This document shows positions 1-64,000 of a stretch of DNA of 64,000 bases, one piece after another. Both the position numbers and the translations under genes were made by a program. How positions within the stretch are numbered: position 1 is the stretch's first letter; every line of letters begins with the position of its first letter. The notes beneath the pieces were generated by a model. It was not told the DNA's origin and ran no database searches. It saw nothing but the letters and a program-made list of their open reading frames with translations. Origin of the DNA: Anaerolineae bacterium (GTDB lineage Bacteria; Chloroflexota; Anaerolineae; Aggregatilineales; Phototrophicaceae); contig JAHDWN010000018.1 in the NCBI GenBank assembly GCA_023382675.1, positions 1-64,000 of the forward strand. The letters are read 5' to 3'.

Positions 1-175
1 GCGCCTGCTCGTAGTTCTGGCGGGCGTCGCTGAGGCGGTCTTCGCGGACATTCAGGTCGCCCAGGGCAACAAGGGTATTGGCTTGACCGAGGCGGGCGCC
101 GATGGTTTCGTAGATCGGCAGCGCCTGCTCGTAGTTCTGGCGGGCGTCGCTGAGGCGGTCTTCGCGGACATTCAG
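1..175. repeat. Near-identical 120-bp tandem repeat encoding TPR units
   Basis: Bases 1-55 and 121-175 are identical, which gives a 120-bp period matching one 40-residue TPR. The copies diverge at base 56 versus 176. The array continues beyond the left edge. Such DNA-level identity implies recent duplication or gene conversion within the sensor part of the TIR/NB-ARC protein. Confidence 0.85.
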
Positions 176-1999
176 ATTTCCAATTCGCAGTAGGATACTT
201 GCCTCGCCTTGTGCGTGTCCGGCTGCGTTTGCTGCTTCACGCCCACGCTCCAACAGCGTGCGCTGGGTCGTCAACGATTCACGCAGCAGCATGTAATAAT
301 CGAAACCAACAACCAGATCAGCAGCGCGGGCAGGCTCATGTTCGAATCCCCAGTCGAGTGCGGCGCGCAGGTTATCGAAATCGATGCTGATCAACGGGTG
401 GCGATCTTCGTCGTTGTTGGTGTCGTAGTCGCCGTGCAGGCGGAAGTAATAGCCAAAGTGCCGCGCCAGGGTGTCGTCAAGCTCGTGCGCGCGCCGCGCC
501 AGGGCGCGGGCGTAGGTGCGCACCAGCCCGTGCAGCGCCCAGCGGCCGTCCTCACGGCGCACGATCATGGAGCGGCGTTCGAGTTCGCGCAGCGCGTCCG
601 CCGCGTCGTCCACGTCGCCGTCGCCCCAGACGCCGCCCGCCGCCGCCGCGTCGAACGTCCCTTCGAGGGCAAAGACGCCGAGCGCGCGGAAGCGCAGCCG
701 CAGGTCGTCATCCGGCAGGTCGTCGTAGCTCAACGAGAGCATGGCCTCCAGGTTGAAATCGCGGTCGTCGTCGTCGCCCAGGTTCAGGTCTTTGAACGGC
801 GTCTCGCCGTCGCGCCGTTTTTGCAGCCGGGCGAGCAGCTCCGGGGCGTAAGCGACGCCTTCCCCGGCCAGTTGCGCGGCGGCCAGCGCGACCGCCTGCG
901 TGTGCCCGCCGAGTTCGTGGATGATGGCGCGCAGGGTGGCGATTGGCGCGGGCGCATCAGGATGCGCCCCTACGGCGCCGGTGTCGGGTTCATCGGGCGT
1001 ATCCAACCCCAAATCCAGATCTAGGCGTTCGGCGAACAGCGCCAGCCCTTCGGCCTCGGTCAGCACGTCGAGGCGGTATTCCTGCGCGCCGATCTGCATC
1101 GCCAGTTGGCGGCTGCGCGTCGTCACCAGGATGCGGCTGCGCGCCGAGGGCACGCGGAATGGATCGGCATGGGCGTGCTGCCACACGTCGTCGAGGATGA
1201 TCAGCGCGGACTTTTCGCCCAGCAGCCGGCCAAGCGCGACCTTGCCGCGGGTCTCGTCCGGGTATTCGTCGCGGCTGTCGCCGAGCGTCACGCCGATGTC
1301 ACCCAGGCGCGTCGCGATCTCTGGCGTCTTGCCGATGGCAACCCAGACGATGCCGTCAGGGAAGCGGCGGCGGATGTCGCAGTCCTGCGCCAGCGCGGCG
1401 GCCAGCACCGACTTGCCGATGCCGCCCATGCCGTGGACGGCTGTCACCTGCCGCTTGGCGGTGACGACGACCGGCTCGAACGAATCGGTGCGGATCAGCT
1501 TCTCCACGGCGTCGAGCGCCGTTTGCCGGGTGACGTAATGCGTCGGCAGTAGCGGTACGCCGTAAAGTGTGCCGATGGGCAGGTCGTCGCTGCGCAGCAG
1601 GCGTTCCAGCTCGGCGAGCTTGCGCTCGAATTCGATGTCCTGGCGGAAATCGGGCGTGTTTTCTTTGAGGAACGGCGCGGGGATGCACTCGGCGTTGTAA
1701 TCGCCCAGACGCAGGATCGGGTTGATCACCTTGCAGAATTTCTGTGCATACTCCCATTCCTGCCGGACGTAGGTGGACTTGACGGCTTCCGGCCCGCAGA
1801 CGAGCACCAGGCGGCGGCTATCCTTGATCGCCTCGATGATCTCGTCGTGGAAGGTCGTGCCGCGCGCTTCCATCGCGGCCTTGTCCCACCAGACCTTGAA
1901 TCCGCGCTTTCCCAGGGCGTCGCGCAGTTTTTTGACGAACGGCTCGTCGTCGTGGCGTGAATACGAGAGGAAGCAGTCATAGGTCGGCTGGTCGGGCAT
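1..1999 (-). CDS. TIR / NB-ARC / TPR STAND protein (3' end beyond window)
   Basis: The frame opens at an ATG at 1999-1997 behind AGGGAG and stays open to the left edge, so only the N-terminal ~666 residues are present. It reads as a TIR domain (about residues 7-140; DCFLSYSRHD near the start), an NB-ARC/STAND NTPase with a P-loop GMGGIGKS near residue 190, a Walker B-like ALIILDDVW and ILVTTRSR, a winged-helix-like segment, then TPR repeats of 40 residues. In this family ligand binding by the repeats is thought to drive nucleotide-dependent oligomerisation and activate the TIR domain, often an NAD+-consuming effector. A role in phage defence or cell suicide is inference. The last two visible TPRs are almost identical in DNA. 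The gene points away from hppA and seems to stand alone. Confidence 0.88.
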   Translation of the reverse strand, partial: MPDQPTYDCFLSYSRHDDEPFVKKLRDALGKRGFKVWWDKAAMEARGTTFHDEIIEAIKDSRRLVLVCGPEAVKSTYVRQEWEYAQKFCKVINPILRLGDYNAECIPAPFLKENTPDFRQDIEFERKLAELERLLRSDDLPIGTLYGVPLLPTHYVTRQTALDAVEKLIRTDSFEPVVVTAKRQVTAVHGMGGIGKSVLAAALAQDCDIRRRFPDGIVWVAIGKTPEIATRLGDIGVTLGDSRDEYPDETRGKVALGRLLGEKSALIILDDVWQHAHADPFRVPSARSRILVTTRSRQLAMQIGAQEYRLDVLTEAEGLALFAERLDLDLGLDTPDEPDTGAVGAHPDAPAPIATLRAIIHELGGHTQAVALAAAQLAGEGVAYAPELLARLQKRRDGETPFKDLNLGDDDDRDFNLEAMLSLSYDDLPDDDLRLRFRALGVFALEGTFDAAAAGGVWGDGDVDDAADALRELERRSMIVRREDGRWALHGLVRTYARALARRAHELDDTLARHFGYYFRLHGDYDTNNDEDRHPLISIDFDNLRAALDWGFEHEPARAADLVVGFDYYMLLRESLTTQRTLLERGREAANAAGHAQGEASILLRIGNLNVREDRLSDARQNYEQALPIYETIGARLGQANTLVALGDLNVREDRLSDARQNYEQA

Positions 2000-2206
2000 G
2001 AGGCTCCCTGCGGTGGCTTATCAGGCTGCTAACGTCGAGTGTACATCATTGTCCGCCTGCGCGCACGTGTACCTGCCGCGCGCAATCCACCCTTTCCCGC
2101 GTTGGCAACTTTGCATAAAATCGCGCCGCGCCACATGGCGAAAGTCGCCATCAAACACTTTCATAGCGTTTGCTAATATTCCGGGTCTTTACGTAAGGTA
2201 TCGTTG

Positions 2207-2234
2207 CTGATTCGTGATATTTCGCACGAATCAG
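2207..2234 (+). promoter_or_regulatory. Perfect inverted repeat in the hppA leader
   Basis: CTGATTCGTG (2207-2216) and CACGAATCAG (2225-2234) form a perfect 10-bp inverted repeat with an 8-nt spacer. It ends 6 nt before the AGAGGAG ribosome-binding site of the pyrophosphatase gene. It could be an mRNA hairpin that modulates translation or an operator. An extended -10-like TGCTAATAT lies upstream at 2171-2179, with no good -35. Confidence 0.55.
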
Positions 2235-2251
2235 GATTTGAGAGGAGTCCG

Positions 2252-4390
<2,139 letters not shown>

Positions 4391-4412
4391 CCACGCACAA
4401 CGGAAAGAGACT

Positions 4413-4466
4413 AAACCACGGAGACACAGAGGTCACAGAGGGGTTTTCTTTTGTGGCCTTTGTGTT
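4413..4466. repeat. Cacagagg-type intergenic repeat and hairpin
   Basis: The sequence after hppA has the alternating cacagagg / cctttgtg composition common in bacterial intergenic repeats. CACAGAGG (about 4433-4440) can pair with CCTTTGTG (about 4459-4466) with one G-U, forming a stem after hppA. The end of the decayed DUF5615 frame runs into this element. A terminator role for hppA is possible but there is no clear U-tract. Confidence 0.4.
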
Positions 4467-4570
4467 TTAGATGCTCTTCTCGCACTCGCTCTGCCCGGAG
4501 ATGACTTCCAGTGTTCGGCGACTTCTGCCTCCACATTCTCATCGACGTACAGGCGGATGTCGCTGTCCAA
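4433..4570 (-). pseudogene. Truncated DUF5615 (PIN-like) toxin remnant
   Basis: From a TTG at 4570-4568, in a different frame and overlapping the end of the DUF433 gene, the sequence encodes DSDIRLYVDENVEAEVAEHW. This matches the usual beginning of DUF5615 PIN-like toxins, which carry an early Asp in (L/Y)xDENV. After about 20 residues the similarity stops and the frame runs through low-complexity repeat sequence to a stop at 4433. Intact family members are about 110 residues long, so this is a 45-residue remnant. The order DUF433 then DUF5615 with overlap is the standard operon arrangement. Confidence 0.5.
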
Positions 4571-4850
4571 GTCCTTCGTCCTTTGCCTTGCGTGCAAATT
4601 CCGCATCTTCTTCAAGCTGCGCGTCGATTTCGTCTTTGTGGGCGTAGTAGTAGGCCAGCGCCGCATGGGCTTGCGCGTGGTTGATCTGCGGGTAGTGCTT
4701 CACCAGATCGTCTACCGAATAGCCTTTATACAGATAACCAGACACGATGTCCTGCACGCGCAGGGTTGTCCCGGTGATGATGGGGCGTCCACTCCGTATC
4801 TTCGGGTTGGATACGATCAAGTCGATTGAAAGTACCGTTATGTCACTCAT
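4539..4850 (-). CDS. DUF433 domain protein (VapB-like antitoxin)
   Basis: A 103-residue protein with the DUF433 core: NPKIRSGRPIITGTTLRVQDIV, then GYSVDDLVKHYPQINHAQAHAALAYYYAHKDEID. DUF433 proteins are small winged-helix proteins, usually encoded just upstream of a DUF5615 PIN-like nuclease and thought to be its antitoxin. Here the expected downstream partner survives only as a short fragment (4433-4570), so this is probably an orphan antitoxin. The ATG at 4850-4848 has only a weak AAAGG upstream. Identification is by motif; function is inferred from the family. Confidence 0.85.
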   Translation of the reverse strand: MSDITVLSIDLIVSNPKIRSGRPIITGTTLRVQDIVSGYLYKGYSVDDLVKHYPQINHAQAHAALAYYYAHKDEIDAQLEEDAEFARKAKDEGLGQRHPPVRR

Positions 4851-5023
4851 CCGTGAAGCCTTTACCGCTCACATCTTGCCAGATTTCAGAGAGAATGTGG
4901 CATCGCGTCTGTATAATTTTAGCATCATTTAACCGAATGGGTTCCCCGTTTGCATTTAATGCCCTCCTGCTGCACACTCTGCCGCCGTGAGTCGTGAATC
5001 CAGCACACAAACCGGACGTTCCT

Positions 5024-6232
5024 ATGACACAACCCTTCACCCTCGGTGTGAATTATTGGCCGCGCCGCAAAGCCATGTACTGGTGGCGCGATTTCGACGC
5101 GGGCGAGGTGCGCGATGAGTTCGCCATCATCCGCGACGCCGGGCTGACGACCGTGCGCATCTTCCTGCTCTGGGAGGATTGGCAGCCAACGCCGGACACC
5201 GTCTCGCGCGCGTGTCTCGATCATCTCGAGCAGGTCTGTGATGCCGCCGCCGATCACGGCCTCGGCCTCGACGTGACCTTCTTCACCGGCCACATGAGCG
5301 GCCCCAACTGGGCGCCCGGCTGGCTGCTTAATGGGCAGCCGCCCGAGGTGGGCGCGCGCCCGCTGGTCAGTGGTGGGCAGATCGTCAACTCCGGCTATCG
5401 CAACTATTTTGTCGATGAGGTGGCGCTGGCGGCGCAGAAGCTGCTGCTGGAGACGGTCGTCGGGCGCTTCCACCAGCATCCGGGTATCTGGCTGTGGAAC
5501 CTGGGCAACGAGCCGGATCTGTTTGCCATCGCGCCGGACAGGGCGACGGGCACGAACTGGGTGCGGACGATGACACGGACGATCAAGGCGATTGATGAGC
5601 GCCACCCGGTGACGGTCGGGCTGCACGCCGCCAGCCTGGTGGAGAGCGCACCACTGCGGGTGGACGATGCCTTCGCCGAGGTCGATCTGGCGGTCATGCA
5701 CAGCTACCCGATGTACACGCCGGTCTCCCGGTATCCGCTCGACCCGGATTACGTGCCATTCACCTGTGCGCTGACGACCGCGCTCTGTGGCAAGCCGACG
5801 CTGATGCAGGAGTTTGGCGGCTGCATGGTGCATCCCGGCGCGCCGTCGCAGACGTGGGCCTGGAAGCTGATGGGCAACGACCGCACGCAGTTCATGGCTT
5901 CCGAGGAGGACATGGCTGAGTTCATCCGCCAATCGCTGCCGCGTCTGGTCGAGGTGGGCGCACTTGGCGCGATGATCTGGTGCTTCGCCGATTACAGCTC
6001 CGAACTATGGACACAGCCGCCGTGCGATCAATTCTGGCACGAGCGCTTTTTCGGCCTCGTGCGCCCGGATGGCACGGTCAAGCCGCACGCACAAGTCCTG
6101 CGCGCGTTCGCAGATGCACAGCCGACCGTGCAGCCCGCGCAGCGCACGGTGGCGCTCGACGTGACGCCGGATCAGTACTACGAATGGCCCGCCAATCACT
6201 TTGCGCGTTTGTATCAAGATTGGGTCAAGTGA
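5024..6232 (+). CDS. GH5-like glycoside hydrolase
   Basis: A 402-residue (beta/alpha)8 glycosidase of the cellulase/beta-mannanase type. It begins TLGVNYWPRRKAMYWWRDFD and continues with GLTTVRIFLLWEDWQP, as in retaining clan A enzymes. The likely acid/base Glu is in WLWNLGNEPDLF and the nucleophile Glu in LMQEFGG, followed by a Trp-containing IWCFADYSSE strand. There is no signal peptide, so it is probably cytoplasmic and acts on imported or internal oligosaccharides. The substrate cannot be told. The start at 5024 (MTQPF) was chosen over a GTG at 4994; neither has a strong ribosome-binding site. A TATAAT at 4912-4917 may be part of its promoter. Confidence 0.88.
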   Translation: MTQPFTLGVNYWPRRKAMYWWRDFDAGEVRDEFAIIRDAGLTTVRIFLLWEDWQPTPDTVSRACLDHLEQVCDAAADHGLGLDVTFFTGHMSGPNWAPGWLLNGQPPEVGARPLVSGGQIVNSGYRNYFVDEVALAAQKLLLETVVGRFHQHPGIWLWNLGNEPDLFAIAPDRATGTNWVRTMTRTIKAIDERHPVTVGLHAASLVESAPLRVDDAFAEVDLAVMHSYPMYTPVSRYPLDPDYVPFTCALTTALCGKPTLMQEFGGCMVHPGAPSQTWAWKLMGNDRTQFMASEEDMAEFIRQSLPRLVEVGALGAMIWCFADYSSELWTQPPCDQFWHERFFGLVRPDGTVKPHAQVLRAFADAQPTVQPAQRTVALDVTPDQYYEWPANHFARLYQDWVK

Positions 6233-6240
6233 AGCGGGGA

Positions 6241-6272
6241 AACAAAAAGAGACGGATGTTTGATCCGTCTCT
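6241..6272 (-). terminator. Rho-independent terminator for the OB-fold gene
   Basis: AGAGACGGAT (6248-6257) and ATCCGTCTCT (6263-6272) form a perfect 10-bp stem with a 5-nt loop. On the minus strand the stem is followed by TTTTTGTTT, the expected U-tract, so it terminates transcription of the 6303-6617 gene. The same stem may also stop the convergent glycosidase transcript, but without a U-tract. Confidence 0.85.
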
Positions 6273-6302
6273 ATCGTCGTCTGGCGTTGCGTTTTGGGGT
6301 TA

Positions 6303-6617
6303 TCAATGCGTGCGTGGCAGCAGCTTGCGGAACTTGTAGCCATACACGATCATGCCGCGTTTGCCTTCGGTCGTCAGCTTACGCGTCACCATTTCGACAC
6401 GGTCGCCAATGGCGAGCGGCTGATCATCCAGATCGGTGATCTGCGCGGTGATCATCGGGCCTTCGTCAAGCTTGACCAGGGCCAGCACATAGGGAGCTTG
6501 CTCCTCGAAGCCTTCCGGCGCTTCCTGGACGATGGTGTAGCTGTACACCTCACCCAGCCCGGAAAAGGCGAATCGTTCAGCCGGAAAGTCAACCTCGCGG
6601 CGGGACGTTTCCGTCAT
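6303..6617 (-). CDS. DUF35-type OB-fold protein lacking the zinc ribbon
   Basis: A 104-residue protein that matches only the C-terminal OB-fold of DUF35 acyl-CoA-associated proteins: FSGLGEVYSYTIVQEAPEGF, APYVLALVKLDEGPMITAQITD and IGDRVEMVTRKL. Normal members have an N-terminal rubredoxin-like zinc ribbon with two CxxC pairs; there is no cysteine here at all. The ATG at 6617 has AAAGGGAG upstream, and a 57-residue frame resembling the N-terminal arm of the same family lies 15 nt upstream. In other genomes these proteins partner thiolases or HMG-CoA synthases, but neither is nearby. A terminator follows the gene. Confidence 0.82.
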   Translation of the reverse strand: MTETSRREVDFPAERFAFSGLGEVYSYTIVQEAPEGFEEQAPYVLALVKLDEGPMITAQITDLDDQPLAIGDRVEMVTRKLTTEGKRGMIVYGYKFRKLLPRTH

Positions 6618-6632
6618 GGTAACTCCCTTTAA

Positions 6633-6806
6633 TTAGCGAGCGAGAACTGGCTGCGGCGCGCGCTGTTCGTCTCTGACCTCATGATCACGCGGGGTCTCAT
6701 GCATAGGAACCGGGCGCGTCTGCAAGGTGATTTCGCCGTTCTCGAAGCGCATACCTTCTAAACGATAACGCTGTGGTTTGATACGCCAGTGACGTGAAAT
6801 TTGCAT
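6633..6806 (-). CDS. 57-residue protein resembling the N-terminal arm of DUF35 proteins
   Basis: A short frame from the ATG at 6806-6804 (AGAGG about 12 nt upstream) to TAA at 6635-6633. The first residues, MQISRHWRIKPQRYRLEG, look like the helical start of DUF35 proteins (typically xIxRHWRxKxxRYxLxG), but the following CxxC knuckles are replaced by MRFENGEITLQTRPV, a cysteine-free beta-hairpin-like sequence, and a polar tail. It sits 15 nt upstream of the separate OB-fold gene, so a one-gene protein appears to have been split, or rebuilt as two subunits. The frame could alternatively be a decayed N terminus. Coding status is inferred from the similarity and the tight spacing. Confidence 0.55.
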   Translation of the reverse strand: MQISRHWRIKPQRYRLEGMRFENGEITLQTRPVPMHETPRDHEVRDEQRAPQPVLAR

Positions 6807-6880
6807 TGTGTTTCAACCTCTTCTAGAACGCGTACTTGTGCATCGCTGCACAAACATGGCTCAATCTTAGGAGAAACACA

Positions 6881-6928
6881 CTATCAAAACCTATCATGAG
6901 AGCTTGTGATAGCTATCACAACCTCTCA
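6881..6928 (-). promoter_or_regulatory. CRP-like palindrome with flanking direct repeats
   Basis: TTGTGATAGCTATCACAA (6904-6921) is a perfect 18-bp palindrome containing TGTGA-N6-TCACA, the consensus core for CRP/FNR-family regulators. It overlaps one of two direct repeats, CTATCAAAACCTATCA (6881-6896) and CTATCACAACCTCTCA (6913-6928), 32 bp apart or about three helical turns. It lies about 100 bp upstream of the 57-residue gene and downstream of the esterase gene, so it most likely controls the split DUF35 pair. GntR-type binding is an alternative. Confidence 0.5.
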
Positions 6929-7041
6929 AATTACGATGAAAACGATGAAACCTTAATGTTTCTCTAAGCCCGCGAAGATCAATTTCGAAAACGGATGTGA
7001 TATCGGTTTACACGTTAAACAACAGCTTTACGGACTCCGTT

Positions 7042-8343
7042 CTACTCGGCGCTGGCGTTGGGCGCTGGCAGCGGCGGCCCGCCGCGCGTGTAGGCTGTTG
7101 AATCCAGGGGTGCCAGCCAGTCGAAGTCGGTCAAGCTCTGCGCCGTCAGGCCTGCGTAGCTCAGATTCTTCGCGCTGCCGGAGCGAACCGTGAGCGCGGC
7201 GATTTCCGAGGCGGGTAGTCCAGCGCCTGTGTGCGTGGGAATGAAGACGGCTGTCTCTGGCAAAGCGAGCAACCGCGCTTCCAACGTGCCGGCTTCGGGC
7301 TGGCCGATGCCGTTCTCGTCAGACACGCCGACGGCTGAACCGATGACGGCGTAGCGCGCGCCGAACATCTCGTTTAGATGCGATCCGACCGGCCAGAAGG
7401 CGTACCACGGCCAGACGGCCTTGCCGCGCTGGAGGTGGCTGTTGTGGGCGAAGGCCAGCACTTTGCCGCGCCTGCGTTCCCGCTCCACGATGTAGGCTAA
7501 GTTGTCCGCCATCGACGCATCGCGGATGCCGAGGATCGTCGATGCGTCCGACTTGCGCGCGACGGCAGCGTGATAATTGAGCAGTTGGCGCGCTGCCACG
7601 GCGGCGTGGCGAGCGTCCGCATAGCGCTCGTGATCGCTCTTTGCCACCAGTTCCGGGCGGCGTATGCGCAGTTCCGTGATCAGATCTTCCGTCTCGATGC
7701 GGAGCGCGGCGGCGGCGGGCGAGAGTCCGACTGATTTCGATGGATCGGCGATCGCCGCCGGATTCTCCCAATCGAAGTCCGGGCCGAGCAGCGAGTCAAT
7801 CCGCTGGCGGCGTTCCTGGCTGTTATCGCCATCCAGCGCGGCGAGATAATCGAGCGCGAAATGGAGCACCTGGCTGGGGCTGGCGATGACGCCCATGAGC
7901 ACCGGAATGTCGAAGCCGTAGAAATGGAGTTTTGTCTCGTGGGCAGGATCGGCATTGTAGTCCCGCATCCATTCAACAAGTTCGCGATTGGCGTCGAGTT
8001 TGCCGAAGCCATGACCGAAGCCCGTGTCCTGCACCTCCTCATAGGCTGCCGGGCCGCGCCCCAATATGTACTCATTGACGACGCGCGATTTGGGCAGGCT
8101 GCTCTCGATGGCGATGGCACTGTAGCCGTGCGCCTCGGCCAGGCGCTGGAACAGCCGGTTGCGCAGCATCAGGATGGCCTCGCCGCCGTGGAGCGCTTCG
8201 CCGAAGCCGAGCAGCTCTACCCGCTCGTCAAGTGAGGCGATAACGCTGTCGATGGCGGCGTTGGGCGACTCGGCGGCGAACGGTATCGCCTCGTGTCGAA
8301 TCCAGTCGTCGAGTGTGGCGTGCATCATCGTCTCCAGAGGCAT
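7042..8343 (-). CDS. Erythromycin esterase family hydrolase (EreA/EreB-like)
   Basis: A 433-residue member of the erythromycin esterase superfamily. The metal-independent catalytic motifs of EreB are visible: LGFGEALHGG (Glu49 and His52), AIAIESSLP, and LAFAHNSHLQRG with the later histidine. EreA and EreB hydrolyse the macrolide lactone, but most family members in environmental bacteria have unknown substrates, so resistance should not be assumed. There is no signal peptide. The start at 8343 has GAAGAG upstream; Met6 or Met7 are alternatives. Neighbours give no functional hint. Confidence 0.88.
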   Translation of the reverse strand: MPLETMMHATLDDWIRHEAIPFAAESPNAAIDSVIASLDERVELLGFGEALHGGEAILMLRNRLFQRLAEAHGYSAIAIESSLPKSRVVNEYILGRGPAAYEEVQDTGFGHGFGKLDANRELVEWMRDYNADPAHETKLHFYGFDIPVLMGVIASPSQVLHFALDYLAALDGDNSQERRQRIDSLLGPDFDWENPAAIADPSKSVGLSPAAAALRIETEDLITELRIRRPELVAKSDHERYADARHAAVAARQLLNYHAAVARKSDASTILGIRDASMADNLAYIVERERRRGKVLAFAHNSHLQRGKAVWPWYAFWPVGSHLNEMFGARYAVIGSAVGVSDENGIGQPEAGTLEARLLALPETAVFIPTHTGAGLPASEIAALTVRSGSAKNLSYAGLTAQSLTDFDWLAPLDSTAYTRGGPPLPAPNASAE

Positions 8344-8445
8344 GACTCTTCAAAATCGCTGTATTCCTTTATGGCGGATATGAGGAGAGATGTGCCAGTA
8401 GCAGGCTGTACGTTGGTGTGCATACGGTGATCGAGACGCAACAAT

Positions 8446-8475
8446 TGTGCGGAGGGCAGTGACGCCCTCCGCACA
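8446..8475 (-). terminator. Strong hairpin, probable terminator of the small basic protein gene
   Basis: TGTGCGGAGGGC (8446-8457) and GCCCTCCGCACA (8464-8475) form a perfect 12-bp stem with a 6-nt loop, 24 nt after the stop of the 8500-8670 gene. The following minus-strand bases, ATTGTTGCG, are only weakly U-rich. Confidence 0.6.
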
Positions 8476-8499
8476 GAACCCCTATGGTGCCGCATACGC

Positions 8500-8670
8500 C
8501 TACTCAGCAGGCGTAGTTGGTGTTTTACCAGTGCGCTTAGTCCGCTTGCGCAAGATCTCTAAGTCGTGCTTTTTCTGGCGGCGCTCCTCCCGCTTAGCCA
8601 CGCGCTCTTCTTCGCGCGTGTGGCGTTTCTTGCGCCGTTCCGGGCTTCTGGGATAATCCTTGCTCGCCAT
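8500..8670 (-). CDS. Small, highly charged basic protein of unknown function
   Basis: A 56-residue frame starting MASKDYPRSPERRKKRHTRE and dominated by Arg, Lys and Glu, likely one long charged helix (EEERVAKREERRQKKHDLEILRKR) and a Thr/Pro tail. The start at 8670 is supported by GAGGG 8-9 nt upstream; a longer frame to 8706 lacks such a site. A strong hairpin follows the stop. The composition suggests nucleic acid or ribosome association, but that is inference only and no family was recognised. Confidence 0.6.
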   Translation of the reverse strand: MASKDYPRSPERRKKRHTREEERVAKREERRQKKHDLEILRKRTKRTGKTPTTPAE

Positions 8671-8846
8671 ATAGATACCCTCAAAGAAGCAATAGTTATG
8701 ACCCAATTGTGATCATAAGGCTTTGAGCGGGTTTGCACATCTGATCTTTGCGATATGAGATATATGACATTACGCCATTTCCGCCCCATTGGCGTATTAT
8801 CACGGGTATATTCCGGCTCGCCGACGGCATAATTTCGGGGATCGCC

Positions 8847-11501
8847 TTGAGCACACACGCGAAAACGCACCGGCTGAAAATCGATCACGGGCTGCTGGCA
8901 GCGCTGGCGCTGGCCCTGCCGATCATCCTGATGACGCCCCTGCTAAGCGGTGAACTGCCCGGCACCCACGACGCGCAGTTGCACCTGCATCGCCTCGTCA
9001 GCGCGGCGTTGAACTGGCGCGAGGGCGTCATCTGGGGGCGCTGGTCGCCGCAGCTGCATTTCGGCTATGGCTATCCCATCGGCAACTTCTACGCGCCGGG
9101 CTGGCACATTGCCGGGGGCGCATTGGTCGCGCTCGGTGCGCCTGCGGTGACGATCTGGCTGCTGTTCGAGGCGCTCGGCGTGGTGATCTACGTGGTCGGC
9201 GGCTACCTGTGGGGGCGGCAGATTGGTGGGCGGGCCGGGGCGCTGGTCGGCGCGGCGGCCTTCGCCTATGCCCCGCTCCGTTTCTTCGAGTTGTTCAGCC
9301 AGGGCAATCTGTCGCAGTTCCTGGCGATGGGCTTGATGGCCTGGGTGATGTGGGCGTTGGCGCGCTGTGCCCGCCAGCCGAGTCCCGCGCGGATGGCGAC
9401 AGCGGCGCTGCTGCTGGCCGCGCTGATCGTCACCCACCACGTGACGGCGCTGATCTTCGTGCCGGTGGCGGCCCTGTATGCGCTGGCCGCGCCGCTGATC
9501 GCCGGGCGGCGTCCGTGGGCGACGCTGGCTGCCTTTGCGCTGGGATTGCTGGCTGCGGCTGTCTACTGGCTGCCCGCAGGTATGGAGATTCAGTACGTCG
9601 GCTTGCAGGGCGCGGCCAACCAGTACCCGTACACCAACGCCTTCATCCCGCTTACGGACCTGATCGCGCCGGTGACAGCCGCCGATCCCGCCGCGCTGAA
9701 CCCGCCGTTTCCGATCAGCGTTGGCGTGCCGCAGCTCGTGCTGGCGGCGCTCGGCCTCGTGGCGGCGCTGCTGCCACGGGCACGGCTGGATCGCTGGCAG
9801 CGCGCCCATGCGCTGGCCGGGGCGGGTGGCCTGCTGGCGTGCCTGTTTCTCGTCAGCCCGCAGTCGGCGCGCGTCTGGGAAGTGCTGACGCCGATGCAGA
9901 ATGTGCTCTTTCCCTGGCGCTTTCTCGGCCTGGCGGCGCTGGCGGTGATCCCCGGCGCGGTCGTCGCCGTGCAACCCGCGCGCCAGACGCGGCTCGCGTC
10001 TTGGGCAGCGATTGCCCTCACCGTGGCGGCGGCGCTGCCGGTGATGCAGCCACGTTATCCGAATGTGCGCGTGCCCGATCCGGTCACGCCGGGGACGAGC
10101 ATCCGCTACGAAGGCGAGTCGGGCAACCTGGGCGCGGTGGCGACGGCGGAGTATACGCCGCGCTGGGCGGAGCAGCGCCCGCTGGCCGAATTCGCGCCGG
10201 AGTTCTTCGATGATTGGCGCTGGAACATCCCGTATTTGCACAGCAGCTTACCCGCTGGCGTCACCGTCGAGAGCGAGGACAGCGAGCGGCGTACGGGCAC
10301 CCTCTTCATCACCAGCGCGCCGGAAGCCTTCGCGCTCGATCTGCACCAGTTCTACTTCCCCGGCTGGCAGGCCTCGCTCGACGGCGCGCCGGTGGTAATT
10401 GAGACCGCGCCCCCCGGCGGCACGATGCGCATCCAGATCCCGGCGGGCGAGCACGTCGTCGAGGTCTGGTACGCGGGCACGGATGCGCAGTACCTGGGCG
10501 ACGTGCTCACCCTGGCATCGCTATTGGTGTGCGGCGTGCTGCTCACGCGGCGCAGGGCTGTCGCGCCGACGGCCTATGCCGACGACGATGCACGTACGGG
10601 CACAGTCGTCGCGCTGGCGGCAGTCGTGTTCGCGCTCGTCTATGCCGGGCATGCTGGTTCGACGCCAGCAACAGCAGCCTATGCGCCGCCCGCGAATCTA
10701 ACGGTGCAGGTTGGCGGCGAATTTGTTGATGCGGAGGGCACGCCGCAGATCGAGCTGATCGGCCTGCATCTGTCGCAGGGGCAGACGATTCGCGCGGGCG
10801 AGTGGCTCTACGTCGATCTTTACTGGCGGGCGCTGCAACCGCTCGCGGGCGGCTGGCGCGTCGCGCTGACGCTGATCGACCCGACGCTGAGCATCGTCTG
10901 GGCGCAGAGCAATACCGGCGCGCCGGGTGGCTTCGACACCGCGACCTGGCCGACCGACCGCTACGTGGTTGACCGGCACATCCTGCGCGTGCGTCCTGAC
11001 GGCGAAGCCTACGTCGCCGATCTGGCTGTGCGCGTCTACAACGATGATGGCGACCTGACCTACACGGGCGACCCGCTGCCGTCGATCCGGATCATCAACC
11101 CGGCCTGCCCGTCGCCCTTGGATAACATGACGCCCGTGTCCATTCAGTTTGGCGACCGGCTGACCCTGCGCGCCTATGACTGGCAGCAGGATGGCGACAC
11201 GGCACGGCTTGCGCTCGACTGGACGACGGGCGCGGCTACCGGAGACGATCTCGCGCTCTTCGTCCATTTCATGCGCGGGGACGACCTGGTCGCGACGGCG
11301 GATCGGCCACCGATTGCGGCCTACCCGGCGCATCTCTGGCTGCCGGGACAGTGCCTGGCGCATACGTCCGCGATCGATGCGCCGCCCGAAGCCGACCGTG
11401 TACTGATCGGCTTCTACGCGCGCGAGTCGCTGGCACGCCTGCCCGCCCAGAGTGCTGATGCGCCGCTCGAAAGCGACGGGCTGGTGATCCCGCTGGACTA
11501 A
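8847..11501 (+). CDS. PTPS-related polytopic membrane protein, glycosyltransferase-like
   Basis: About 884 residues. The N-terminal half has roughly ten membrane segments and an early outward loop GTHDAQLHLHRLVSA followed by WSPQLHFGYGYPIGNFYAP. This is the pattern of the 6-pyruvoyl-tetrahydropterin-synthase-related membrane proteins, which resemble lipid-linked-sugar glycosyltransferases of the GT-C fold; the Asp in the first loop corresponds to the usual catalytic position. The C-terminal half is mostly extracytoplasmic beta structure. The TTG at 8847 follows GGGG; a TTG at 8748 in the same frame has no site, so the start is uncertain. Its stop codon overlaps that of the convergent esterase. 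A role in cell-surface glycosylation is inferred. Confidence 0.72.
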   Translation: MSTHAKTHRLKIDHGLLAALALALPIILMTPLLSGELPGTHDAQLHLHRLVSAALNWREGVIWGRWSPQLHFGYGYPIGNFYAPGWHIAGGALVALGAPAVTIWLLFEALGVVIYVVGGYLWGRQIGGRAGALVGAAAFAYAPLRFFELFSQGNLSQFLAMGLMAWVMWALARCARQPSPARMATAALLLAALIVTHHVTALIFVPVAALYALAAPLIAGRRPWATLAAFALGLLAAAVYWLPAGMEIQYVGLQGAANQYPYTNAFIPLTDLIAPVTAADPAALNPPFPISVGVPQLVLAALGLVAALLPRARLDRWQRAHALAGAGGLLACLFLVSPQSARVWEVLTPMQNVLFPWRFLGLAALAVIPGAVVAVQPARQTRLASWAAIALTVAAALPVMQPRYPNVRVPDPVTPGTSIRYEGESGNLGAVATAEYTPRWAEQRPLAEFAPEFFDDWRWNIPYLHSSLPAGVTVESEDSERRTGTLFITSAPEAFALDLHQFYFPGWQASLDGAPVVIETAPPGGTMRIQIPAGEHVVEVWYAGTDAQYLGDVLTLASLLVCGVLLTRRRAVAPTAYADDDARTGTVVALAAVVFALVYAGHAGSTPATAAYAPPANLTVQVGGEFVDAEGTPQIELIGLHLSQGQTIRAGEWLYVDLYWRALQPLAGGWRVALTLIDPTLSIVWAQSNTGAPGGFDTATWPTDRYVVDRHILRVRPDGEAYVADLAVRVYNDDGDLTYTGDPLPSIRIINPACPSPLDNMTPVSIQFGDRLTLRAYDWQQDGDTARLALDWTTGAATGDDLALFVHFMRGDDLVATADRPPIAAYPAHLWLPGQCLAHTSAIDAPPEADRVLIGFYARESLARLPAQSADAPLESDGLVIPLD

Positions 11502-12619
11502 CGCGCTGTCTCCGGCTGTTCACAGTCAGTGCAGCGCAGCGAGTCGACCGCGCGCCCGGCAGCGAGATCGGCGACCCAATCGCGCAGGCGCACGCCATCG
11601 ACCGCATAGCTGTAGAACTGCGGGCGCGGCGTGATGCAGTGCAGGTCGCCGCCGGCGGTGAACGCGCGGAAATTGGGCGCGGCGCTGCTCACCTCATCGA
11701 CCAGCGTGTCGATCTTGTCGCGCACGGCGGCGCGCGGGTCACTCGCGCCGATGGCGAAGTAGCGCTGCTGGACGTTGTCATACTGCGTGTTGTACTGGGA
11801 GAAGGTCACGTCCGGGTAGAAATTCGCCAGGGCGGTGACGTAGTCCGCCAGCCGGAACGCGTGCGGATCGGGCATGGCATCGATCCAATCCGGCAGGGCG
11901 GGGGCGATGCCCCAGATCGCGTCGGCGTTGTCGCGCTGGCTGAAGATCGCACCGAGCGAGTCGCCCATCTGCGCGACGCGCACGTCGGGATAGCGCGCGA
12001 TCACCTGTGGCGCGGCGATGAACGAGCCGACACTGCCTGCGCTGCAGCCGGTGATAAAGATCGAATCGGGCGCGGGCATGGTGGCGGCAGTGAACTCGAT
12101 GGCCGAGAGCAGATTCTCGAAGCCGCGATGATAGACGGTAACGCCGCCGCCGTAATCGTGGCGGGCGCTGCCCATGTACACGTCACCCGTGCAGGAGGGG
12201 ACGAAGACCATCGTGTAGGCGGCGAAGGGATTGTCCGGGTTATCGAAATCGAAGATGCCGCTGCCGTAACCCTCAGGTTCGCCGGGCATAGCGACCTGCT
12301 TGTAGAAGCTGCTGCCAACCTGGCATGTCTGCGCGTTCCAACAGCCGCCACCGCCCTGGAAGAACAGCAGCAGATCTGGCCCGCCGGGGTGAATCCAGAA
12401 GCGGAACGGCGTGTCGTGGGCGCAGCGCGTTGCGCCGCCGGGGAGGATCTCGTTCCAGCCATCGTGGAGCGGCAGCGCGTCGACCGCCGCGCAGGCATCG
12501 TTGACGCGCCATTCACCTGCCGGGCAGCCGGTCTGCGCCAGCAGCGGCGCGGCGCTCGTGGCCAACATGACGACAATCAGGAAAATGCCGGCGCGAGTCA
12601 GCATCGTGTTCCAGCGCAT
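11498..12619 (-). CDS. Secreted pectinacetylesterase/Notum-like hydrolase
   Basis: A 373-residue protein with a signal peptide (hydrophobic residues about 8-28, cleavage likely after LLAQ). Family motifs are FFQGGGGCWNAQTC (oxyanion region), FITGCSAGSVGS (nucleophile Ser), and GGDLHCITPRPQFY (catalytic His near the end), typical of pectinacetylesterase/Notum carboxylesterases. They remove acetyl or acyl groups from polysaccharides or proteins outside the cell; the substrate here is unknown. The ATG at 12619 is preceded by GGAGGGG. The gene ends tail-to-tail with the membrane protein, sharing the bases CTAA for both stops. Confidence 0.87.
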   Translation of the reverse strand: MRWNTMLTRAGIFLIVVMLATSAAPLLAQTGCPAGEWRVNDACAAVDALPLHDGWNEILPGGATRCAHDTPFRFWIHPGGPDLLLFFQGGGGCWNAQTCQVGSSFYKQVAMPGEPEGYGSGIFDFDNPDNPFAAYTMVFVPSCTGDVYMGSARHDYGGGVTVYHRGFENLLSAIEFTAATMPAPDSIFITGCSAGSVGSFIAAPQVIARYPDVRVAQMGDSLGAIFSQRDNADAIWGIAPALPDWIDAMPDPHAFRLADYVTALANFYPDVTFSQYNTQYDNVQQRYFAIGASDPRAAVRDKIDTLVDEVSSAAPNFRAFTAGGDLHCITPRPQFYSYAVDGVRLRDWVADLAAGRAVDSLRCTDCEQPETAR

Positions 12620-12710
12620 GATTCCCCTCCAAAGTTGTGCTGCTGTGTCTAGCGGAGTCTACTGTCAGGCGGGCAGCAGCGTTCAGATGGTGCGCAATCT
12701 GCGCCCGGGG

Positions 12711-13019
12711 TCAGCTCAGTTGGCGAATTTGTTCGTCGTCGTCGTCCGGCTTGGCGCGTTCCTGGCCCTCACCGAGCAGGCGCGATCCCGCCTCTTCCTC
12801 GCGGTCCTCACCTTTCAGCTTCGAGCCTGCCTTGGTGTCCCGAACCTCATCGCCTTTGTCGCTGTGCGCTTCATTGATATCGCCAAAGGCATAATCACTG
12901 TGCTCATCGGTCGATTTGCTGGCCGGGGTGCGCCCGCGCCAACTCACGTCGGTTCGGTCTTGCTGTGGCGGTGGTGCCTTGTCTTTGCCGCCCTTCGGCT
13001 GTGGCTTGTCGTCTTTCAT
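12711..13019 (-). CDS. Small disordered, highly charged protein
   Basis: A 102-residue frame rich in Asp, Glu, Lys, Arg, Ser and Pro without hydrophobic core residues; almost certainly intrinsically disordered (for example DKPQPKGGKDKAPPPQQD). It starts at an ATG at 13019 with AAGGTGA upstream. There is no signal peptide, membrane segment or cysteine. The charged composition recalls stress or hydrophilin-like proteins, but no family is recognised. It could be transcribed with the esterase downstream (91-nt gap). Confidence 0.5.
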   Translation of the reverse strand: MKDDKPQPKGGKDKAPPPQQDRTDVSWRGRTPASKSTDEHSDYAFGDINEAHSDKGDEVRDTKAGSKLKGEDREEEAGSRLLGEGQERAKPDDDDEQIRQLS

Positions 13020-13107
13020 GGCCGGTCACCTTGTCTGGATAGCGTCGCAACGATCACATTCGACATGATCATAGACGGAAATTGCGCCGCCGCAAAGTCA
13101 TTCCGGC

Positions 13108-14235
13108 CTATTTTACGTTCCGCCGGGTGACCTGCTGATAGGTCGTTTCGATCTGTTCGATCATGTGCCTCAGGCTGAGCGCTTCGGCGGCGCGCCGTGC
13201 AGCGCTGCGAGCAGCCGCCAATCGCGCCGGATCAGCGAGCAATTCGCGGATAGCAGCCGCCATCGCTTCAGCATCGCCGACCGGCACGGCAACGCCCAGG
13301 CCGGGATGATCCGGCAGCATCCCGACGGCAGTGCCTACGGTCGGCACACCACAGGCCGCCGCTTCGAGTGTCGCCAGCGGGCCGGTCTCCGTCCAGGTCG
13401 CCATCAGGTGGAGCGCGGCGCGCCGGTAAGAGTCTGGCAGATCAAGATGCGGCACGGGGCCGAGCCAGCGCACGCGTGTGCTGACGCCGAGATCGTGTGC
13501 GATGCGCTCCAGCCGCGCCCGCTCGGTGCCCTCACCGATCACATCGAGCGTCACGTCTGTGGGCAGCAGGGCTAACGCGCGCAGGATCGTCGCCTGATCT
13601 TTGATCGGGATGAGCGAGCCGACGTGGATCAGCCGCCGGGGATCATAGTCGGCGCCGGGCGTGAAGTGCGCCACATCGACGCCGAGGCCGACACGATGTA
13701 CACGCTCCGGCGGCACGGCACAGCCTGCACGGGCGATCAGTTCGTCGGTGTACGTACAGGTCGAGAGCACGGCATCCGCGCGCAATGCCTGACCGACGAT
13801 CCAACGGCTGGTGCGGGTGCGTTGCAAGCCGTAGCCGAGCGCCGGGAAGCCGACCAGCTCGCCGCCGAGCACAGACACGACCGCAGGCACGCCGAGCATT
13901 TGCCCCGCCCAGACCGCCAACGCGCCGGTTTCATCCGCCCACAGGCCGTGAAGGAGGTCGAACGGCTGCTCGCAATGCAGCCGCCGCAGCGTGCGCAGGC
14001 TGTCCAGCCACAGCCGGAGACGACGCGATCCGCGCGCCTGCGCCCAGCCAAGCGCCGTTACGTCCACGCCGTCAAGCGTGTAGCGCTCGCGGCGGTGCGG
14101 ATAGCGCAGGGCGATCACGCGGACGGTGTGTGCCTGCGCCAGCCCGGCGATCATGCGCCGCCAGATCGGCAGTGCCCAGTCGTCGGCGTCGGCGCTGTGG
14201 CCGGGGATGAGGATGGCGATCCTGAGCTTGCTCAT
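13108..14235 (-). CDS. Family 4 glycosyltransferase
   Basis: A 375-residue GT-B fold enzyme. The N-terminal Rossmann domain begins LRIAILIPGHSADADDW. The C-terminal domain has the nucleotide-sugar binding features: LIHVGSLIPIKDQATILRAL, LDVIGEGTERARLERIA, and the acidic motif ETGPLATLEAAACGVPTVGT with the E-x7-E spacing. It transfers a sugar from an activated donor to a lipid or glycan acceptor at the cytoplasmic face; donor and acceptor are unknown. Its ATG overlaps the TGA of the upstream GT39 gene (ATGA), so the two are translationally coupled and probably work in the same envelope glycan pathway. Confidence 0.92.
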   Translation of the reverse strand: MSKLRIAILIPGHSADADDWALPIWRRMIAGLAQAHTVRVIALRYPHRRERYTLDGVDVTALGWAQARGSRRLRLWLDSLRTLRRLHCEQPFDLLHGLWADETGALAVWAGQMLGVPAVVSVLGGELVGFPALGYGLQRTRTSRWIVGQALRADAVLSTCTYTDELIARAGCAVPPERVHRVGLGVDVAHFTPGADYDPRRLIHVGSLIPIKDQATILRALALLPTDVTLDVIGEGTERARLERIAHDLGVSTRVRWLGPVPHLDLPDSYRRAALHLMATWTETGPLATLEAAACGVPTVGTAVGMLPDHPGLGVAVPVGDAEAMAAAIRELLADPARLAAARSAARRAAEALSLRHMIEQIETTYQQVTRRNVK

Positions 14236-15698
14236 GGCCGCACGCGATAGAGGGTGTAGTAACCGAAGTGCCCGATCTGCGCCAGCCCGCGCTCATCACG
14301 CAGCCAGCGGACGGCGATCTCCGGGCTAAGGTCGCGCCACTGGTGCTCGATCTGCCACTCGTTGATGAGCAGATAAGCGTCCGCACCCTGGCGCGCGGCA
14401 GCCAGCGTCTCTGGCGTCTGATCGTAGAGTTCGAGCGGCGTGAAGGTGGTGTAGCGGCGCATGGGCAGCGTCAGTCCCAGGGCGTAGACCTGCGCGCCCG
14501 GCGGGATTTGCGTTTCGGCCCAGGCGATCACATCTTTGTCGGCGCGCTGGCGGTTGATGAACGTCGTCGTGTAGGCGACGCCTTCGCCAAGCATCTGCCC
14601 CAGCCCGAAGACACACAGCGCCAGCGCCGCCACGATCAGGACAATCCGCCGGGTCGCCAGCAGCGCATCCAGGCCGAGCGCCGCCAGCAGCGCGACCGCT
14701 GGGACGACGATCAGGGCGAAGCGGCTGTTCTGGTAGGGCGTGCCCGCCAGGAAGATATACGGCAGCAGCAGCCAGCCGAGGGCGAGCAGGATCAGCGGCA
14801 GTTGTCGACGTCGCATCAGCGCGTAGACGCCGAATGCGATCACGGGCGCGACCAACGGCGAGAGATAGACGGGCGCGTAGACCGGCTGTGCGTAGAAGGC
14901 GGCATTGCTGGTGGCGTATTCGAAATGGCCGTCGGTGTTGTCGAAGGTGCTGCGCAGGGCATTCGCGGGCGACCAGCCGACCACCCACGGGTGATCGAGC
15001 GCAGGATATGGGTTGTTCAGGCTGTAGGCCGTCTGCGCAAGCAGGATCGGCAGCGCGCACAGCAGGGCGATCCCCAGGTGGCGCAGCCTGACCTGCGCAG
15101 CGATCAACGTCACTGCCCACACGGGCAGGAGCGCCAGATAGAGCCAGCGGGTGACAACCGCGCCCGCCAGCGCCACCGCTGCCAGCGCCAGCCAGCCCAC
15201 GCGCCGCTGGTGCAGATAGATCGTCAGGACGAGCGCGCTCAGACAGGCCCAGAACAGCGCCGGGACATCCGACATCAGGACGATGCCCGACTGGATCGCC
15301 TGCCCGCCGAGCGCCGCAATCAGCCCGGCCAGCGCCGCAGCCCAGGGACGGCAGCCGAACGCCCGCGCCAGCAGGTAGATCAGGGCGTTGTCCGCCACGC
15401 CGAGCAGCAGACCGACCGCCTGCGCCGCCGCGATGCCCCCACCGAGCGCGAAGACAGCCGCCAGCAGCGCCGGATAGCCAAGCGGCCAGTAGAACGGCGG
15501 CGGGGCCTGCCCGTGCGCGAGGCTGGTCAGCAACCGCTCGCCGAAATCGGCGTAGGCATAGGCGTCCTGGCCGTAGAGGCCGTCGAAATCCGCACCGGAG
15601 AGCACGGAGAGACGCAGCGCCAGCGCAACCGCGCAGACGAGTGCGAGCAGGATCAGGTCGAGGCGGGGGCGTGGCACCTCAACAGGATGGGAACGCAT
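14232..15698 (-). CDS. ArnT/PMT-like GT39 family membrane glycosyltransferase
   Basis: A 488-residue GT-C protein with about 10-12 membrane segments. After the first segment comes DGLYGQDAYAYADFGERLL (the Asp-containing loop that positions catalytic acidic residues in PMT/ArnT enzymes), then PFYWPLGYPALLA. Such enzymes use polyprenyl-phosphate sugars outside the membrane. The Met at 15698 (MRSHPVEVPRPRL) was chosen as start: the 39 residues that could be added upstream come from an intergenic multi-hairpin repeat. The gene is coupled by an ATGA overlap with the following GT4 gene. Confidence 0.85.
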   Translation of the reverse strand: MRSHPVEVPRPRLDLILLALVCAVALALRLSVLSGADFDGLYGQDAYAYADFGERLLTSLAHGQAPPPFYWPLGYPALLAAVFALGGGIAAAQAVGLLLGVADNALIYLLARAFGCRPWAAALAGLIAALGGQAIQSGIVLMSDVPALFWACLSALVLTIYLHQRRVGWLALAAVALAGAVVTRWLYLALLPVWAVTLIAAQVRLRHLGIALLCALPILLAQTAYSLNNPYPALDHPWVVGWSPANALRSTFDNTDGHFEYATSNAAFYAQPVYAPVYLSPLVAPVIAFGVYALMRRRQLPLILLALGWLLLPYIFLAGTPYQNSRFALIVVPAVALLAALGLDALLATRRIVLIVAALALCVFGLGQMLGEGVAYTTTFINRQRADKDVIAWAETQIPPGAQVYALGLTLPMRRYTTFTPLELYDQTPETLAAARQGADAYLLINEWQIEHQWRDLSPEIAVRWLRDERGLAQIGHFGYYTLYRVRP

Positions 15699-15764
15699 AG
15701 TGAGTATAGGTTGCGATGTATCGCTTGTGGTGGATTCGTTTCTTGCCGCCGTTGGCTGAAGCTG

Positions 15765-15923
15765 CGCGGGGGCAGCGATGCTGCCTGCGGTCGGCAGAGC
15801 CGACCCCCTGAGCACGGCTAGGGCTAATCAAGCCCACTGAAGGGGCTGGAAAAGGCCAAGAACGATTATAAAGCGCCTTTAGTGCGCTTGATGACCTTGT
15901 AGCCGGGCGTTTCAACGTCCGGC
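15765..15923. repeat. Multi-hairpin intergenic repeat, locus 1
   Basis: The 377-bp gap 15699-16075 has no gene but many hairpins. GGCAGC/GCTGCC and GGTCGGC/GCCGACC stems, then CCCTGAGCACGGCTAGGGC, then two short hairpins with conserved loops: AGCCC-ACTGAAG-GGGCT (15831-15847) and, inverted, AGCGC-CTTTAGT-GCGCT (15872-15888), then GCCGGGCGT/ACGTCCGGC (15902-15923). The first half is the reverse complement of the element at 59637-59699. Confidence 0.7.
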
Positions 15924-16075
15924 GAGCATGAGCGCAATCTCTGTCCATTTGAATGGTCTTCTCCATCCGCTCATTGCTCCGAGTGCCAGTTCGGGGTTGG
16001 TGTCAAGGTAGGCTAGCCATGCGGCCAATTGGAACACATCGCCGCCCGCTTGCAAACGCTGGGGTGAGGTGTGCG

Positions 16076-16900
16076 CTATCTCAGCCGCTGGCGGACGGCC
16101 TCGGCGCTCAACACCGCCTCCAGCGCGCCACCGCCGACGGCGAGCGCCTTGTCCGAGATAGTGAAGCAGGCGCGCGCATCAGCGCGTGGGTCGAGATCGC
16201 CGATCTTCATACCGGGTGTGACCATCACCTGCCGGTGGATGATGCCGCGCAGCACGCCCGTGAAAGCCGCGCGCACCGGCTGCCCGGCCACCTCGGCCAC
16301 GGCGTGCCCCGCCTGGATCGTATCGCCGATGGCGGCGTGTGCGCGCACGTGCCCGGCAGCGGGAGCACGCAGGACGCGCGAATGCGTCTGCCCACCCATC
16401 ACGCCCGGCTCGCCGGTATCGGCGGCGGCTGGCCCCTGCCAGATGACGCGCCCCAGGTCGTGACCGCGATTCGTCTCGATGACGGCGTGACAGTCGATGC
16501 CCGCCGTGTAGCCGGGGCCGAGCGCGATCACCAACGGCGCGTCGTTCATCGTCGTGCCGGGGTTGCGCTTCTCCATCCGTGCGTCGATCACGACCGTCGC
16601 CGTCAACGCATCCAATGTCTCGCCATCAGGATCGACGACGACGGCGACCTCGCCCGCCAGCTGCGCGGCATTGATGCCGTCCAGCCCCTGCACCAGCCGT
16701 GCCGTCACGCCCTCGACGGTGATCGTATCGCTGTAGACCGCCTCGCCGAAGCTGACCGCACGGCGCACGAACGTCGGCGTCCGCTGTTCGAGCAGGACGA
16801 CCGGGAAGCCCGCCTTGTGCAGCCGGTAGATCACGCCGCTGCCCAGGTCGCCACCCCCACGGACGATGATCAGTATATTGGCAAATGTGAATGATGTCAT
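16076..16900 (-). CDS. yqeB: EF2563/YqeB family selenium-dependent molybdenum hydroxylase accessory protein
   Basis: A 274-residue protein beginning with a Rossmann-like IIVRGGGDLGSGVIYRLHKAGF and continuing VVLLEQRTPTFVRRAVSFGEAVY, the signature of the EF2563/YqeB family. The C-terminal half has two lipoyl-like segments (AGHVRAHAAIGDTIQAGHAVAEV). The family co-occurs with selenium-dependent molybdenum hydroxylases and is a genomic marker for them; its reaction is unproven, but it is thought to act in maturation of the selenium-containing cofactor. It lies 28 nt downstream of the molybdopterin subunit gene on the same strand, supporting that link. Confidence 0.88.
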   Translation of the reverse strand: MTSFTFANILIIVRGGGDLGSGVIYRLHKAGFPVVLLEQRTPTFVRRAVSFGEAVYSDTITVEGVTARLVQGLDGINAAQLAGEVAVVVDPDGETLDALTATVVIDARMEKRNPGTTMNDAPLVIALGPGYTAGIDCHAVIETNRGHDLGRVIWQGPAAADTGEPGVMGGQTHSRVLRAPAAGHVRAHAAIGDTIQAGHAVAEVAGQPVRAAFTGVLRGIIHRQVMVTPGMKIGDLDPRADARACFTISDKALAVGGGALEAVLSAEAVRQRLR

Positions 16901-16928
16901 GCGCGAACCATCGCGGGCCGACAGCCCC

Positions 16929-19163
16929 TCATAAGACGCCGATCCCCACAGCGCGCAGCCTGGCGACGACCTTCTCCGGGATCAACGGCAGATCGTGGAA
17001 CCAGATACCCGTCGCATCGCGCACGGCAGCGACGATGGCGGGCGCGACTGGGATGAACGGCATCTCGGCCATCCCGCGCGCGCCCCACGGCCCAATCGGA
17101 TCGGCATATTCGAGGATGATGGACTTGACCTCGAGCGGCACGTCGAGCACCGTCGGGATCAGATAGGTCGAGAGGTACGGGTTGAGGATGCGCCCATCCT
17201 TCGAGATCAGGTGCTCCATGATCGTGTAGCCAAGCGCCTGGACGACCGCGCCCTCGATCTGCCCCTGCACGAGCTGCGGGTTGATCGCGCGGCCAACGTC
17301 GTTGGCGCTGATCACGCGCACGACCTGGATGTGACCCGTCTCGACATCGACCAGGACTTCCGCCGCCTGCGCCACGTAGCCATAGGCGAAGTTCGGCTCG
17401 CTCCTGCCCGTCTCCGGGTCGTAGGGCGTCGTCTTCGGCGGGCGATACTGGTAGGTGGCGATAGCGGGGCGCTCCTCGTTCTTCCACTGCGCCAGCGCGC
17501 GTTCCGCCGCGCCCTTGATCGCGTTGCCGGCCATGAACGTCAGCCGCGAGGCGCTCGCGCTGCCGGACGTTTTCGTCTCGGCGGTGTCGTGGCCGATCAA
17601 CTCGACCTTCTCGACCGGCACGCCCGCGCCCTCCGCTGCCATCTGCACCATGACCGTGTGCGTGCCCTGGCCGACTTCCGCGCCCGCGTGGCGCACGACC
17701 ACACGCTCGATCTCCGCGTTGCCGTGGATCTCGACCGTCGCCCAACTCTGCTCCGGGAAGCCGAAGCTGAAGCCGACGTTCTTGAAACCGCAGGCGAAAC
17801 CGATGCCCCGGCGCAGATGTGGCGGCAGATCGCCCCCGTGCGCGGATGGCGCGATCCAGTGGCCAACGTCGTTGGTCCAGCCGCTTTCATGCGCACACGC
17901 CTCGATCACGCGATCCATGCTGACGCCTGCGGGCAGCGGCGTGCCGACCGAGAGATAGCTGCCCTCGTGGACGCAGTTCTTGAGCCGGAGCGCCACCGGG
18001 TCGATGCCGAGCTTCTCCGCCAGTTGGTTCATCAGCGTTTCGGCGGCGAAGCAGGCCTGCGGCGCGCCGAAGCCGCGAAAGGCGCCGGTCGGGATGTTGT
18101 TGGTGACGACGCCGTAGGTATCGGTGTGGACGTTCTCGCACTCGTAGGGGCCGGTGATCATCAGGTTGGCGTTGCCGAGGACTTTGCTCGTCGTGTAGTT
18201 GTAGGCTCCCGCGTCGCCGATGACCTCGCCGTGCATGGCCGTGATTGTGCCGTCTTTGCGCGCGCCCCACTTGAGCTTGATGTAGACCGGATGGCGCTTG
18301 TGGTGATACTGGATCGATTCCTCGCGGCTCCAGACGATCTTGACCGGGCGGTGCAGCTTCCAGGCAGCCAGCGCCAGGATGATCTGCACGCTCATGTCTT
18401 CACGCCCGCCGAACGCACCGCCGATGGCCGGGTAGATGACGCGCACCTGCTCCGGCGGCAGATCGAGCGCGTGGCAGATTAGCTCCTGATCCTCGTGCGC
18501 CCACTGCCCGGCGACAACGACCGTTACGCGCCCCTGCTCGTCGATGTAACTGATCCCGGCCTCCGGTTGGAGAAAGGCGTGTTCCTGGTAACCGGTGCTG
18601 AACGCGCCCTCGACGACCACGTCCGCCGCCGCCCAGCCCGCCGCCATATCGCCCTTGCGAATGCGGAAGTGGCAGAGCGTGTTTTTGGGATAGCGTTCGT
18701 GAAGCTGCGGCGCGCCGGATTCCATCGCCTCGTGCGCTTCAAATACCGGCGGCAGGTCTTCATACTCGATCTCGATCAGCCGGGCGGCCTGGGCAGCCAG
18801 CGCCTCGCTTTCGGCGACGACGAGCGCGACCATGTCCATGTAGCAGCGGACGACATCCGCGCCCGGCATCGGGCTGCCAGGGCCGCACAGCACCGGCTGA
18901 TCCTTTGTGACCAGCCCGTATTCGTTGACGGGCACGTCCGCCGCCGTGAACACGCCGTGGACGCCGGGCAGTGCCACGGCCTTGCTCGTGTCGATGTGCA
19001 GCACGCGCGCATGTGCCCGGTCACTGAAGCGGATCTTCATCCACAACTGGCCGTCCATCTCGAAGTCGCCGGGGTAGGGCGTCTCGCCGGTGACCTTCCC
19101 GTGCGCGTCGATGCGGTGCATGTTCTGCCCGATGGCGATGGTGCGTGATTTTTCCTCAGCCAC
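16929..19163 (-). CDS. Xanthine dehydrogenase-family molybdopterin-binding subunit
   Basis: About 745 residues, the full length of the large subunit of molybdenum hydroxylases. Features are IGQNMHRIDAHGKVTGETPY at the N terminus, GGAFGGRED (molybdopterin contact), NIPTGAFRGFGAPQ, and the active-site Glu in GPWGARGMAEMPF (about residue 700). It hydroxylates a heterocycle or similar substrate; the identity is not visible. The GTG at 19163 has GAGGA nine bases upstream and is preferred to an ATG at 19184 without a site. The FAD and 2Fe-2S subunits are not adjacent, which is unusual, so they must be elsewhere. With yqeB downstream this is probably a selenium-dependent enzyme. Confidence 0.92.
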   Translation of the reverse strand: MAEEKSRTIAIGQNMHRIDAHGKVTGETPYPGDFEMDGQLWMKIRFSDRAHARVLHIDTSKAVALPGVHGVFTAADVPVNEYGLVTKDQPVLCGPGSPMPGADVVRCYMDMVALVVAESEALAAQAARLIEIEYEDLPPVFEAHEAMESGAPQLHERYPKNTLCHFRIRKGDMAAGWAAADVVVEGAFSTGYQEHAFLQPEAGISYIDEQGRVTVVVAGQWAHEDQELICHALDLPPEQVRVIYPAIGGAFGGREDMSVQIILALAAWKLHRPVKIVWSREESIQYHHKRHPVYIKLKWGARKDGTITAMHGEVIGDAGAYNYTTSKVLGNANLMITGPYECENVHTDTYGVVTNNIPTGAFRGFGAPQACFAAETLMNQLAEKLGIDPVALRLKNCVHEGSYLSVGTPLPAGVSMDRVIEACAHESGWTNDVGHWIAPSAHGGDLPPHLRRGIGFACGFKNVGFSFGFPEQSWATVEIHGNAEIERVVVRHAGAEVGQGTHTVMVQMAAEGAGVPVEKVELIGHDTAETKTSGSASASRLTFMAGNAIKGAAERALAQWKNEERPAIATYQYRPPKTTPYDPETGRSEPNFAYGYVAQAAEVLVDVETGHIQVVRVISANDVGRAINPQLVQGQIEGAVVQALGYTIMEHLISKDGRILNPYLSTYLIPTVLDVPLEVKSIILEYADPIGPWGARGMAEMPFIPVAPAIVAAVRDATGIWFHDLPLIPEKVVARLRAVGIGVL

Positions 19164-19318
19164 GATGACGATCCTCGATAGCATGTCTTTGGCAGGGCGG
19201 CAAGGCGTGAGAGCGAATTCGCTTTTATATGCGCCGCCACGTGCGGGAGATTTTAACGCCGGGCGGGGGAGGAGTGCCAGTGGATAGGCCGCGAATTTCG
19301 CTGCGCGCTTTCCTTAAT

Positions 19319-19693
19319 CTAGCTCAATGCATTCACGATTTCTTCGCGGGTTGTATCGTCCTGAATCTCGAAGGGAGTGAAGTTCACTAAAGTATCCACG
19401 ATGACAAGTTTGTATCGTAGAGGTATCAACTTGCGATACCAGATGGCTATCATTGCTGCATAGGTAATCGGTGCGCTGACAACTAACGAACGACGCTCTT
19501 CCGAGAAATCGCCGACTGCCAGATAGTCTTCAATCCAGACCGTCCAGCTTACGCCAGAAGATTTACCCTCGGAGTATAATTTTGCTTCGATGCCCGGCCA
19601 TCGTTTTTGGAGTTCGGCCATTACGTATTCAGACTTGAGAACAAACTCAAATGTCTGTATCTCTGACGGAATTATCATATATTCGACGCTCAT
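19319..19693 (-). CDS. Hypothetical protein in AT-richer DNA
   Basis: A 124-residue frame starting at the ATG at 19693. It has no signal peptide, and the sequence alternates predicted beta strands and helices (EIQTFEFVLKSEYVMAELQKRWPG, WTVWIEDYLAVGDF). Base composition is visibly lower in GC than the neighbours and codons such as TTA, ATA and AGA appear, which suggests recent acquisition. Size and composition would fit an immunity-type or other accessory cytoplasmic protein, but no family is recognised. It is separated from its neighbours by short gaps on the same strand. Confidence 0.6.
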   Translation of the reverse strand: MSVEYMIIPSEIQTFEFVLKSEYVMAELQKRWPGIEAKLYSEGKSSGVSWTVWIEDYLAVGDFSEERRSLVVSAPITYAAMIAIWYRKLIPLRYKLVIVDTLVNFTPFEIQDDTTREEIVNALS

Positions 19694-19756
19694 CCATGCT
19701 CCTTGCGTCTTGAACCGTTTTGGCGAATACTTGGGTAATAGGTCAGATTCGCCTGA

Positions 19757-20917
19757 TCAGCGCCAGATGGTTTCGTAATTGCCTTTGAAGGGCTTGCCTT
19801 TGGCAAACCGATCCGGCGCGAACGGCGAAATGTCGACCGTTTTGGCTGCGCCGTCCACGATCAATTCCGCCATGCAGCGCCCGACGGCGGGCGCGGTTTT
19901 GAAGCCGGTTCCGCTGTGCCCACAATCCAGGTAGAAGCCGTCTGGCCCGTATGCACCGAGCAGCGGATGCTGATCCGGTGTGATGCCGTCGTAGCCGCCG
20001 TGCGCGCTGTGCAGCCCGCCCTGATCCATCACGGGCACGCGCAGGCAGATACGGTCAATCGCCCGTTCGACAAAGCCGGGCTTCGCATGATCGGTGTCGC
20101 TATCCGGGGATTCGCCCAGCGGATTGCCATCTTCAAGGCCGACCAGGGTCAGCCCGCCTTCCGGGCGGAAATACAGCTCTTTCGGGAAGTCAATCACCGT
20201 CGGATGCGAGGGGCCGACCTCAGCCGGGCGCGCGACAAACATGGTGTCGTGCCGCCAGGTGTCGTAGGGCACATCCAGCCCGACCATCTGGTTGATCTGG
20301 CCCGCCCAGGCCCCCGCCGCGTTGACCACCACCGGCGCGGAGAAGCTGCCCTGCGTGGTGTCGACGCCGTCAACCTTTCCGCCCGTGACGCGAATGCCGG
20401 TCACGGCAGTGCCCTGCACAAGCCGCACGCCGCGTTCGCGGGCGGCTGCCATCAGCGCGCTCGCCGTATCACTCGGCATGGCGTAGCCGGATTCCGGCTC
20501 GTAGGCGGCCACGTCGAAATCCTCGGCGGCGAAAGAGGGGGCGAGCCGTTTGACATCGTCCGCCGTGATCACCAGCGACGGGATGCCGATGCGCTGGTGC
20601 ATGGCGACGTTGGCGCGCAGCTTGTCCTGCTGATCTCTGGCGACGATCTGGATAAAGCCGGTGCGCGTGAACCCGCAGTCACCGCCGACTCTGTCTTCCC
20701 AATTGGTGAAATACTTGAACGACTCCCACGCCAGCCGCGAGTCGACCTCGTTGTCGTAGTGCATCCGGACGAGGCCGCTCGAACGTCCGGTCGCGCCTGC
20801 GCCGACAAACCGTTTTTCGAGCACAATCACGTCCAGGCCGCGCTGCGCCAGATGAAAGGCCAGGCTGGCCCCCTGAACTCCACCGCCAATGATGATGACA
20901 TCTGCCGTTTGCGACAT
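19757..20917 (-). CDS. DAO-family FAD-dependent oxidoreductase
   Basis: A 386-residue glycine/D-amino-acid/sarcosine oxidase-like flavoprotein. The N-terminal ADP-binding motif is VIIIGGGVQGASLAFHLAQRG with the terminal acid in VIVLEK; the C-terminal FAD-binding part is GGYDGITPDQHPLLGAYG followed by YLDCGHSGTGFKTAPAVGR. It oxidises an amine or N-methyl amino acid with FAD as electron carrier; it could pass electrons to O2 or another acceptor. The substrate is not evident. The ATG at 20917 begins MSQTADVIIIGGG. It appears monocistronic. Confidence 0.92.
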   Translation of the reverse strand: MSQTADVIIIGGGVQGASLAFHLAQRGLDVIVLEKRFVGAGATGRSSGLVRMHYDNEVDSRLAWESFKYFTNWEDRVGGDCGFTRTGFIQIVARDQQDKLRANVAMHQRIGIPSLVITADDVKRLAPSFAAEDFDVAAYEPESGYAMPSDTASALMAAARERGVRLVQGTAVTGIRVTGGKVDGVDTTQGSFSAPVVVNAAGAWAGQINQMVGLDVPYDTWRHDTMFVARPAEVGPSHPTVIDFPKELYFRPEGGLTLVGLEDGNPLGESPDSDTDHAKPGFVERAIDRICLRVPVMDQGGLHSAHGGYDGITPDQHPLLGAYGPDGFYLDCGHSGTGFKTAPAVGRCMAELIVDGAAKTVDISPFAPDRFAKGKPFKGNYETIWR

Positions 20918-21045
20918 GAGCGCCTGCCTTCACGTGAGAAAGAGTGCGGATTTGCGCGTCAAGCATAACGCCGTTTACGTAGATAGGCGACAGATGGCGC
21001 TTGTAGCACGTTGGCAGATTAGCGGATTAGCCTCCGCTTGCCCGC

Positions 21046-21213
21046 GCCGACCAGTCAACTGGTCGGCTAAAGGTAATCAAGCGTGCTGAAGACGCTCTGT
21101 AGCACCGATCAAAGGCAACGAGATTTCATTGGCTTGGTGATCTAATGGCCTCACAATTGTGTCAGCCTCTTTAGCAGGCTTGAATTTGCCCAGCCGACGG
21201 GTTGACCCGTCGG
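21046..21213. repeat. Multi-hairpin intergenic repeat, locus 2 (symmetrical)
   Basis: Most of the 377-bp gap 20918-21294 is a symmetrical array. It runs GCCGACCAGT-CA-ACTGGTCGGC (21046-21067), a 12-nt linker, AGCGT-GCTGAAG-ACGCT (21080-21096), a spacer with the palindrome CACAATTGTG, inverted AGCCT-CTTTAGC-AGGCT (21164-21180), a 13-nt linker, and inverted CCGACGGGT-TG-ACCCGTCGG (21194-21213). Outer and inner hairpins are mirror copies with different but self-complementary arms. Confidence 0.75.
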
Positions 21214-21241
21214 TGATGGTTTGCGGCCAGACGCGCACAGC

Positions 21242-21269
21242 AAAACAGACGCCGCGAAGGGCGTCTGTT
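21242..21269 (-). terminator. Rho-independent terminator of the small membrane protein gene
   Basis: AACAGACGCC (21244-21253) and GGCGTCTGTT (21260-21269) form a perfect 10-bp stem with a 6-nt loop; on the minus strand it is followed by TTGCTG, and together with the stem end gives a run of four T. It lies 26 nt after the stop of the 21295-21513 gene. Confidence 0.75.
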
Positions 21270-21294
21270 CATGCAGACTGGCGTGTGGTCGCGG

Positions 21295-21513
21295 TTAAAT
21301 ACGGAAGCGCCCGGTGGCGATCAGTAACGCCAGGCCGAGGACAACCACGTTGAGAAAGAGGAAAATCGACAGAAACATGCGCTCGATGGCCGTCATGCCG
21401 AGGAAACGTTTTTCCACCTTGACGGGCGTATCGAAGGCCAAGCCCGGATCGTCGTCAAAATCATAATCATCTTCTTCATCAAAACGACGCAGTGCGTCAA
21501 GATCATCCGTCAT
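21295..21513 (-). CDS. Small single-pass membrane protein, acidic N terminus
   Basis: 72 residues: an acidic, probably disordered N-terminal half (MTDDLDALRRFDEEDDYDFD), a basic stretch VKVEKRF, one hydrophobic segment (about residues 44-66, MFLSIFLFLNVVVLGLALLIA) and a short GRFRI tail. It is a predicted one-pass inner membrane protein with the long end likely cytoplasmic. A rho-independent terminator follows, which supports a real gene. It is divergent to the MscS channel gene. Function unknown. Confidence 0.65.
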   Translation of the reverse strand: MTDDLDALRRFDEEDDYDFDDDPGLAFDTPVKVEKRFLGMTAIERMFLSIFLFLNVVVLGLALLIATGRFRI

Positions 21514-21665
21514 CAGTGCCTCCCTCGTGCCGTCGCTGCTAGGCTGCCCCTATTGTAGCATAGGGATTTGCGCAGGAGCACAATTCGTCCAACTGTTTGC
21601 GCCTGCCAAGTTGGGGTAGCATCAACAGCATATTCGTGATCGCAGACGAGGGAGTAGACCCAAAC

Positions 21666-22490
21666 ATGCTCCAGGCAGAAGCTGAGCACGTCGGCAGCAT
21701 TTTGCGGCTGTACGTGCTGCCGATCCTTGCATTTTATCTCGCCGCGTATGGCGTCCAGCGCATCTCGCGTACGATTGCGCGCAGCCTGCGCCCGCTTGGC
21801 GACTGGGCGATGAGCGGCAACCCACGCCGCGTCGAGCGCCAGCGCACCCTCCAGGCGCTGATCGCCAGCGCGATCAGCATCGCGGCTTATATCACGGCGA
21901 CGCTTTTTTCGCTCAGTCTGTTTGTCAGTCTGGACTCGCTGATCTGGGTGGTCGGTTTGTTCAGCGCGGCCTTTGGCCTGGGGGCGCGCCCGTTCATCAG
22001 CGATTATCTGACCGGCATTACCTTTATCTTCGAAGATTCATTCGACGTAGGTGACAAAATCGAGATCCCGGCATCGCCGAAATCGGTCGAAGGTGTTGTC
22101 GAAGCGGTCACGCTGCGCACGACACGGATTCGCGGCATGGACGGCGAACTCTACACGATCCCGAACGGCGACATCCGCCTGATGCGTAACTTCAGCCGGG
22201 GCAGCTATTCGATGACGACCGTCACCCTGACCATCCCCGCACCGGAGCTGAAACAGACTCTCACCCGGCTGGAGGATCTCGGCAATGAGGCGATGGCGCT
22301 GCTGCCCAACCTGCTCGAACCGTGGCAGGTGATCAGCAAATCCGGCGAGCTGGGCGAACGCGCCGAACTGACGATTCTGGCGAAGGCGCGTTTCGGCAAG
22401 GGCGCGGTCTTGCGCACCAACCTGCTGACCCTGCTGCAAGAGCGCCTGAGTGATGCGGCGGTCGAACCCGACGCAGCGCCGGGTGAGTAG
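21666..22490 (+). CDS. Small-conductance mechanosensitive channel (MscS family)
   Basis: About 274 residues with three membrane segments. The pore helix and following beta domain read VVGLFSAAFGLGARPFISDYLTGITFIFED then SFDVGDKIEI and VVEAVTLRTTRIRGMDGELYTIPNGDI, which are diagnostic for MscS. It opens under membrane tension to release solutes on hypo-osmotic shock. The ATG at 21666 with GAGGGAG about 12 nt upstream was chosen; a longer frame from 21597 lacks a site. It may share a control region with the divergent small membrane protein. Confidence 0.92.
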   Translation: MLQAEAEHVGSILRLYVLPILAFYLAAYGVQRISRTIARSLRPLGDWAMSGNPRRVERQRTLQALIASAISIAAYITATLFSLSLFVSLDSLIWVVGLFSAAFGLGARPFISDYLTGITFIFEDSFDVGDKIEIPASPKSVEGVVEAVTLRTTRIRGMDGELYTIPNGDIRLMRNFSRGSYSMTTVTLTIPAPELKQTLTRLEDLGNEAMALLPNLLEPWQVISKSGELGERAELTILAKARFGKGAVLRTNLLTLLQERLSDAAVEPDAAPGE

Positions 22491-22544
22491 GCGCAGATTC
22501 CATACTGCGTTGATGCAGGCTAGCGTGCCTCAAGGTCGACTCAA

Positions 22545-23585
22545 TTATTGCGGTCGCCAACGGTAATCTTGAAAGCGATACGGCGACTCAACTAAGACGC
22601 GCTCACTGGTCCAGGCAAGATCGTAGGCGATGAGCAGCGTCTGCCCATCCGCCCGCTCGCGCATGTAGATCAGGCGTGCGCCATCCGGTGACCAGATGGG
22701 GTACTCGCCATCGAGCATGGCTTCGACGCGCGCCGCTTCCACATCGAAGATCGTGATCGCGCCGTTGGGCACGCCGAACGCGACGTGGCGCGCGTCCGGC
22801 GACCACGTCAGCCCTTCGACAGCCCAGGCGGTGACGCTATCCGGGATGACATCGAGCCAGGTGATCGCGCCTGTCGCCCGGTCGATGCGCGCGAACTGCT
22901 TGCGCTGCTCCGCCGCGCCGAAAAAGAGCAGCTGCGTGCTGTCCGGCGACCAGGCGAAAGGAAACGCGAAGATCGACGCGCCGTCATCCAGCGTGAGTTG
23001 GCGCGTGAAATGCCGCGACTCGGCGCTGGCGAGATCGAAGATGTAGGCGTCGCGCCGCCCGTTCAGGCCGCTGGTATAGGCCAGCCGGGCGCTGTCCGGC
23101 GACCAGGCGAAACTGCCCATGACGTAGCCAGGCGCGGACACCGGGATGGTGAAGGCGCGACTGCCGCTGGCGGCGTCGAGGACATAGACGCGGCTGAGAT
23201 CGGCATAGGCGGCGTAACGGCCATCCGCCGAGAGCTGGAGTGCCCCCGTCAGCAGGCCGGGCTGGAGCAACTGCGGATCGCGCCCGTAGGCATCGCTGCG
23301 ATAAATGCCCGCCGTGAACTGGTCGCGGGCGGCGAAACCGGGCGTGAGCGCGAACACCATCTGTTCGGCGCTCGGCAGCCAGTTGGGCGAGGCGGTGATG
23401 ACGTGGCGGTCGGGCATGAGCACCTGGACGCTGCCGGTGCGCATGTCGAGCAGGTGGACGCCGCGCGGCGGCACGGTGAAGGCGATCTCATCCGGCGGGG
23501 GGAGCGCACCCAGCGCGACGGCAGCCCCGGCCAGCAGCGCCCAACCGCCGATGAGGAGCAGCACGAGTCGTCCATAGAAGCGCAT
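22545..23585 (-). CDS. Membrane-anchored TolB-like beta-propeller protein (second of pair)
   Basis: About 346 residues. A single N-terminal hydrophobic segment (RLVLLLIGGWALLAGAAVAL) is followed by repeated PD40-type blades with the motif WSPDSxxLxY (FAWSPDSARLAYTSG, FAWSPDSTQLLFFG, LTWSPDARHVAFGV, IWSPDGARLIYMR). These six- or seven-bladed propellers usually bind partners rather than catalyse. The ATG at 23585 lies two bases after the TGA of the preceding propeller gene, so the pair is translationally coupled. The in-frame extension to 23855 overlaps that gene and is not used. Confidence 0.82.
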   Translation of the reverse strand: MRFYGRLVLLLIGGWALLAGAAVALGALPPPDEIAFTVPPRGVHLLDMRTGSVQVLMPDRHVITASPNWLPSAEQMVFALTPGFAARDQFTAGIYRSDAYGRDPQLLQPGLLTGALQLSADGRYAAYADLSRVYVLDAASGSRAFTIPVSAPGYVMGSFAWSPDSARLAYTSGLNGRRDAYIFDLASAESRHFTRQLTLDDGASIFAFPFAWSPDSTQLLFFGAAEQRKQFARIDRATGAITWLDVIPDSVTAWAVEGLTWSPDARHVAFGVPNGAITIFDVEAARVEAMLDGEYPIWSPDGARLIYMRERADGQTLLIAYDLAWTSERVLVESPYRFQDYRWRPQ

Positions 23586-23587
23586 GA

Positions 23588-24436
23588 TCACGTTCGCCCC
23601 CTGACCGGCGGACGCCATGCCAGCGTGCGAATCACCGCGCGCGCGTGGACGAGTGTGACCTCGTGCCCATCCGCCAGATGATGCAGCACCAGCTCGTGCG
23701 GGTCGGTTGGACTGAGAAGGGCGATCCACTCGCCGTCTGGCGACCAGACGGGCGCGTAGCCAGCGGTGACGAAGGTTGAGATCTGCGTCCGCGTATCCAG
23801 CAGATAGATCCGTTTCAAATCGGAATAGGCCGCCTGTCTTCCATCCGGCGACCAACTGAAACTGTCGCCGGTCACGTCCGGCGTCATGCTGCCCGTCGCC
23901 AGATCGACCCGATAAACGTGGTAAGTCCCCTGCTCTTCTGTGCCGAGGATAGCCGCTTCACGACCATCCGGCGACAGCGCGAGTAGGTACGTCAGCACCT
24001 CGCCAAAGCTGTAGATACGCTGCCAATCCGTCATATCGTCGAGCGAAGCGCGGAACAGCGAGCGGCTATCGGTGAAATAGACGTGTACGGAGTCGGCGGC
24101 GAAGCGCATGTCGGCGCTTGCCCGCAGCGAGGGCGCTAATCGCTGCCAGCCGGGTTGGCGCGGACGATAGATCATCACGTTGTTGATCGCTGGCGGTTCG
24201 TATTCTTGGATCAGGAGCGCCGTGCCGTCGGGCGACCAGCCAAGCGCCCGTAGTTGGCTCCGCGTCGGCAGGTTGAGCGGCGCAATGCAGTGCGTGCGTA
24301 CATCGACCCGGTAGACGCGGTCGCCGCTGGTGAAGGCGATCTCGTCATCTGCCAACAGCCGCCCGACGAGCATCATCGCGCCGAGCAGCAGGGCGATGAT
24401 CAGATACAGCCGCAGGATGGCGCGCCGTCGCTGCAT
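23588..24436 (-). CDS. Membrane-anchored TolB-like beta-propeller protein (first of pair)
   Basis: 282 residues starting MQRRRAILRLYLIIALLLGA, an N-terminal signal-anchor, followed by DDEIAFTSGDRVYRVDVRT and PD40 blades (LGWSPDGTALLIQEY, LALSPDGREAAILG, FSWSPDGRQAAYSD, PVWSPDGEWIALLS). It has the same architecture as the next gene, so the two probably arose by tandem duplication. It begins six bases after the CPBP protease stop, making a three-gene operon. Extracytoplasmic location is inferred. Confidence 0.82.
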   Translation of the reverse strand: MQRRRAILRLYLIIALLLGAMMLVGRLLADDEIAFTSGDRVYRVDVRTHCIAPLNLPTRSQLRALGWSPDGTALLIQEYEPPAINNVMIYRPRQPGWQRLAPSLRASADMRFAADSVHVYFTDSRSLFRASLDDMTDWQRIYSFGEVLTYLLALSPDGREAAILGTEEQGTYHVYRVDLATGSMTPDVTGDSFSWSPDGRQAAYSDLKRIYLLDTRTQISTFVTAGYAPVWSPDGEWIALLSPTDPHELVLHHLADGHEVTLVHARAVIRTLAWRPPVRGRT

Positions 24437-24442
24437 TCCGGC

Positions 24443-25318
24443 TCAGTTCTCCGAGGCGAAGGCTTCTGGCGGCAGCGGTTCCGCGAATGGGCGCGGGCGC
24501 AGCCAGCGGAGCAGGGCGGGATAGGCAAACACGCCGAGCACGGCCAGCCCGTAGATCAGCAACGAGCCGCCGGAACCGGCCAGGATGGGTGCGGTGGTAA
24601 AGAGCGTCGTCGGCGCGTTGCCAAGCGCGTGGACGCCGACAACGATGAACAGGTTGTCGGTGTGCAGGTAGAGCAGCGTGAAGAGCACACCCCAGAGCGT
24701 CAGCAGGGCGAGATCGGCGGCGATCTCCTGCGCACCCAGGCCCATGTAGAGCCGGTTGGGGATGTGGATGAGGGCGAAGATCGCCTGCGAGATCAAGAGC
24801 GTCAGCACGAAGCGCAGCCAGGGGCGCTCGCCGCTGCCGTGGATACGCAGGTAGAGCTGCGGGAACAAGAAGCCGCGATAGGCCAGCTCCTCGAACAGGG
24901 CGTTGCCGAATACCTGCCCGATCAGTGCGCCGATGGCGATGCCCGATTGCCCGGATGCCAGCGTGGGCGCCAGCATGATTGTGCCGTGGGTTGCGGCTCC
25001 GGCGGCCATGTGGATCACCTGCGCGACCGCCCAGAGCGCGAGGGCCGCTGCGACCGCGATGCCCAGCTGCTGCGGCAACCAGCCGATGTCATAAGCCCGC
25101 AGCCGCCCGAACCTGAGATTGATACCCCAGACCAGGATCGCGGCCAGCGCCAGGTTGACGATCAGCGTGCCGTTGACGAGGCCGCCCGTCAGCGCCGCCA
25201 GCGGCTGAAATGCGCCGTTAGCGAACAGCAGCAGATTGACGACGGTGATGAGCACGGCATGGACGACGATGAACAACAGCAGTGTGCCCCGCCGGGCGCG
25301 TCTGATGGATGCGGTCAT
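24443..25318 (-). CDS. CPBP family intramembrane glutamic endopeptidase
   Basis: About 291 residues with eight or so membrane segments. The CAAX protease/bacteriocin-processing motifs are present: FEELAYRGFLFP (EExxxR), FALIHIPN (FxxxH) and VGVHALGN (HxxxN/B). Bacterial members cleave membrane-associated peptides or act in self-immunity; eukaryotic Rce1 trims prenylated proteins. The ATG at 25318 was chosen, with a GTG two codons upstream as alternative. It is first in an operon with two propeller proteins, which may present or scaffold its substrate (inference). Confidence 0.9.
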   Translation of the reverse strand: MTASIRRARRGTLLLFIVVHAVLITVVNLLLFANGAFQPLAALTGGLVNGTLIVNLALAAILVWGINLRFGRLRAYDIGWLPQQLGIAVAAALALWAVAQVIHMAAGAATHGTIMLAPTLASGQSGIAIGALIGQVFGNALFEELAYRGFLFPQLYLRIHGSGERPWLRFVLTLLISQAIFALIHIPNRLYMGLGAQEIAADLALLTLWGVLFTLLYLHTDNLFIVVGVHALGNAPTTLFTTAPILAGSGGSLLIYGLAVLGVFAYPALLRWLRPRPFAEPLPPEAFASEN

Positions 25319-25717
25319 AGCCACTCGGTAGCTGCATCATCACGCAGCGAATAAGAACGGTCGATCCTATCCAGCGCATCATGTGCCGGTCTCCCTAGTA
25401 TAGCCTTCGTCTGCGTTGAATGTGAGATAAAGATCGGGGGAAGGTGATGACGTGCGAGGTGATGAGGCATGAGGGATGAGTGATGCGTAATGCGTGATGA
25501 GTTTCGCCAGCTAGGAAGCGTGTATGCAGGTCATGGTGCGGGGAGGTGGTGATTGATGGAAGACGAGGCATGCCGATATTGCTGTAGGGGCGACCCGCCG
25601 GGTCGTCCAAACATCGCCTCGTCCAGACGATCATAACCGGCCAAAATTGCGCTGCGCGTTGTGGAGCAAAACGATGCTATAATCCGCACAAGTGAAGGAT
25701 TTCACAGGCGAGCAACC
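25319..25717. other. Gene-free interval with simple repeats, a hairpin and a -10 element
   Basis: This 399-bp gap lies between divergent genes. It holds a purine-rich, ATGCG/GATGAG-type degenerate repeat at about 25440-25500, a palindrome CGACCC-GCC-GGGTCG (25591-25605) of a kind common between genes in such genomes, and an extended -10 TGCTATAAT at 25675-25683 that probably drives the downstream gene. I see no RNA gene. Confidence 0.5.
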
Positions 25718-26188
25718 ATGAGCGACCACAAGAACCTGATCGACGAAATCCTCGGCGACGCGTTTCGCCGGGGGGAATTCGACAATCTCCCCGGCGCAGG
25801 CAAACGGCTGAAGGTGGATGATGATCTCGACGTACACGTGCCCGCCGAGCTGCGCATGACGCACCGGATGCTCAAAGACAGCAACCTGACACCCGACTGG
25901 ATCGCCGAGGGCAAGGCGATTGAGGCGGCGGAAGCGGCGGCGCTGCGGAAACTGTACGCCGACGCGCGGCTGGCAAAAGGCTCACGCTTTGATGCGCGGC
26001 GCGCGCCCAACCCGGAGCAGAACCTAGCGCAGGTCGAGGCGCGCTGGCGGGCGGTTCAGGCGAGTTTCCGCGCGGAAGTCGCCCGCATCAACAAGCGCAT
26101 CCTCGCTTACAATCTCAAGCTGCCGCCAGGGTTCGCGCACAAGGCCGCTATCGACGCGGAGCGCGAACTGACAAAGGCACAGGCGTAA
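25718..26188 (+). CDS. DUF1992 / DnaJC28-like domain protein
   Basis: 156 residues starting at the ATG at 25718 (MSDHKNLIDEIL). The conserved block GDAFRRGEFDNLPGAGKRL followed by DDLDVHVPAELRMTHRMLKDSNLTPDW is the hallmark of the DnaJ homologue subfamily C member 28 conserved domain (DUF1992). No J domain is present, as is usual in bacteria. The second half is a long helical region. Function is unknown; a link to membranes or chaperones has been proposed from the eukaryotic name only. A longer frame to 25661 lacks a site. The gene ends directly against the convergent GT39 gene. Confidence 0.87.
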   Translation: MSDHKNLIDEILGDAFRRGEFDNLPGAGKRLKVDDDLDVHVPAELRMTHRMLKDSNLTPDWIAEGKAIEAAEAAALRKLYADARLAKGSRFDARRAPNPEQNLAQVEARWRAVQASFRAEVARINKRILAYNLKLPPGFAHKAAIDAERELTKAQA

Positions 26189-28075
26189 TCAGCGCAGCGT
26201 GGGGTCGCCCGCGCTGACGCCATCATAAATGTCCTGGCGCACCCAGAGCACGTAGCGCGTATTGATCGTCGCCTGGTTGTTGGCGAAGCGTTCCGTCCAC
26301 CAGGCGGGGATTTCGTTCGTGAACAGCAGGTTGATGTCCCACATCTGGGCGACCAGGAATTCCTGGCCGACGTAAGCGCCGCCGAGTTCGGGATCGGGCG
26401 CATCGGCGGGCTGTGCCGGGACGAGAATCACCGGCAGGCCGCGAAGACTCGCCACGTCGCCCGCCAGCAGCGCATTGTTGAAATCGCGCACCTGCCAGGC
26501 GATCAGCGGATCGCCGCCGGTGACGACGCCAAGCTGCATCTCGGTGTAGCCGCGCGTGGTGCGGTCGGCCAGGTCGAGCAGTGACGCGCGCAGGAGATTG
26601 AGATTGGGCGAGACGGCGCGCCGCTGCCACAGATCGACCGGGTTGCCCGCGCTGCTGACCGAGGTACGCCAACCCGCACCCAGGCTCGTCAGGCAGGCGA
26701 AGGCGATCAGGCCGATAGCCGCGCCGCGCATAGGCACGCCGTCACTCTCCCAGAAGCTGCGCACCAGGAAATAGCCCACCACCAGAAAAGCGAGCGCGAT
26801 CAGCAGCACGATGACGTTGATGGCATCGACCTGCGAGGTGATGAGCTGGAGCGTGCCAAAGCGCGCAAAGGAGCGCGCCACTGCCTGAAAAGCGATGCTC
26901 GCCATCGCCAGCAGCGCGAAGACCGCCAGCGCCGTCAGCCAGCGTGCCCAGCCGGGAGCTTCGTCTACCTCATAAGGCGCGAAGATCGGCTGCGCCAGGC
27001 CGGAGACGAGCAGCACCAGCGGCAATGTCAGCCAGAGGGCATGTTCCGCGCCGGCGCCGTTGTAGATGACGGCCGCCAGCGCGCCCAACACCAGCCACGC
27101 CAGTGCGAAGCGTTCGATGAAATCTGCCTGGGCGCGCCGCCAGCTCCAGATGACATAGGCGGCCGCGAGCAGCCAGAACCAGGGTTCGTAAAACAGGCTG
27201 ATACGCAGGGGGAAGAACGCCGGGGTATTGGCCGGGCGGGCGACGAAGCCATCGACGAAGCGCGCCAGCAGGTCGCCGACGGCAGTCAGGCCCTCCGAAT
27301 GGAGCAGGAAATTCGTCGCTAGCGCCAGCGTCACCAGCACGGCCACGCCGCCCGCCAGCGCCCATGGGAACGCGCGCAGGCGTTCGGTCAGCGGCGCGAG
27401 GCGATCAATGGCCTCGTCCTCGTCGCCTTCGTCGTTCGCGATGGCAGGCTCGGTGATGAGCGCGGCCAGCAGCGCCCCGACGAGCGCGATGGCCGTCAGG
27501 ATGCCACCCGGCTCGGTCAGGAAGATGAGCGCCGCCAGAAATACCAGCAGCAGGATGGCGTCGCGTTCGCGCCGGTCGCTCCACCAGCGCCAGCCTGCCC
27601 AGAGCGTCAGCACGGCGAACAAGGCCGCCCAGAGCGCCGGGCTGCTGCCGCGCGCGCTGATCAGGACGACCGGCGAGCCGAGCAGCAGCGCGCTCAACAG
27701 CAGTGACCGCTCAACGCCGAACAGACGGCGGAACAGCACCGGGCTGAGAACGAGCAGCACCCCGGCGATGGCGGTGGCGACACGCGCTGCGAATTCGCCA
27801 TTGCCGATGACCGTGAAGGCTGTGCTCTGCGCCAGGAAGAGCAGCGGGTTGGGCGCGATCAACGCCTCGCCGGGCGCGTCGGGATAGACGTGGCGGTAGG
27901 CGGCCAGCGCCGCGCGCGCTTCGCTCTCGTTGAGCGGCGTCACGTCGAGCGCGGCCAGGGTGAGCACCAGCGCGAGCACGGCCAGTACGACGTAAGCAAT
28001 TTGCTCGTAGGTGATGCCCCAGGCGCGGGCTGCGCCGGAGTCACGACCGGTAGCCAGGGTTTGAATGTTCTGCAT
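26189..28075 (-). CDS. GT39-like polytopic membrane protein
   Basis: About 628 residues with at least ten membrane segments. Early LAALDVTPLNESEARAALAAY (short first outer loop with acidic residues) and YPDAPGEALIAPNPLLFLAQ are typical of GT39-like/TIGR03663-type proteins of GT-C fold, which use lipid-linked sugar donors. The C-terminal part is a small extracytoplasmic domain. The ATG at 28075 has AAAGGA 9 nt upstream; a GTG at 28099 overlapping the preceding stop is an alternative. It is the third gene of an operon with two DUF2298 proteins, so it likely acts with them in surface glycan assembly. Confidence 0.75.
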   Translation of the reverse strand: MQNIQTLATGRDSGAARAWGITYEQIAYVVLAVLALVLTLAALDVTPLNESEARAALAAYRHVYPDAPGEALIAPNPLLFLAQSTAFTVIGNGEFAARVATAIAGVLLVLSPVLFRRLFGVERSLLLSALLLGSPVVLISARGSSPALWAALFAVLTLWAGWRWWSDRRERDAILLLVFLAALIFLTEPGGILTAIALVGALLAALITEPAIANDEGDEDEAIDRLAPLTERLRAFPWALAGGVAVLVTLALATNFLLHSEGLTAVGDLLARFVDGFVARPANTPAFFPLRISLFYEPWFWLLAAAYVIWSWRRAQADFIERFALAWLVLGALAAVIYNGAGAEHALWLTLPLVLLVSGLAQPIFAPYEVDEAPGWARWLTALAVFALLAMASIAFQAVARSFARFGTLQLITSQVDAINVIVLLIALAFLVVGYFLVRSFWESDGVPMRGAAIGLIAFACLTSLGAGWRTSVSSAGNPVDLWQRRAVSPNLNLLRASLLDLADRTTRGYTEMQLGVVTGGDPLIAWQVRDFNNALLAGDVASLRGLPVILVPAQPADAPDPELGGAYVGQEFLVAQMWDINLLFTNEIPAWWTERFANNQATINTRYVLWVRQDIYDGVSAGDPTLR

Positions 28076-28095
28076 ACTCTCGCCGTCCTTTGCGC

Positions 28096-30666
28096 TCACT
28101 CTCCAGCCGAGGCGAGCGCCGCGCCGCCCGTGGCGTAGAAGCGGCTCTCACCCGATTGGCAGACCACCGGCAGGCGGTCAAGGAACTTGTACTCTGCATC
28201 CGGGCCGAACCGGTTGCGCTCTGTCGTGCCAAAGAAAATGTAGTCGATACTGTAGCGGTCGATGATCGACTGGATTACGATCCAATCTTCGCTCTGGTAG
28301 ATCGTGCCGATGTCCTGCTCACGCGTTCCGACGGTGGCATCGAACGTCGAGCCGCGCCACTGCCGCTCATGCCCCGGCCAGTTGAACAGCACCGGGATGC
28401 CGGTCAGCGCGGCGACGCGCCCGACATTGGGATCGTAAGTGCCCGCGACCGCCTCGACGACGACCGCCTCGTCGCCGGGGACGAGCGCGCTCAGACACAT
28501 GATCGCGTTGTAATCCTGGTGATCGAAATCGCCGCGGATGAATGTCGGGCCGCCGTCGAGCGTGAGCGGTGACTGCTCGGTCGTGATCAGCCGCCCGCTC
28601 TCCTGGTACATCCGGTTGTAGATGGCGAGCGCGGGATAAACGAGGCCGAGCGCCAGCGCCAGCGCCGCCAACGCGCCGCTCAGGGCGCGGAAAGCAGGCA
28701 CAAGCTCCTGCGACTCGACCGAGGCGATCAGGCTGTAGACGGCATAGGCGCTCGCCAGGGCGAAGACAACCCAAGCCTGATAGTAGAACTTGAAGACCGT
28801 GTTGGCGCGCACGCCGAAGCCATCGCGCAGGTAGACCCACTCCGGCAGCAGCGTCAGGCTGACGCCGATGCCGATCAGCAGCAGCGCGAAGCCGGTCGAT
28901 GCGTTGTAGGCCGCGCCTGTGCCTCGACGCGCGAACAGCCGCGCCACGATGACGGCGATCCCGGCCAGGAGTATCACCGTCGTCAGGCCGTGGGTGATGC
29001 GCCTGACGATGATCTCCGGAATCTGGCTGACCCAGACCGATGCCGGTGTCCCGCCTGCGCCGCCAGCGATGACCGTCACCAGCAGTGAGAACAGGCCGAG
29101 GATGACAACCGCGCCCACGAGGACAGCGACGACCTGGAGGCCCAGACGCCAGTTCATGCGCCCGCGCCCGTGCCAGACTTCGACAGCGAGATAAGGCACG
29201 AGAATCAGCAGGAACGGGCCGAACAGGATGAAGTACTGGCGGAACAGCGTTGGGTAATTGACGTTTGGCAGCAGCCCGGCCGCCTGCGAGCGGAAGCCGA
29301 TCAGGAATGGCAGGTAGAAGACGGCCGCCAGGATGAGCACGGCCAGGCCGAAGCCTGCCAGCGCCAGCCAATCGCTAAGATCGAGCGTGCGCGACTCAGC
29401 CCGCCGGGCGATCAGGCGGCGGATGACCTCCGCGCCGACCAGCGCCATCAGGTAGATCGGCCCGTCCCAGGTGTTGAGGAAGATCAGCCCGCCGACAGCC
29501 AGCCCATACAAGATCGTCTCGCTCCGGTTGGACGCGCGCCCGCGCAGCAGGATGTTCAGCGCCAGGCCGATGGCGAGCAGGACGTAGGGCAGCGTCATGA
29601 CGTGCGGGTGGCTGTCCGCCAGGACGAAGCTGAACTGCGGGAACTCGTCAATCGGCTGGACGCCGATGGGTGTGCCGTCGAGATCCCGATCCTGGAGGAC
29701 GCGGCTGGCGCGGAACCACCACCAGTGGGCGCGGAAGGTCGGCGCGAGCATGTCCTGGCCGGGATCGAGCGTGATCGGTTGATCGTCGGCGATGCCATCC
29801 GCACGGGCGCTCATGCGCTCCGGGTATTCGTCGCGTTCCGGCGTGTCCCAGAAGGCGAGATAGGCTTCGGATGCCGTCCGCGATTGGTAGGGCACTTCGA
29901 TCAGCGCTGCCTGGAAGTTGCCGAGCAGGACGACGAAGACCGCCGCCAGCAGCCCGGTGAGCAGCGCCGCCGCTGTGCCCTGGGTGGCGGCTGGCGCGTC
30001 GTTCTTCCTCGTAAGACGGGCGCGCACCAGGTTGGTGACGACGCCGAACGCGCCGAGCGCCGTCAGCGCGAACAGCATGGCGATATTCAGGCTGAAGGCG
30101 ATGGTGCTGACGACGCCGCTGAGTTTGCCGAACATCGCCGCCAGGAAATAGCCAAAGTAGTAGTAGCTGATGGCGTAGCCGGACATCCAGGCGTCGTTGG
30201 GCGGGAAGCTCTGACTGCGCATGATGGCGCTGATGTACATCAGATCCATCGGCTTTTCGGTCGTGCTCGTGTCCGGCAGATGCGCGCGCACGAAAGCCCA
30301 GGCGACCAGCAAGCCGATGAACAGCAGCTCGCCGGTGATGATCACGGCGCGGTTGCCTCGCCACCATGCGCGCACGTCAAACGACTCGCGGCGCGTGAAA
30401 TGCGCGATCAGGCTGATCGCGAGCACGATCACCCAGGCGAGCACAGCGCTGCCGGGCGTGTTGCTCAGGAAGCCAAAGCTGCCGAGCAGCCAGAAGATGT
30501 AGCCGGTGAGCAGGATGCCCGCCGCGCGCGCGAGTGTGTAGCCGCGATCCGGCAGGCCGCCGAGCAAACGCCAGCACAGCGGCAGTGCCGCCGCGCCCAT
30601 CAGCGTCGCCAGCGCCCACCAGCTCAGAATGTATCCGCCTTCACGTGCCAGCCAATCGAAAATCAA
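28096..30666 (-). CDS. DUF2298 polytopic membrane protein
   Basis: 856 residues with about 14 membrane segments. It contains the DUF2298 (Chlor_Arch_YYY) signature: EKPMDLMYISAIMRSQSFPP, NDAWMSGYAISYYYFGYFL, DSHPHVMTLPYVLLAIGLAL, and TVFKFYYQAWVVFALASAYA near the C terminus. The family is found mainly in Chloroflexi and Archaea and is treated as a GT-C-like glycosyltransferase; no reaction is known. The start is a TTG at 30666 with AGGAG six bases upstream. It follows the 1799-residue fusion protein by 26 nt and repeats that protein's C-terminal half, so the two are paralogous. Confidence 0.88.
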   Translation of the reverse strand: MIFDWLAREGGYILSWWALATLMGAAALPLCWRLLGGLPDRGYTLARAAGILLTGYIFWLLGSFGFLSNTPGSAVLAWVIVLAISLIAHFTRRESFDVRAWWRGNRAVIITGELLFIGLLVAWAFVRAHLPDTSTTEKPMDLMYISAIMRSQSFPPNDAWMSGYAISYYYFGYFLAAMFGKLSGVVSTIAFSLNIAMLFALTALGAFGVVTNLVRARLTRKNDAPAATQGTAAALLTGLLAAVFVVLLGNFQAALIEVPYQSRTASEAYLAFWDTPERDEYPERMSARADGIADDQPITLDPGQDMLAPTFRAHWWWFRASRVLQDRDLDGTPIGVQPIDEFPQFSFVLADSHPHVMTLPYVLLAIGLALNILLRGRASNRSETILYGLAVGGLIFLNTWDGPIYLMALVGAEVIRRLIARRAESRTLDLSDWLALAGFGLAVLILAAVFYLPFLIGFRSQAAGLLPNVNYPTLFRQYFILFGPFLLILVPYLAVEVWHGRGRMNWRLGLQVVAVLVGAVVILGLFSLLVTVIAGGAGGTPASVWVSQIPEIIVRRITHGLTTVILLAGIAVIVARLFARRGTGAAYNASTGFALLLIGIGVSLTLLPEWVYLRDGFGVRANTVFKFYYQAWVVFALASAYAVYSLIASVESQELVPAFRALSGALAALALALGLVYPALAIYNRMYQESGRLITTEQSPLTLDGGPTFIRGDFDHQDYNAIMCLSALVPGDEAVVVEAVAGTYDPNVGRVAALTGIPVLFNWPGHERQWRGSTFDATVGTREQDIGTIYQSEDWIVIQSIIDRYSIDYIFFGTTERNRFGPDAEYKFLDRLPVVCQSGESRFYATGGAALASAGE

Positions 30667-30692
30667 CGTGCGCTCCTTTTCAGGCCGGCCGG

Positions 30693-33600
30693 TTAATTCG
30701 CCGTGTTCATCGCTACCTGCAAGCTGTTGGTGTGGATGACGTGGTAGATGATCGCGTCATCCTCGGTATAGACCTGCTCCAGCAGCCCCATCTGCACCAT
30801 CGTCTCGAACTTCTCCAGGCTTTCCGGCGGGTAATAAAGATGCTCCAGCGTGCCGACGACGATGTAGCCGACGTTGTAGAAGTTCATGATCCGCTCGGCG
30901 GTCGGGATGTCGGTTGTGCTGTAGAAGGCGTTGACGTTGCCGACGCGCTGCTCGATGAAGCCCGGCATGTTGAACAGGCCGCGCTGCTGCTTCTGATGCC
31001 AATCCCAGCCGATGACCGCTGGCAGCCCGGTATTGATCGAGATGCGCCCACCCCATTTATAGAGGATGCCGTCGTTGCTGATCGCCTCCATGATGACCGG
31101 AAGGCCGTCGATGTTCTCGTTCATCCAGCGGATGATGCCGAGATCGGGCTTGAGTTCGATGAACTGCCCGTTCTCAGGGTGGATGGCATATTCGATGTAG
31201 GCCTGCCCGTCGAGCGTCAGCGGGACGGCCTGCGAGAAGCGATCCTGCGCGCGCCCCTGTGTCGCCATGACCGTGTAGAGCACGCCGACGACACCAAGCA
31301 GCACGACTGCCGACATCCACAGCGTGCGCAGGGACGCATTCCAGCGTGGTCGGCTCGCCCACAGCCAGGCGAAAGCCGCGCCGCCGACGACGCTCAAGAG
31401 CAGCCAGGCCTGGATGTAGAACTTAAAGACCGTGTTCTGACGGCCAATGTCGCCGGAGATGACGATGAACTCAACGCCGAGCGTTAGCGCCAGCGCCAGC
31501 CCGGCCAGCGCCAGCCAGAACTGCATCGCGCGTGACTGCCCCTCGCGGAAGAAGAGCACCGCGATCCAGACGATCAGCGGAACGGCGATCAGGGCGACCT
31601 GGTAGCCGGAGAGCGTCGCGACGACGGTGCCGAGCAGTATCGCGCCGATCACGAGCACGCCGCCGACGACGAGCGGGAAGGTATCGCGCAGGGCGCTGAC
31701 GCGCACCTCGCGCAGCCAGCGCCCCGTATCCCAGAACAGCAGCCCGGCGATCAGGAACAGGAACGCACCATAAATGCTGATATAGGCCCAGAGCGGCGAG
31801 CGTGCCCCCGTCCACGCCAGGGCGCTGGTGTAAACGCTGGCGTACCAGGTGGTGAAGGGCAGGACGGCCAGCCAGCTCAACGTTATGAAACCGCCGACGG
31901 TTGCCAGCAGCGCCAGCAGCGACCAGCGGCTGATGCGTTCCCAACGCAGCCACCAGGCGAAGCCGAGGCCGACCGCGCCCAGGATCGTGTAGGTGATCCA
32001 GTCCCAGCTATTGGTCGCCAGCATCATGCCGACGGTGATGCCGCCGATAGCCAGTGCCAGGAATAACTGCCGCCGTGAACGCAGCCCACTGCGCGCCGTG
32101 AGTACCTCGTTGAGCAGGAACGCCATCGCCAGAAATTGCAGCGGCATCGCGATCATGTGCGCGTGCAGGTCGCCGTAAAGGAAGGTGAAGAACGGCATCT
32201 CGGCGATGGCCGAGTCTTGCACGCCGGGGATTTCGCCCAGGATGCGCGTCGGTGCCCAGTACCAGCGGTGCGGCGCGAGCGGCAGGACTGCGCCGCCTAC
32301 CCAGCGCCCGAAGCCGGTGGCGACACTGCTCACGATGTTCCAGGTGTTGTTCAGCTCGTAGCGCAGCGAGTCGAGCGGGTTGGGGTTGGCTGCCCGCTCC
32401 TGCACTGCCGCGTAATCGACACTTTCGCCTTCTTCGGCAGCAGCGGTCGCCTCGTTGGTCAAGAACTGCGTCAGCCCTTGTGGGGGTTGGTAGCCGCCCA
32501 ACGTCGCCAATCCGCTGAAGAAGGTGCGCGGTGTATCCATGTTGCCGAGGACGACCGCCAGCAGCAGCGCCGCCATGCCCGCCAGGAACGGGTTCGCCCA
32601 GCGGCGCGAGGGCGTCACTGCGCGCTGTGAAGGATCGACAGGCGGCACGGATGTGGCCTGTCTTTCGGCAGCGGCGTCCTGGGTCTGCTCGCCGTTGTCA
32701 CTCGCAGGCCGGGGCGTCGGGCGCTTCCAGATGCGCCAGCCATCGACCAGACTGTAGGCGACTGAGAAGGCGCTGATGCCGCTGATGGCGAACAGCGATG
32801 GGATCGCCAGATTGTAGGCGACCGCGGGCACGACGCCGAGCAGCAGCGTTGGCGCGCCGACGATCACATAGCCGAAGTAGTAGTAGTTGATGTAGCCGCC
32901 CGCGTACCACGGGTCATAGGGCGGGAAGATCGAACTGCGCAGGACGGCGTTGAAGTAGGCGAAATCCATCGGCTTTTCGCCGCCGAAATTGAAGTGCCAC
33001 AGATCTGGGTTGGTCAGACGCACGCCGAGGAAGGCGACGAAACAGACGAGCGTGATCGCCTCGATGCTGAGCAGCAGCCGCCAGCGCCGCCGCAGATAGC
33101 CAACAAACTCAGCGCGCCTGCCCCAGACCACGAGCAGCGAGAGCGCGGCCAGCCCGACGAGCGCCGCCAGCACACCGCCGCGGTTCCAGACCGGCTGGTG
33201 CAGGCTGGCAACGTACCAGGCTGCCCAGGCCGTCAGCAGCAGCCCGGCAGCTTTCGCCACGCCATAGCCGCGATCGGCCAGCGCCGGGAAGACGGCAAAC
33301 AGCAGCGGGAAGGCCGCCCAGCCGAAGGCGATCATCAGCAGCCACCAGACGATCACCGTCAGCACGGGCTGCGTGTTGATCGCGCTGGTGACATCGAAGC
33401 GATCCGCCCACGTGCCCCCGGCGTTTTGCACCGTGCGCGCCTCAACCGTAAGCTGCAAATAGGTCGGCGCAGTCGAGGCTTGCAGCGAGGTGATGTTGTC
33501 CTGGTCGTAGAGCGTCGGATCGCAGTAGAGCGCGCCCGGCGTCTCCGGGCAGTGGCATTCCGGCGCGTCCGGCGACGCGCAGACGTTGTACGGCAGCGCG

Positions 33601-36092
33601 CCGGCGTTGGCCTGCACCAGTGGCACGCTCTCCAGGATGGCGCGCGCCGTTGTATCCGCGTAGCGCTCGCCACGGTGCATGACGATGACCGCCGGGTGAT
33701 CGTAGACGTGGAAGGCTTCTTCCGCCTCGAACTCGTTGAGCCAGGCGGGCGCATTGAAGAACGGCAGATAGTTATCCGGCACGTCGAGCGGGCCGAGGCG
33801 GAACGCACGGTTGAAGACGGCAGCCAGGTCGTAGCCAAGCTCGCCGTCGAAGAGAGACTGGTAGTAGCGCGTCGTCATCGGCCAGCGCATCGGGTTGCGC
33901 GTCATCGAGTCATAGAAGCGGTTGCTGCTGATGATGACGTAATCGGCATCGCCGAGCAGTTGGAGCATATGCTCGCGGTTGGCGTCGCTGTCGTTGTTGA
34001 CCATTTGCAGCTTGTAGCCGCCGCCCAACAGCCCCCAGTAGGCATCGCGCCCATTGCAGGCCGTGGCGCTGAAACGCCCTGGCGGTGGGTTGTCCGCCAG
34101 CGTCAGCCCGTCGCTGGGCATGCAGGTCTTGACCGGCAGCGCATCGTCCCAATCGCCTTCCCAGGCGACAATCGAGCCGCCGCTGACGACCTGCGTGCCC
34201 TGGTCGAGCACAACTTCAAAGCGATAGGTATCGCCTTTGGTCACGGTCATGGGCGCGTCGAGCGTGATGTCGTAGGCGTCGCCGAGGGGATGATGCGCAC
34301 GGTTGAGATCCGCCGTCAGCGAGGCGCTGGCGATCTCGGTCACGGCGTCGCCGTCGAGGTGATAAACCTTGAAGCGCAGCACTTCCGGCGCGGAGTCATC
34401 GGAAATATCGCCCAGGTGCGGCGCATAGATGCTCGTGATCGTGCCCCCCGCCAGCGCGATGAAATCGTAGGTGACAGGCACGCCCTGGCGCAGTTGTGTG
34501 GCCTGGCCGACCAGATCGTAGGCGCTGCCGGGCGTGAAGCTGTTGGGCAGCGCGATGTTGAGCAGCGGTGTCTCCGGCGGCGCGTCGTCGATGCGCATGG
34601 CGAAATCACCGGGCACCTGCTCCCAGAACCAGTAGCTGGCGGCGACGCGGTTGCTCAGATTGCGGTAGATGCCGCTGAACATGAGCGCCCAGAGCAGTGA
34701 GAAGCCGGTGACGACGGCGATAGCTACCCAGCCAAGCGTGCGGCGTGTTCTGCCCGGCAGGCGGATGAAACGCTGTGGCAGCCCCGGCAGCGGCCCGCGC
34801 ACCAGCGTCGCCAGCCCCCAGGCGGCCATCACCACCAGCGCCGGGTAGAGCGGCAGGTAGTAGCGCATCGTCATCACCCACTGAAGGCCCATGTAGCCGA
34901 AGTAGGCGACGAACCAGGCGAGCGGAACAGCGTTGACGAGCGCGCCCGGTTTGCCGCGCACCAGCCGCCAGAGCGCGACGATGGTCGAGAGCACGGCGGT
35001 GATGCCGAGCGCCAGGCCCATGCCATAGGCGACCATGTTCCAGAGCGGGAACAGGTAGCGCGGGCGGGCGATCCACTGCCAGTTGGGAGGGGCATCCCAA
35101 TCGCCGCTGATGAAGTAGCGCGCTTTGCCAACTTCGTCCAGCCAAGCGCGGTTGGGCGTCAGGCCGAAGATGCCCGGCCCGTTGAACGCGTAGGGATTGA
35201 GCAGGCGAAAGGCGACCAGCGTCGCGACGCCCGCCAGGATGATGCCGACGGCGCTCTGGGTCCAATGGGCTTCGCGCTCGTAGCCAGCGACGCCGCGCCC
35301 GAACACAGGCAGCAGGCGGATGGCCGAGGCGACAAAGATCAGGCCGACGAGCGGCAGCAGATTGATGCGGCTGGCGAGCGCGCAGCCAAAAGCGAGGCCG
35401 AAGAAGACGTAATCGCGCAGCTTGCCGTCACGCTGGACACAGACCGCGAACAGGATGCTGAGGGCGGTGAACAGGTTCGCCATCGGGTCGGACGTGCCGA
35501 AGTGCGCCTGCTGGATCGAAAAGACGGTCAGTGTATAGAGCGCCGCCGCCAGCAGCCCGACCCACTTGCCATGCAGGCGCAGGCCGATGCTGAAGACGAC
35601 GAGGATGATCAGCAGCTCACTCACGCCGGAGACGAGCCGCGCCGCCAGGTGGATCGGGTAGAAGGTCAGCCAGCTTTGATCGGTTGTCAGCCCGGCCATG
35701 ATCTCCGCTACGGCGCGCGTCGAAAAGGTCGGCAGTGTGCCATAGACGAAGGTGCCGAAGCCGACGTTTTGCGGATTCCATGGCGAGCAGTCCGCGTCAA
35801 AATAGCCGCCGATACCGCTGGTCGTCGGGTAGCGCTGGTAGCAGAGCGCGCGCTGTGCGGCCTGCTCCTCCGTCAGCCCGGCTGGATCGCTGTACGAGAG
35901 GGTGGTCGGGCCGCCGATGCCGGATGCGACCTGCATCAAACAGCGTTCGTCGGGGTGCAGCGATGAGAAATCGTCCCAGTTTTGCCCGACGAAGCGAAAA
36001 TAACCGCCGACCGCCACGAGCACGAGCAAGGCAACGGCCACGATGAGATTGCCCGTGCGCTGCGGCGCGGCGTTTGAATGCGACTCCAGCAT
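30693..36092 (-). CDS. Giant GT39-DUF2298 fusion membrane protein
   Basis: 1799 residues. The N-terminal ~900 residues are a GT39/PMT-type protein (FVGQNWDDFSSLHPDERCLM in the first loop, FSIGLRLHGKWVGLLAAALY, QQAHFGTSDPMANLFTALS). An extracytoplasmic beta-rich section follows, and the C-terminal ~850 residues are a complete DUF2298 module (GEKPMDFAYFNAVLRSSIFP, YDPWYAGGYINYYYFGYVIV, YGDLHAHMIAMPLQFLAMAF, NTVFKFYIQAWLLLSVVGGA). It is probably a two-active-site glycosyltransferase of the envelope, an inference from the folds. The ATG at 36092 has GAGG six bases upstream. It is the first gene of the three-gene operon. Confidence 0.88.
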   Translation of the reverse strand: MLESHSNAAPQRTGNLIVAVALLVLVAVGGYFRFVGQNWDDFSSLHPDERCLMQVASGIGGPTTLSYSDPAGLTEEQAAQRALCYQRYPTTSGIGGYFDADCSPWNPQNVGFGTFVYGTLPTFSTRAVAEIMAGLTTDQSWLTFYPIHLAARLVSGVSELLIILVVFSIGLRLHGKWVGLLAAALYTLTVFSIQQAHFGTSDPMANLFTALSILFAVCVQRDGKLRDYVFFGLAFGCALASRINLLPLVGLIFVASAIRLLPVFGRGVAGYEREAHWTQSAVGIILAGVATLVAFRLLNPYAFNGPGIFGLTPNRAWLDEVGKARYFISGDWDAPPNWQWIARPRYLFPLWNMVAYGMGLALGITAVLSTIVALWRLVRGKPGALVNAVPLAWFVAYFGYMGLQWVMTMRYYLPLYPALVVMAAWGLATLVRGPLPGLPQRFIRLPGRTRRTLGWVAIAVVTGFSLLWALMFSGIYRNLSNRVAASYWFWEQVPGDFAMRIDDAPPETPLLNIALPNSFTPGSAYDLVGQATQLRQGVPVTYDFIALAGGTITSIYAPHLGDISDDSAPEVLRFKVYHLDGDAVTEIASASLTADLNRAHHPLGDAYDITLDAPMTVTKGDTYRFEVVLDQGTQVVSGGSIVAWEGDWDDALPVKTCMPSDGLTLADNPPPGRFSATACNGRDAYWGLLGGGYKLQMVNNDSDANREHMLQLLGDADYVIISSNRFYDSMTRNPMRWPMTTRYYQSLFDGELGYDLAAVFNRAFRLGPLDVPDNYLPFFNAPAWLNEFEAEEAFHVYDHPAVIVMHRGERYADTTARAILESVPLVQANAGALPYNVCASPDAPECHCPETPGALYCDPTLYDQDNITSLQASTAPTYLQLTVEARTVQNAGGTWADRFDVTSAINTQPVLTVIVWWLLMIAFGWAAFPLLFAVFPALADRGYGVAKAAGLLLTAWAAWYVASLHQPVWNRGGVLAALVGLAALSLLVVWGRRAEFVGYLRRRWRLLLSIEAITLVCFVAFLGVRLTNPDLWHFNFGGEKPMDFAYFNAVLRSSIFPPYDPWYAGGYINYYYFGYVIVGAPTLLLGVVPAVAYNLAIPSLFAISGISAFSVAYSLVDGWRIWKRPTPRPASDNGEQTQDAAAERQATSVPPVDPSQRAVTPSRRWANPFLAGMAALLLAVVLGNMDTPRTFFSGLATLGGYQPPQGLTQFLTNEATAAAEEGESVDYAAVQERAANPNPLDSLRYELNNTWNIVSSVATGFGRWVGGAVLPLAPHRWYWAPTRILGEIPGVQDSAIAEMPFFTFLYGDLHAHMIAMPLQFLAMAFLLNEVLTARSGLRSRRQLFLALAIGGITVGMMLATNSWDWITYTILGAVGLGFAWWLRWERISRWSLLALLATVGGFITLSWLAVLPFTTWYASVYTSALAWTGARSPLWAYISIYGAFLFLIAGLLFWDTGRWLREVRVSALRDTFPLVVGGVLVIGAILLGTVVATLSGYQVALIAVPLIVWIAVLFFREGQSRAMQFWLALAGLALALTLGVEFIVISGDIGRQNTVFKFYIQAWLLLSVVGGAAFAWLWASRPRWNASLRTLWMSAVVLLGVVGVLYTVMATQGRAQDRFSQAVPLTLDGQAYIEYAIHPENGQFIELKPDLGIIRWMNENIDGLPVIMEAISNDGILYKWGGRISINTGLPAVIGWDWHQKQQRGLFNMPGFIEQRVGNVNAFYSTTDIPTAERIMNFYNVGYIVVGTLEHLYYPPESLEKFETMVQMGLLEQVYTEDDAIIYHVIHTNSLQVAMNTAN

Positions 36093-36240
36093 GAAAGCCT
36101 CAGGTCATAGAAGATATCTTCAATGGCTTTTGTACAGCGACATGACGCGATTTCCTCAACGGGCGGATGCAACCACCCATCCCCTATGTCCGTATAAACG
36201 GCAAGAGAATATTGGGTGCTGATCGGAGGCGAAACGCGCT

Positions 36241-36269
36241 TTGCTGCCCTTGCGCATTGGTGCTAATAT
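36241..36269 (+). promoter_or_regulatory. Sigma-70-like promoter
   Basis: TTGCTG (36241-36246), a 17-bp spacer, and TAATAT (36264-36269) preceded by TGC make an extended -10 promoter pointing at the propeller/esterase gene pair. The rest of the gap 36093-36508 shows no RNA gene or repeat. Confidence 0.5.
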
Positions 36270-36329
36270 GCGAAATGCCGATCACAGGGGACATCCCCAC
36301 CGGCTCTCCGACTGCCGAGGAGTCAGAGC

Positions 36330-36512
36330 GTGAACGATCATAGCATTGTCGTCCACACGAATAAATACCGCCAGTCCGTTCGCGGCGGTCGGGCACACGA
36401 CGATTATCCGGCGGCAGGGCGTGTCCGGCGCGGCGAACGCCCCGGTGGGCGTCCCGACCATTCACAGGCGACGCAGGCATCATCCGCGCTCGCCGGGGAG
36501 CGGCGCAGTTGA
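36330..36512 (+). CDS. Candidate small coupled ORF before the propeller gene
   Basis: A 60-residue frame from a GTG at 36330 with GAGGAG about nine bases upstream. It starts NDHSIVVHTNKYRQSVRGG, is basic, Arg/Gly-rich and lacks a hydrophobic segment. Its TGA (36510-36512) overlaps the TTG start of the following gene, as in translational coupling. It could be a leader peptide, a small protein, or the accidental result of a good Shine-Dalgarno in GC-rich DNA. No family is recognised. Confidence 0.28.
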   Translation: MNDHSIVVHTNKYRQSVRGGRAHDDYPAAGRVRRGERPGGRPDHSQATQASSALAGERRS

Positions 36513-37693
36513 ACCCGATACGCCCACGCAGAGCGCTTGCATTAACCTCACGCTTTGCCGGCAGGTGCTGCATCGCCGTGTGCAGCTTGCTCATCGTCCT
36601 GGCGGTAATGCCCGCGCAGGCGCAGCTTCTGCCCTGCGGCGAGCGGCCTACCTACAGCCTCGCACTCTGGGTCGATCCGTTCCACGCCTGCCTGGAGACG
36701 GTGATCGACGATCCCGGCGCGGGCGACCTGGCGTTTACCGCCCTGGCCGTCGCCGATGACGGCACGCTCTACGCCGCGCGCCCGCTGACCGGCGAGGTGT
36801 TCGCCTTTGACGACACCAACGGCGACGCCCTGCCGGATACGCCGCGCGTCATCGCCAATGGATTGACACTGCCAAATGCGCTCGCCTGGCACGACGGCGC
36901 GCTCTACATCGCGGGTCGCATGCACGTCTATCGCTGGTCGGACGGCATGCTGACAACGCTGATCGATGATCTGCCCGTGAGCATCTTCGGATCTGTCGGC
37001 CTCGTCATCGGCGGCGACAACTTGCTCTACGTGGCGACTGGCGCGCCGTGCGATCTGTGCGAGGTGGACGATCCGGCGCAAGGTGCGGTGCTGCGCTACA
37101 ACCTTGACGGCGGCGCGCGCGAGATCATCGCGACCGGCCTGCGCCAGCCCGGCGATCTGGTCGTCTATCATGGCCTGCTCTGGACAGGGGATACCGGGTG
37201 GGATGCGCTCAAGAGCATGGGGCAGATCGATGAGATCGACCTGGTGACGCCGGGCGCGGACTTTGGTTTCCCGATCTGCGCGGGCAATGAGGCGCGCCTG
37301 CCCTGCCCGGACGACGTGACGCTGCCCGCCTACACCTTCCCCGCGCACAGTTCCCCCCTCGGCATGGCGGCCTATCGCGGTGACGCCATCCCGATCTTGC
37401 AGGATACGCTGCTGGTCGCGCTTTCCGGCAACCGCAATGATCCGGTGATCGCCGGTTTCATAGTCACGGCGCTGCGCTTTGATGCGCAAGGGCAGTTCGT
37501 CGAGCGCTACGATCTGATGCCGAATGGCGACCGGCTGGCTGGCGATGTTCGCTACACGACCGATCAACTCAACTATCGCAACAGTGGTTTCTTCCCGCGC
37601 CGCCCGCTGGATCTTGCCGTCAGTCCCGAAGGCTGGGTCTACGTCAGCGTCAGCGGCGGACGTATCCTTGCCCTGCGCGAACCTGGCGAATGA
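36509..37693 (+). CDS. Secreted PQQ-dependent sugar dehydrogenase-like beta-propeller
   Basis: 394 residues. An N-terminal signal peptide (AVCSLLIVLAVMPAQAQ) is followed by a six-bladed propeller of the glucose/sorbosone dehydrogenase type: FTALAVADDGTLYAARPLTG, VIANGLTLPNALAWHDGALY, ATGLRQPGDLVVYHGLLWTG, and FPAHSSPLGMAAYRGDAI, the last resembling the usual (A/P)HxxPxG segment. The family binds PQQ and Ca2+ and oxidises sugars, but many Chloroflexi members have no proven activity. The TTG at 36509 is preceded by GGGGAG. The stop overlaps the frame of the following esterase, so the two are cotranscribed. Confidence 0.78.
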   Translation: MNPIRPRRALALTSRFAGRCCIAVCSLLIVLAVMPAQAQLLPCGERPTYSLALWVDPFHACLETVIDDPGAGDLAFTALAVADDGTLYAARPLTGEVFAFDDTNGDALPDTPRVIANGLTLPNALAWHDGALYIAGRMHVYRWSDGMLTTLIDDLPVSIFGSVGLVIGGDNLLYVATGAPCDLCEVDDPAQGAVLRYNLDGGAREIIATGLRQPGDLVVYHGLLWTGDTGWDALKSMGQIDEIDLVTPGADFGFPICAGNEARLPCPDDVTLPAYTFPAHSSPLGMAAYRGDAIPILQDTLLVALSGNRNDPVIAGFIVTALRFDAQGQFVERYDLMPNGDRLAGDVRYTTDQLNYRNSGFFPRRPLDLAVSPEGWVYVSVSGGRILALREPGE

Positions 37694-37707
37694 ACAGGAG
37701 TGTGCTT

Positions 37708-38637
37708 ATGTCGAAATGGATGATGTGGCTGTTCTTCCTGGCCTGCGTTTTCTGGTTGTCACATCTGAGGGTTAATGCCCAGGCTGAGCAGCTTGTCGCT
37801 GGCGAACTGGAATATCAGGGGCTGACGCGCACTTATACGCTCTACCTGCCTGCGGCAGCCGCCGCGGGTGAGCCGCTGCCACTCTTGATCGCCCTGCACG
37901 GCGGCGGTGGAACGGCCACACAGTTCATGCGCTACACTGGCTTCAACGATCTGGCCGAATCCCAGGGCTTTATGGTCGTCTATCCTGATGGCATCGAGCG
38001 GCAGTGGCACGATGGCCGCGAGATCGTCAACCCGAATATTGACGATGTGGGCTTCATCCACACGCTGACCGCGCACTTGCAGTTGAACTACCCGATCGAT
38101 ACCAGCCACATCTTTGCCACGGGCATTTCCAACGGCGGCTTCATGACGATCACGCTGGCGTGCGAGCGACCGGAACTGTTCGCCGGGGTCGCCGTCATCA
38201 CCGCCTCACTGCCGGAGCGGATGCGCGAGACCTGCGCGCCGACGCCGCTGCCGGTGCTGATCATGAATGGCACGGATGATCCGCTGGTACCCTACGACGG
38301 CGGAGCGGTCGTCGCCGGGGACGACGAGCGCGGCGTTGTCATTTCGACGGCGGATACGGTGGTTTTCTGGCGCGAGGTCAACGGCTGCGCAGCCAGCGCC
38401 GATGTCAGCCTGACAATAGATCGTCTGCCCAGAGATGGCACGTCCGTCAACATCAGCGCCTACCGCACCTGCGACTCGGATGCGCCGGTGATTCTCTACA
38501 GCGTGGCCGGTGGTGGGCACGCGCTGCCGGGCGCGTCGCAATATCTGCCACGGCGAACGATTGGCATCGCCAGCCGCGAGATCGACGGCGCGGCGGAGAT
38601 CATGGATTTCTTCGCAGGCATCGCCAGCGCGAATTGA
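37708..38637 (+). CDS. Secreted PHB depolymerase/feruloyl-esterase-like hydrolase
   Basis: About 309 residues of the LpqC/poly(3-hydroxybutyrate) depolymerase type. A hydrophobic signal (MMWLFFLACVFWLSHLRVNA) is followed by PLLIALHGGGGTATQFMRYT, a catalytic Ser in TGISNGGFM, Asp in MNGTDDPLVPYDGG and His in GGGHALPGA. It hydrolyses polyesters or feruloyl/acetyl esters on plant polysaccharides outside the cell. The ATG at 37708 with CAGGAG seven bases upstream is preferred to an ATG at 37690 that overlaps the preceding stop. It is cotranscribed with the propeller gene. Confidence 0.86.
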   Translation: MSKWMMWLFFLACVFWLSHLRVNAQAEQLVAGELEYQGLTRTYTLYLPAAAAAGEPLPLLIALHGGGGTATQFMRYTGFNDLAESQGFMVVYPDGIERQWHDGREIVNPNIDDVGFIHTLTAHLQLNYPIDTSHIFATGISNGGFMTITLACERPELFAGVAVITASLPERMRETCAPTPLPVLIMNGTDDPLVPYDGGAVVAGDDERGVVISTADTVVFWREVNGCAASADVSLTIDRLPRDGTSVNISAYRTCDSDAPVILYSVAGGGHALPGASQYLPRRTIGIASREIDGAAEIMDFFAGIASAN

Positions 38638-38649
38638 TGTCGTTGGCGG

Positions 38650-39417
38650 TCAGAGCGCGTTGTAACCGCCGTCGATCAGAATGTTCTCGCCGCAGATGAG
38701 ATCAGAGGCGGGCGAGGCGAGGAACAAGATCAGATCGGCGACTTCGATGGTCTTGCCGAAGCGTCCCAGCGGAATCTTCGCCAGCATCGGCGCGCCCTTG
38801 GCCGGATCGCCCCAGGCTTTTTCGCCCATCGGTGTCAGGATGACGGTCGGCGAGATGGCGTTGGCCTGAATGTTGTACTGCGCCCACTCGGCGGCCATGG
38901 CCTTGGTCAGCATGTTCAGACCGCCTTTGGAGGCGGAATAGGCGGCGTGATCAACGAGCGCGGTGCTGCCCGCCGCCGACGAGACGTTGATGATCTTGCC
39001 GCTGCGCTGCTCGATCATTTTGGGGGCCAGCGTTTGCGCCAGGATGAACGGCGCGCGCAGGTTGGTCGCCAGCGTCGCATCCCAATCTTCAACCGACATC
39101 TCGACCAGCGGCGCGAGCCGGGAGATGGCTGCATTGTTGACCAGGATGTCAATCGTGCCGAAGTGATTCAGCGCTGCCTCGCCCGCCCGGCGCGCCTCCG
39201 CTGCCTGCTCCAGGTCAGCCTCGATCACGACACAGCGGCGGCCATGCGCTTCCACCGCCCGCCGCGTGTCATCCAGCCCTGTCCGGTCGCGCCCGGTGAT
39301 GGCGATGTCGGCCCCGGCTTCCGCCAGCACCACCGCCGCCACCGCGCCGATGCCTTTCGAGCCACCGGTGACGAGCGCCCGTTTTCCCGCCAGCGAAAAA
39401 CGCTCCAAATAAGACAT
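38650..39417 (-). CDS. SDR family NAD(P)-dependent oxidoreductase
   Basis: 255 residues, a classical short-chain dehydrogenase: cofactor motif [27 protein letters not shown], catalytic triad in [23 protein letters not shown] (Ser, Tyr, Lys), and C-terminal [13 protein letters not shown]. The arrangement resembles gluconate 5-dehydrogenase and 3-ketoacyl-ACP-reductase-like enzymes; ITGRDRTG after the second strand suggests NADP preference. The substrate is unknown. The ATG at 39417 follows GGAG by eight bases; a Met six codons upstream is less likely. It ends tail-to-tail with the secreted esterase, 12 nt apart. Confidence 0.93.
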
Positions 39418-39451
39418 CGTTCGTCTCCATAACAATCGTGTTCATACATAT

Positions 39452-39482
39452 GAGGGCGAGGCACTCATCTGGTCTCGCCCTC
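39452..39482 (-). terminator. Hairpin after the TPR/SH3 gene
   Basis: GAGGGCGAG (39452-39460) and CTCGCCCTC (39474-39482) form a perfect 9-bp stem with a 13-nt loop, 61 nt past the stop of the 39544-41916 gene. There is no strong U-tract, so it is a probable but not certain terminator. Confidence 0.5.
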
Positions 39483-39543
39483 TTGATATTTATCTACGGT
39501 TATTCCTGGCCGCCATTCGCTCAATGTCACGGGCGGCGCTGGT

Positions 39544-41916
39544 CTAAGTCGGCAGCGGCGGGCACTGGAACAGCTCGATGATCGTATCCGAGCGAATCCA
39601 GCCGCGCACGAACGCACCGTCGAGGATGAACTCGATGCGGTACCAGATGACGCCGGTCGTCTGTTCGCGCGTCTGCTCCAACACGTCCACAGCCACGCCG
39701 GGCGGCAGCGTGCCGACATTCGGCGCTTGTGTGGTTGGGCGGCTGCGGATGAAGACGCCGGTGTCGCCCTGGCGCAGCACGCGGCACAGGGGCGCGGGCG
39801 TCGGCGAATTCTGCGGCGTTGGCGTGATCGTCGGTGTCTCCGTCGGCGTCGGCGTGTTGCTGGGCGTCAGGGTTGGCGATGGCGTTGGCGTGTGCGTCGG
39901 CGTGTGCGTTTCGGTCGGCGTCCAGCTCGGCGTGACCGTCAGCGACGGTGTGACCGTCCAGGTGGCGGTCGGCGTGTTCGACGGTGTGACCGTCCACGTC
40001 GGCGTGCTGGTCGCTGTCGGTGTGATGCTCGGCGTCCAGGTGGCGGTTGCCGTTGGTGTGACGCTGGCCGTCGATGTCGGCGGCGGGTTGATGACCGGCA
40101 TCCAGGCATCGCGGCTCAGAAGCAGCCCGATCCCGCCGATCAGCAAGATCGCTGTCCCGATCAGACCCAGCCGCAGCCGCCGTCCGCGCTGCGCGCCGCG
40201 CACCATATTCTCCAGGCGGTTGATCTCGACGCGCCGCCCCAGGATGTTGAACGGTTCTTCGCGCAGGGCCGTCAGCCAGCCCTCAGCTTCGGAGATGTCG
40301 CCTTCTTCGATGGCAGCCTGTGCTCGCTCGACAAAGCGCGTCTGCAAGTCGCTGACGACCGTTCGGTAGCGGTTGTCCTGGGCATAATCGCGCAGACCCG
40401 CCAGCATCGAGCGCGCCTGCGTCAGTTCGGTGTCGAAGTTCTGGGCGATCAGCGCCGATGCCCGTTCGATGGCCTGACGCGCGCGCTGCATCTCGCTCGA
40501 ATCGACGCGCGCAGTCGACAGCATCTCAGCCATCGAAGCGTCGCTCGGGTCAAGCCGCACGCCCAGTTCGAGCAGATTGAGCGCCTCCGCCGTCAGCGCC
40601 AGGCGTTCTTCGAGCGCGGTCGCGTTGTTGGCGCGCGCAACCGCCGCCTGCGCCTGATCGTGAATCTGGGCGCGGACGCTGTTCAGTTTGGCGGTTGTAT
40701 CCTGGTTGAGCTGTGCCAGACGCGGGCTGTTGGGCAGGAGCTGGCGCACGCGCGTCAGGATGTTGAGGATGTTCTGCAACTGCACAACCTGATCCGACAG
40801 CGTGCCGCTCAGGACGCTCAACTGCACGGCGGCCTGATCGGCTTCCTGCTGGATGCGCCGCGCCTTTTCGATCCGCTCCTCGGCCTGTGGGTCATTGGGC
40901 ACGACACGCAGCGCGCCTTCATATTTGCGGATCGCCTCGGCCCAGTTGTCATTGGCGATCAGGCGGTCGCCTTCAAGCAGCATTTCACGGGCCAGCGCCA
41001 GGTCTTGAATGTCGAGCAGCGCCTGTTCGGCATCTTTCCACGAAAGGATGCCTGCGCCCTCAGCCAGGTCGCGCGCCTGCCGGTAGAGCCGCTCCGCTTC
41101 GTCATAGTTGCCCGCGCGCACGAGCGAGTTCGCCCGGTTGTATGCGACGCGCGCGTCGAACGGGATGCGGAAATCCGGCACGACGCCGCGAATCAGGTTG
41201 TCTTCCGCTTTCTGGCGATATTCCAGCGCGGTCGGATTGCCCGGCTGCTGCGAGAGCACGCGGTTTGACTGCTCGATCACCTGCTGGTAATCGCCGGCGT
41301 AGTATGCCTGGGTTAATTCGGACAGCGCCGCGTCGATGTCGGAGCCGGTATACATCGGCCCCTGGCCGGGCGCGCGGCGGCTCGGCGTCTCTGGCGCGAG
41401 ATCACGTTCCGGCGCGGGATAGCCCGACGACGTGGGGTAGCTGTCCGCGCGCTTGCGTGACGCCGGCGCTTCAGGCGGTTCTGCTGCCGGGCGCGCGGGC
41501 GGCTGGATATTGTGCCGTTTGAACAGGTCAGCGACGCGCTGGTTGGCCTGTGGACTGCGCGCCGCCGCGTCTTGCAGCAGCGCGATCACGTCCTCGTCCG
41601 CCGGGCTGAGTTGCAGTGCCTCGGCCAGGATGTCAATCGCCTCGTCGATGTCGTCATCGTCGCCCGCGATCTCGATGCGGATGCGCGCGCGCCGCACCAT
41701 GCCACGGACGGAGGCCGCCGCTGGCGATGCCGGGCTGCCGTGGCGTGCCAGTTCTGCGAACAGTGCCTGTGCCGCCGGTTCGTGCGGGGTGTTTTTGGCA
41801 TCCGTCAGCAATGCCCGTGCGTCTTTTTCTAGCTGCGCCGACGCATCCGGATCATCTTCCGGCAGGTTTTGCAGTGCGCGGCGCAGGTCGTCGATCCGTT
41901 GTTTCAGATCTGCCAT
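39544..41916 (-). CDS. TPR/coiled-coil membrane protein with Thr/Pro linker and SH3-like domain
   Basis: 790 residues in four parts. An N-terminal acidic helical region (MADLKQRIDDLRRALQNLPE) and TPR-like repeats are followed by a long coiled coil. A single membrane segment (LRLGLIGTAILLIGGIGLLL) lies about 175 residues from the end. After it comes a Thr/Pro/Ser-rich linker of about 90 residues (TPTATWTPSITPT and similar) and a C-terminal SH3-like domain (LRQGDTGVFIRSRPTTQAP, VRGWIRSDTIIELF). The tail is outside the cell. This architecture is frequent in Anaerolineae, where such domains may bind the wall. The start at 41916 has GAGGGA upstream. It lies downstream of pheT on the same strand. 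Confidence 0.85.
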   Translation of the reverse strand: MADLKQRIDDLRRALQNLPEDDPDASAQLEKDARALLTDAKNTPHEPAAQALFAELARHGSPASPAAASVRGMVRRARIRIEIAGDDDDIDEAIDILAEALQLSPADEDVIALLQDAAARSPQANQRVADLFKRHNIQPPARPAAEPPEAPASRKRADSYPTSSGYPAPERDLAPETPSRRAPGQGPMYTGSDIDAALSELTQAYYAGDYQQVIEQSNRVLSQQPGNPTALEYRQKAEDNLIRGVVPDFRIPFDARVAYNRANSLVRAGNYDEAERLYRQARDLAEGAGILSWKDAEQALLDIQDLALAREMLLEGDRLIANDNWAEAIRKYEGALRVVPNDPQAEERIEKARRIQQEADQAAVQLSVLSGTLSDQVVQLQNILNILTRVRQLLPNSPRLAQLNQDTTAKLNSVRAQIHDQAQAAVARANNATALEERLALTAEALNLLELGVRLDPSDASMAEMLSTARVDSSEMQRARQAIERASALIAQNFDTELTQARSMLAGLRDYAQDNRYRTVVSDLQTRFVERAQAAIEEGDISEAEGWLTALREEPFNILGRRVEINRLENMVRGAQRGRRLRLGLIGTAILLIGGIGLLLSRDAWMPVINPPPTSTASVTPTATATWTPSITPTATSTPTWTVTPSNTPTATWTVTPSLTVTPSWTPTETHTPTHTPTPSPTLTPSNTPTPTETPTITPTPQNSPTPAPLCRVLRQGDTGVFIRSRPTTQAPNVGTLPPGVAVDVLEQTREQTTGVIWYRIEFILDGAFVRGWIRSDTIIELFQCPPLPT

Positions 41917-42005
41917 ATCGTCCCTCTGGTTGCGCGCATCAACACTACCGCATTGTCGGCGCTTGCACAATGACGCGCTGGTGCTGATCGGGTCGCTCCA
42001 GGCAG

Positions 42006-44585
42006 TTAGGCTCGGAGTTGCGCCTCAAGTTCGCGCTCACACAGCTTGACGATCTTGGCATGGACAGCGGCGACTTCTTTGTCGGTCAGTGTGCGCTCGT
42101 CCGTCTGGTAGACCAGGTTATAGGCCAGGCTCTTGTGCCCCGCCGGAACCGGGTCGCCGGTGTAGACGTCGAACAGGCGCACACCTTTGAGCAGCGCGCC
42201 GCCCGCCTTACGGATGACGGCCTCGGCCTGCGCCGCCGTCACCGTCTCGCGGACGATGAAGGCGATGTCCTGATAGACCGGCGGTGTCAGCGGCAGCGGT
42301 TCGACGCCATGCAGCGGATCAGCCTGCTTCAGAATCGCGTCAAGATCGAGTTCGGCGATCTGCACGGACACATCTTCGAAGCCGAAGGCCAGCCCGACCA
42401 GCGGATGCAGCTCGCCGAAGACCCCGGCGGCCTGCCCATCCAGCAGCAACTGCGCCGAACGCCCCGGATGCAGGCTGGTGTGCTCGGCGCGCGCGTAGCT
42501 CACCTGCCTGACGTGAAGCCCGTCGAGCAGCCCTTCGATCACACCCTTGAGATCGAAGAAGTTGACCTCGCCGCCTTCCTCGCCGTGCATCCAGCCGGAC
42601 ACGCCCCGCTTGCCGGTCATCAGAAGGCCGAGTTTGCGCGGTTCATCCGGCAGCGGCGCATTGCCATTCTTCAAATAGACGTTGCCGATCTCGAACAACT
42701 GCTGGCGTTCATTGTAGCGGGCGTTGGCGCGCGCGTTCTCCAGCAGGCTGATGAAAAGCGTATGCCGCAGGACGGTCTTTTCCGCCGAGATCGGGTTCGC
42801 CAGCCGCACGTAATCCGCCTGTGGCAGCGATGACGCCATGCCCGGCGGCACCAACTGCACCTCGCGCTCCGGCGTCGTCATGCGGTAGCTGATGGTCTCG
42901 CGCAGACCAAGCGCCACCAGCAGATCGCGCGTCTGCTCCTCGCGTTCGAGCGAGGGGTTCGCCTGCTGGTCAGGCATCATGTCGGCGATGATCGTGTTCG
43001 GAATGGCCGCGTAGCCGCTGATGCGCGCGATCTCCTCGATCAGATCCGCCTGGCCGGTGATCGGGTCGCTGCTGATGTCCATGCGGAAGTCCGGCGCGGT
43101 CACGTGCATTGTCTCGCCCTCGACCTTCACCTCGAAGCCGCCGCGCCGCAGCAGCGCCGCCGCCTCTTCCGCCGAGAATCGCACCCCCATGATGCGGTCG
43201 ATCTCGTGCGTGGTCAGCGCCACGCGCACCGTTTCCGGTGGCAGCGGGTAGTCGTCGATGATGCCTTTAGCGATCTTGCCGTCGCTCAACTGCCGCATGA
43301 GTTCGATGCCGCGCTTCAGGCCCAGGATCGCCTGGCTCGGATGCACACCCCGGCTGAAGCGCGCGGCAGCGTCCGTGTGTACCTTCTGCGTGCTCATCGT
43401 CTTGCGGATGTTGATGAACTGCCAGGCCGCCGCCTCCAGGAGCACGTTGGTCGTCGTGTCGCTGATCTCCGTCTCCGCGCCGCCGATGATGCCGCCCATG
43501 CTCAGCACCCCCGCCGTATCGCAGACCAGGATGTTATGCGAGTCGAGGCTGCGCTTGACTTCATCGAGCGTCTCCAGCGTCTCGCCGGGTTCCGGCAGGC
43601 GGGTGATGATCGTCGGCGCTTTGCCACCGGCGCGCGCGACCAGCTTGTCGTAATCGAAGGCGTGCAGCGGCTGGCCGATCTCGAACGTGACGTAGTTGGT
43701 CACGTCCACGATGTTGTTGATCGGGCGCTGGCCGACGAGCTTCAGGCGGCGCTGCATCCAATCCGGCGACGGCTTGATGGTGATGTCGCGCAGCAGCGAG
43801 AGCGTGAAGCGCGGGTTGAGTTCAGGCTCGCGGATGTCGATGAACACCTGCCCGTCAATCGGCGCGCCGTCCATGACGACCTCGTATGACGGCGGATGCA
43901 GCGGCTTGTCCAGCAGCGCTGCGACCTCGCGCGCCACGCCGTAGATGCTGAACGTTCGCGCCAGGTTCGGCGTTAGCTCGATGTTGAAGACGATGTCGCC
44001 GAGGACAGCCTGCGCGGGCGTGCCCGGCTTATGCCCCAGGTCAGCGTGGAAGAGCATGATGCCTTCGTGCTCGTCGCTGATGCCCAGCTCTTTCTCCGAG
44101 CAGACCATGCTCCGGTTAGGGATGCCGCGCAGCGGTTTCTCCTTCAGGATCATGCGCTTGGGTTCGTCGCTGTGACCGTCCCAGACTTCCGCGCCTTCGA
44201 GCGCGATCACGGTGTAGAGCGGCTCTGGCAGCGGCCCCTGGCCTTTGAACTCGAACAGGTTTGGCGCGCCGGTCACGCATTGTTCAAGCTCCGCGCCGCC
44301 GTAATCGACCAGTGCCAGCACCAACCGGTCGGCGTTCGGGTGCGGCTTGATCTCGCGGATCGCGCCCCAGAGCAGTTTTTCGCGATCCCAGACCAGATGA
44401 TCGCTCTTGGGATAGCGCACCTCTTGCTTGAATGTCGCGTGCAGATGCGCCTGCTGCGTCTGCGGCACGCCGATGTACATGATCTTGTCAACTTCCAGCC
44501 CGGCGACCGTCAGCTTTTCGGCCAGCAGTTCCGCCGGGATGTCGATGTCAACGAAATCTTTGAGCCAGGAGAGGGGAATCAGCAT
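42006..44585 (-). CDS. pheT: Phenylalanine-tRNA ligase beta subunit
   Basis: 859 residues, the usual size. It begins MLIPLSWLKDFVDIDIPAELL, contains the tRNA-binding/EMAP-like region (WGAIREIKPHPNADRLVLALVD), the B3/B4 editing region with the motif NNIVDVTNYVTFEIGQPLHAFD, the B5 domain, and a C-terminal FDX-ACB anticodon-binding domain (VYQDIAFIVRETV, LFDVYTGDPVPAGHKSLAYNLVYQ). It forms an alpha2-beta2 enzyme with PheS to charge tRNA-Phe. It starts 11 nt after the YeiH gene, which together with a small membrane gene separates it from pheS. Probably all are transcribed from the T-box promoter. Confidence 0.98.
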   Translation of the reverse strand: MLIPLSWLKDFVDIDIPAELLAEKLTVAGLEVDKIMYIGVPQTQQAHLHATFKQEVRYPKSDHLVWDREKLLWGAIREIKPHPNADRLVLALVDYGGAELEQCVTGAPNLFEFKGQGPLPEPLYTVIALEGAEVWDGHSDEPKRMILKEKPLRGIPNRSMVCSEKELGISDEHEGIMLFHADLGHKPGTPAQAVLGDIVFNIELTPNLARTFSIYGVAREVAALLDKPLHPPSYEVVMDGAPIDGQVFIDIREPELNPRFTLSLLRDITIKPSPDWMQRRLKLVGQRPINNIVDVTNYVTFEIGQPLHAFDYDKLVARAGGKAPTIITRLPEPGETLETLDEVKRSLDSHNILVCDTAGVLSMGGIIGGAETEISDTTTNVLLEAAAWQFINIRKTMSTQKVHTDAAARFSRGVHPSQAILGLKRGIELMRQLSDGKIAKGIIDDYPLPPETVRVALTTHEIDRIMGVRFSAEEAAALLRRGGFEVKVEGETMHVTAPDFRMDISSDPITGQADLIEEIARISGYAAIPNTIIADMMPDQQANPSLEREEQTRDLLVALGLRETISYRMTTPEREVQLVPPGMASSLPQADYVRLANPISAEKTVLRHTLFISLLENARANARYNERQQLFEIGNVYLKNGNAPLPDEPRKLGLLMTGKRGVSGWMHGEEGGEVNFFDLKGVIEGLLDGLHVRQVSYARAEHTSLHPGRSAQLLLDGQAAGVFGELHPLVGLAFGFEDVSVQIAELDLDAILKQADPLHGVEPLPLTPPVYQDIAFIVRETVTAAQAEAVIRKAGGALLKGVRLFDVYTGDPVPAGHKSLAYNLVYQTDERTLTDKEVAAVHAKIVKLCERELEAQLRA

Positions 44586-44596
44586 GGTGTGAACCT

Positions 44597-45709
44597 CTAG
44601 CTGTAATTACCGAAAATGACGCTGGCGACGACCAGCGCCAGCAGCGTATTGAAGACCGTCGCTGCCATGTAGACCAGCGTCGGCTTCCAACCGGCCTTGC
44701 GCAGGTCGGTCAGCGAGAACTCCAGACCGATGGAGACGAACGCCAGCGCAAACAGCCACTGCATGGCTGTGTTGACTTCTTTGACCAGCGGCGCGCTGAA
44801 GACACCCAGCGACGCCAGCACCGATACCAGGATGAAGCCAAGCACGAACTTGGGGAAACGCTGCCAGATCACCATGGGCGTCGGGCGCTGGCCCTGATCG
44901 CGCTCGACGACAACGGCGAAATACAGCGCCAGTATGAAGGAAACGAAGCCAATGAACACGTTTTGTGCCAGCTTGACGACCGCTGCTACCGACTGCGCTT
45001 CCGGCCCGTAGATCGTGCCCGCGCCGACGACGGCTGCTGTCGTATCGATGTTGCCGCCGAACCAGCCGCCAGCCACCGCCGGGCTGAGGCCGAGCGCATG
45101 GGCGATGCTGGGCATGAGCACCATCAGCGGCAGTGCGGTCAGGATGACCAGCGTCGTGATGTATGTGACCTGCTCGCGTTTCGCCTGCACCGCGCCCGCT
45201 GCCGCAATCGCCGCCGAGACGCCGCAGATCGAGACCGCCGATGCCATCACCGCCTTGGTGCGCGCTTCGATCTTCATGCGCCCGCCCAGCCACCAGGTGA
45301 ACATGAACACCGACGACACCATGATCACGGCCTGTATCAGCCCGCCAGCGCCGATGGCGAACAGATCGCCCAGGCTGATGCGCGCGCCGAGCAGCACCAG
45401 CCCGATCTTGAGGAAAAACTCCGTCCGCAGCGCCGGACGCACGTAGTCGTGCAGCCGCAGCGCGCGCAAGATCAGGTTGGCGATCAGGCCGACGATGACC
45501 GCCGTCAGCGGGTATTCGAACGGGTTGGAGGCCACGCCCTGCGCGCGGAAGCTCGCCGCGATCCAGCGGTCGATCTCCGCCACCAGCAGGGTGAGCACGA
45601 TGAGCAGCACCAGCCCGACCCAGAAGCCGCCGCGCTTCGGTGCGGCGCTCGTCACCACCTCATCAACCTGAGGCGTTCCTGATTTGTTGATTGATTCCGC
45701 GCTTGCCAC
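44597..45709 (-). CDS. YeiH/UPF0324 family putative sulfate exporter-type transporter
   Basis: 370 residues with about 10 membrane segments. The UPF0324 (PF03601) hallmark is seen in GISLGDLFAIGAGG-like sequence, ICGVSAAIAAAGAV and GGNIDTTAAVVGAGTIYG. Members are named putative sulfate exporters but the substrate is not settled. An N-terminal polar extension of ~25 residues precedes the first segment. It sits between pheS and pheT in one operon with gaps of 20 and 11 nt, and follows a small membrane protein that may be its partner. Confidence 0.9.
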   Translation of the reverse strand: MASAESINKSGTPQVDEVVTSAAPKRGGFWVGLVLLIVLTLLVAEIDRWIAASFRAQGVASNPFEYPLTAVIVGLIANLILRALRLHDYVRPALRTEFFLKIGLVLLGARISLGDLFAIGAGGLIQAVIMVSSVFMFTWWLGGRMKIEARTKAVMASAVSICGVSAAIAAAGAVQAKREQVTYITTLVILTALPLMVLMPSIAHALGLSPAVAGGWFGGNIDTTAAVVGAGTIYGPEAQSVAAVVKLAQNVFIGFVSFILALYFAVVVERDQGQRPTPMVIWQRFPKFVLGFILVSVLASLGVFSAPLVKEVNTAMQWLFALAFVSIGLEFSLTDLRKAGWKPTLVYMAATVFNTLLALVVASVIFGNYS

Positions 45710-45729
45710 GTCTCTTTCACCTCATTTCT

Positions 45730-46167
45730 TTAGCGTGTGAACAGCCCGAACGGCGCCCAACGCAAAATCGGATCGGTCGTGAAAGTCACGACAAGATCGC
45801 CGTCGCACTGGTTGTCGAGGGTCAGCAGTGCGCCATCTGGCGGGTAGCTCAACGTCAGATCCTGGGTTGCGTTCGCGCTGATCGCGCCATTGGCGCACGT
45901 CAGTGCATAGACCGTTTGATTCTCGAAGCGAGTCGGCATATCGGCGGGCAGGGCAAGCGCCTCGCTGCCGAGCGTCGCACTGGCTTTCCAACCGCTCAGC
46001 GCACGCGCCGTGCCATCCACGCTCGCGCCGGGGGCGGCGCTCAATTTGACGCTCAGCGCGCCCGGCCCCAGCAGCCCGAAGCCGAGCACCGCCACGATCA
46101 CCAGCCCGACAATCGTCGCCAGCCAGTCTTCGGATAAGCGAAAACCTCGCCCAGTTTCATTTGCCAT
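45730..46167 (-). CDS. Small membrane-anchored protein beside YeiH transporter
   Basis: 145 residues: a short polar N terminus, one membrane segment (about residues 14-35, WLATIVGLVIVAVLGFGLLG), and an extracytoplasmic domain of about 105 residues with two cysteines (TCANG, DNQCDGD) that may form a disulphide. The opening SEDWLATIVGL resembles the N-terminal segment of longer YeiH-type transporters as I recall them, so it may be a detached N-terminal piece or a partner of the next gene, which begins 20 nt later. Function unknown. Confidence 0.6.
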   Translation of the reverse strand: MANETGRGFRLSEDWLATIVGLVIVAVLGFGLLGPGALSVKLSAAPGASVDGTARALSGWKASATLGSEALALPADMPTRFENQTVYALTCANGAISANATQDLTLSYPPDGALLTLDNQCDGDLVVTFTTDPILRWAPFGLFTR

Positions 46168-46201
46168 GTCTACCTCACTCGATCAACGGCACGTATCGCC
46201 G

Positions 46202-47236
46202 TCAGAACTGCTCCAGAAAACGCAAATCATTCCCCCAGAAGTAGCGGATATCCTCGATGCCGTGCATCAACATCGCCATGCGTTCTGGGCCGAAGCCGAA
46301 CGCGAAGCCGCTCCAGACGGACGGATCGTAACCGCCGTTGCGCAGCACGACCGGGTGTACCATGCCGCTGCCGCAGATCTCCAGCCAGCCGCTGTATTTG
46401 CAGACGCGGCAGCCGTCGCCGTGGCAGAGAAAGCACTCGACATCGACTTCCATGCTCGGCTCGGTGAACGGGAAGTATGACGCGCGGAAGCGCACCCTGG
46501 CATCTGCACCAAACATGCGTCGCGCAAAGGCCGCGATCGTGCCCTTGAGATCGGTCATGCGGATGTTGCGGCCAATCGCCAGCCCTTCCACCTGGTGGAA
46601 CTGGATCTCGCTGCGCGGCGTGATCTGCTCGTAGCGATAGCACATGCCCGGCAGGATCACGCGGATCGGCTTGCTGCCATCTTCGCCGAGCTCGCGCATG
46701 GCGCGGATCTGCCCCGGCGAGGTGTGCGTGCGCAGGATGACGTTCGGCTCGGTTGTGTAGAACGTGTCCTGCATGTCGCGCGCCGGGTGATGCGGCGGGA
46801 TGTTGAGCAGCGTGAAGTTGGTGTCGTCGTCTTCCACGTCGCGGCTGCGGTAGACCTGGAAGCCCATGTCGCCCCAGATGTGATAGAACTGGCGCAGCGT
46901 CTGCGTGCTGGGATGCAAACCGCCGGTTGGACGCGGACGCCCCGGCAGGGTCACGTCGATCTGGCCTTCTTCCAGGTCGCGAGCCAGATCCTGCTCTATG
47001 ATCAGCTTCTCGCGCGCCTCGTAAGCCTGTGTCAGCGCGACCTTGATCTCGTTGGCGCGCTTGCCGAAGGCCGCCCGCTGCTCCGCCGGAAGCTGCCCGA
47101 CGCCGCGCAGCATCCCCGTCAGCCAGCCGCTGCGCCCCAGCGTCTCGCGCTCCCATTCCGCCAGCCCTGCGCCCTCAGCGATTTGCTCCAACGCTGCTGC
47201 CGCCTGCTTGTACTGCGTTTCGAGTTGTTCGAGCAT
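46202..47236 (-). CDS. pheS: Phenylalanine-tRNA ligase alpha subunit
   Basis: About 344 residues with an N-terminal coiled coil, then class II aaRS motifs: GGLHPSTQTLRQFYHIWGDM, motif 2 in FHQVEGLAIGRNIRMTDLKG, and motif 3 in GFAFGFGPERMAMLMHGIED. The segment CFLCHGDGCRVC carries two CxxC pairs that could bind zinc, as in some bacterial PheS. The ATG at 47236 has AAAGG eight bases upstream; a GTG two codons earlier is the alternative. Expression is set by the T-box leader immediately upstream, which has a Phe specifier. Confidence 0.97.
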   Translation of the reverse strand: MLEQLETQYKQAAAALEQIAEGAGLAEWERETLGRSGWLTGMLRGVGQLPAEQRAAFGKRANEIKVALTQAYEAREKLIIEQDLARDLEEGQIDVTLPGRPRPTGGLHPSTQTLRQFYHIWGDMGFQVYRSRDVEDDDTNFTLLNIPPHHPARDMQDTFYTTEPNVILRTHTSPGQIRAMRELGEDGSKPIRVILPGMCYRYEQITPRSEIQFHQVEGLAIGRNIRMTDLKGTIAAFARRMFGADARVRFRASYFPFTEPSMEVDVECFLCHGDGCRVCKYSGWLEICGSGMVHPVVLRNGGYDPSVWSGFAFGFGPERMAMLMHGIEDIRYFWGNDLRFLEQF

Positions 47237-47249
47237 AGCCACTCGCCTT

Positions 47250-47545
47250 TAGCTAAGAAAACAAAAACGCCCTCGCCCCATTCAGGGACGAGAGCGTTGT
47301 AGCTCCCGCGGTACCACCCTGCTTGACGACGCGTGTGCGCCGTCCGCTTCATTACCCGGTCACGTCCGGGTGCGACGGAACGAACTACTCAGCCAACTGC
47401 CTGTGTGGGCAATCCGCCGTTCCTTCGTTCGGCTCTGGAGCGAATTCCGCGCCTGCTGCCTGCCGGGGCTTTCAGCCTACTGGCCCCTGGCTCTCTGATG
47501 GCGCATCGTGCGCGCACGTTCTCCGTCATCGCCTTTGTCATTTCG
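47250..47545 (-). ncRNA. T-box leader (tRNA-Phe sensing) for the pheS operon
   Basis: On the minus strand, the near-universal T-box motif AGGGTGGTACCGCG occupies 47320-47307, followed by a terminator whose arms AACGCTCTCGTCCC and GGGGCGAGGGCGTT end in TTTGTTTT just before pheS. Upstream is a long Stem I region containing GGCTGAAAGCC-like elements. A probable specifier TTC (Phe) lies at 47444-47442 in the context GGAATTCGCTCC. Uncharged tRNA-Phe should pair with the specifier and the NCCA end with the GGTGG bulge, forming the antiterminator and turning on pheS and genes behind it. Confidence 0.93.
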
Positions 47546-47546
47546 T

Positions 47547-47576
47547 ATTATGCAGCCCGGAGACAGAGGGTGTCAA
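47547..47576 (-). promoter_or_regulatory. Sigma-70 promoter of the pheS operon
   Basis: Minus strand TTGACA (47576-47571), 18-bp spacer, CATAAT (47552-47547). A start near 47540 gives a leader that fits the T-box. Confidence 0.75.
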
Positions 47577-47604
47577 CCCTCGGCTTGGGCGTAGGTGCAT
47601 TGGG

Positions 47605-47746
47605 AAATGGGGGCAAATACTCGTCGCCAGGGAATGAAATCCCCTGGCTAGATCTGCGCCTCCTACGGAGGCTGGTAGGCGCAATGACTGCTGAAACAGC
47701 CCTCGGAGAGGGCGTTTTCATAGCCCGTCCCATTTCATGGGCGGGC
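47605..47746. repeat. Type-2 multi-hairpin repeat, copy A
   Basis: A ~140-bp element starting AAATGGGGGCAAAT with a hairpin around GGGAATGAAATCCC, then GCCTCC-TAC-GGAGGC, GCCCTC-GGA-GAGGGC and GCCCGTCCCA-TTTCA-TGGGCGGGC. The same series with changed arms is at 60994-61131. It lies 134 bp before the DUF423 gene and downstream of the divergent pheS promoter. Confidence 0.75.
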
Positions 47747-47880
47747 GCGGGCGTGCCCAAAAACTCGAATGCACTTGCTTGGGCAGTGTACAATCGCAGA
47801 GAAATTTCGTCTGAATCTGGCTCTCGGCACACGTCAATCAACCCGCGCCGAACGCCAACCGCTATCTGGAGCAGTCGCTC

Positions 47881-48267
47881 ATGTCTCGCAGCCTGATCGT
47901 TACCGCCGCTGTCTTCGGCGTTCTGGGTGTCGCCATTGGCGCATTCGGATCGCACGGCCTGGCGGTGCACTTCGAAGCCAACCCTGATCTGCGCCCAACC
48001 TTCGACACCGCTACTCAGTATCACCAACTGCACGCGCTCGCCATTCTGGCGGCGGCCTGGCTCGTCACACGCGGCGGACGCGGCGCGCGCTGGGCGGGCT
48101 ACGCGGGCATCCTGTTCGCCGTCGGCATCGTCCTGTTCAGCGGCGCGCTCTACGGCATCAGCATGTTAGAGATTCGGCCGCTGGGTGCGGTCGCGCCGCT
48201 CGGTGGGGTGGCCTTGATCGCGGGCTGGGCCTGTATCGGCATCGCCGGCTGGCTCACACGTGAATAA
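47881..48267 (+). CDS. DUF423 family small membrane protein
   Basis: 128 residues with four membrane segments. It has the DUF423 pattern: VFGVLGVAIGAFGSHGLA, TATQYHQLHALAILAAAWL, and GILFAVGIVLFSGALYGISM. The family is conserved across bacteria (E. coli YgdD) but its role is unknown. The ATG at 47881 lies after a region carrying a multi-hairpin repeat, so the promoter may be inside or just after that element. It is convergent with clpX. Confidence 0.93.
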   Translation: MSRSLIVTAAVFGVLGVAIGAFGSHGLAVHFEANPDLRPTFDTATQYHQLHALAILAAAWLVTRGGRGARWAGYAGILFAVGIVLFSGALYGISMLEIRPLGAVAPLGGVALIAGWACIGIAGWLTRE

Positions 48268-48284
48268 TCCGCGTCATCGACAAC

Positions 48285-48313
48285 AAAAAAGGCGTCCCGT
48301 TCAGGAACGCCTT
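48285..48313 (-). terminator. Rho-independent terminator of tig-clpP-clpX
   Basis: AAGGCGT (48289-48295) pairs with ACGCCTT (48307-48313), with further C-G pairs after a mismatch. On the minus strand the stem is followed by TTTTGTTG. It lies 24 nt after the clpX stop. Confidence 0.8.
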
Positions 48314-48336
48314 ATAAGCTCACAACTGAAAGCCGG

Positions 48337-49619
<1,283 letters not shown>

Positions 49620-49623
<4 letters not shown>

Positions 49624-50243
49624 TTGCCATTTACCCCTGCTATCACTGCGGCCTTAGCGCCTTCCAAAACGGCGTCGATTAAACCGTAGTCGACTGCCTT
49701 TTTGGCGTCAAAGTAAACGTCGCGGTCGGTATCCCGCTCAATGGTTTCTTTGTCTTTGCCGGTGTGCTTCATCAGAATTTGATTCAGCGACTCCTTCAAG
49801 CGCATGATCTCGTTCGCCTGGATGACGATGTCGCTCGCCTGACCCTGCGCGCCGCCGAGCGGTTGGTGCATGTGGATCGTGGCGTTGGGCAGCGCGTAAC
49901 GCAGGCCGTGCGAACCGGCAGTCAACAGCACCGTGCCGAAGCTCGCCGTCAGGCCGACAGCGGTCGTGCTGACCGGGGCGCTGATCTGCTGCATCGTGTC
50001 GTACATCGCCAGACCGGCATAGACGACACCGCCGGGTGAGTTGATGAACATCTGAATCTGGCGGTCGGGGTCTTCGCGCTGCAAGAACAGCAACTGCGCC
50101 ACGATCAGGTTGGCGATCTGATCGTTGATCGGCGTTCCGAGCATGATGATGCGTTCTTTCAGCAGCAGCGAGTAGATGTCATACGCGCGCTCGCCGCGAC
50201 TGCCTTGTTCGATGACCATCGGGATCAGGTTATAGGCATTCAT
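49620..50243 (-). CDS. clpP: ATP-dependent Clp protease proteolytic subunit ClpP
   Basis: 207 residues with the full Ser-His-Asp triad: Ser101 in [12 protein letters not shown], His126 in IHMHQPLGG, Asp about 175 in [10 protein letters not shown]. The 25-residue Ser-His spacing is as in E. coli ClpP. The nucleophile motif TASFGT differs from the common AASMGA but keeps the oxyanion-strand glycine. [16 protein letters not shown] is the usual handle-region lead. It forms a tetradecameric chamber with ClpX. It lies 24 nt after the trigger factor gene and overlaps clpX by ATGA. Confidence 0.97.
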
Positions 50244-50267
50244 GAGTGTTTTTCGCTCCTATCGAGC

Positions 50268-51791
50268 CTATGCTTCTTGTTCTGACGATTGTGACGCGGC
50301 ATCACTTACCTCAGCGGTAGTTTCTGCCTCGCTGTTGGCTGCCTCTGTCTCGGCCTCCTCGCTTATGGAAGCTGCCGGTTCACTGCCGATTTCGGGGTCT
50401 TCGCCGCGCGCAATCGCAGCGATCCGCTCCAGGATGAGATCGCGCATCATCGACTCACGGATCGAGTCGCGCAGTCGGTCGTTATCGAACAGGGCGCGCG
50501 CTTGGGCGCGTTCCGATTCATTGATCGTGCCTATCATCTCATCCAGCCGCGCTTCGAGAGCGGCGTCGGTTACGTCGAGCTGCTCGGCAATACCGATTTC
50601 GCGCAGCGTCAAGCTGCGGCGGACGATCTGCTCTGCGCTTGGGCGATACTGCGCAACCAGATCATTGATCGACTGGCGATAGATTTGCATGTAATCATTC
50701 AAGGTCAGGCGATTCTGACGCAGGTTTTCATCCAGCCGCTCCAGAAGCTGCTGCACCTGATCCATGACCATCGCGTCGGGATACTTGATCTCGGCCTGGT
50801 CCATCATAGTGTCGAGTGCGCTGTTGGTGTATTTGTCGAGCGCTTCCTTATCCATCTCGCGCTGCATGTTTTCGCGTGTGCGCACCCGCAGTTCGAGCAG
50901 CGTCAGCGGCTTTTCTTCTTCTGCTGTCACGCGCGCCGCCAGATCGTCATTGAGCGGGGGCAGCGTCACGTTCTCGACCTTCTTGACGCCTACGTCGAAC
51001 TTGACTTTCTTGCCGGGATACTTCTCATCATCCTCAGGCAGCGTCAGTTCGAAGTCGAGGTTGTCGCCTGCGTTCGCGCCGACAATGGCCTCGCTGAAAC
51101 CAGGAATCGGATCGTCCGCCGGGTCGAGCATGAACCATTCGCCGTGTGCGTGCATGAACGTCACGTCGTCATCATCATGATCGTGGTCATGTTCGTGATC
51201 GTGTTCATCGGCGTCTTCGTCGTGCTCGTCGTCCGCATCTGTTTCATGTTCGTCATCATGTTCGTCTTCAAGCTCAATGACGCTGTGAATATCGAGTGTG
51301 ACACGGTCTCCGAGGGCGGCGGGGCGGGTGCTGTCTTCGACGACAGCCTGTTCCATCTGCAAATGCTTCAAAACCCGATCAAGCTGCTCATCGGTGACTT
51401 CCGGCGCGGTGTAGTCCAGGCGCACGTCGCGGTAGTTGTTCAGGCTCACGGTCGGCTGGAGCGGGACAGTGAACGTCAGCGTCGGCGTCGGCTCGACGTG
51501 ATATTCTTCCAGGGCGCCGGGGCCATACGGCTCCAACTTCGATTCATCCAGTGCCTCACGATAAACATCATTGCTGATGATCTCGACCGCGTCTTCGACG
51601 ATGGCTTCTTCGCCTACGTACTTGGCAATCACGCGGTAGGGCGCTTTGCCTTTGCGGAAGCCGGGGATATTGATTTTTTTCGAGATCCGCTGGGCAGCGG
51701 TTTGCTTGGCTTTTTCTAGTGTTTGGGTCTCAAGTTCGACGACCATGCGGGCGGTATGGTCGTCTCGGCGTTCAGTTTGAATGTTCAACAC
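50268..51791 (-). CDS. tig: Trigger factor chaperone with a His/Asp-rich insertion
   Basis: 507 residues. The N-terminal ribosome-binding domain contains the signature GFRKGKAP (about residues 44-51). The FKBP-type PPIase domain follows (PAALGDRVTLDIHSV to PIPGFSEAIVGANAGDNLDF), then the helical C-terminal chaperone domain. Between the first strands of the PPIase domain is a ~40-residue insertion of alternating His, Asp and Glu (about residues 169-207; DEHDHEHDHDHDDDD), unlike standard trigger factors. The start is a GTG at 51791 with AGGGA six bases upstream. An extended -10, TGCTATAAT, lies about 55 bp upstream. It heads the tig-clpP-clpX operon. Confidence 0.96.
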   Translation of the reverse strand: MLNIQTERRDDHTARMVVELETQTLEKAKQTAAQRISKKINIPGFRKGKAPYRVIAKYVGEEAIVEDAVEIISNDVYREALDESKLEPYGPGALEEYHVEPTPTLTFTVPLQPTVSLNNYRDVRLDYTAPEVTDEQLDRVLKHLQMEQAVVEDSTRPAALGDRVTLDIHSVIELEDEHDDEHETDADDEHDEDADEHDHEHDHDHDDDDVTFMHAHGEWFMLDPADDPIPGFSEAIVGANAGDNLDFELTLPEDDEKYPGKKVKFDVGVKKVENVTLPPLNDDLAARVTAEEEKPLTLLELRVRTRENMQREMDKEALDKYTNSALDTMMDQAEIKYPDAMVMDQVQQLLERLDENLRQNRLTLNDYMQIYRQSINDLVAQYRPSAEQIVRRSLTLREIGIAEQLDVTDAALEARLDEMIGTINESERAQARALFDNDRLRDSIRESMMRDLILERIAAIARGEDPEIGSEPAASISEEAETEAANSEAETTAEVSDAASQSSEQEA

Positions 51792-51839
51792 GAATATCCC
51801 TGGAAATAGGTTGTGAACGGCACGGAAACATTAAAAGTC

Positions 51840-51848
51840 ATTATAGCA
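51840..51848 (-). promoter_or_regulatory. Extended -10 element for the tig operon
   Basis: Minus-strand TGCTATAAT at 51848-51840, about 50 bp before the GTG start of tig. No good -35 is visible at 17 bp, as is typical of extended -10 promoters. Confidence 0.5.
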
Positions 51849-51888
51849 TCGGCACATGGGCATTTCTATATGAGGACTGATAGAGAAA

Positions 51889-53022
51889 TCAGCCTATAAC
51901 AAGCCGTTCTTCGCCGCCCGGCGGCGGTAAGAGTTGAAACCAGGTCACGCCGGGGCGCAGCGCCAGCAGTTCACCCTCTGGCGAGACGAGCTGGATCAGC
52001 CGCGTGCGTTCAGGCCGCAGCCAGCGCGCCGCGTACTGCTGGCCGTCACGCAAGATGAGTGCATCGCCCTCGCCCCAGAGTTGAATTTCGATGCTGTAGC
52101 TGATGACGCCCTGCCACTCGCTCTCGACGATATCCGTCTCGCGGTGGGCAGCGTAGAGGATGACGACGTTATCAGCCGCGACCTGCGCGCCGATGTTGGC
52201 GTCGGTATGTGGCAGGCCGTCGCTGAAGCGCAGGTACTGCCCGCGCCCGGCGTCATAGAGCCAGCCGACCTGGGTCGCCCGGTAGTGTAGATCGACGACC
52301 TGGGCTGGGCCGGTCGCCCCGGCGGGCGGGGCGGGGCTGAAGATCAGCCCGCGCAAATCCGGGCGCTGCGCGAAACCTTCCTGCGCCGCCAGACTGAAGA
52401 CCGCGTCGGCGTTCATGAACAGGTTGTGTGGCGCGTCCAGCGTCTCGTCGCGCCAGAAATACGGCAGCGCATAAAGGACACCTTTGTAGGTGCGCTCGAA
52501 ATAGTCGCCGGCATTGATGATGGCCTGCACGCCATCGCTCGCGCCGGAATAGCCGAGCAGTCCCTGAAACATCGGCACGAGTGTGTCATCGATCAGACGC
52601 GCGCTGCGGATCGAGCCGACACGAGCAGGCGCCTGGCTGTAGAAGACTGCTGAAAAGCGCGTCAGGCCGCCCTCTGCGTAATGCTCGAAAACCATGTCCG
52701 CCGCGCCGATCCCGGCCTGGGGCCGCACGAGCGGCGGCGCATTCGAAATCTTGACCACCAGTGGACGGCGGTTGAGGACGTTAGGATCGCTCACCGGGAG
52801 GCCGGTCAGCGGATTGACAGCGGGCGCGCTGGTCGGCACGGCAATCACGGACGGCGCAGTCGGGGTGTCCGGCGCTGTGCTCGTCGGCGGCGGCTGAAGC
52901 GCTGGCGCTGAGGTGAAGCAGCCCGCTGTCATCAGCGCGAGCAGGGTGACGCAGGCGAGTCTCACCGCCCGGATGAGAGCGGCTGTGCGTCGCGCGCTCG
53001 CCGCCGGTCTGTCAGTCGCCAT
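51889..53022 (-). CDS. DUF3048 domain lipoprotein (YerB-like)
   Basis: 377 residues. The signal sequence ends in a lipobox, LLALMTAGC, so the mature protein is a lipoprotein starting at Cys, followed by a Pro/Thr-rich spacer. The DUF3048 domain opens NPLTGLPVSDPNVLNRRPLVVKISN, then RPQAGIGAADMVFEHYAEGGLTRFSAVF and SARLIDDTLVPMFQGLLGYSG. B. subtilis YerB is the reference member and is a wall-associated lipoprotein of uncertain role, possibly peptidoglycan-related. The ATG at 53022 has GGAG about ten bases upstream. It appears monocistronic. Confidence 0.92.
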   Translation of the reverse strand: MATDRPAASARRTAALIRAVRLACVTLLALMTAGCFTSAPALQPPPTSTAPDTPTAPSVIAVPTSAPAVNPLTGLPVSDPNVLNRRPLVVKISNAPPLVRPQAGIGAADMVFEHYAEGGLTRFSAVFYSQAPARVGSIRSARLIDDTLVPMFQGLLGYSGASDGVQAIINAGDYFERTYKGVLYALPYFWRDETLDAPHNLFMNADAVFSLAAQEGFAQRPDLRGLIFSPAPPAGATGPAQVVDLHYRATQVGWLYDAGRGQYLRFSDGLPHTDANIGAQVAADNVVILYAAHRETDIVESEWQGVISYSIEIQLWGEGDALILRDGQQYAARWLRPERTRLIQLVSPEGELLALRPGVTWFQLLPPPGGEERLVIG

Positions 53023-53113
53023 TCGCCAGCACTCCGCAATTCTGACGGCGACTATGCAGCGTTAATTGTCCATCACGACAACTCAGCATAGAATAAAGTC
53101 GTGGTTGCATGTG

Positions 53114-53143
53114 TTGACTTTGTATCAAGGCTCTGTCTATAAT
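53114..53143 (+). promoter_or_regulatory. Sigma-70 promoter of the DUF4388/GTPase cluster
   Basis: TTGACT (53114-53119), an 18-bp spacer, and perfect TATAAT (53138-53143). Transcription would start near 53150, leaving a ~145-nt leader before the ATG at 53298 that shows no obvious riboswitch. Confidence 0.75.
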
Positions 53144-53297
53144 CCGAATCATATCATTGCAGCCCACAAATACAGTGCAACGTGATACTCGCGCAGGTCA
53201 AGCGCATAGTTGGTCGATATTGGCTGGTGTGCTTGACATTGTCCGGCAGGCGAAACCAGCGGACTTCAGGATTTCAGGCTTAGGTTAGGGAAAATCA

Positions 53298-54161
53298 ATG
53301 CCGCTTCAGGGCAATATCCGCGATTTCAGCACGACGCAGTTGCTCAACCTCATCAATCTGGCGGGCAAGACCGGGACGCTGACGATTTTCGAAGGCGTGC
53401 CGACCGCCGAGAAAGATGCGATGGGGGGTGTCAAGATGGCACCGGGCAAAGAGCGAGCGCGCGTGGCCTTCAAGGTCGGCAAGCTCATCCATGCCGCGTT
53501 GGACGATCAAGACGGCAATCTGGTGTCCGTGCTCAACAAAACCGGCAAACTGACGGTCGAACAGGCGCGCATCATCCGTGAACGTGCTTCGAACACGTCG
53601 GACAAAGCGCTGGCGCTGCTGCTAATCAACGCCAATTACGTCACGCAGAAGGATGTCGTCAGCAGCGTGCAGCAGCACACCCTTGATGTCGTCTACGATC
53701 TCTTGAGCTGGCACGAAGGCCCCTTCCGCTTTGATGACGACTCGTTGCCATCGGCGGATCGCATCATGGTGCCCATCGATCTCGAAAACGTCATCATCGA
53801 GGGCGCGCGTCGTATCAAGCAGAACGAAGTCTTGCTCGCTGAAATTCCTAATCTCGATCTGGCGCTCAAATTCCCCGAAAACGCAAAAGAGAAGTACAAA
53901 GGGGTGCATTTGAGTGTCGAAGAATGGCGGATTGTCTCGTTTGTCAATCCGAAGAACACCATGCGCCAGATCGCCAAAGCTAACAACATGTCGGACATGG
54001 AGATGCGCCGCATCATTTATGGATTATTGCAAGCGGGTCTGGTGCTGCTCGTCAAGCCACCGCAGACGCAGCAGTTGGATGGCCGTCGTGTTGTACCGAT
54101 GGCGCCTGCGGTTCAGGAAACCGTCGTCAGGCGGCTTATTGATCGTATTCGGTCGATCTAA
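53298..54161 (+). CDS. DUF4388 (PATAN-type) domain protein
   Basis: 287 residues. The N terminus PLQGNIRDFSTTQLLNLINLAGKTGTLTIFEG is the classic opening of DUF4388, a domain found in gliding-motility and two-component-associated proteins. A central region includes GKLIHAALDDQDG and a helical stretch ending in HEGPFRFDDDSLP, and a C-terminal winged-helix-like part (TMRQIAKANNMSDMEMRRIIYGLLQAGL) could bind DNA or protein. The start has AGGG upstream. The GTPase gene follows 48 nt later. In other bacteria such pairs act with roadblock proteins in polarity or signalling, so a GTPase-linked signalling role is likely (inference). Confidence 0.88.
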   Translation: MPLQGNIRDFSTTQLLNLINLAGKTGTLTIFEGVPTAEKDAMGGVKMAPGKERARVAFKVGKLIHAALDDQDGNLVSVLNKTGKLTVEQARIIRERASNTSDKALALLLINANYVTQKDVVSSVQQHTLDVVYDLLSWHEGPFRFDDDSLPSADRIMVPIDLENVIIEGARRIKQNEVLLAEIPNLDLALKFPENAKEKYKGVHLSVEEWRIVSFVNPKNTMRQIAKANNMSDMEMRRIIYGLLQAGLVLLVKPPQTQQLDGRRVVPMAPAVQETVVRRLIDRIRSI

Positions 54162-54209
54162 TCGTACTTATCAGTCTTCAGGGACGTGCAGAAGAAGAGC
54201 AGAACGCCT

Positions 54210-54746
54210 ATGCAACAAGTCAAGATGATCATCACCGGTCCATTTAGTTCTGGTAAAACCGAGTTTATCAACGCGATCAGCGAGATCGAGGTGGTCAGCA
54301 CCGAACGCTCGATTAGCTCGGAGCTGGAGCGAACCGTCAAAGATGCGACCACGGTGGCGATGGACTTCGGGCGCATCACCGTTGACGAAGACCTGGTACT
54401 TTACCTCTTCGGCACGCCCGGCCAACGCCGTTTCGATTTCATGTGGGAAATCCTCGCTGAAGGGATGCTGGGCTTTGTCGTGATGGTCGACAGCACCAAG
54501 CCTGAAACCTTCCGCGAGGCCAAGAGCATTCTGGAGACCTTCCGCGCCTATGCGCCCACGCCTTATGTGGTCGCGGCCAACAAGCAGGACTTGCCGGATG
54601 CGTGGAAGACTGATGATCTGCGCATCGCGCTGCGCATCGAAGAGGGCGTCAAGCTCTTGCCCTGTGTTGCAGTGCAGAAGGAAAGCGTCAAGAACGTCTT
54701 GCTGGAACTGCTCTACTCGATTCTCGAAGAGATGGAGAGCACTTAG
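54210..54746 (+). CDS. MglA/Rup-type small GTPase
   Basis: About 178 residues. P-loop ITGPFSSGKTEFINA, switch I region ending TTVAMDFGRITVD, G3 motif FGTPGQRRFDFMWE and G4 NKQDLPDAW. Bacterial MglA-type GTPases have TPGQ-like G3 sequences, without the usual Asp of DxxG. MglA sets cell polarity and motility direction in Myxococcus and is controlled by an MglB roadblock protein; none is visible here. The ATG at 54210 was chosen over a GTG at 54186. It lies between a DUF4388 protein and an alpha/beta hydrolase in a likely operon. Confidence 0.92.
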   Translation: MQQVKMIITGPFSSGKTEFINAISEIEVVSTERSISSELERTVKDATTVAMDFGRITVDEDLVLYLFGTPGQRRFDFMWEILAEGMLGFVVMVDSTKPETFREAKSILETFRAYAPTPYVVAANKQDLPDAWKTDDLRIALRIEEGVKLLPCVAVQKESVKNVLLELLYSILEEMEST

Positions 54747-54788
54747 TCTCTCCTCATTCATGCCGTTCGTTCGGTAAGGCAGTGCATC

Positions 54789-55601
54789 GTGGCTTCGCTC
54801 GTCACGGAACAGGGCATCGTCCACTATGAAGTTTACGGACGCGGTCGCCCTGTTCTTTTGTTACACGGTTGGCTGAATTCTTGGGCTGTCTGGCGCAAGA
54901 CTATCGAGCTGCTTGGGCGCGATTATCGTGTCTATGCGCTTGATTTCTTCGGTTTTGGTGAATCCGGCGACCAGACGGAAGACTACTCGGTCAACAACTT
55001 CACCGAACTGGTTAACCAGTTCATGGAGCGCATGGGCATCGTCAAAGCGCCGCTGGTCGGGCACTCGATGGGCGGCACGGTCTCGCTCAAGATGGCTATC
55101 GAGCACCCCGAACGGATCGTCAAGGTCGGCGTCGTCGGCTCACCCATCGTCGGCTCGTCGCTCAGCCCGCTGCTGAAAGTCGCGGCTTTTCGTGGCTGGG
55201 TCGATCTGGCAAACAACGCGCCCGGCGTCTACAACGTTTTCCAGGCGGGTTTCCGCCCCTTCATTAAGGGCTACTCGTATTTCCTGTCCCGCGATGGCAA
55301 GCAGCTTGGCGAGATGCTGTCTGCCGACGCCGGTAAGCTCAGCTATCTGTCGTTTTTCGAAAGCATCGGCACCCTGCGCGAAACCGATCTGCGCCCGGTG
55401 CTCCATCAGATCAACGTCCCTGTCTTGGGCGTCTATGGCAAGAAGGACATGATCGTCGATCCCAACCAGCACAAGGTGCTCTCCGAGTATCTGCCGCACA
55501 GCCAGATCGCCTGGCTCGAAGAATCCGGTCATTTCCCGATGATCGACGAGTCAGAGCGCTTTCACAAATCTCTGGCAGCCTTCCTCGTTCAATCTGTCTA
55601 G
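54789..55601 (+). CDS. Alpha/beta fold hydrolase
   Basis: 270 residues of the haloalkane dehalogenase/epoxide hydrolase/esterase superfamily. Oxyanion motif LLLHGWLNSW, nucleophile Ser in VGHSMGGTVSLKM, acidic residue in GVYGKKDMIVDP and His in ESGHFPMIDESE. The substrate is unknown, but the HGW and GHSMGG pattern favours ester or C-C hydrolysis. The start is a GTG at 54789 with AAGG upstream, 42 nt after the GTPase. There is no signal peptide. It may be cotranscribed with the signalling pair. Confidence 0.93.
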   Translation: MASLVTEQGIVHYEVYGRGRPVLLLHGWLNSWAVWRKTIELLGRDYRVYALDFFGFGESGDQTEDYSVNNFTELVNQFMERMGIVKAPLVGHSMGGTVSLKMAIEHPERIVKVGVVGSPIVGSSLSPLLKVAAFRGWVDLANNAPGVYNVFQAGFRPFIKGYSYFLSRDGKQLGEMLSADAGKLSYLSFFESIGTLRETDLRPVLHQINVPVLGVYGKKDMIVDPNQHKVLSEYLPHSQIAWLEESGHFPMIDESERFHKSLAAFLVQSV

Positions 55602-55705
55602 CCGTTTTCCCATAGAACCTGTCAGTGACATTCCTGATCCTGAGTTTCTTGCCGACTGGTTGAAGCAGTATAATCGGGCCAGCGCATCCATCGAGCAAGC
55701 AGCCT

Positions 55706-56161
55706 ATGAAACCATTTCTGGGAGTCTGGCGCGGCACCGGGGTGGCCGTCTATCCCACCATCGAGACCACACAGTATCGTGACGAGTTGACTTTTCGGGA
55801 ACATGAGGGCAAGCCGATTGTGCAGGTCGAGCAGAAGACCTGGCGCATTCACCCCGATCAAACCGAAACGCTCTTACATTGGGAATTTGGCTTTGTCCGT
55901 CAGGTGGCGGATACGACCTATGAGTGGGTGAATGCGCAGAACAATGGTCGCGTCGAAGTCCTGAAAGGGGAGCTGTCACACAGCGCCGAGACCTGGGTGC
56001 TGGATTTGCGCAGCGTGGCGTTTGCAAATGATCCGCGCATGCTGCAATCGATACGTCACTTCCAGATCGAGGGCGATCAGCTGCGCTACACCATGACGAT
56101 GGCGACCCAGGCGCATCCTGCTCTGGAGGTGCATCTTCAGGCCGAGTTGCGGCGGGTTTGA
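55706..56161 (+). CDS. Nitrobindin-like heme-binding beta-barrel protein (DUF1794/FABP-like)
   Basis: 151 residues. It begins FLGVWRGTGVAVYPTIE, the GxWxGxG lead of the nitrobindin/THAP4-type barrel, and continues with ten-strand barrel features (YRDELTFREHEGKPIVQVEQKTW, TLLHWEFGFVRQV). The conserved C-terminal His that binds heme corresponds to EVHLQAELRR. Nitrobindins bind ferric heme and NO or isomerise peroxynitrite; whether this copy holds heme is inferred. The N terminus is slightly short. A TATAAT at 55669-55678 may be its promoter. It is followed 11 nt later by an AtuA-like gene. Confidence 0.85.
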   Translation: MKPFLGVWRGTGVAVYPTIETTQYRDELTFREHEGKPIVQVEQKTWRIHPDQTETLLHWEFGFVRQVADTTYEWVNAQNNGRVEVLKGELSHSAETWVLDLRSVAFANDPRMLQSIRHFQIEGDQLRYTMTMATQAHPALEVHLQAELRRV

Positions 56162-56172
56162 AGGGCTATGCT

Positions 56173-56481
56173 ATGAATCGAACACTCTACGACCTGGCCT
56201 ACGGGCGTTCTGGTGATAAAGGCGACATCGCCAACATCAGTGTGATCGCGCGCACGCCGGAGGCTTACGCCGAACTCAAAGCCAATCTCAGCGCCGAGCG
56301 CGTCAAGAAATATTTTGGCTCGATGGTGCAGGGCGACGTGATCCGCTACGAGCTGGACAACATCGAGGCGCTCAATTTCGTGCTCCACGGCGCGCTCGAT
56401 GGCGGCGCGACGCGCTCGCTGCGCCTAGATACGCTGGGCAAGTCGCTGGCGGGTATCCTGCTGGCGATGAGCTGGGATTAG
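56173..56481 (+). CDS. AtuA-like ferredoxin-fold domain protein
   Basis: 102 residues corresponding to the C-terminal domain of acyclic terpene utilization AtuA proteins: LYDLAYGRSGDKGDIANISVIAR, YFGSMVQGDVIRYELDNIEALNFVLHG, GGATRSLRLDTLGKSLAGILL. It occurs here without the N-terminal AtuA domain, an arrangement seen in several bacteria. It may act with a separate catalytic protein; no substrate is known. The ATG at 56173 has AAGGG eight bases upstream. The gene follows the nitrobindin gene closely and ends tail-to-tail with a propeller gene, sharing stop bases. Confidence 0.9.
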   Translation: MNRTLYDLAYGRSGDKGDIANISVIARTPEAYAELKANLSAERVKKYFGSMVQGDVIRYELDNIEALNFVLHGALDGGATRSLRLDTLGKSLAGILLAMSWD

Positions 56482-57632
56482 CCCACGCCCGGACGCACGC
56501 GCCAGCCGGTCGGCGACCAGGCCAGGCCGCCGATCAGCGGGAAGCCGACCGCGTCAGGGATGACGGTGATCGTGCCCGCCTGCCAGACGTTGATACTGTC
56601 GCTGAAAATCCGCTGATCTTCCAGATAATCGCTGTACGCGACCGCCTGCCCGGAAGGCGAGAGCGCATAGCGCTGCGGGATGAAGTAGGGCGCAGACACG
56701 AACTCGGCGACAATCGCGCCGGAAGGATCGAACGCGCGCCAGGTGAAGCCGCCGATGTCGTTGATGACCGGCGACAGCGCCAATGAACCGCCGGGATTGC
56801 GCAGGCTGTACAACTCCGGGATGCCCGCCGCGACCTCCGCCGCGCCGCTGTACGGATCGTAGAGCGTCCACACGCCGTCGTTAAAGAGCACGCCGATCAC
56901 TTCACGCCCGCCCGCCTGCATGAAGTCGTAGAAGACCGGCGTCCGCAGCCCATCGCCAACCTGAAACGTGTTGAACAGTGCGCCATCCAGCGAGAACAGG
57001 CTGAAGATCGTGACCAGCGAGCCGTCGCTGCCCGCTTGCATATCGCGCACCAGGATGCCGCTTTGCCCCCAGCGCACCTCTTTCGGCGCGGGCACGCCTG
57101 CCGACGGCGGCAGATTGCTGGCGATCACGCGCGCACCGGCGGCGAAATCATAGACGACAATCGCGTTGATTCGCTCCGGGTACGTCTCCTCGCCCCAGAC
57201 GAGCCGCCCGCCATCCGGCGACCAGGCCGGATCGGAACGGATGATGCCCTTGTCCGGCACGCCCTCGGTGAAGAAGGACGCATCGGCAGGCTGGTCCGCG
57301 ACGCGCACGCCGTCGCCGCTCGCCACGTTGATGACCCAGATGTTGCTTGGCAGCGCACCGCCGCCAATGCCGCCGACGCGTGCCATGGCATCAACCACCA
57401 CCTGCGCTACCGAGTTATAGGCAACCCGCCCGCCATCCGGCGAGAGCTGGCCCGGATCGTTGAAGCCCCAGGTCGTCAGGGCAGCCGGGGGCTGTGTCGG
57501 GTCGCCGTTCCACGACCATAGATCGCCGTTCAAACTGATGATCAACGGCGCTTCCGTCTGCGCACCCGCAAGCCCCGCGCCGATTATCGTTAGCATCAAG
57601 CTGCTCACCAGGAGCAGCAGCATACGTCTCAA
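56478..57632 (-). CDS. Secreted TolB-like beta-propeller protein
   Basis: About 384 residues with a signal peptide (MLLLLVSSLMLTIIGAGLAGAQ). Blades with PD40-type motifs include GQLSPDGGRVAYNSV, DPAWSPDGGRLVWGEE, YALSPSGQAVAYSDY and LAWSPTGWRVRPGVG. It probably lies outside the membrane and mediates binding. The TTG at 57632 with GAGGGG seven bases upstream fits best; an ATG at 57653 in the same frame is the alternative. It is the third propeller of this kind in the window and is not adjacent to the other two. Confidence 0.83.
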   Translation of the reverse strand: MRRMLLLLVSSLMLTIIGAGLAGAQTEAPLIISLNGDLWSWNGDPTQPPAALTTWGFNDPGQLSPDGGRVAYNSVAQVVVDAMARVGGIGGGALPSNIWVINVASGDGVRVADQPADASFFTEGVPDKGIIRSDPAWSPDGGRLVWGEETYPERINAIVVYDFAAGARVIASNLPPSAGVPAPKEVRWGQSGILVRDMQAGSDGSLVTIFSLFSLDGALFNTFQVGDGLRTPVFYDFMQAGGREVIGVLFNDGVWTLYDPYSGAAEVAAGIPELYSLRNPGGSLALSPVINDIGGFTWRAFDPSGAIVAEFVSAPYFIPQRYALSPSGQAVAYSDYLEDQRIFSDSINVWQAGTITVIPDAVGFPLIGGLAWSPTGWRVRPGVG

Positions 57633-57810
57633 ACTTACACCCCTCAAAAGCATCGCTTCGTCCGAAAATGCGCTTTCCGGCGTTTGCCATCGATCCAGTC
57701 CTGAAAGCGGGCTGCCACAAGCGCATGATCAAGATCATATGAATCATTATAAGTGCTCCCGCATTCTGAAACACGGGTGATGCGCCCGCCGTAGGCCAAT
57801 CGTCCAATAA

Positions 57811-57841
57811 CGAAGACGCCCCCTTGCGGCGGCGTCCTCGC
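57811..57841 (-). terminator. Hairpin after the TPR gene
   Basis: On the minus strand GAGGACGCC pairs with GGCGTCTTC (one G-U), leaving a loop of about ten bases. It lies 40 nt after the stop of the 57878 gene and is followed by GTTATTGG, a poor U-tract. Confidence 0.45.
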
Positions 57842-57877
57842 GGCAGTCTGCGCTTGATGTCGTTGGTGTGCTGTTCG

Positions 57878-59266
57878 TTATTTGTCTGCGTCTGCATTCA
57901 TAACTATGACCGTCATTCGGCCTTCGCTGCCACCGCCCGCGTGGCTGACCAGCAGCGTGTACGTACCGCTCGCGTCCAGCGTGTAGTCTTCGATCAGCGA
58001 GCCGAGCATGAAGCCGCTGTCGTCGTCGCCGTTGATCGGTGTGCCATCCGGCGCGAGCAGGCTGATCACCGGGTCGGCGGTCGCGCTGGTGACGACGATG
58101 TTGATCGTCTGGCCGTCTTCGCCCGCGAACGGGATTTCATAGATGCGGCCTTCGGTCATGTCGATGGACAGCGGCTGGTCGATAGTCAGGGCCTCGCTCT
58201 GGATGCGCTCGTGCTCGAAGCACAGCATCACACCCAGGAATTCCTCGCCCGCCTTGACCGTCTCGCCCTGGAGCGAGGCGATGGTGCCACGGACGATGAA
58301 GTTATTGACGTGGCCGGGGTTCTTGCGCGCTGCGAACTGCGCATCGGCGACTGCGGCGTCGAAGTAACCACGCTCGGCGTAGGCGACGGCGCGCTCCCAG
58401 TAGGCGAACTCGAACGTCGGGCGCAGTTCGACCAGCCGGTCGAAATCGGCGAAGGCGGCGTCGGGGTTGTCGAGCGCCATGTAAGCACGTCCACGCAGGT
58501 AGAAGGCACGGTCGGCGTTGCTGTCGACGGCGATGGCTTCACTCATGACCGAGACGGTCAGCCGCCAGTCGCCGTCATCGTGCGCCGCCTCACCACGTTC
58601 CAGCAGCGATGCCGGCTCTGTGTAGAAAGCCGTCGTGCCGGAGACGGTGTTGACAGGCGCTGCCGGAGCGAGCGAGTTGCCCTGGCGACCTTCGACCAGG
58701 CGCACGAGGCTCAGGTTGTACTGTGCCCAGGGCGTCGGTTCCGCGCCCAGGTTGATGGCATGTTCAAAGTCGGTCGCTGCCTGGCGCAGCTCGCCGCGAT
58801 ACTGGTGGATCAGGCCGCGGTTGTTGTAGGCATAGGCCAGCGACGAGTCGTGGTCGAGCGCGGCGTTGTAATCCGCGAGCGCTGTTTCGTAATCACCCAG
58901 ATTGAAATAGGCCCAGCCGCGATTGTTGTAGGCGATGGCGAAATCGTCCTGCACGTCGAGCGCCTGCGTGTATTCACTGATCGCGCCTTCCAGGTCGCCC
59001 TGTTCGCGCAGGACGTTGCCGCGCATGTTCAGCGCTTCCGCCGTTTGCTGTGGATAGGTTTCGGCGGGGTAGAGCGACAGGAAGCAGGAGAAGCTGGTGT
59101 AGGCTGCCTGAAAGTTGCCCGCCGCGTAAAACTCGCTGCCCGCGCGGATGTGGTTGATGCTGGTGTCGCAGTCGGTCTGTGCGAAGGCCGGGATGCCAGC
59201 GACGGTAAGTGCCGCGCCCAGAACAGCGGCGGCGATGATACGATGAATGATGCGCGACTTCGTCAT
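57878..59266 (-). CDS. Secreted TPR protein with a C-terminal PPC-type domain
   Basis: 462 residues. A signal peptide (IIAAAVLGAALTVAGIPAFAQ) is followed by five or six TPR units, for example NMRGNVLREQGDLEGAISEYTQALD, YNNRGWAYFNLGDYETALADYNAALD and YLRGRAYMALDNPDAAFADFDRLVEL. The last ~110 residues form a beta-sandwich, EIPFAGEDGQTINIVVTSATADPVISLLAPDGT to GTYTLLVSHAGG, as in bacterial pre-peptidase C-terminal domains. It probably serves in protein interaction at the cell surface. The ATG at 59266 has GGAG nine bases upstream. It is separated from neighbours by repeats. Confidence 0.85.
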   Translation of the reverse strand: MTKSRIIHRIIAAAVLGAALTVAGIPAFAQTDCDTSINHIRAGSEFYAAGNFQAAYTSFSCFLSLYPAETYPQQTAEALNMRGNVLREQGDLEGAISEYTQALDVQDDFAIAYNNRGWAYFNLGDYETALADYNAALDHDSSLAYAYNNRGLIHQYRGELRQAATDFEHAINLGAEPTPWAQYNLSLVRLVEGRQGNSLAPAAPVNTVSGTTAFYTEPASLLERGEAAHDDGDWRLTVSVMSEAIAVDSNADRAFYLRGRAYMALDNPDAAFADFDRLVELRPTFEFAYWERAVAYAERGYFDAAVADAQFAARKNPGHVNNFIVRGTIASLQGETVKAGEEFLGVMLCFEHERIQSEALTIDQPLSIDMTEGRIYEIPFAGEDGQTINIVVTSATADPVISLLAPDGTPINGDDDSGFMLGSLIEDYTLDASGTYTLLVSHAGGGSEGRMTVIVMNADADK

Positions 59267-59526
59267 GAGCTTGTCTCCCCAGTTGATGAATGAAAACGTT
59301 CAACATCTACAGGGTATGACAGGCCGGATTCAGGCGATGGACGCGTGCCGCACGCCCATGCGCCTGCCCCCCACCGCGCAGGATACTGTATGAATGTCTG
59401 TAAACGACGGCCAGCCTACGCGCAGCCGCCGTGCCCTACGCTGGGGTAAGGTGAATGAGTGCAGGCGTTGCGCATGAACACAAATGACCCAGGCACTTCA
59501 GATTGCCCTGATTCGCGTGGGTGCCC

Positions 59527-59699
59527 GCCGATGGGTCAACCCATCGGCTAGGTGTAATCAAGCATACTGAAGATGCTTCATCATATTTCTGTTGGGTGCG
59601 GCAGATCTTAATAGCACCTTGAGTGTGCTGGATATAGCTAGCCGTGCTCAGGGGTCGGCGTATCGCGCCGACAAAGGCAGCGGAGCTGCCCCCGCGCAG
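59527..59699. repeat. Multi-hairpin intergenic repeat, locus 3
   Basis: In the 578-bp gap 59267-59844. GCCGATGGGT-CA-ACCCATCGGC (59527-59548), linker, AGCAT-ACTGAAG-ATGCT (59561-59577), spacer, inverted AGCAC-CTTGAGT-GTGCT (59613-59629), then TAGCCGTGCTCAGGGG, GTCGGCG/CGCCGAC and GGCAGC-GGA-GCTGCC. The last part matches the reverse complement of 15765-15825. I see no gene in the rest of the gap. Confidence 0.75.
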
Positions 59700-59844
59700 A
59701 TTGATCGGTCGGCGATGAATGTAGTTCAACACCGCTGCCCGCTCAGCCGCACATTCCTCTACTGTGATTGTCCAGACTACAAACTTCGCTTAATGAGGAA
59801 CCGATGCAAATTGCTCGTCAACTCAGAAGCCCATTTGACGTGCC

Positions 59845-60888
59845 CTACGCTGGCGTGACCACGACCTTCTTGGCGGCGGCTTTGTCATCGCGCGCGGTCA
59901 GCATTGCCCGCTCGATCTCGTCCAGCCCGAAGCGATGCGACACCAGCGTCTGGCCGAGTTCGGGATAGGTCGAGAGCAGGTGCAGGCTGTGCGCGGCGTG
60001 GATGCCCGGCCAGGCGTGCGACGGGCGCAGCGACAGCTTGCGGAAGTGCAGGTCGTCGGCGTCGATCTCGACCTTCGTCCGCGCGTCCCAGGCGACGCCG
60101 ATGTAGCCGACGATGCCGCCCAGCGCCGCGAGGCTGATGGCTTCCGGCAGGGTGTTCGGCGGCGCGGTCACGAGCACCTTGTCGGGCTTGCGCGCGCCGA
60201 AGTCGTAGCTTGCCAGCGGCGTCGTGTCGATGTCGATCAGCGTGTCTGCGCCGAGCGCCTCGCCCGCTGCCATGCGCGCCTTTGCCCGCGCCCGCCCGGC
60301 CAGATAGAGCCGTGCTGCACCGGCCTGCTTGGCCAGGAAGACCGCGCCCAGGCCGAGCGGCCCTGGCCCGATCACGAGCACATGATCGCCCGGCCCAACC
60401 TGCGCCGTGCGCACCAGGTCGATGCAGACGCCGAGCGGCTCGGTCATGCAGGCGATGTCGAGCGCGACGTGATCGGGCACGTGGACGGCCAGCTCCTGCG
60501 GCGCGGTAACGTACTGGCTGAAGCCCATCGCCGGCGCGCCCCAGTAGCTGAGCGGCTGCGGGCACAGATCCGGGCGGGCGCGTCCGTGCGGCTGCGCGCG
60601 GCAGCTATCACACTGGCCGCAGGGCGCGGAGCTATCCAGTGCGACACGGTCGCCCGGCGCAAAGCGCGTCACGCCCGCGCCGACGGCGCTGATGATCCCG
60701 GCGACCTCGTGGCCGAACGCCTGCCATTCTTGCGCGTAATGGTCGGCGATGTGCTGGTCAGTGCCGCAGACGCCGCAGGCATGGACTTCGACCAGGATGT
60801 GGCCGGGCGGCGGCGCATCCAGCGGGACATCACGTAGTTCGAACTGCCAGGGCGAAAGGACGTAAGCGGAACGGTTGGCGTAAGTCAT
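59845..60888 (-). CDS. Zinc-dependent medium-chain alcohol/sorbitol dehydrogenase
   Basis: 347 residues of the MDR superfamily. Catalytic-zinc ligands are in VHACGVCGTDQHIADHYAQEW and GHEVAGIISAVGAG; the structural-zinc cysteines are in SSAPCGQCDSCRAQPHGRARPDLC. The Rossmann motif is VLVIGPGPLGLGAVFLAKQAGA. It resembles threonine- and sorbitol-dehydrogenase-like enzymes; the substrate is unknown. The ATG at 60888 (MTYANRSAY) is the sensible start. An in-frame extension of 64 residues upstream comes from the type-2 repeat at 60994-61131 and is rejected. Confidence 0.94.
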   Translation of the reverse strand: MTYANRSAYVLSPWQFELRDVPLDAPPPGHILVEVHACGVCGTDQHIADHYAQEWQAFGHEVAGIISAVGAGVTRFAPGDRVALDSSAPCGQCDSCRAQPHGRARPDLCPQPLSYWGAPAMGFSQYVTAPQELAVHVPDHVALDIACMTEPLGVCIDLVRTAQVGPGDHVLVIGPGPLGLGAVFLAKQAGAARLYLAGRARAKARMAAGEALGADTLIDIDTTPLASYDFGARKPDKVLVTAPPNTLPEAISLAALGGIVGYIGVAWDARTKVEIDADDLHFRKLSLRPSHAWPGIHAAHSLHLLSTYPELGQTLVSHRFGLDEIERAMLTARDDKAAAKKVVVTPA

Positions 60889-60993
60889 TTTGCGTCGCTT
60901 CTTTATGATGGAATAAGTCGTTTGCTTGTCCGCGGATTGTAACGTGTGATGTGGACGATGGCACGGGAGCGGGAGGCGGAGAGGCGAATTCGA

Positions 60994-61131
60994 AAATGGG
61001 GGCAAATGCGCCAGTTCGCCGCCGGGGAATGTAATTCCCCGTCTAAACATGCGCCTCCTGCGGAGGCTCAGTGGAGTCACACAGCCCTCGGAGAGGGCGT
61101 TACTGTAGCCCGTCCCATTTCATGGGCGGGC
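60994..61131. repeat. Type-2 multi-hairpin repeat, copy B
   Basis: It shares the series of copy A (47605-47746). AAATGGGGGCAAAT, then GGGGAAT-GTA-ATTCCCC (arms changed relative to copy A, loop core kept), GCCTCC-TGC-GGAGGC, GCCCTC-GGA-GAGGGC and GCCCGTCCCA-TTTCA-TGGGCGGGC. It lies between the divergent dehydrogenase and TIR genes and ends 61 bp before the TIR start. Confidence 0.75.
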
Positions 61132-61192
61132 GTGTCCCGTTGACTTGCTCGCCCGACCAGAAACGTCATAATGGTGATAATTCACAGCCAAC

Positions 61193-62824
61193 ATGAATTT
61201 TAGAATGACACCGCCCAAGCTCAAGCAACTCTTCATCAGCTACCGCAGCAGTGACGCTGCCAAGGTGGACAAGATCGCTCGCGATCTGGCGCTGCTCAAG
61301 TATGACGATGGGACGCCGCGCTACGGCACCTGGCAGGACAAGCACAACCTGCCGCCTGCCAGCCCGAACTGGTGGGATGCGATTGTCGATGCCATCATCG
61401 ACTGCGACATGTTCGTGATGAATATTTCGCGTGCCAGCCTGCAAAGCGAAGTCTGCCGGGCGGAATTGGACTACGCGCACAAACGCAACCGCCCGATCAT
61501 CCCGGTGATACTCGACGGAGAATTCTTCCTCGATCCAAAGTCGGGCAAATACGATCTGCCGAAAGAGACCTGGGCGCTCGTGCCGGATTGGTTAGGCGAG
61601 AGTCAATTCCTGTTTTATGCCGGAACAGAATTCTACGGTCGCTTTCAACAGGCGGTCGAAGGCTTCGAGCGCCACTGGCCGCGTGACATCAGCGCTCCGC
61701 GCCCGCTGAACCCGGACAGCAGGAGCGTGCATGGCAGCAACCATGCCCTGTATGATGCGGCCTGCGACTATGCCGAACGCCTGGCTTTTGCCGATGCCGA
61801 GAAGCACTTTGACGCGCTGGTGCGCCGGAATGATGAGGATTACGGCGATTGGGCAGCACAATGGCTTGAACTGATACGCCGGTATGCCGAACTCGTCGAG
61901 ATCAGTGAACGACGTATTCCTACCCCGATCTTCAACAAGAGATGGGCGAGCTATACAGCCCTATACCCCAAAGAATTCCTGGACGGCATCTTCGATCCTA
62001 AGCGCTTTGCCACGCACGGTGCCAAACCTGCTTCGCCTCCCGTCGTGACTGCTGTGCCCGTTGTGACGACACCTGCGACGCCATCTCCCTCCGCTCTCCC
62101 AGCGCAGCGTTCTGGGGCTGGGGTGAGGGCAAATCCTCGCAGCGTTGACCTCCTGCCTGCGCCCTTTGCCTGGATTGAAATCCCGAAGAAGGGCTACAGC
62201 ATTGCCAAATACCCGGTGACCAATGCGCAGTTCGCCAAGTTCATTGAAGCGGGCGGCTACCGCGAGAAGCAGTGGTGGACAGAGGCGGGGTGGAAACAGC
62301 GCAGCAACGACAAGTGGACAGAGCCGCGTTTCTGGAACGACAGCAAATGGAACGGCGAGGAACAGCCGGTCGTGGGCGTGAGTTGGTATGAGGCGGTGGC
62401 CTTCTGCCTATGGTTGAGTGAGGTGACCGGTGAAAAGATCATGCTGCCGACTGAAGACCAGGGGCAGTACGCGGCGCAGGGCGATGATGGGCGCGACTAT
62501 CCCTGGGGCAAGCAGTGGGATGCCAGCCGCTGCAACAACAATGTAGACGGGAAAGGGATCGGCAAAACCACGCCGGTGCAGCAGTATGAAGGCAAAGGCG
62601 ACAGCCCGTTTGGAGTTGTGGATATGGCAGGCAATGTGTGGGAATGGTGCTTGACCGATTATGACAATAAGACTAATGATATTAATAGTAATGCGACGCT
62701 TCGCGTGCTGCGCGGCGGGTCGTGGAACGACCTCAGTTCCGTCATCTTCCGCTGCGACCTCCGCCTCAGGAACTTTCCGCTTCTCAGGAACCTTAACCTC
62801 GGGTTTCGCCTCGCCCACTCTTAA
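61193..62824 (+). CDS. TIR-domain protein with C-terminal FGE-sulfatase/C-type-lectin fold; likely DGR target
   Basis: 543 residues in three parts. The TIR domain (about 10-140) begins LKQLFISYRSSDAAKVDKIA and includes MFVMNISRASLQSEVCRAEL. A helical middle (about 150-270) leads to a Thr/Pro/Ala linker. The FGE-sulfatase/C-type-lectin domain (about 318-543) has AWIEIPKKGYSIAKYPVTNAQF, EEQPVVGVSWYEAVAFCLWLSEVTGE, DYPWGKQWDASRCNN, GVVDMAGNVWEWC and RVLRGGSW-to-GFRL. The single Cys in the last part and lack of the FGE cysteine pair argue against sulfatase activation, so this is a binding fold. The C-terminal ~30 residues match a retroelement-diversified variable region (see 62726-62812). The start is uncertain between Met at 61193 and 61205. 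Confidence 0.9.
   Translation: MNFRMTPPKLKQLFISYRSSDAAKVDKIARDLALLKYDDGTPRYGTWQDKHNLPPASPNWWDAIVDAIIDCDMFVMNISRASLQSEVCRAELDYAHKRNRPIIPVILDGEFFLDPKSGKYDLPKETWALVPDWLGESQFLFYAGTEFYGRFQQAVEGFERHWPRDISAPRPLNPDSRSVHGSNHALYDAACDYAERLAFADAEKHFDALVRRNDEDYGDWAAQWLELIRRYAELVEISERRIPTPIFNKRWASYTALYPKEFLDGIFDPKRFATHGAKPASPPVVTAVPVVTTPATPSPSALPAQRSGAGVRANPRSVDLLPAPFAWIEIPKKGYSIAKYPVTNAQFAKFIEAGGYREKQWWTEAGWKQRSNDKWTEPRFWNDSKWNGEEQPVVGVSWYEAVAFCLWLSEVTGEKIMLPTEDQGQYAAQGDDGRDYPWGKQWDASRCNNNVDGKGIGKTTPVQQYEGKGDSPFGVVDMAGNVWEWCLTDYDNKTNDINSNATLRVLRGGSWNDLSSVIFRCDLRLRNFPLLRNLNLGFRLAHS
62726..62812 (+). other. Candidate DGR variable region (VR)
   Basis: From just after GGSW (Trp codon 62723-62725) to GFRL. 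All Leu codons in this stretch are CTC or CTT (62732, 62759, 62765, 62780, 62783, 62792, 62798, 62810), whereas CTG dominates elsewhere in the genome. They sit where FGE-like relatives usually have Asn (AAC/AAT). Phe is TTC or TTT and Asp is GAC. This is the codon signature of adenine-specific mutagenesis of AAY codons copied from a template repeat. Arg, Gly and Pro anchor positions (CGC, AGG, CCG, GGG) are kept. Confidence 0.72.
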
Positions 62825-62875
62825 TATTCTGGTTACTGGTTTTTCCTGTATTCTGAATTCTGTTTTTCTGGCGCG
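62822..62875 (+). promoter_or_regulatory. Candidate post-VR homing-associated sequence
   Basis: After the TAA comes a T-rich stretch with repeated ATTCTG (about 62825-62868: ATTCTGGTTACTGG, ATTCTGAATTCTG, TTTTTCTGG), then GGCGCGAACGGAGTG. In known DGRs an initiation-of-mutagenic-homing sequence and a hairpin lie just behind the VR. This could serve that role, but the match is by position only. Confidence 0.3.
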
Positions 62876-62928
62876 AACGGAGTGAGTGACCAGCCGCGCG
62901 CAGCAGGCGGCCACAGCTTGAAGATTCC

Positions 62929-63408
62929 TCACCCGGCCAACGCCGCCTCCAGCCGGCGGATGTGCTCGGCGGCGCGGGTGCGGCGCGCATCCTCCGGCGC
63001 GAGGTCGAGAAAGCGGCGGAAATCGTCAATCGCGCGCTGGCGTGTCGCGTTCGATCCATCGGGCGCGCTGGCGTAAAGCAGCCCGCGCTGGTAATACGCT
63101 TCGGCAGCGTCGGGATCGAGTTCGAGGGCGTGGTCGAAATCCGCCAGGGCGCGATCCCACTCGTAGACCAGCAGCAGCAGCCTGCCGCGCTCAATGTGCA
63201 GCGCCGGATCATCCGGTGCGCGCGCGATCGCAGCGTCCAGCTCGCCGAGCGTGCGCGTCGGCTCAGACGGTGGGGTTGGTGCAGGCAACGTGTCCGCTGC
63301 GAGGCGAATCAGCGCGAGTCCAATGACTATCGCCGCGATCAGCATCAGCGCGAGCCATCCGGTGCGGGGTCTACGCATGTCTACAGGGTGATCCTTGTCG
63401 TGTTCCAT
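62929..63408 (-). CDS. Membrane-anchored TPR protein
   Basis: About 159 residues. A short basic N terminus, one membrane segment (GWLALMLIAAIVIGLALIRLA), a Pro/Thr-rich linker, then TPR helices: LGELDAAIARAPDDPALHIERGRLLLLVYEWDRALADFDHALELDPDAAEAYYQRG and a second pair ending in DDFRRFLDLAPEDARRTRAA. It is probably a periplasmic-side or cytoplasmic scaffold. The ATG at 63408 was chosen, with a GTG two codons upstream as alternative. It is divergent to the LysM gene. Confidence 0.75.
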   Translation of the reverse strand: MEHDKDHPVDMRRPRTGWLALMLIAAIVIGLALIRLAADTLPAPTPPSEPTRTLGELDAAIARAPDDPALHIERGRLLLLVYEWDRALADFDHALELDPDAAEAYYQRGLLYASAPDGSNATRQRAIDDFRRFLDLAPEDARRTRAAEHIRRLEAALAG

Positions 63409-63534
63409 ATCCACTCTATGATACGCGAAAGTGAGCGCGACCGTCGCCCAGCCAACAGCCCTTCATTGACATAAACCTGTTTCTCCCTTACATTCGAAAA
63501 ACATCATGTCACATCTTCAATAGGAGCAACCGGG

Positions 63535-64000
63535 ATGAGTCGCCTCCGACGCCTTGCGCCGCTTGTTTTACTCGTCTGCTTGTTTGTGATTACCGCACCC
63601 GCGTTCGCACAAGAGCAAACGCATGTTGTGCAGCCGGGCGAGAACCTGTTCCGCATCGCCTTACGCTATGGTCTGGACGTGCCGACGCTGGCGCAGGCGA
63701 ATAACATCAGCAACACCTGGCAGATCTACGTCGGGCAGACGCTGATCATCCCGACACCGGGCGCAGCGCCAGCGCCTGCCGAACCTGCGCCTGCGCCGGT
63801 CGAGCAGCCGCCGGTCGTCGTGACCACCGAATACGTCGTGCAGCGCGGGGATACGCTCCGCAGCATCGCCCAGGCTTTCGGTATGACCGTCGATCAACTG
63901 GCGACGCTCAACAACCTGACCAACCCCAACCTGATCTACTACGGCCAGCGGCTGAACGTCACGTCATCCGCGCCAGCCGAACCTGTGCCTGCGCCGGTCG
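63535..64000 (+). CDS. Secreted LysM domain protein (3' end beyond window)
   Basis: The frame starts at the ATG at 63535, nine bases after AGGAG, and is open to the right edge (155 codons present). A signal peptide (LVLLVCLFVITAPAFAQ) is followed by two LysM repeats, THVVQPGENLFRIALRYGLD..LAQANNI and TEYVVQRGDTLRSIAQAFGMT..LATLNNLTNP, joined by a Pro/Ala/Glu linker (PAPAEPAPAPVE). LysM binds N-acetylglucosamine in peptidoglycan. A similar linker begins again at the edge, so further modules or a catalytic domain are likely beyond. It is probably a wall-associated protein. Confidence 0.9.
   Translation, partial: MSRLRRLAPLVLLVCLFVITAPAFAQEQTHVVQPGENLFRIALRYGLDVPTLAQANNISNTWQIYVGQTLIIPTPGAAPAPAEPAPAPVEQPPVVVTTEYVVQRGDTLRSIAQAFGMTVDQLATLNNLTNPNLIYYGQRLNVTSSAPAEPVPAPV

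What the first reader, a model, noticed from the sequence alone, without database searches (positions are those of the whole stretch)
62702..62824. Adenine-mutagenised codon pattern in the TIR protein C terminus: a diversity-generating retroelement target
After RVLRGGSW the frame keeps the Arg/Gly/Pro scaffold of FGE-type lectin domains but replaces the usual Asn run with Leu, Phe, Asp, Val, Ile and Ser. Every one of the eight leucines is CTC or CTT, and Phe and Asp codons also end in C or T, although the genome strongly prefers CTG. AAY-to-NNY substitution by a retroelement explains this at once, and ordinary drift does not. Known DGR variable regions lie at exactly this place of this fold.
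Basis: partly seen in the sequence, partly recalled or inferred. Interest (0 to 1): 0.92.

Follow-up and report, generated by a model that had tools for sequence, protein, structure and literature searches.

The report
Self-rewriting TIR sensor, writer missing
The end of this bacterial immune-like protein looks as if it was recently rewritten by a mutation-making retroelement, but the enzyme and template that do the rewriting are absent from the assembled genome; a short repeat just after the gene also follows most such rewritten genes examined in its relatives.

Summary
The gene 61193-62824 encodes TIR + FGE/C-type lectin; its last ~110 nt (62702-62812) are a variable region (VR) of the diversity-generating-retroelement (DGR) kind. 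Codon use alone is weak evidence; relatives are strong. Homologues sit beside a DGR reverse transcriptase and template; in G029 all 25 VR/TR mismatches lie at template adenines. Against its closest held VR (sister species G002) the window differs at 23/34 template-A sites but 4/77 others; third codon positions, 49% different upstream in the domain, differ at 3/36 inside the VR. Copying from near-identical templates predicts this; drift does not. No DGR RT (the only RT is retron-like) and no template was found in the own 110-contig, 96.5%-complete assembly. So: a recently rewritten DGR target whose writer is unbinned, unassembled or lost. Possibly new: an array of ~7-8-nt units ending in CTG follows the stop codon (62825-62870). 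Such arrays follow 24 of 29 VRs in RT-bearing loci and 0 of 29 templates, and none of 7 other FGE genes of this genome: a candidate recipient mark. TIR-lectin DGR targets are known; the array did not turn up in my paper searches.

The parts
61193..62824 (+). 543-aa target gene: TIR - middle region - FGE/C-type-lectin domain with C-terminal VR
   Evidence: ORF; Pfam TIR_2 E 4e-15 and FGE-sulfatase E 5e-47
61232..61519 (+). TIR domain (aa 14-109); Glu91 at 61463-61465 in QSEVCRAEL sits where TIR NADases have the catalytic Glu (position recalled, not from a call)
   Evidence: E91 invariant in the 5 aligned proteins
62162..62815 (+). FGE-sulfatase / C-type-lectin-fold domain (aa 324-541); no CxxxxC pair
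   Evidence: model pLDDT mostly above 90 over about 320-543; TvpA 2y3c Z 23.6, Mtd 1yu3 Z 13.6
62702..62812 (+). variable region (VR) as compared base by base with relatives' templates; core 62726-62800
62825..62870 (+). array of 6 units ending in CTG (T[TAC]CTG at 62827, 62834, 62844, 62851, 62858, 62866), starting directly after the TAA stop: candidate recipient mark
62871..62930 (+). place where many relatives have a GC-rich 3-nt-loop hairpin; none found here (no perfect stem of 5 bp or more; fold of the flank z -0.25)

Best explanation
The gene makes a one-chain sensor-effector: an N-terminal TIR domain and a C-terminal FGE-type C-type-lectin domain whose tip is written by a diversity-generating retroelement. 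The RT of such an element copies a ~110-nt Asn-codon-rich template RNA, misreads its adenines, and the cDNA replaces the 3' end of the target gene, so AAY codons become NNY codons while the scaffold stays. Shown: the sequence anatomy; homology to targets in intact cassettes; a difference from the closest VR almost confined to template-A sites, with third-position divergence falling inside the VR, so the VR was overwritten from a template close to that of the sister species; a CTG array after the stop like those after most DGR recipients examined. Inferred: the writer acts, or recently acted, in trans from a cassette not in this assembly (unbinned contig, plasmid, phage or the missing few percent); the array is part of the recipient site; binding of a variable ligand switches on the TIR domain.
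For: (1) Relatives' homologues lie beside a DGR-type RT (IGNLTSQ or IGNQTSQ; YVDD or FIDD) and a template; G029:C201 VR/TR 114 nt with 25 mismatches, all at TR adenines. (2) In G016 one TR explains four VRs on three contigs with 0/77 non-A mismatches each, so trans-targeting exists in this family. (3) Window against G002 VR, the closest of 44 distinct same-length segments held (4/77 non-A differences, next 11/77): 23/34 at TR-A sites against 4/77 elsewhere, p 8e-12; third positions at non-A sites 3/36 against 88/180 upstream, p 1.7e-6; clpX third positions 112/428. (4) The same inversion occurs between G016 VRs that share a TR, and is absent against G013a and in the FGE pair L051/L052. (5) CTG array of 4 or more units: 24/29 VR flanks, 0/29 TR flanks, p 2e-11 by an unpaired test; window 6; seven other own FGE genes 1-2. 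(6) The FGE domain matches Treponema variable protein TvpA by sequence and model.
Against: No DGR RT and no template found in the own assembly. Mismatches of the window VR to six relatives' templates include 14-20 non-A sites of 75-79, mostly third positions; and the A/non-A test against a relative's TR is not specific: four other FGE domains of the same genome give p 0.002-0.06. The map of A sites is a relative's template, not the window's own. The 3' hairpin found in 14 of 19 cassette loci is not found here. No read-level variation could be examined.
Confidence: 0.9

Rival explanations
1. Orphaned relic: the VR was written by a DGR that this lineage has since lost; the tip is now frozen and the sensor has a fixed specificity. 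(It shares the origin of the VR with the best explanation and differs only on the present.)
For: No RT or TR found in the assembly; no canonical hairpin after the array; VRs that look decayed exist in G013 and G016.
Against: Decay shows: against G013a third-position differences stay at 11-13/20 through the VR, and G016's two decayed VRs have 21 and 27 of 77 non-A mismatches to their genome's TR and 2 and 0 strict array units. The window VR is fresh by third positions and keeps six units. But G013c shows a partial fall (4-5/20) with no array, so freshness and array do not always go together.
Confidence: 0.35
2. No DGR at all: an ordinary fast-evolving ligand-binding loop of an FGE/lectin domain with chance codon bias.
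For: The codon signal alone is modest; another own FGE domain reaches 23/26 C/T-ending codons; four other own FGE domains also differ from a relative's template more at A sites than elsewhere (p 0.002-0.06).
Against: Positive selection on the protein does not explain third positions several times less diverged exactly where first and second positions are most diverged; the pair L051/L052 stays at 6-11/20 in its last windows, no such fall; CTG array.
Confidence: 0.03
3. Gene conversion between paralogues or horizontal exchange of the 3' end, without reverse transcription, homogenised the segment.
For: Would explain low third-position divergence between the window and the G002 gene, which showed no shared flanking DNA.
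Against: Conversion copies all bases alike; here 23 of the 27 differences lie at template-A sites, which are 34 of 111 positions.
Confidence: 0.04
4. The CTG array is not a homing site but a terminator-linked or translation signal inherited with these genes.
For: In several relatives it is followed by a GC hairpin and a T run; in many cassettes it lies just before the RT gene. 5 of 29 VR flanks have fewer than 4 units.
Against: Present after targets with no RT seen beside them (window, G002, G016 C76 and C160), below 4 units after all 29 templates, and 2 or fewer units in the two decayed VRs of G016.
Confidence: 0.4

Closest known systems
DGR targets of cyanobacteria, including remote variable proteins with C-terminal CLec domains (PMC7517822, passages read)
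   Same: C-terminal CLec domain, VR near the 3' end, N-terminal signalling domains including TIR-like, targets far from the RT
   Different: There the 76 remote targets were tied to a TR of the same genome (more than 50% identity); here no TR is found in the assembly; the phylum differs
Thiohalocapsa PB-PSB1 DGRs (PMC10907252, passages read)
   Same: Effector domains incl. TIR joined to VR-bearing CLec domains (DGR 2 target: CHAT + TIR); incomplete loci, some diversified in trans; for DGR 7 the RT and TR were found only in strain variants; FGE named as a subtype of CLec folds; proposed antigen sensors
   Different: There matching RTs and TRs were found for most loci, in the genome or in strain variants; here none. 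No CTG array mentioned in the passages read
DGR cassettes of G016:C13 and G029:C201 (same family as the window's genome, unnamed)
   Same: FGE/CLec target with the same VR scaffold and a CTG array (6 and 5 units)
   Different: They hold RT and TR; the window does not
Treponema denticola variable protein TvpA (2y3c)
   Same: FGE-like CLec fold of a variable protein; E 9e-8 by sequence, Z 23.6 by model
   Different: Not a TIR fusion and a surface protein (both recalled)
Bordetella phage BPP-1 DGR (PMC3240598, passages read; stretch L031)
   Same: An element directly 3' of VR is needed for efficient homing
   Different: There it is a hairpin with a 4-nt GRNA loop; no T[TAC]CTG array of 3 or more units in L031; Mtd fold match only Z 13.6

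Membership tests
DGR (complete system) | DGR-type reverse transcriptase in the genome | tested here: inconclusive
   None found: one RVT_1 hit, a retron-type RT with TIR; 0 hits with a DGR RT query. Assembly 96.5% complete, 110 contigs
DGR (complete system) | Template repeat in the same genome, matching the VR except at template adenines | tested here: inconclusive
   DNA searches with the VR and with a hypothetical template find no second copy; same limit of the assembly
DGR target (variable protein) | VR at the 3' end of a CLec/FGE-fold gene | tested here: met
DGR target (variable protein) | Variation concentrated at template-adenine positions | tested here: met
   Against the G002 VR 23/34 A sites, 4/77 others, with the G016 TR as map because the own TR is unknown
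DGR target (variable protein) | Recent rewriting (supporting, not defining): third positions homogenised inside the VR | tested here: met
   3/36 against 88/180; sliding profile
DGR target (variable protein) | GC-rich short-loop hairpin 3' of the VR (typical, not defining) | tested here: not met
   No perfect stem of 5 bp or more with a 3-5-nt loop in the 60 nt after the array; 14 of 19 loci with TR after RT have one, 5 do not
DGR target (variable protein) | Variation among reads of the population | not testable with these tools
   no reads held
DGR (complete system) | Accessory protein Avd | not tested
   no search made
Formylglycine-generating enzyme | Cys pair of the active site (CxxxxC after RGGSW/Y; motif recalled) | tested here: not met
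   The window has one Cys there (FRCD); rows such as L231 and L225 read SYLCHDSYC and SYLCHLSYC
TIR domain | Pfam TIR_2 match above cut-off | tested here: met
   56.7 bits against a cut-off of 28

The most novel reading that the evidence does not exclude
Cellular DGRs of Anaerolineae mark their recipient genes with a 7-8-nt-periodic array of units ending in CTG directly after the VR stop codon; the array, not nearness to the RT, licenses rewriting in trans. It lets DGR recipients be recognised from sequence when RT and TR are missing, as in this window, where a cassette outside the binned chromosome (for example on a plasmid) rewrites a chromosomal TIR sensor.
Probability: 0.35. Interest if true: 0.75.

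Novelty: new member of a known kind. Interest (0 to 1): 0.55.

Why it matters
A bacterial TIR protein with a machine-diversified sensor tip is a candidate adaptive-immunity-like receptor in one chain. The window shows that such receptors can be overlooked because the writer is not in the assembly, and offers two ways to find them without RT or TR: the inversion of third-position against first/second-position divergence between close VRs, and the 3' CTG array. How DGRs other than the BPP-1 prototype choose their recipients is, as far as I know, open; the array makes it testable by deletion.

Tried and rejected
Codon bias as sole proof: rejected, another own FGE domain matches it. A/non-A enrichment against a relative's template as proof: rejected as non-specific (four own controls). 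Own retron RT as the writer: rejected; best PADLOC model RT-TIR_XII and a QGAPTSP motif. Syntenic orthology of the tip: within the stretches compared (13 kb of G002, 17 and 6 kb of G013, against window 40001-64000 only) nothing but the FGE gene aligned. First, narrow array motif (T[TAC]CTG): it seemed restricted to cassettes with TR after RT (13/19 against 0/10), but reading the flanks showed CTCTG and CGCTG units in both groups, so I widened the unit to CTG for after seeing the data; that choice is post hoc. Exceptions kept in view: 5 of 29 VR flanks below 4 units (L115, L117, L118, L121, L306); G013c with a partial fall of third-position divergence but no array; own L024 with 3 units at 7-8-nt steps, not scored; own L019 and L027 not scored. 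Viral contigs: 9 DGR-RT-like loci at 25-44% identity, no T[TAC]CTG arrays of 3 units or more. The L102 stretch folded was misplaced and is not used. Families missing from the fold list are not excluded; the TIR half of the model has low confidence and was not interpreted or searched alone. An Avd search and a metagenome-contig search were not made.

Papers on the array: the listings and passages of PMC3240598, PMC10907252 and PMC6642488 showed no such array; the TAACTGA heptamers of PMC4679880 (outline with abstract, term search) are a different repeat, in one genome mostly just upstream of start codons.

Full report
What is there. The window is contig C18:1-64000 of a 6.42-Mb, 110-contig genome (96.5% complete). 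The nearest named homologues of the gene are in Anaerolineae and Aggregatilineales MAGs. The ORF 61193-62824 encodes a TIR_2 domain and an FGE-sulfatase domain. An AlphaFold2 model is confident over the FGE part (pLDDT mostly above 90 from about residue 320) and poor over the rest; it matches EgtB (Z 25.5), Treponema variable protein TvpA (Z 23.6), formylglycine-generating enzymes (Z about 21-22) and Mtd of phage BPP-1 (Z 13.6). It has no CxxxxC pair, so it is not expected to be a catalytic FGE (inference; motif recalled; compare L231 and L225).

The observation. Leu codons after the Trp are CTC/CTT in 8 of 8 against 11 of 32 before (p 0.001); C/T-ending codons 22 of 25 against 287 of 518 (p 7e-4). 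Phe and Asp codons always end in C or T, so that remark carries nothing, and L026 of the same genome reaches 23 of 26. Composition alone is weak.

Own genome. RVT_1 finds one reverse transcriptase, on contig C27. It has a C-terminal TIR-like part and a QGAPTSP motif; its best PADLOC model is RT-TIR_XII, E 2e-136, and its best NCBIfam model the TIR-domain anti-phage (retron) RT with 403 bits, under the cut-off of 600. I take it as a retron-type RT, not a DGR RT. A DGR RT query has no hit in this genome. The VR and a hypothetical template find no second copy.

Relatives. 58 of 61 genomes searched, the own included, have a match to the protein at E <= 1e-20, many by the FGE domain alone. At G029:C201, G029:C23 and G016:C13 such a gene sits beside an RT with DGR motifs. 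In G029:C201 the VR and a downstream Asn-rich template align over 114 nt with 25 mismatches, all at template adenines; at G029:C23 the match breaks near its 3' end. In G016:C13 VR and TR agree at 77/77 non-A positions with 18/34 A positions changed, and the same TR fits three further VRs, two on C160 and one on C76, again with 0/77 non-A mismatches; two other VRs of G016 are decayed (21 and 27 of 77). So one template fits several scattered genes. The window VR aligns without gaps with these templates. Its non-A mismatches to six relatives' templates are 14-20 of 75-79, mostly third positions. That test is not specific: four other FGE domains of the own genome give p 0.002-0.06, though with 27-37 non-A mismatches.

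The decisive comparison. Of 44 distinct same-length segments held, the VR of G002:C49 is closest at non-A sites (4/77; next 11/77). G002 is a sister species (ClpX 95% identical; third positions 112/428 different). No DGR RT was recognised in it: its one RVT_1 hit (E 3.5e-16) lies in a 900-aa frame and matches the DGR RT query only at 33% identity, E 2e-9; I did not read its motifs. The two FGE domains differ at 88/180 third positions upstream of the VR. Inside the VR, third positions at non-A sites differ at 3/36 (p 1.7e-6; against clpX p 0.015), while A sites at codon positions 1-2 differ at 23/33 against 53/360 upstream (p 4e-11). Over all positions the difference is 23/34 at A sites and 4/77 elsewhere (p 8e-12). 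Sliding windows show the crossing at the VR start; the same crossing appears between G016 VRs that share one TR; against G013c and G029:C201 it is partial (third positions 4-5 and 7-8 of 20), against G013a absent (11-13 of 20), and absent in the FGE pair L051/L052, whose genomes gave no DGR RT hit. I conclude that the window VR was overwritten by a DGR since, or not long before, the split from G002.

Where is the writer? In the class-wide search 80 of 396 genomes have an RT of this kind at E <= 1e-60, the own genome none. Of 14 DGR RTs of closer relatives whose contig length I had, 9 lie within 2.5 kb of a contig end (no baseline was taken), so such loci often sit where assemblies break. Related RTs occur on plasmids of Fischerella, Nostoc, Ideonella and Prosthecochloris (40-50% identity). 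Loss, an unbinned contig and a plasmid are all open.

A cis feature. Directly after the stop codon lie six T[TAC]CTG units (62827-62870). With that strict motif, 24 unique arrays of four or more units occur in 3.83 Mb (both strands, redundant, loci fetched mainly around FGE, RT and clpX genes, so enriched for such genes); all 24 start -19 to +15 nt from the stop of a VR-type ORF, and one first-order Markov simulation of the same loci gives none. With the wider unit CTG at 6-10-nt steps, chosen after seeing the flanks, four or more units follow 24 of 29 VR-type ends and 0 of 29 TRs in 41 RT loci (the others lacked a recognisable VR or TR end; the L115 target was read on the other strand by hand; p 2e-11, unpaired). 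The window has 6, seven scored other own FGE genes 1-2, random 110-mers of the held loci 4 or more in 125 of 20000. Where VR and own TR could be compared at one length (15 of 17 loci tried), non-A mismatches were 0-3, so these are genuine DGR targets. In G016 the four fresh VRs have 5-6 strict units, the two decayed ones 2 and 0; G013c is an exception, with a partial fall but no array. An Acidobacteria MAG carries two such arrays (L168); BPP-1, four plasmid loci and nine viral loci show no strict array of 3 or more units. In 14 of 19 loci with TR after RT a GC hairpin with a 3-nt loop lies within 60 nt of the last unit, roughly in the place of the BPP-1 hairpin (4-nt loop) needed for homing (PMC3240598, passages read); none was found in the window, which may weaken it as a recipient.

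How it most likely works. A DGR cassette copies its template RNA with errors at adenines; the cDNA replaces the 3' end of genes that carry a matching VR and, I propose, the 3' recipient mark. The diversified lectin tip samples ligands and the TIR domain is the effector. Rewriting is supported by data; recipient-mark function, TIR catalysis and ligand sensing are inference. TIR-linked CLec targets and trans-diversification are already reported (PMC7517822, PMC10907252, passages read), and a large metagenome survey states that it would not detect remote targets (PMC8144416, passages read), so the gene is a new member of a known kind; the array is the part I could not find described and the passages read.

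Noticed in passing
L030:7879-9360 (G000:C27, minus strand): The genome's only RVT_1 hit is a retron-type RT with a C-terminal TIR-like part (PADLOC RT-TIR_XII E 2e-136; NCBIfam NF042941 403 bits, below its 600 cut-off).
   Followed up: partly
G016 contigs C13, C160, C76, C5 (L119, L095, L099, L098): One template repeat fits four variable regions on three contigs with no non-A mismatch, beside two decayed paralogues with 2 and 0 array units.
   Followed up: yes
L168:3791-3825 and 6761-6795: An Acidobacteria MAG carries two T[TAC]CTG arrays after FGE genes, so the element is not confined to Chloroflexota.
   Followed up: partly
L296 (Nostoc plasmid pn2), after both FGE genes: Both FGE genes beside this DGR RT are followed by a pyrimidine-rich stretch with repeated CCCTTTA-like units (seen by eye), perhaps a counterpart of the CTG array.
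   Followed up: no
L298 (Prosthecochloris aestuarii plasmid pPAES01): A DGR RT with Avd and two FGE genes sits on a plasmid typed as conjugative.
   Followed up: no
RT tree of 40 Anaerolineae DGR RTs (L312 left out): RTs with the template after the RT (19) and with the template before it (10) fall on different sides of the midpoint-rooted tree (split support 81/97); array units are mostly TTCTG in the first and CTCTG or CGCTG in the second, with mixtures in L116 and L258.
   Followed up: partly
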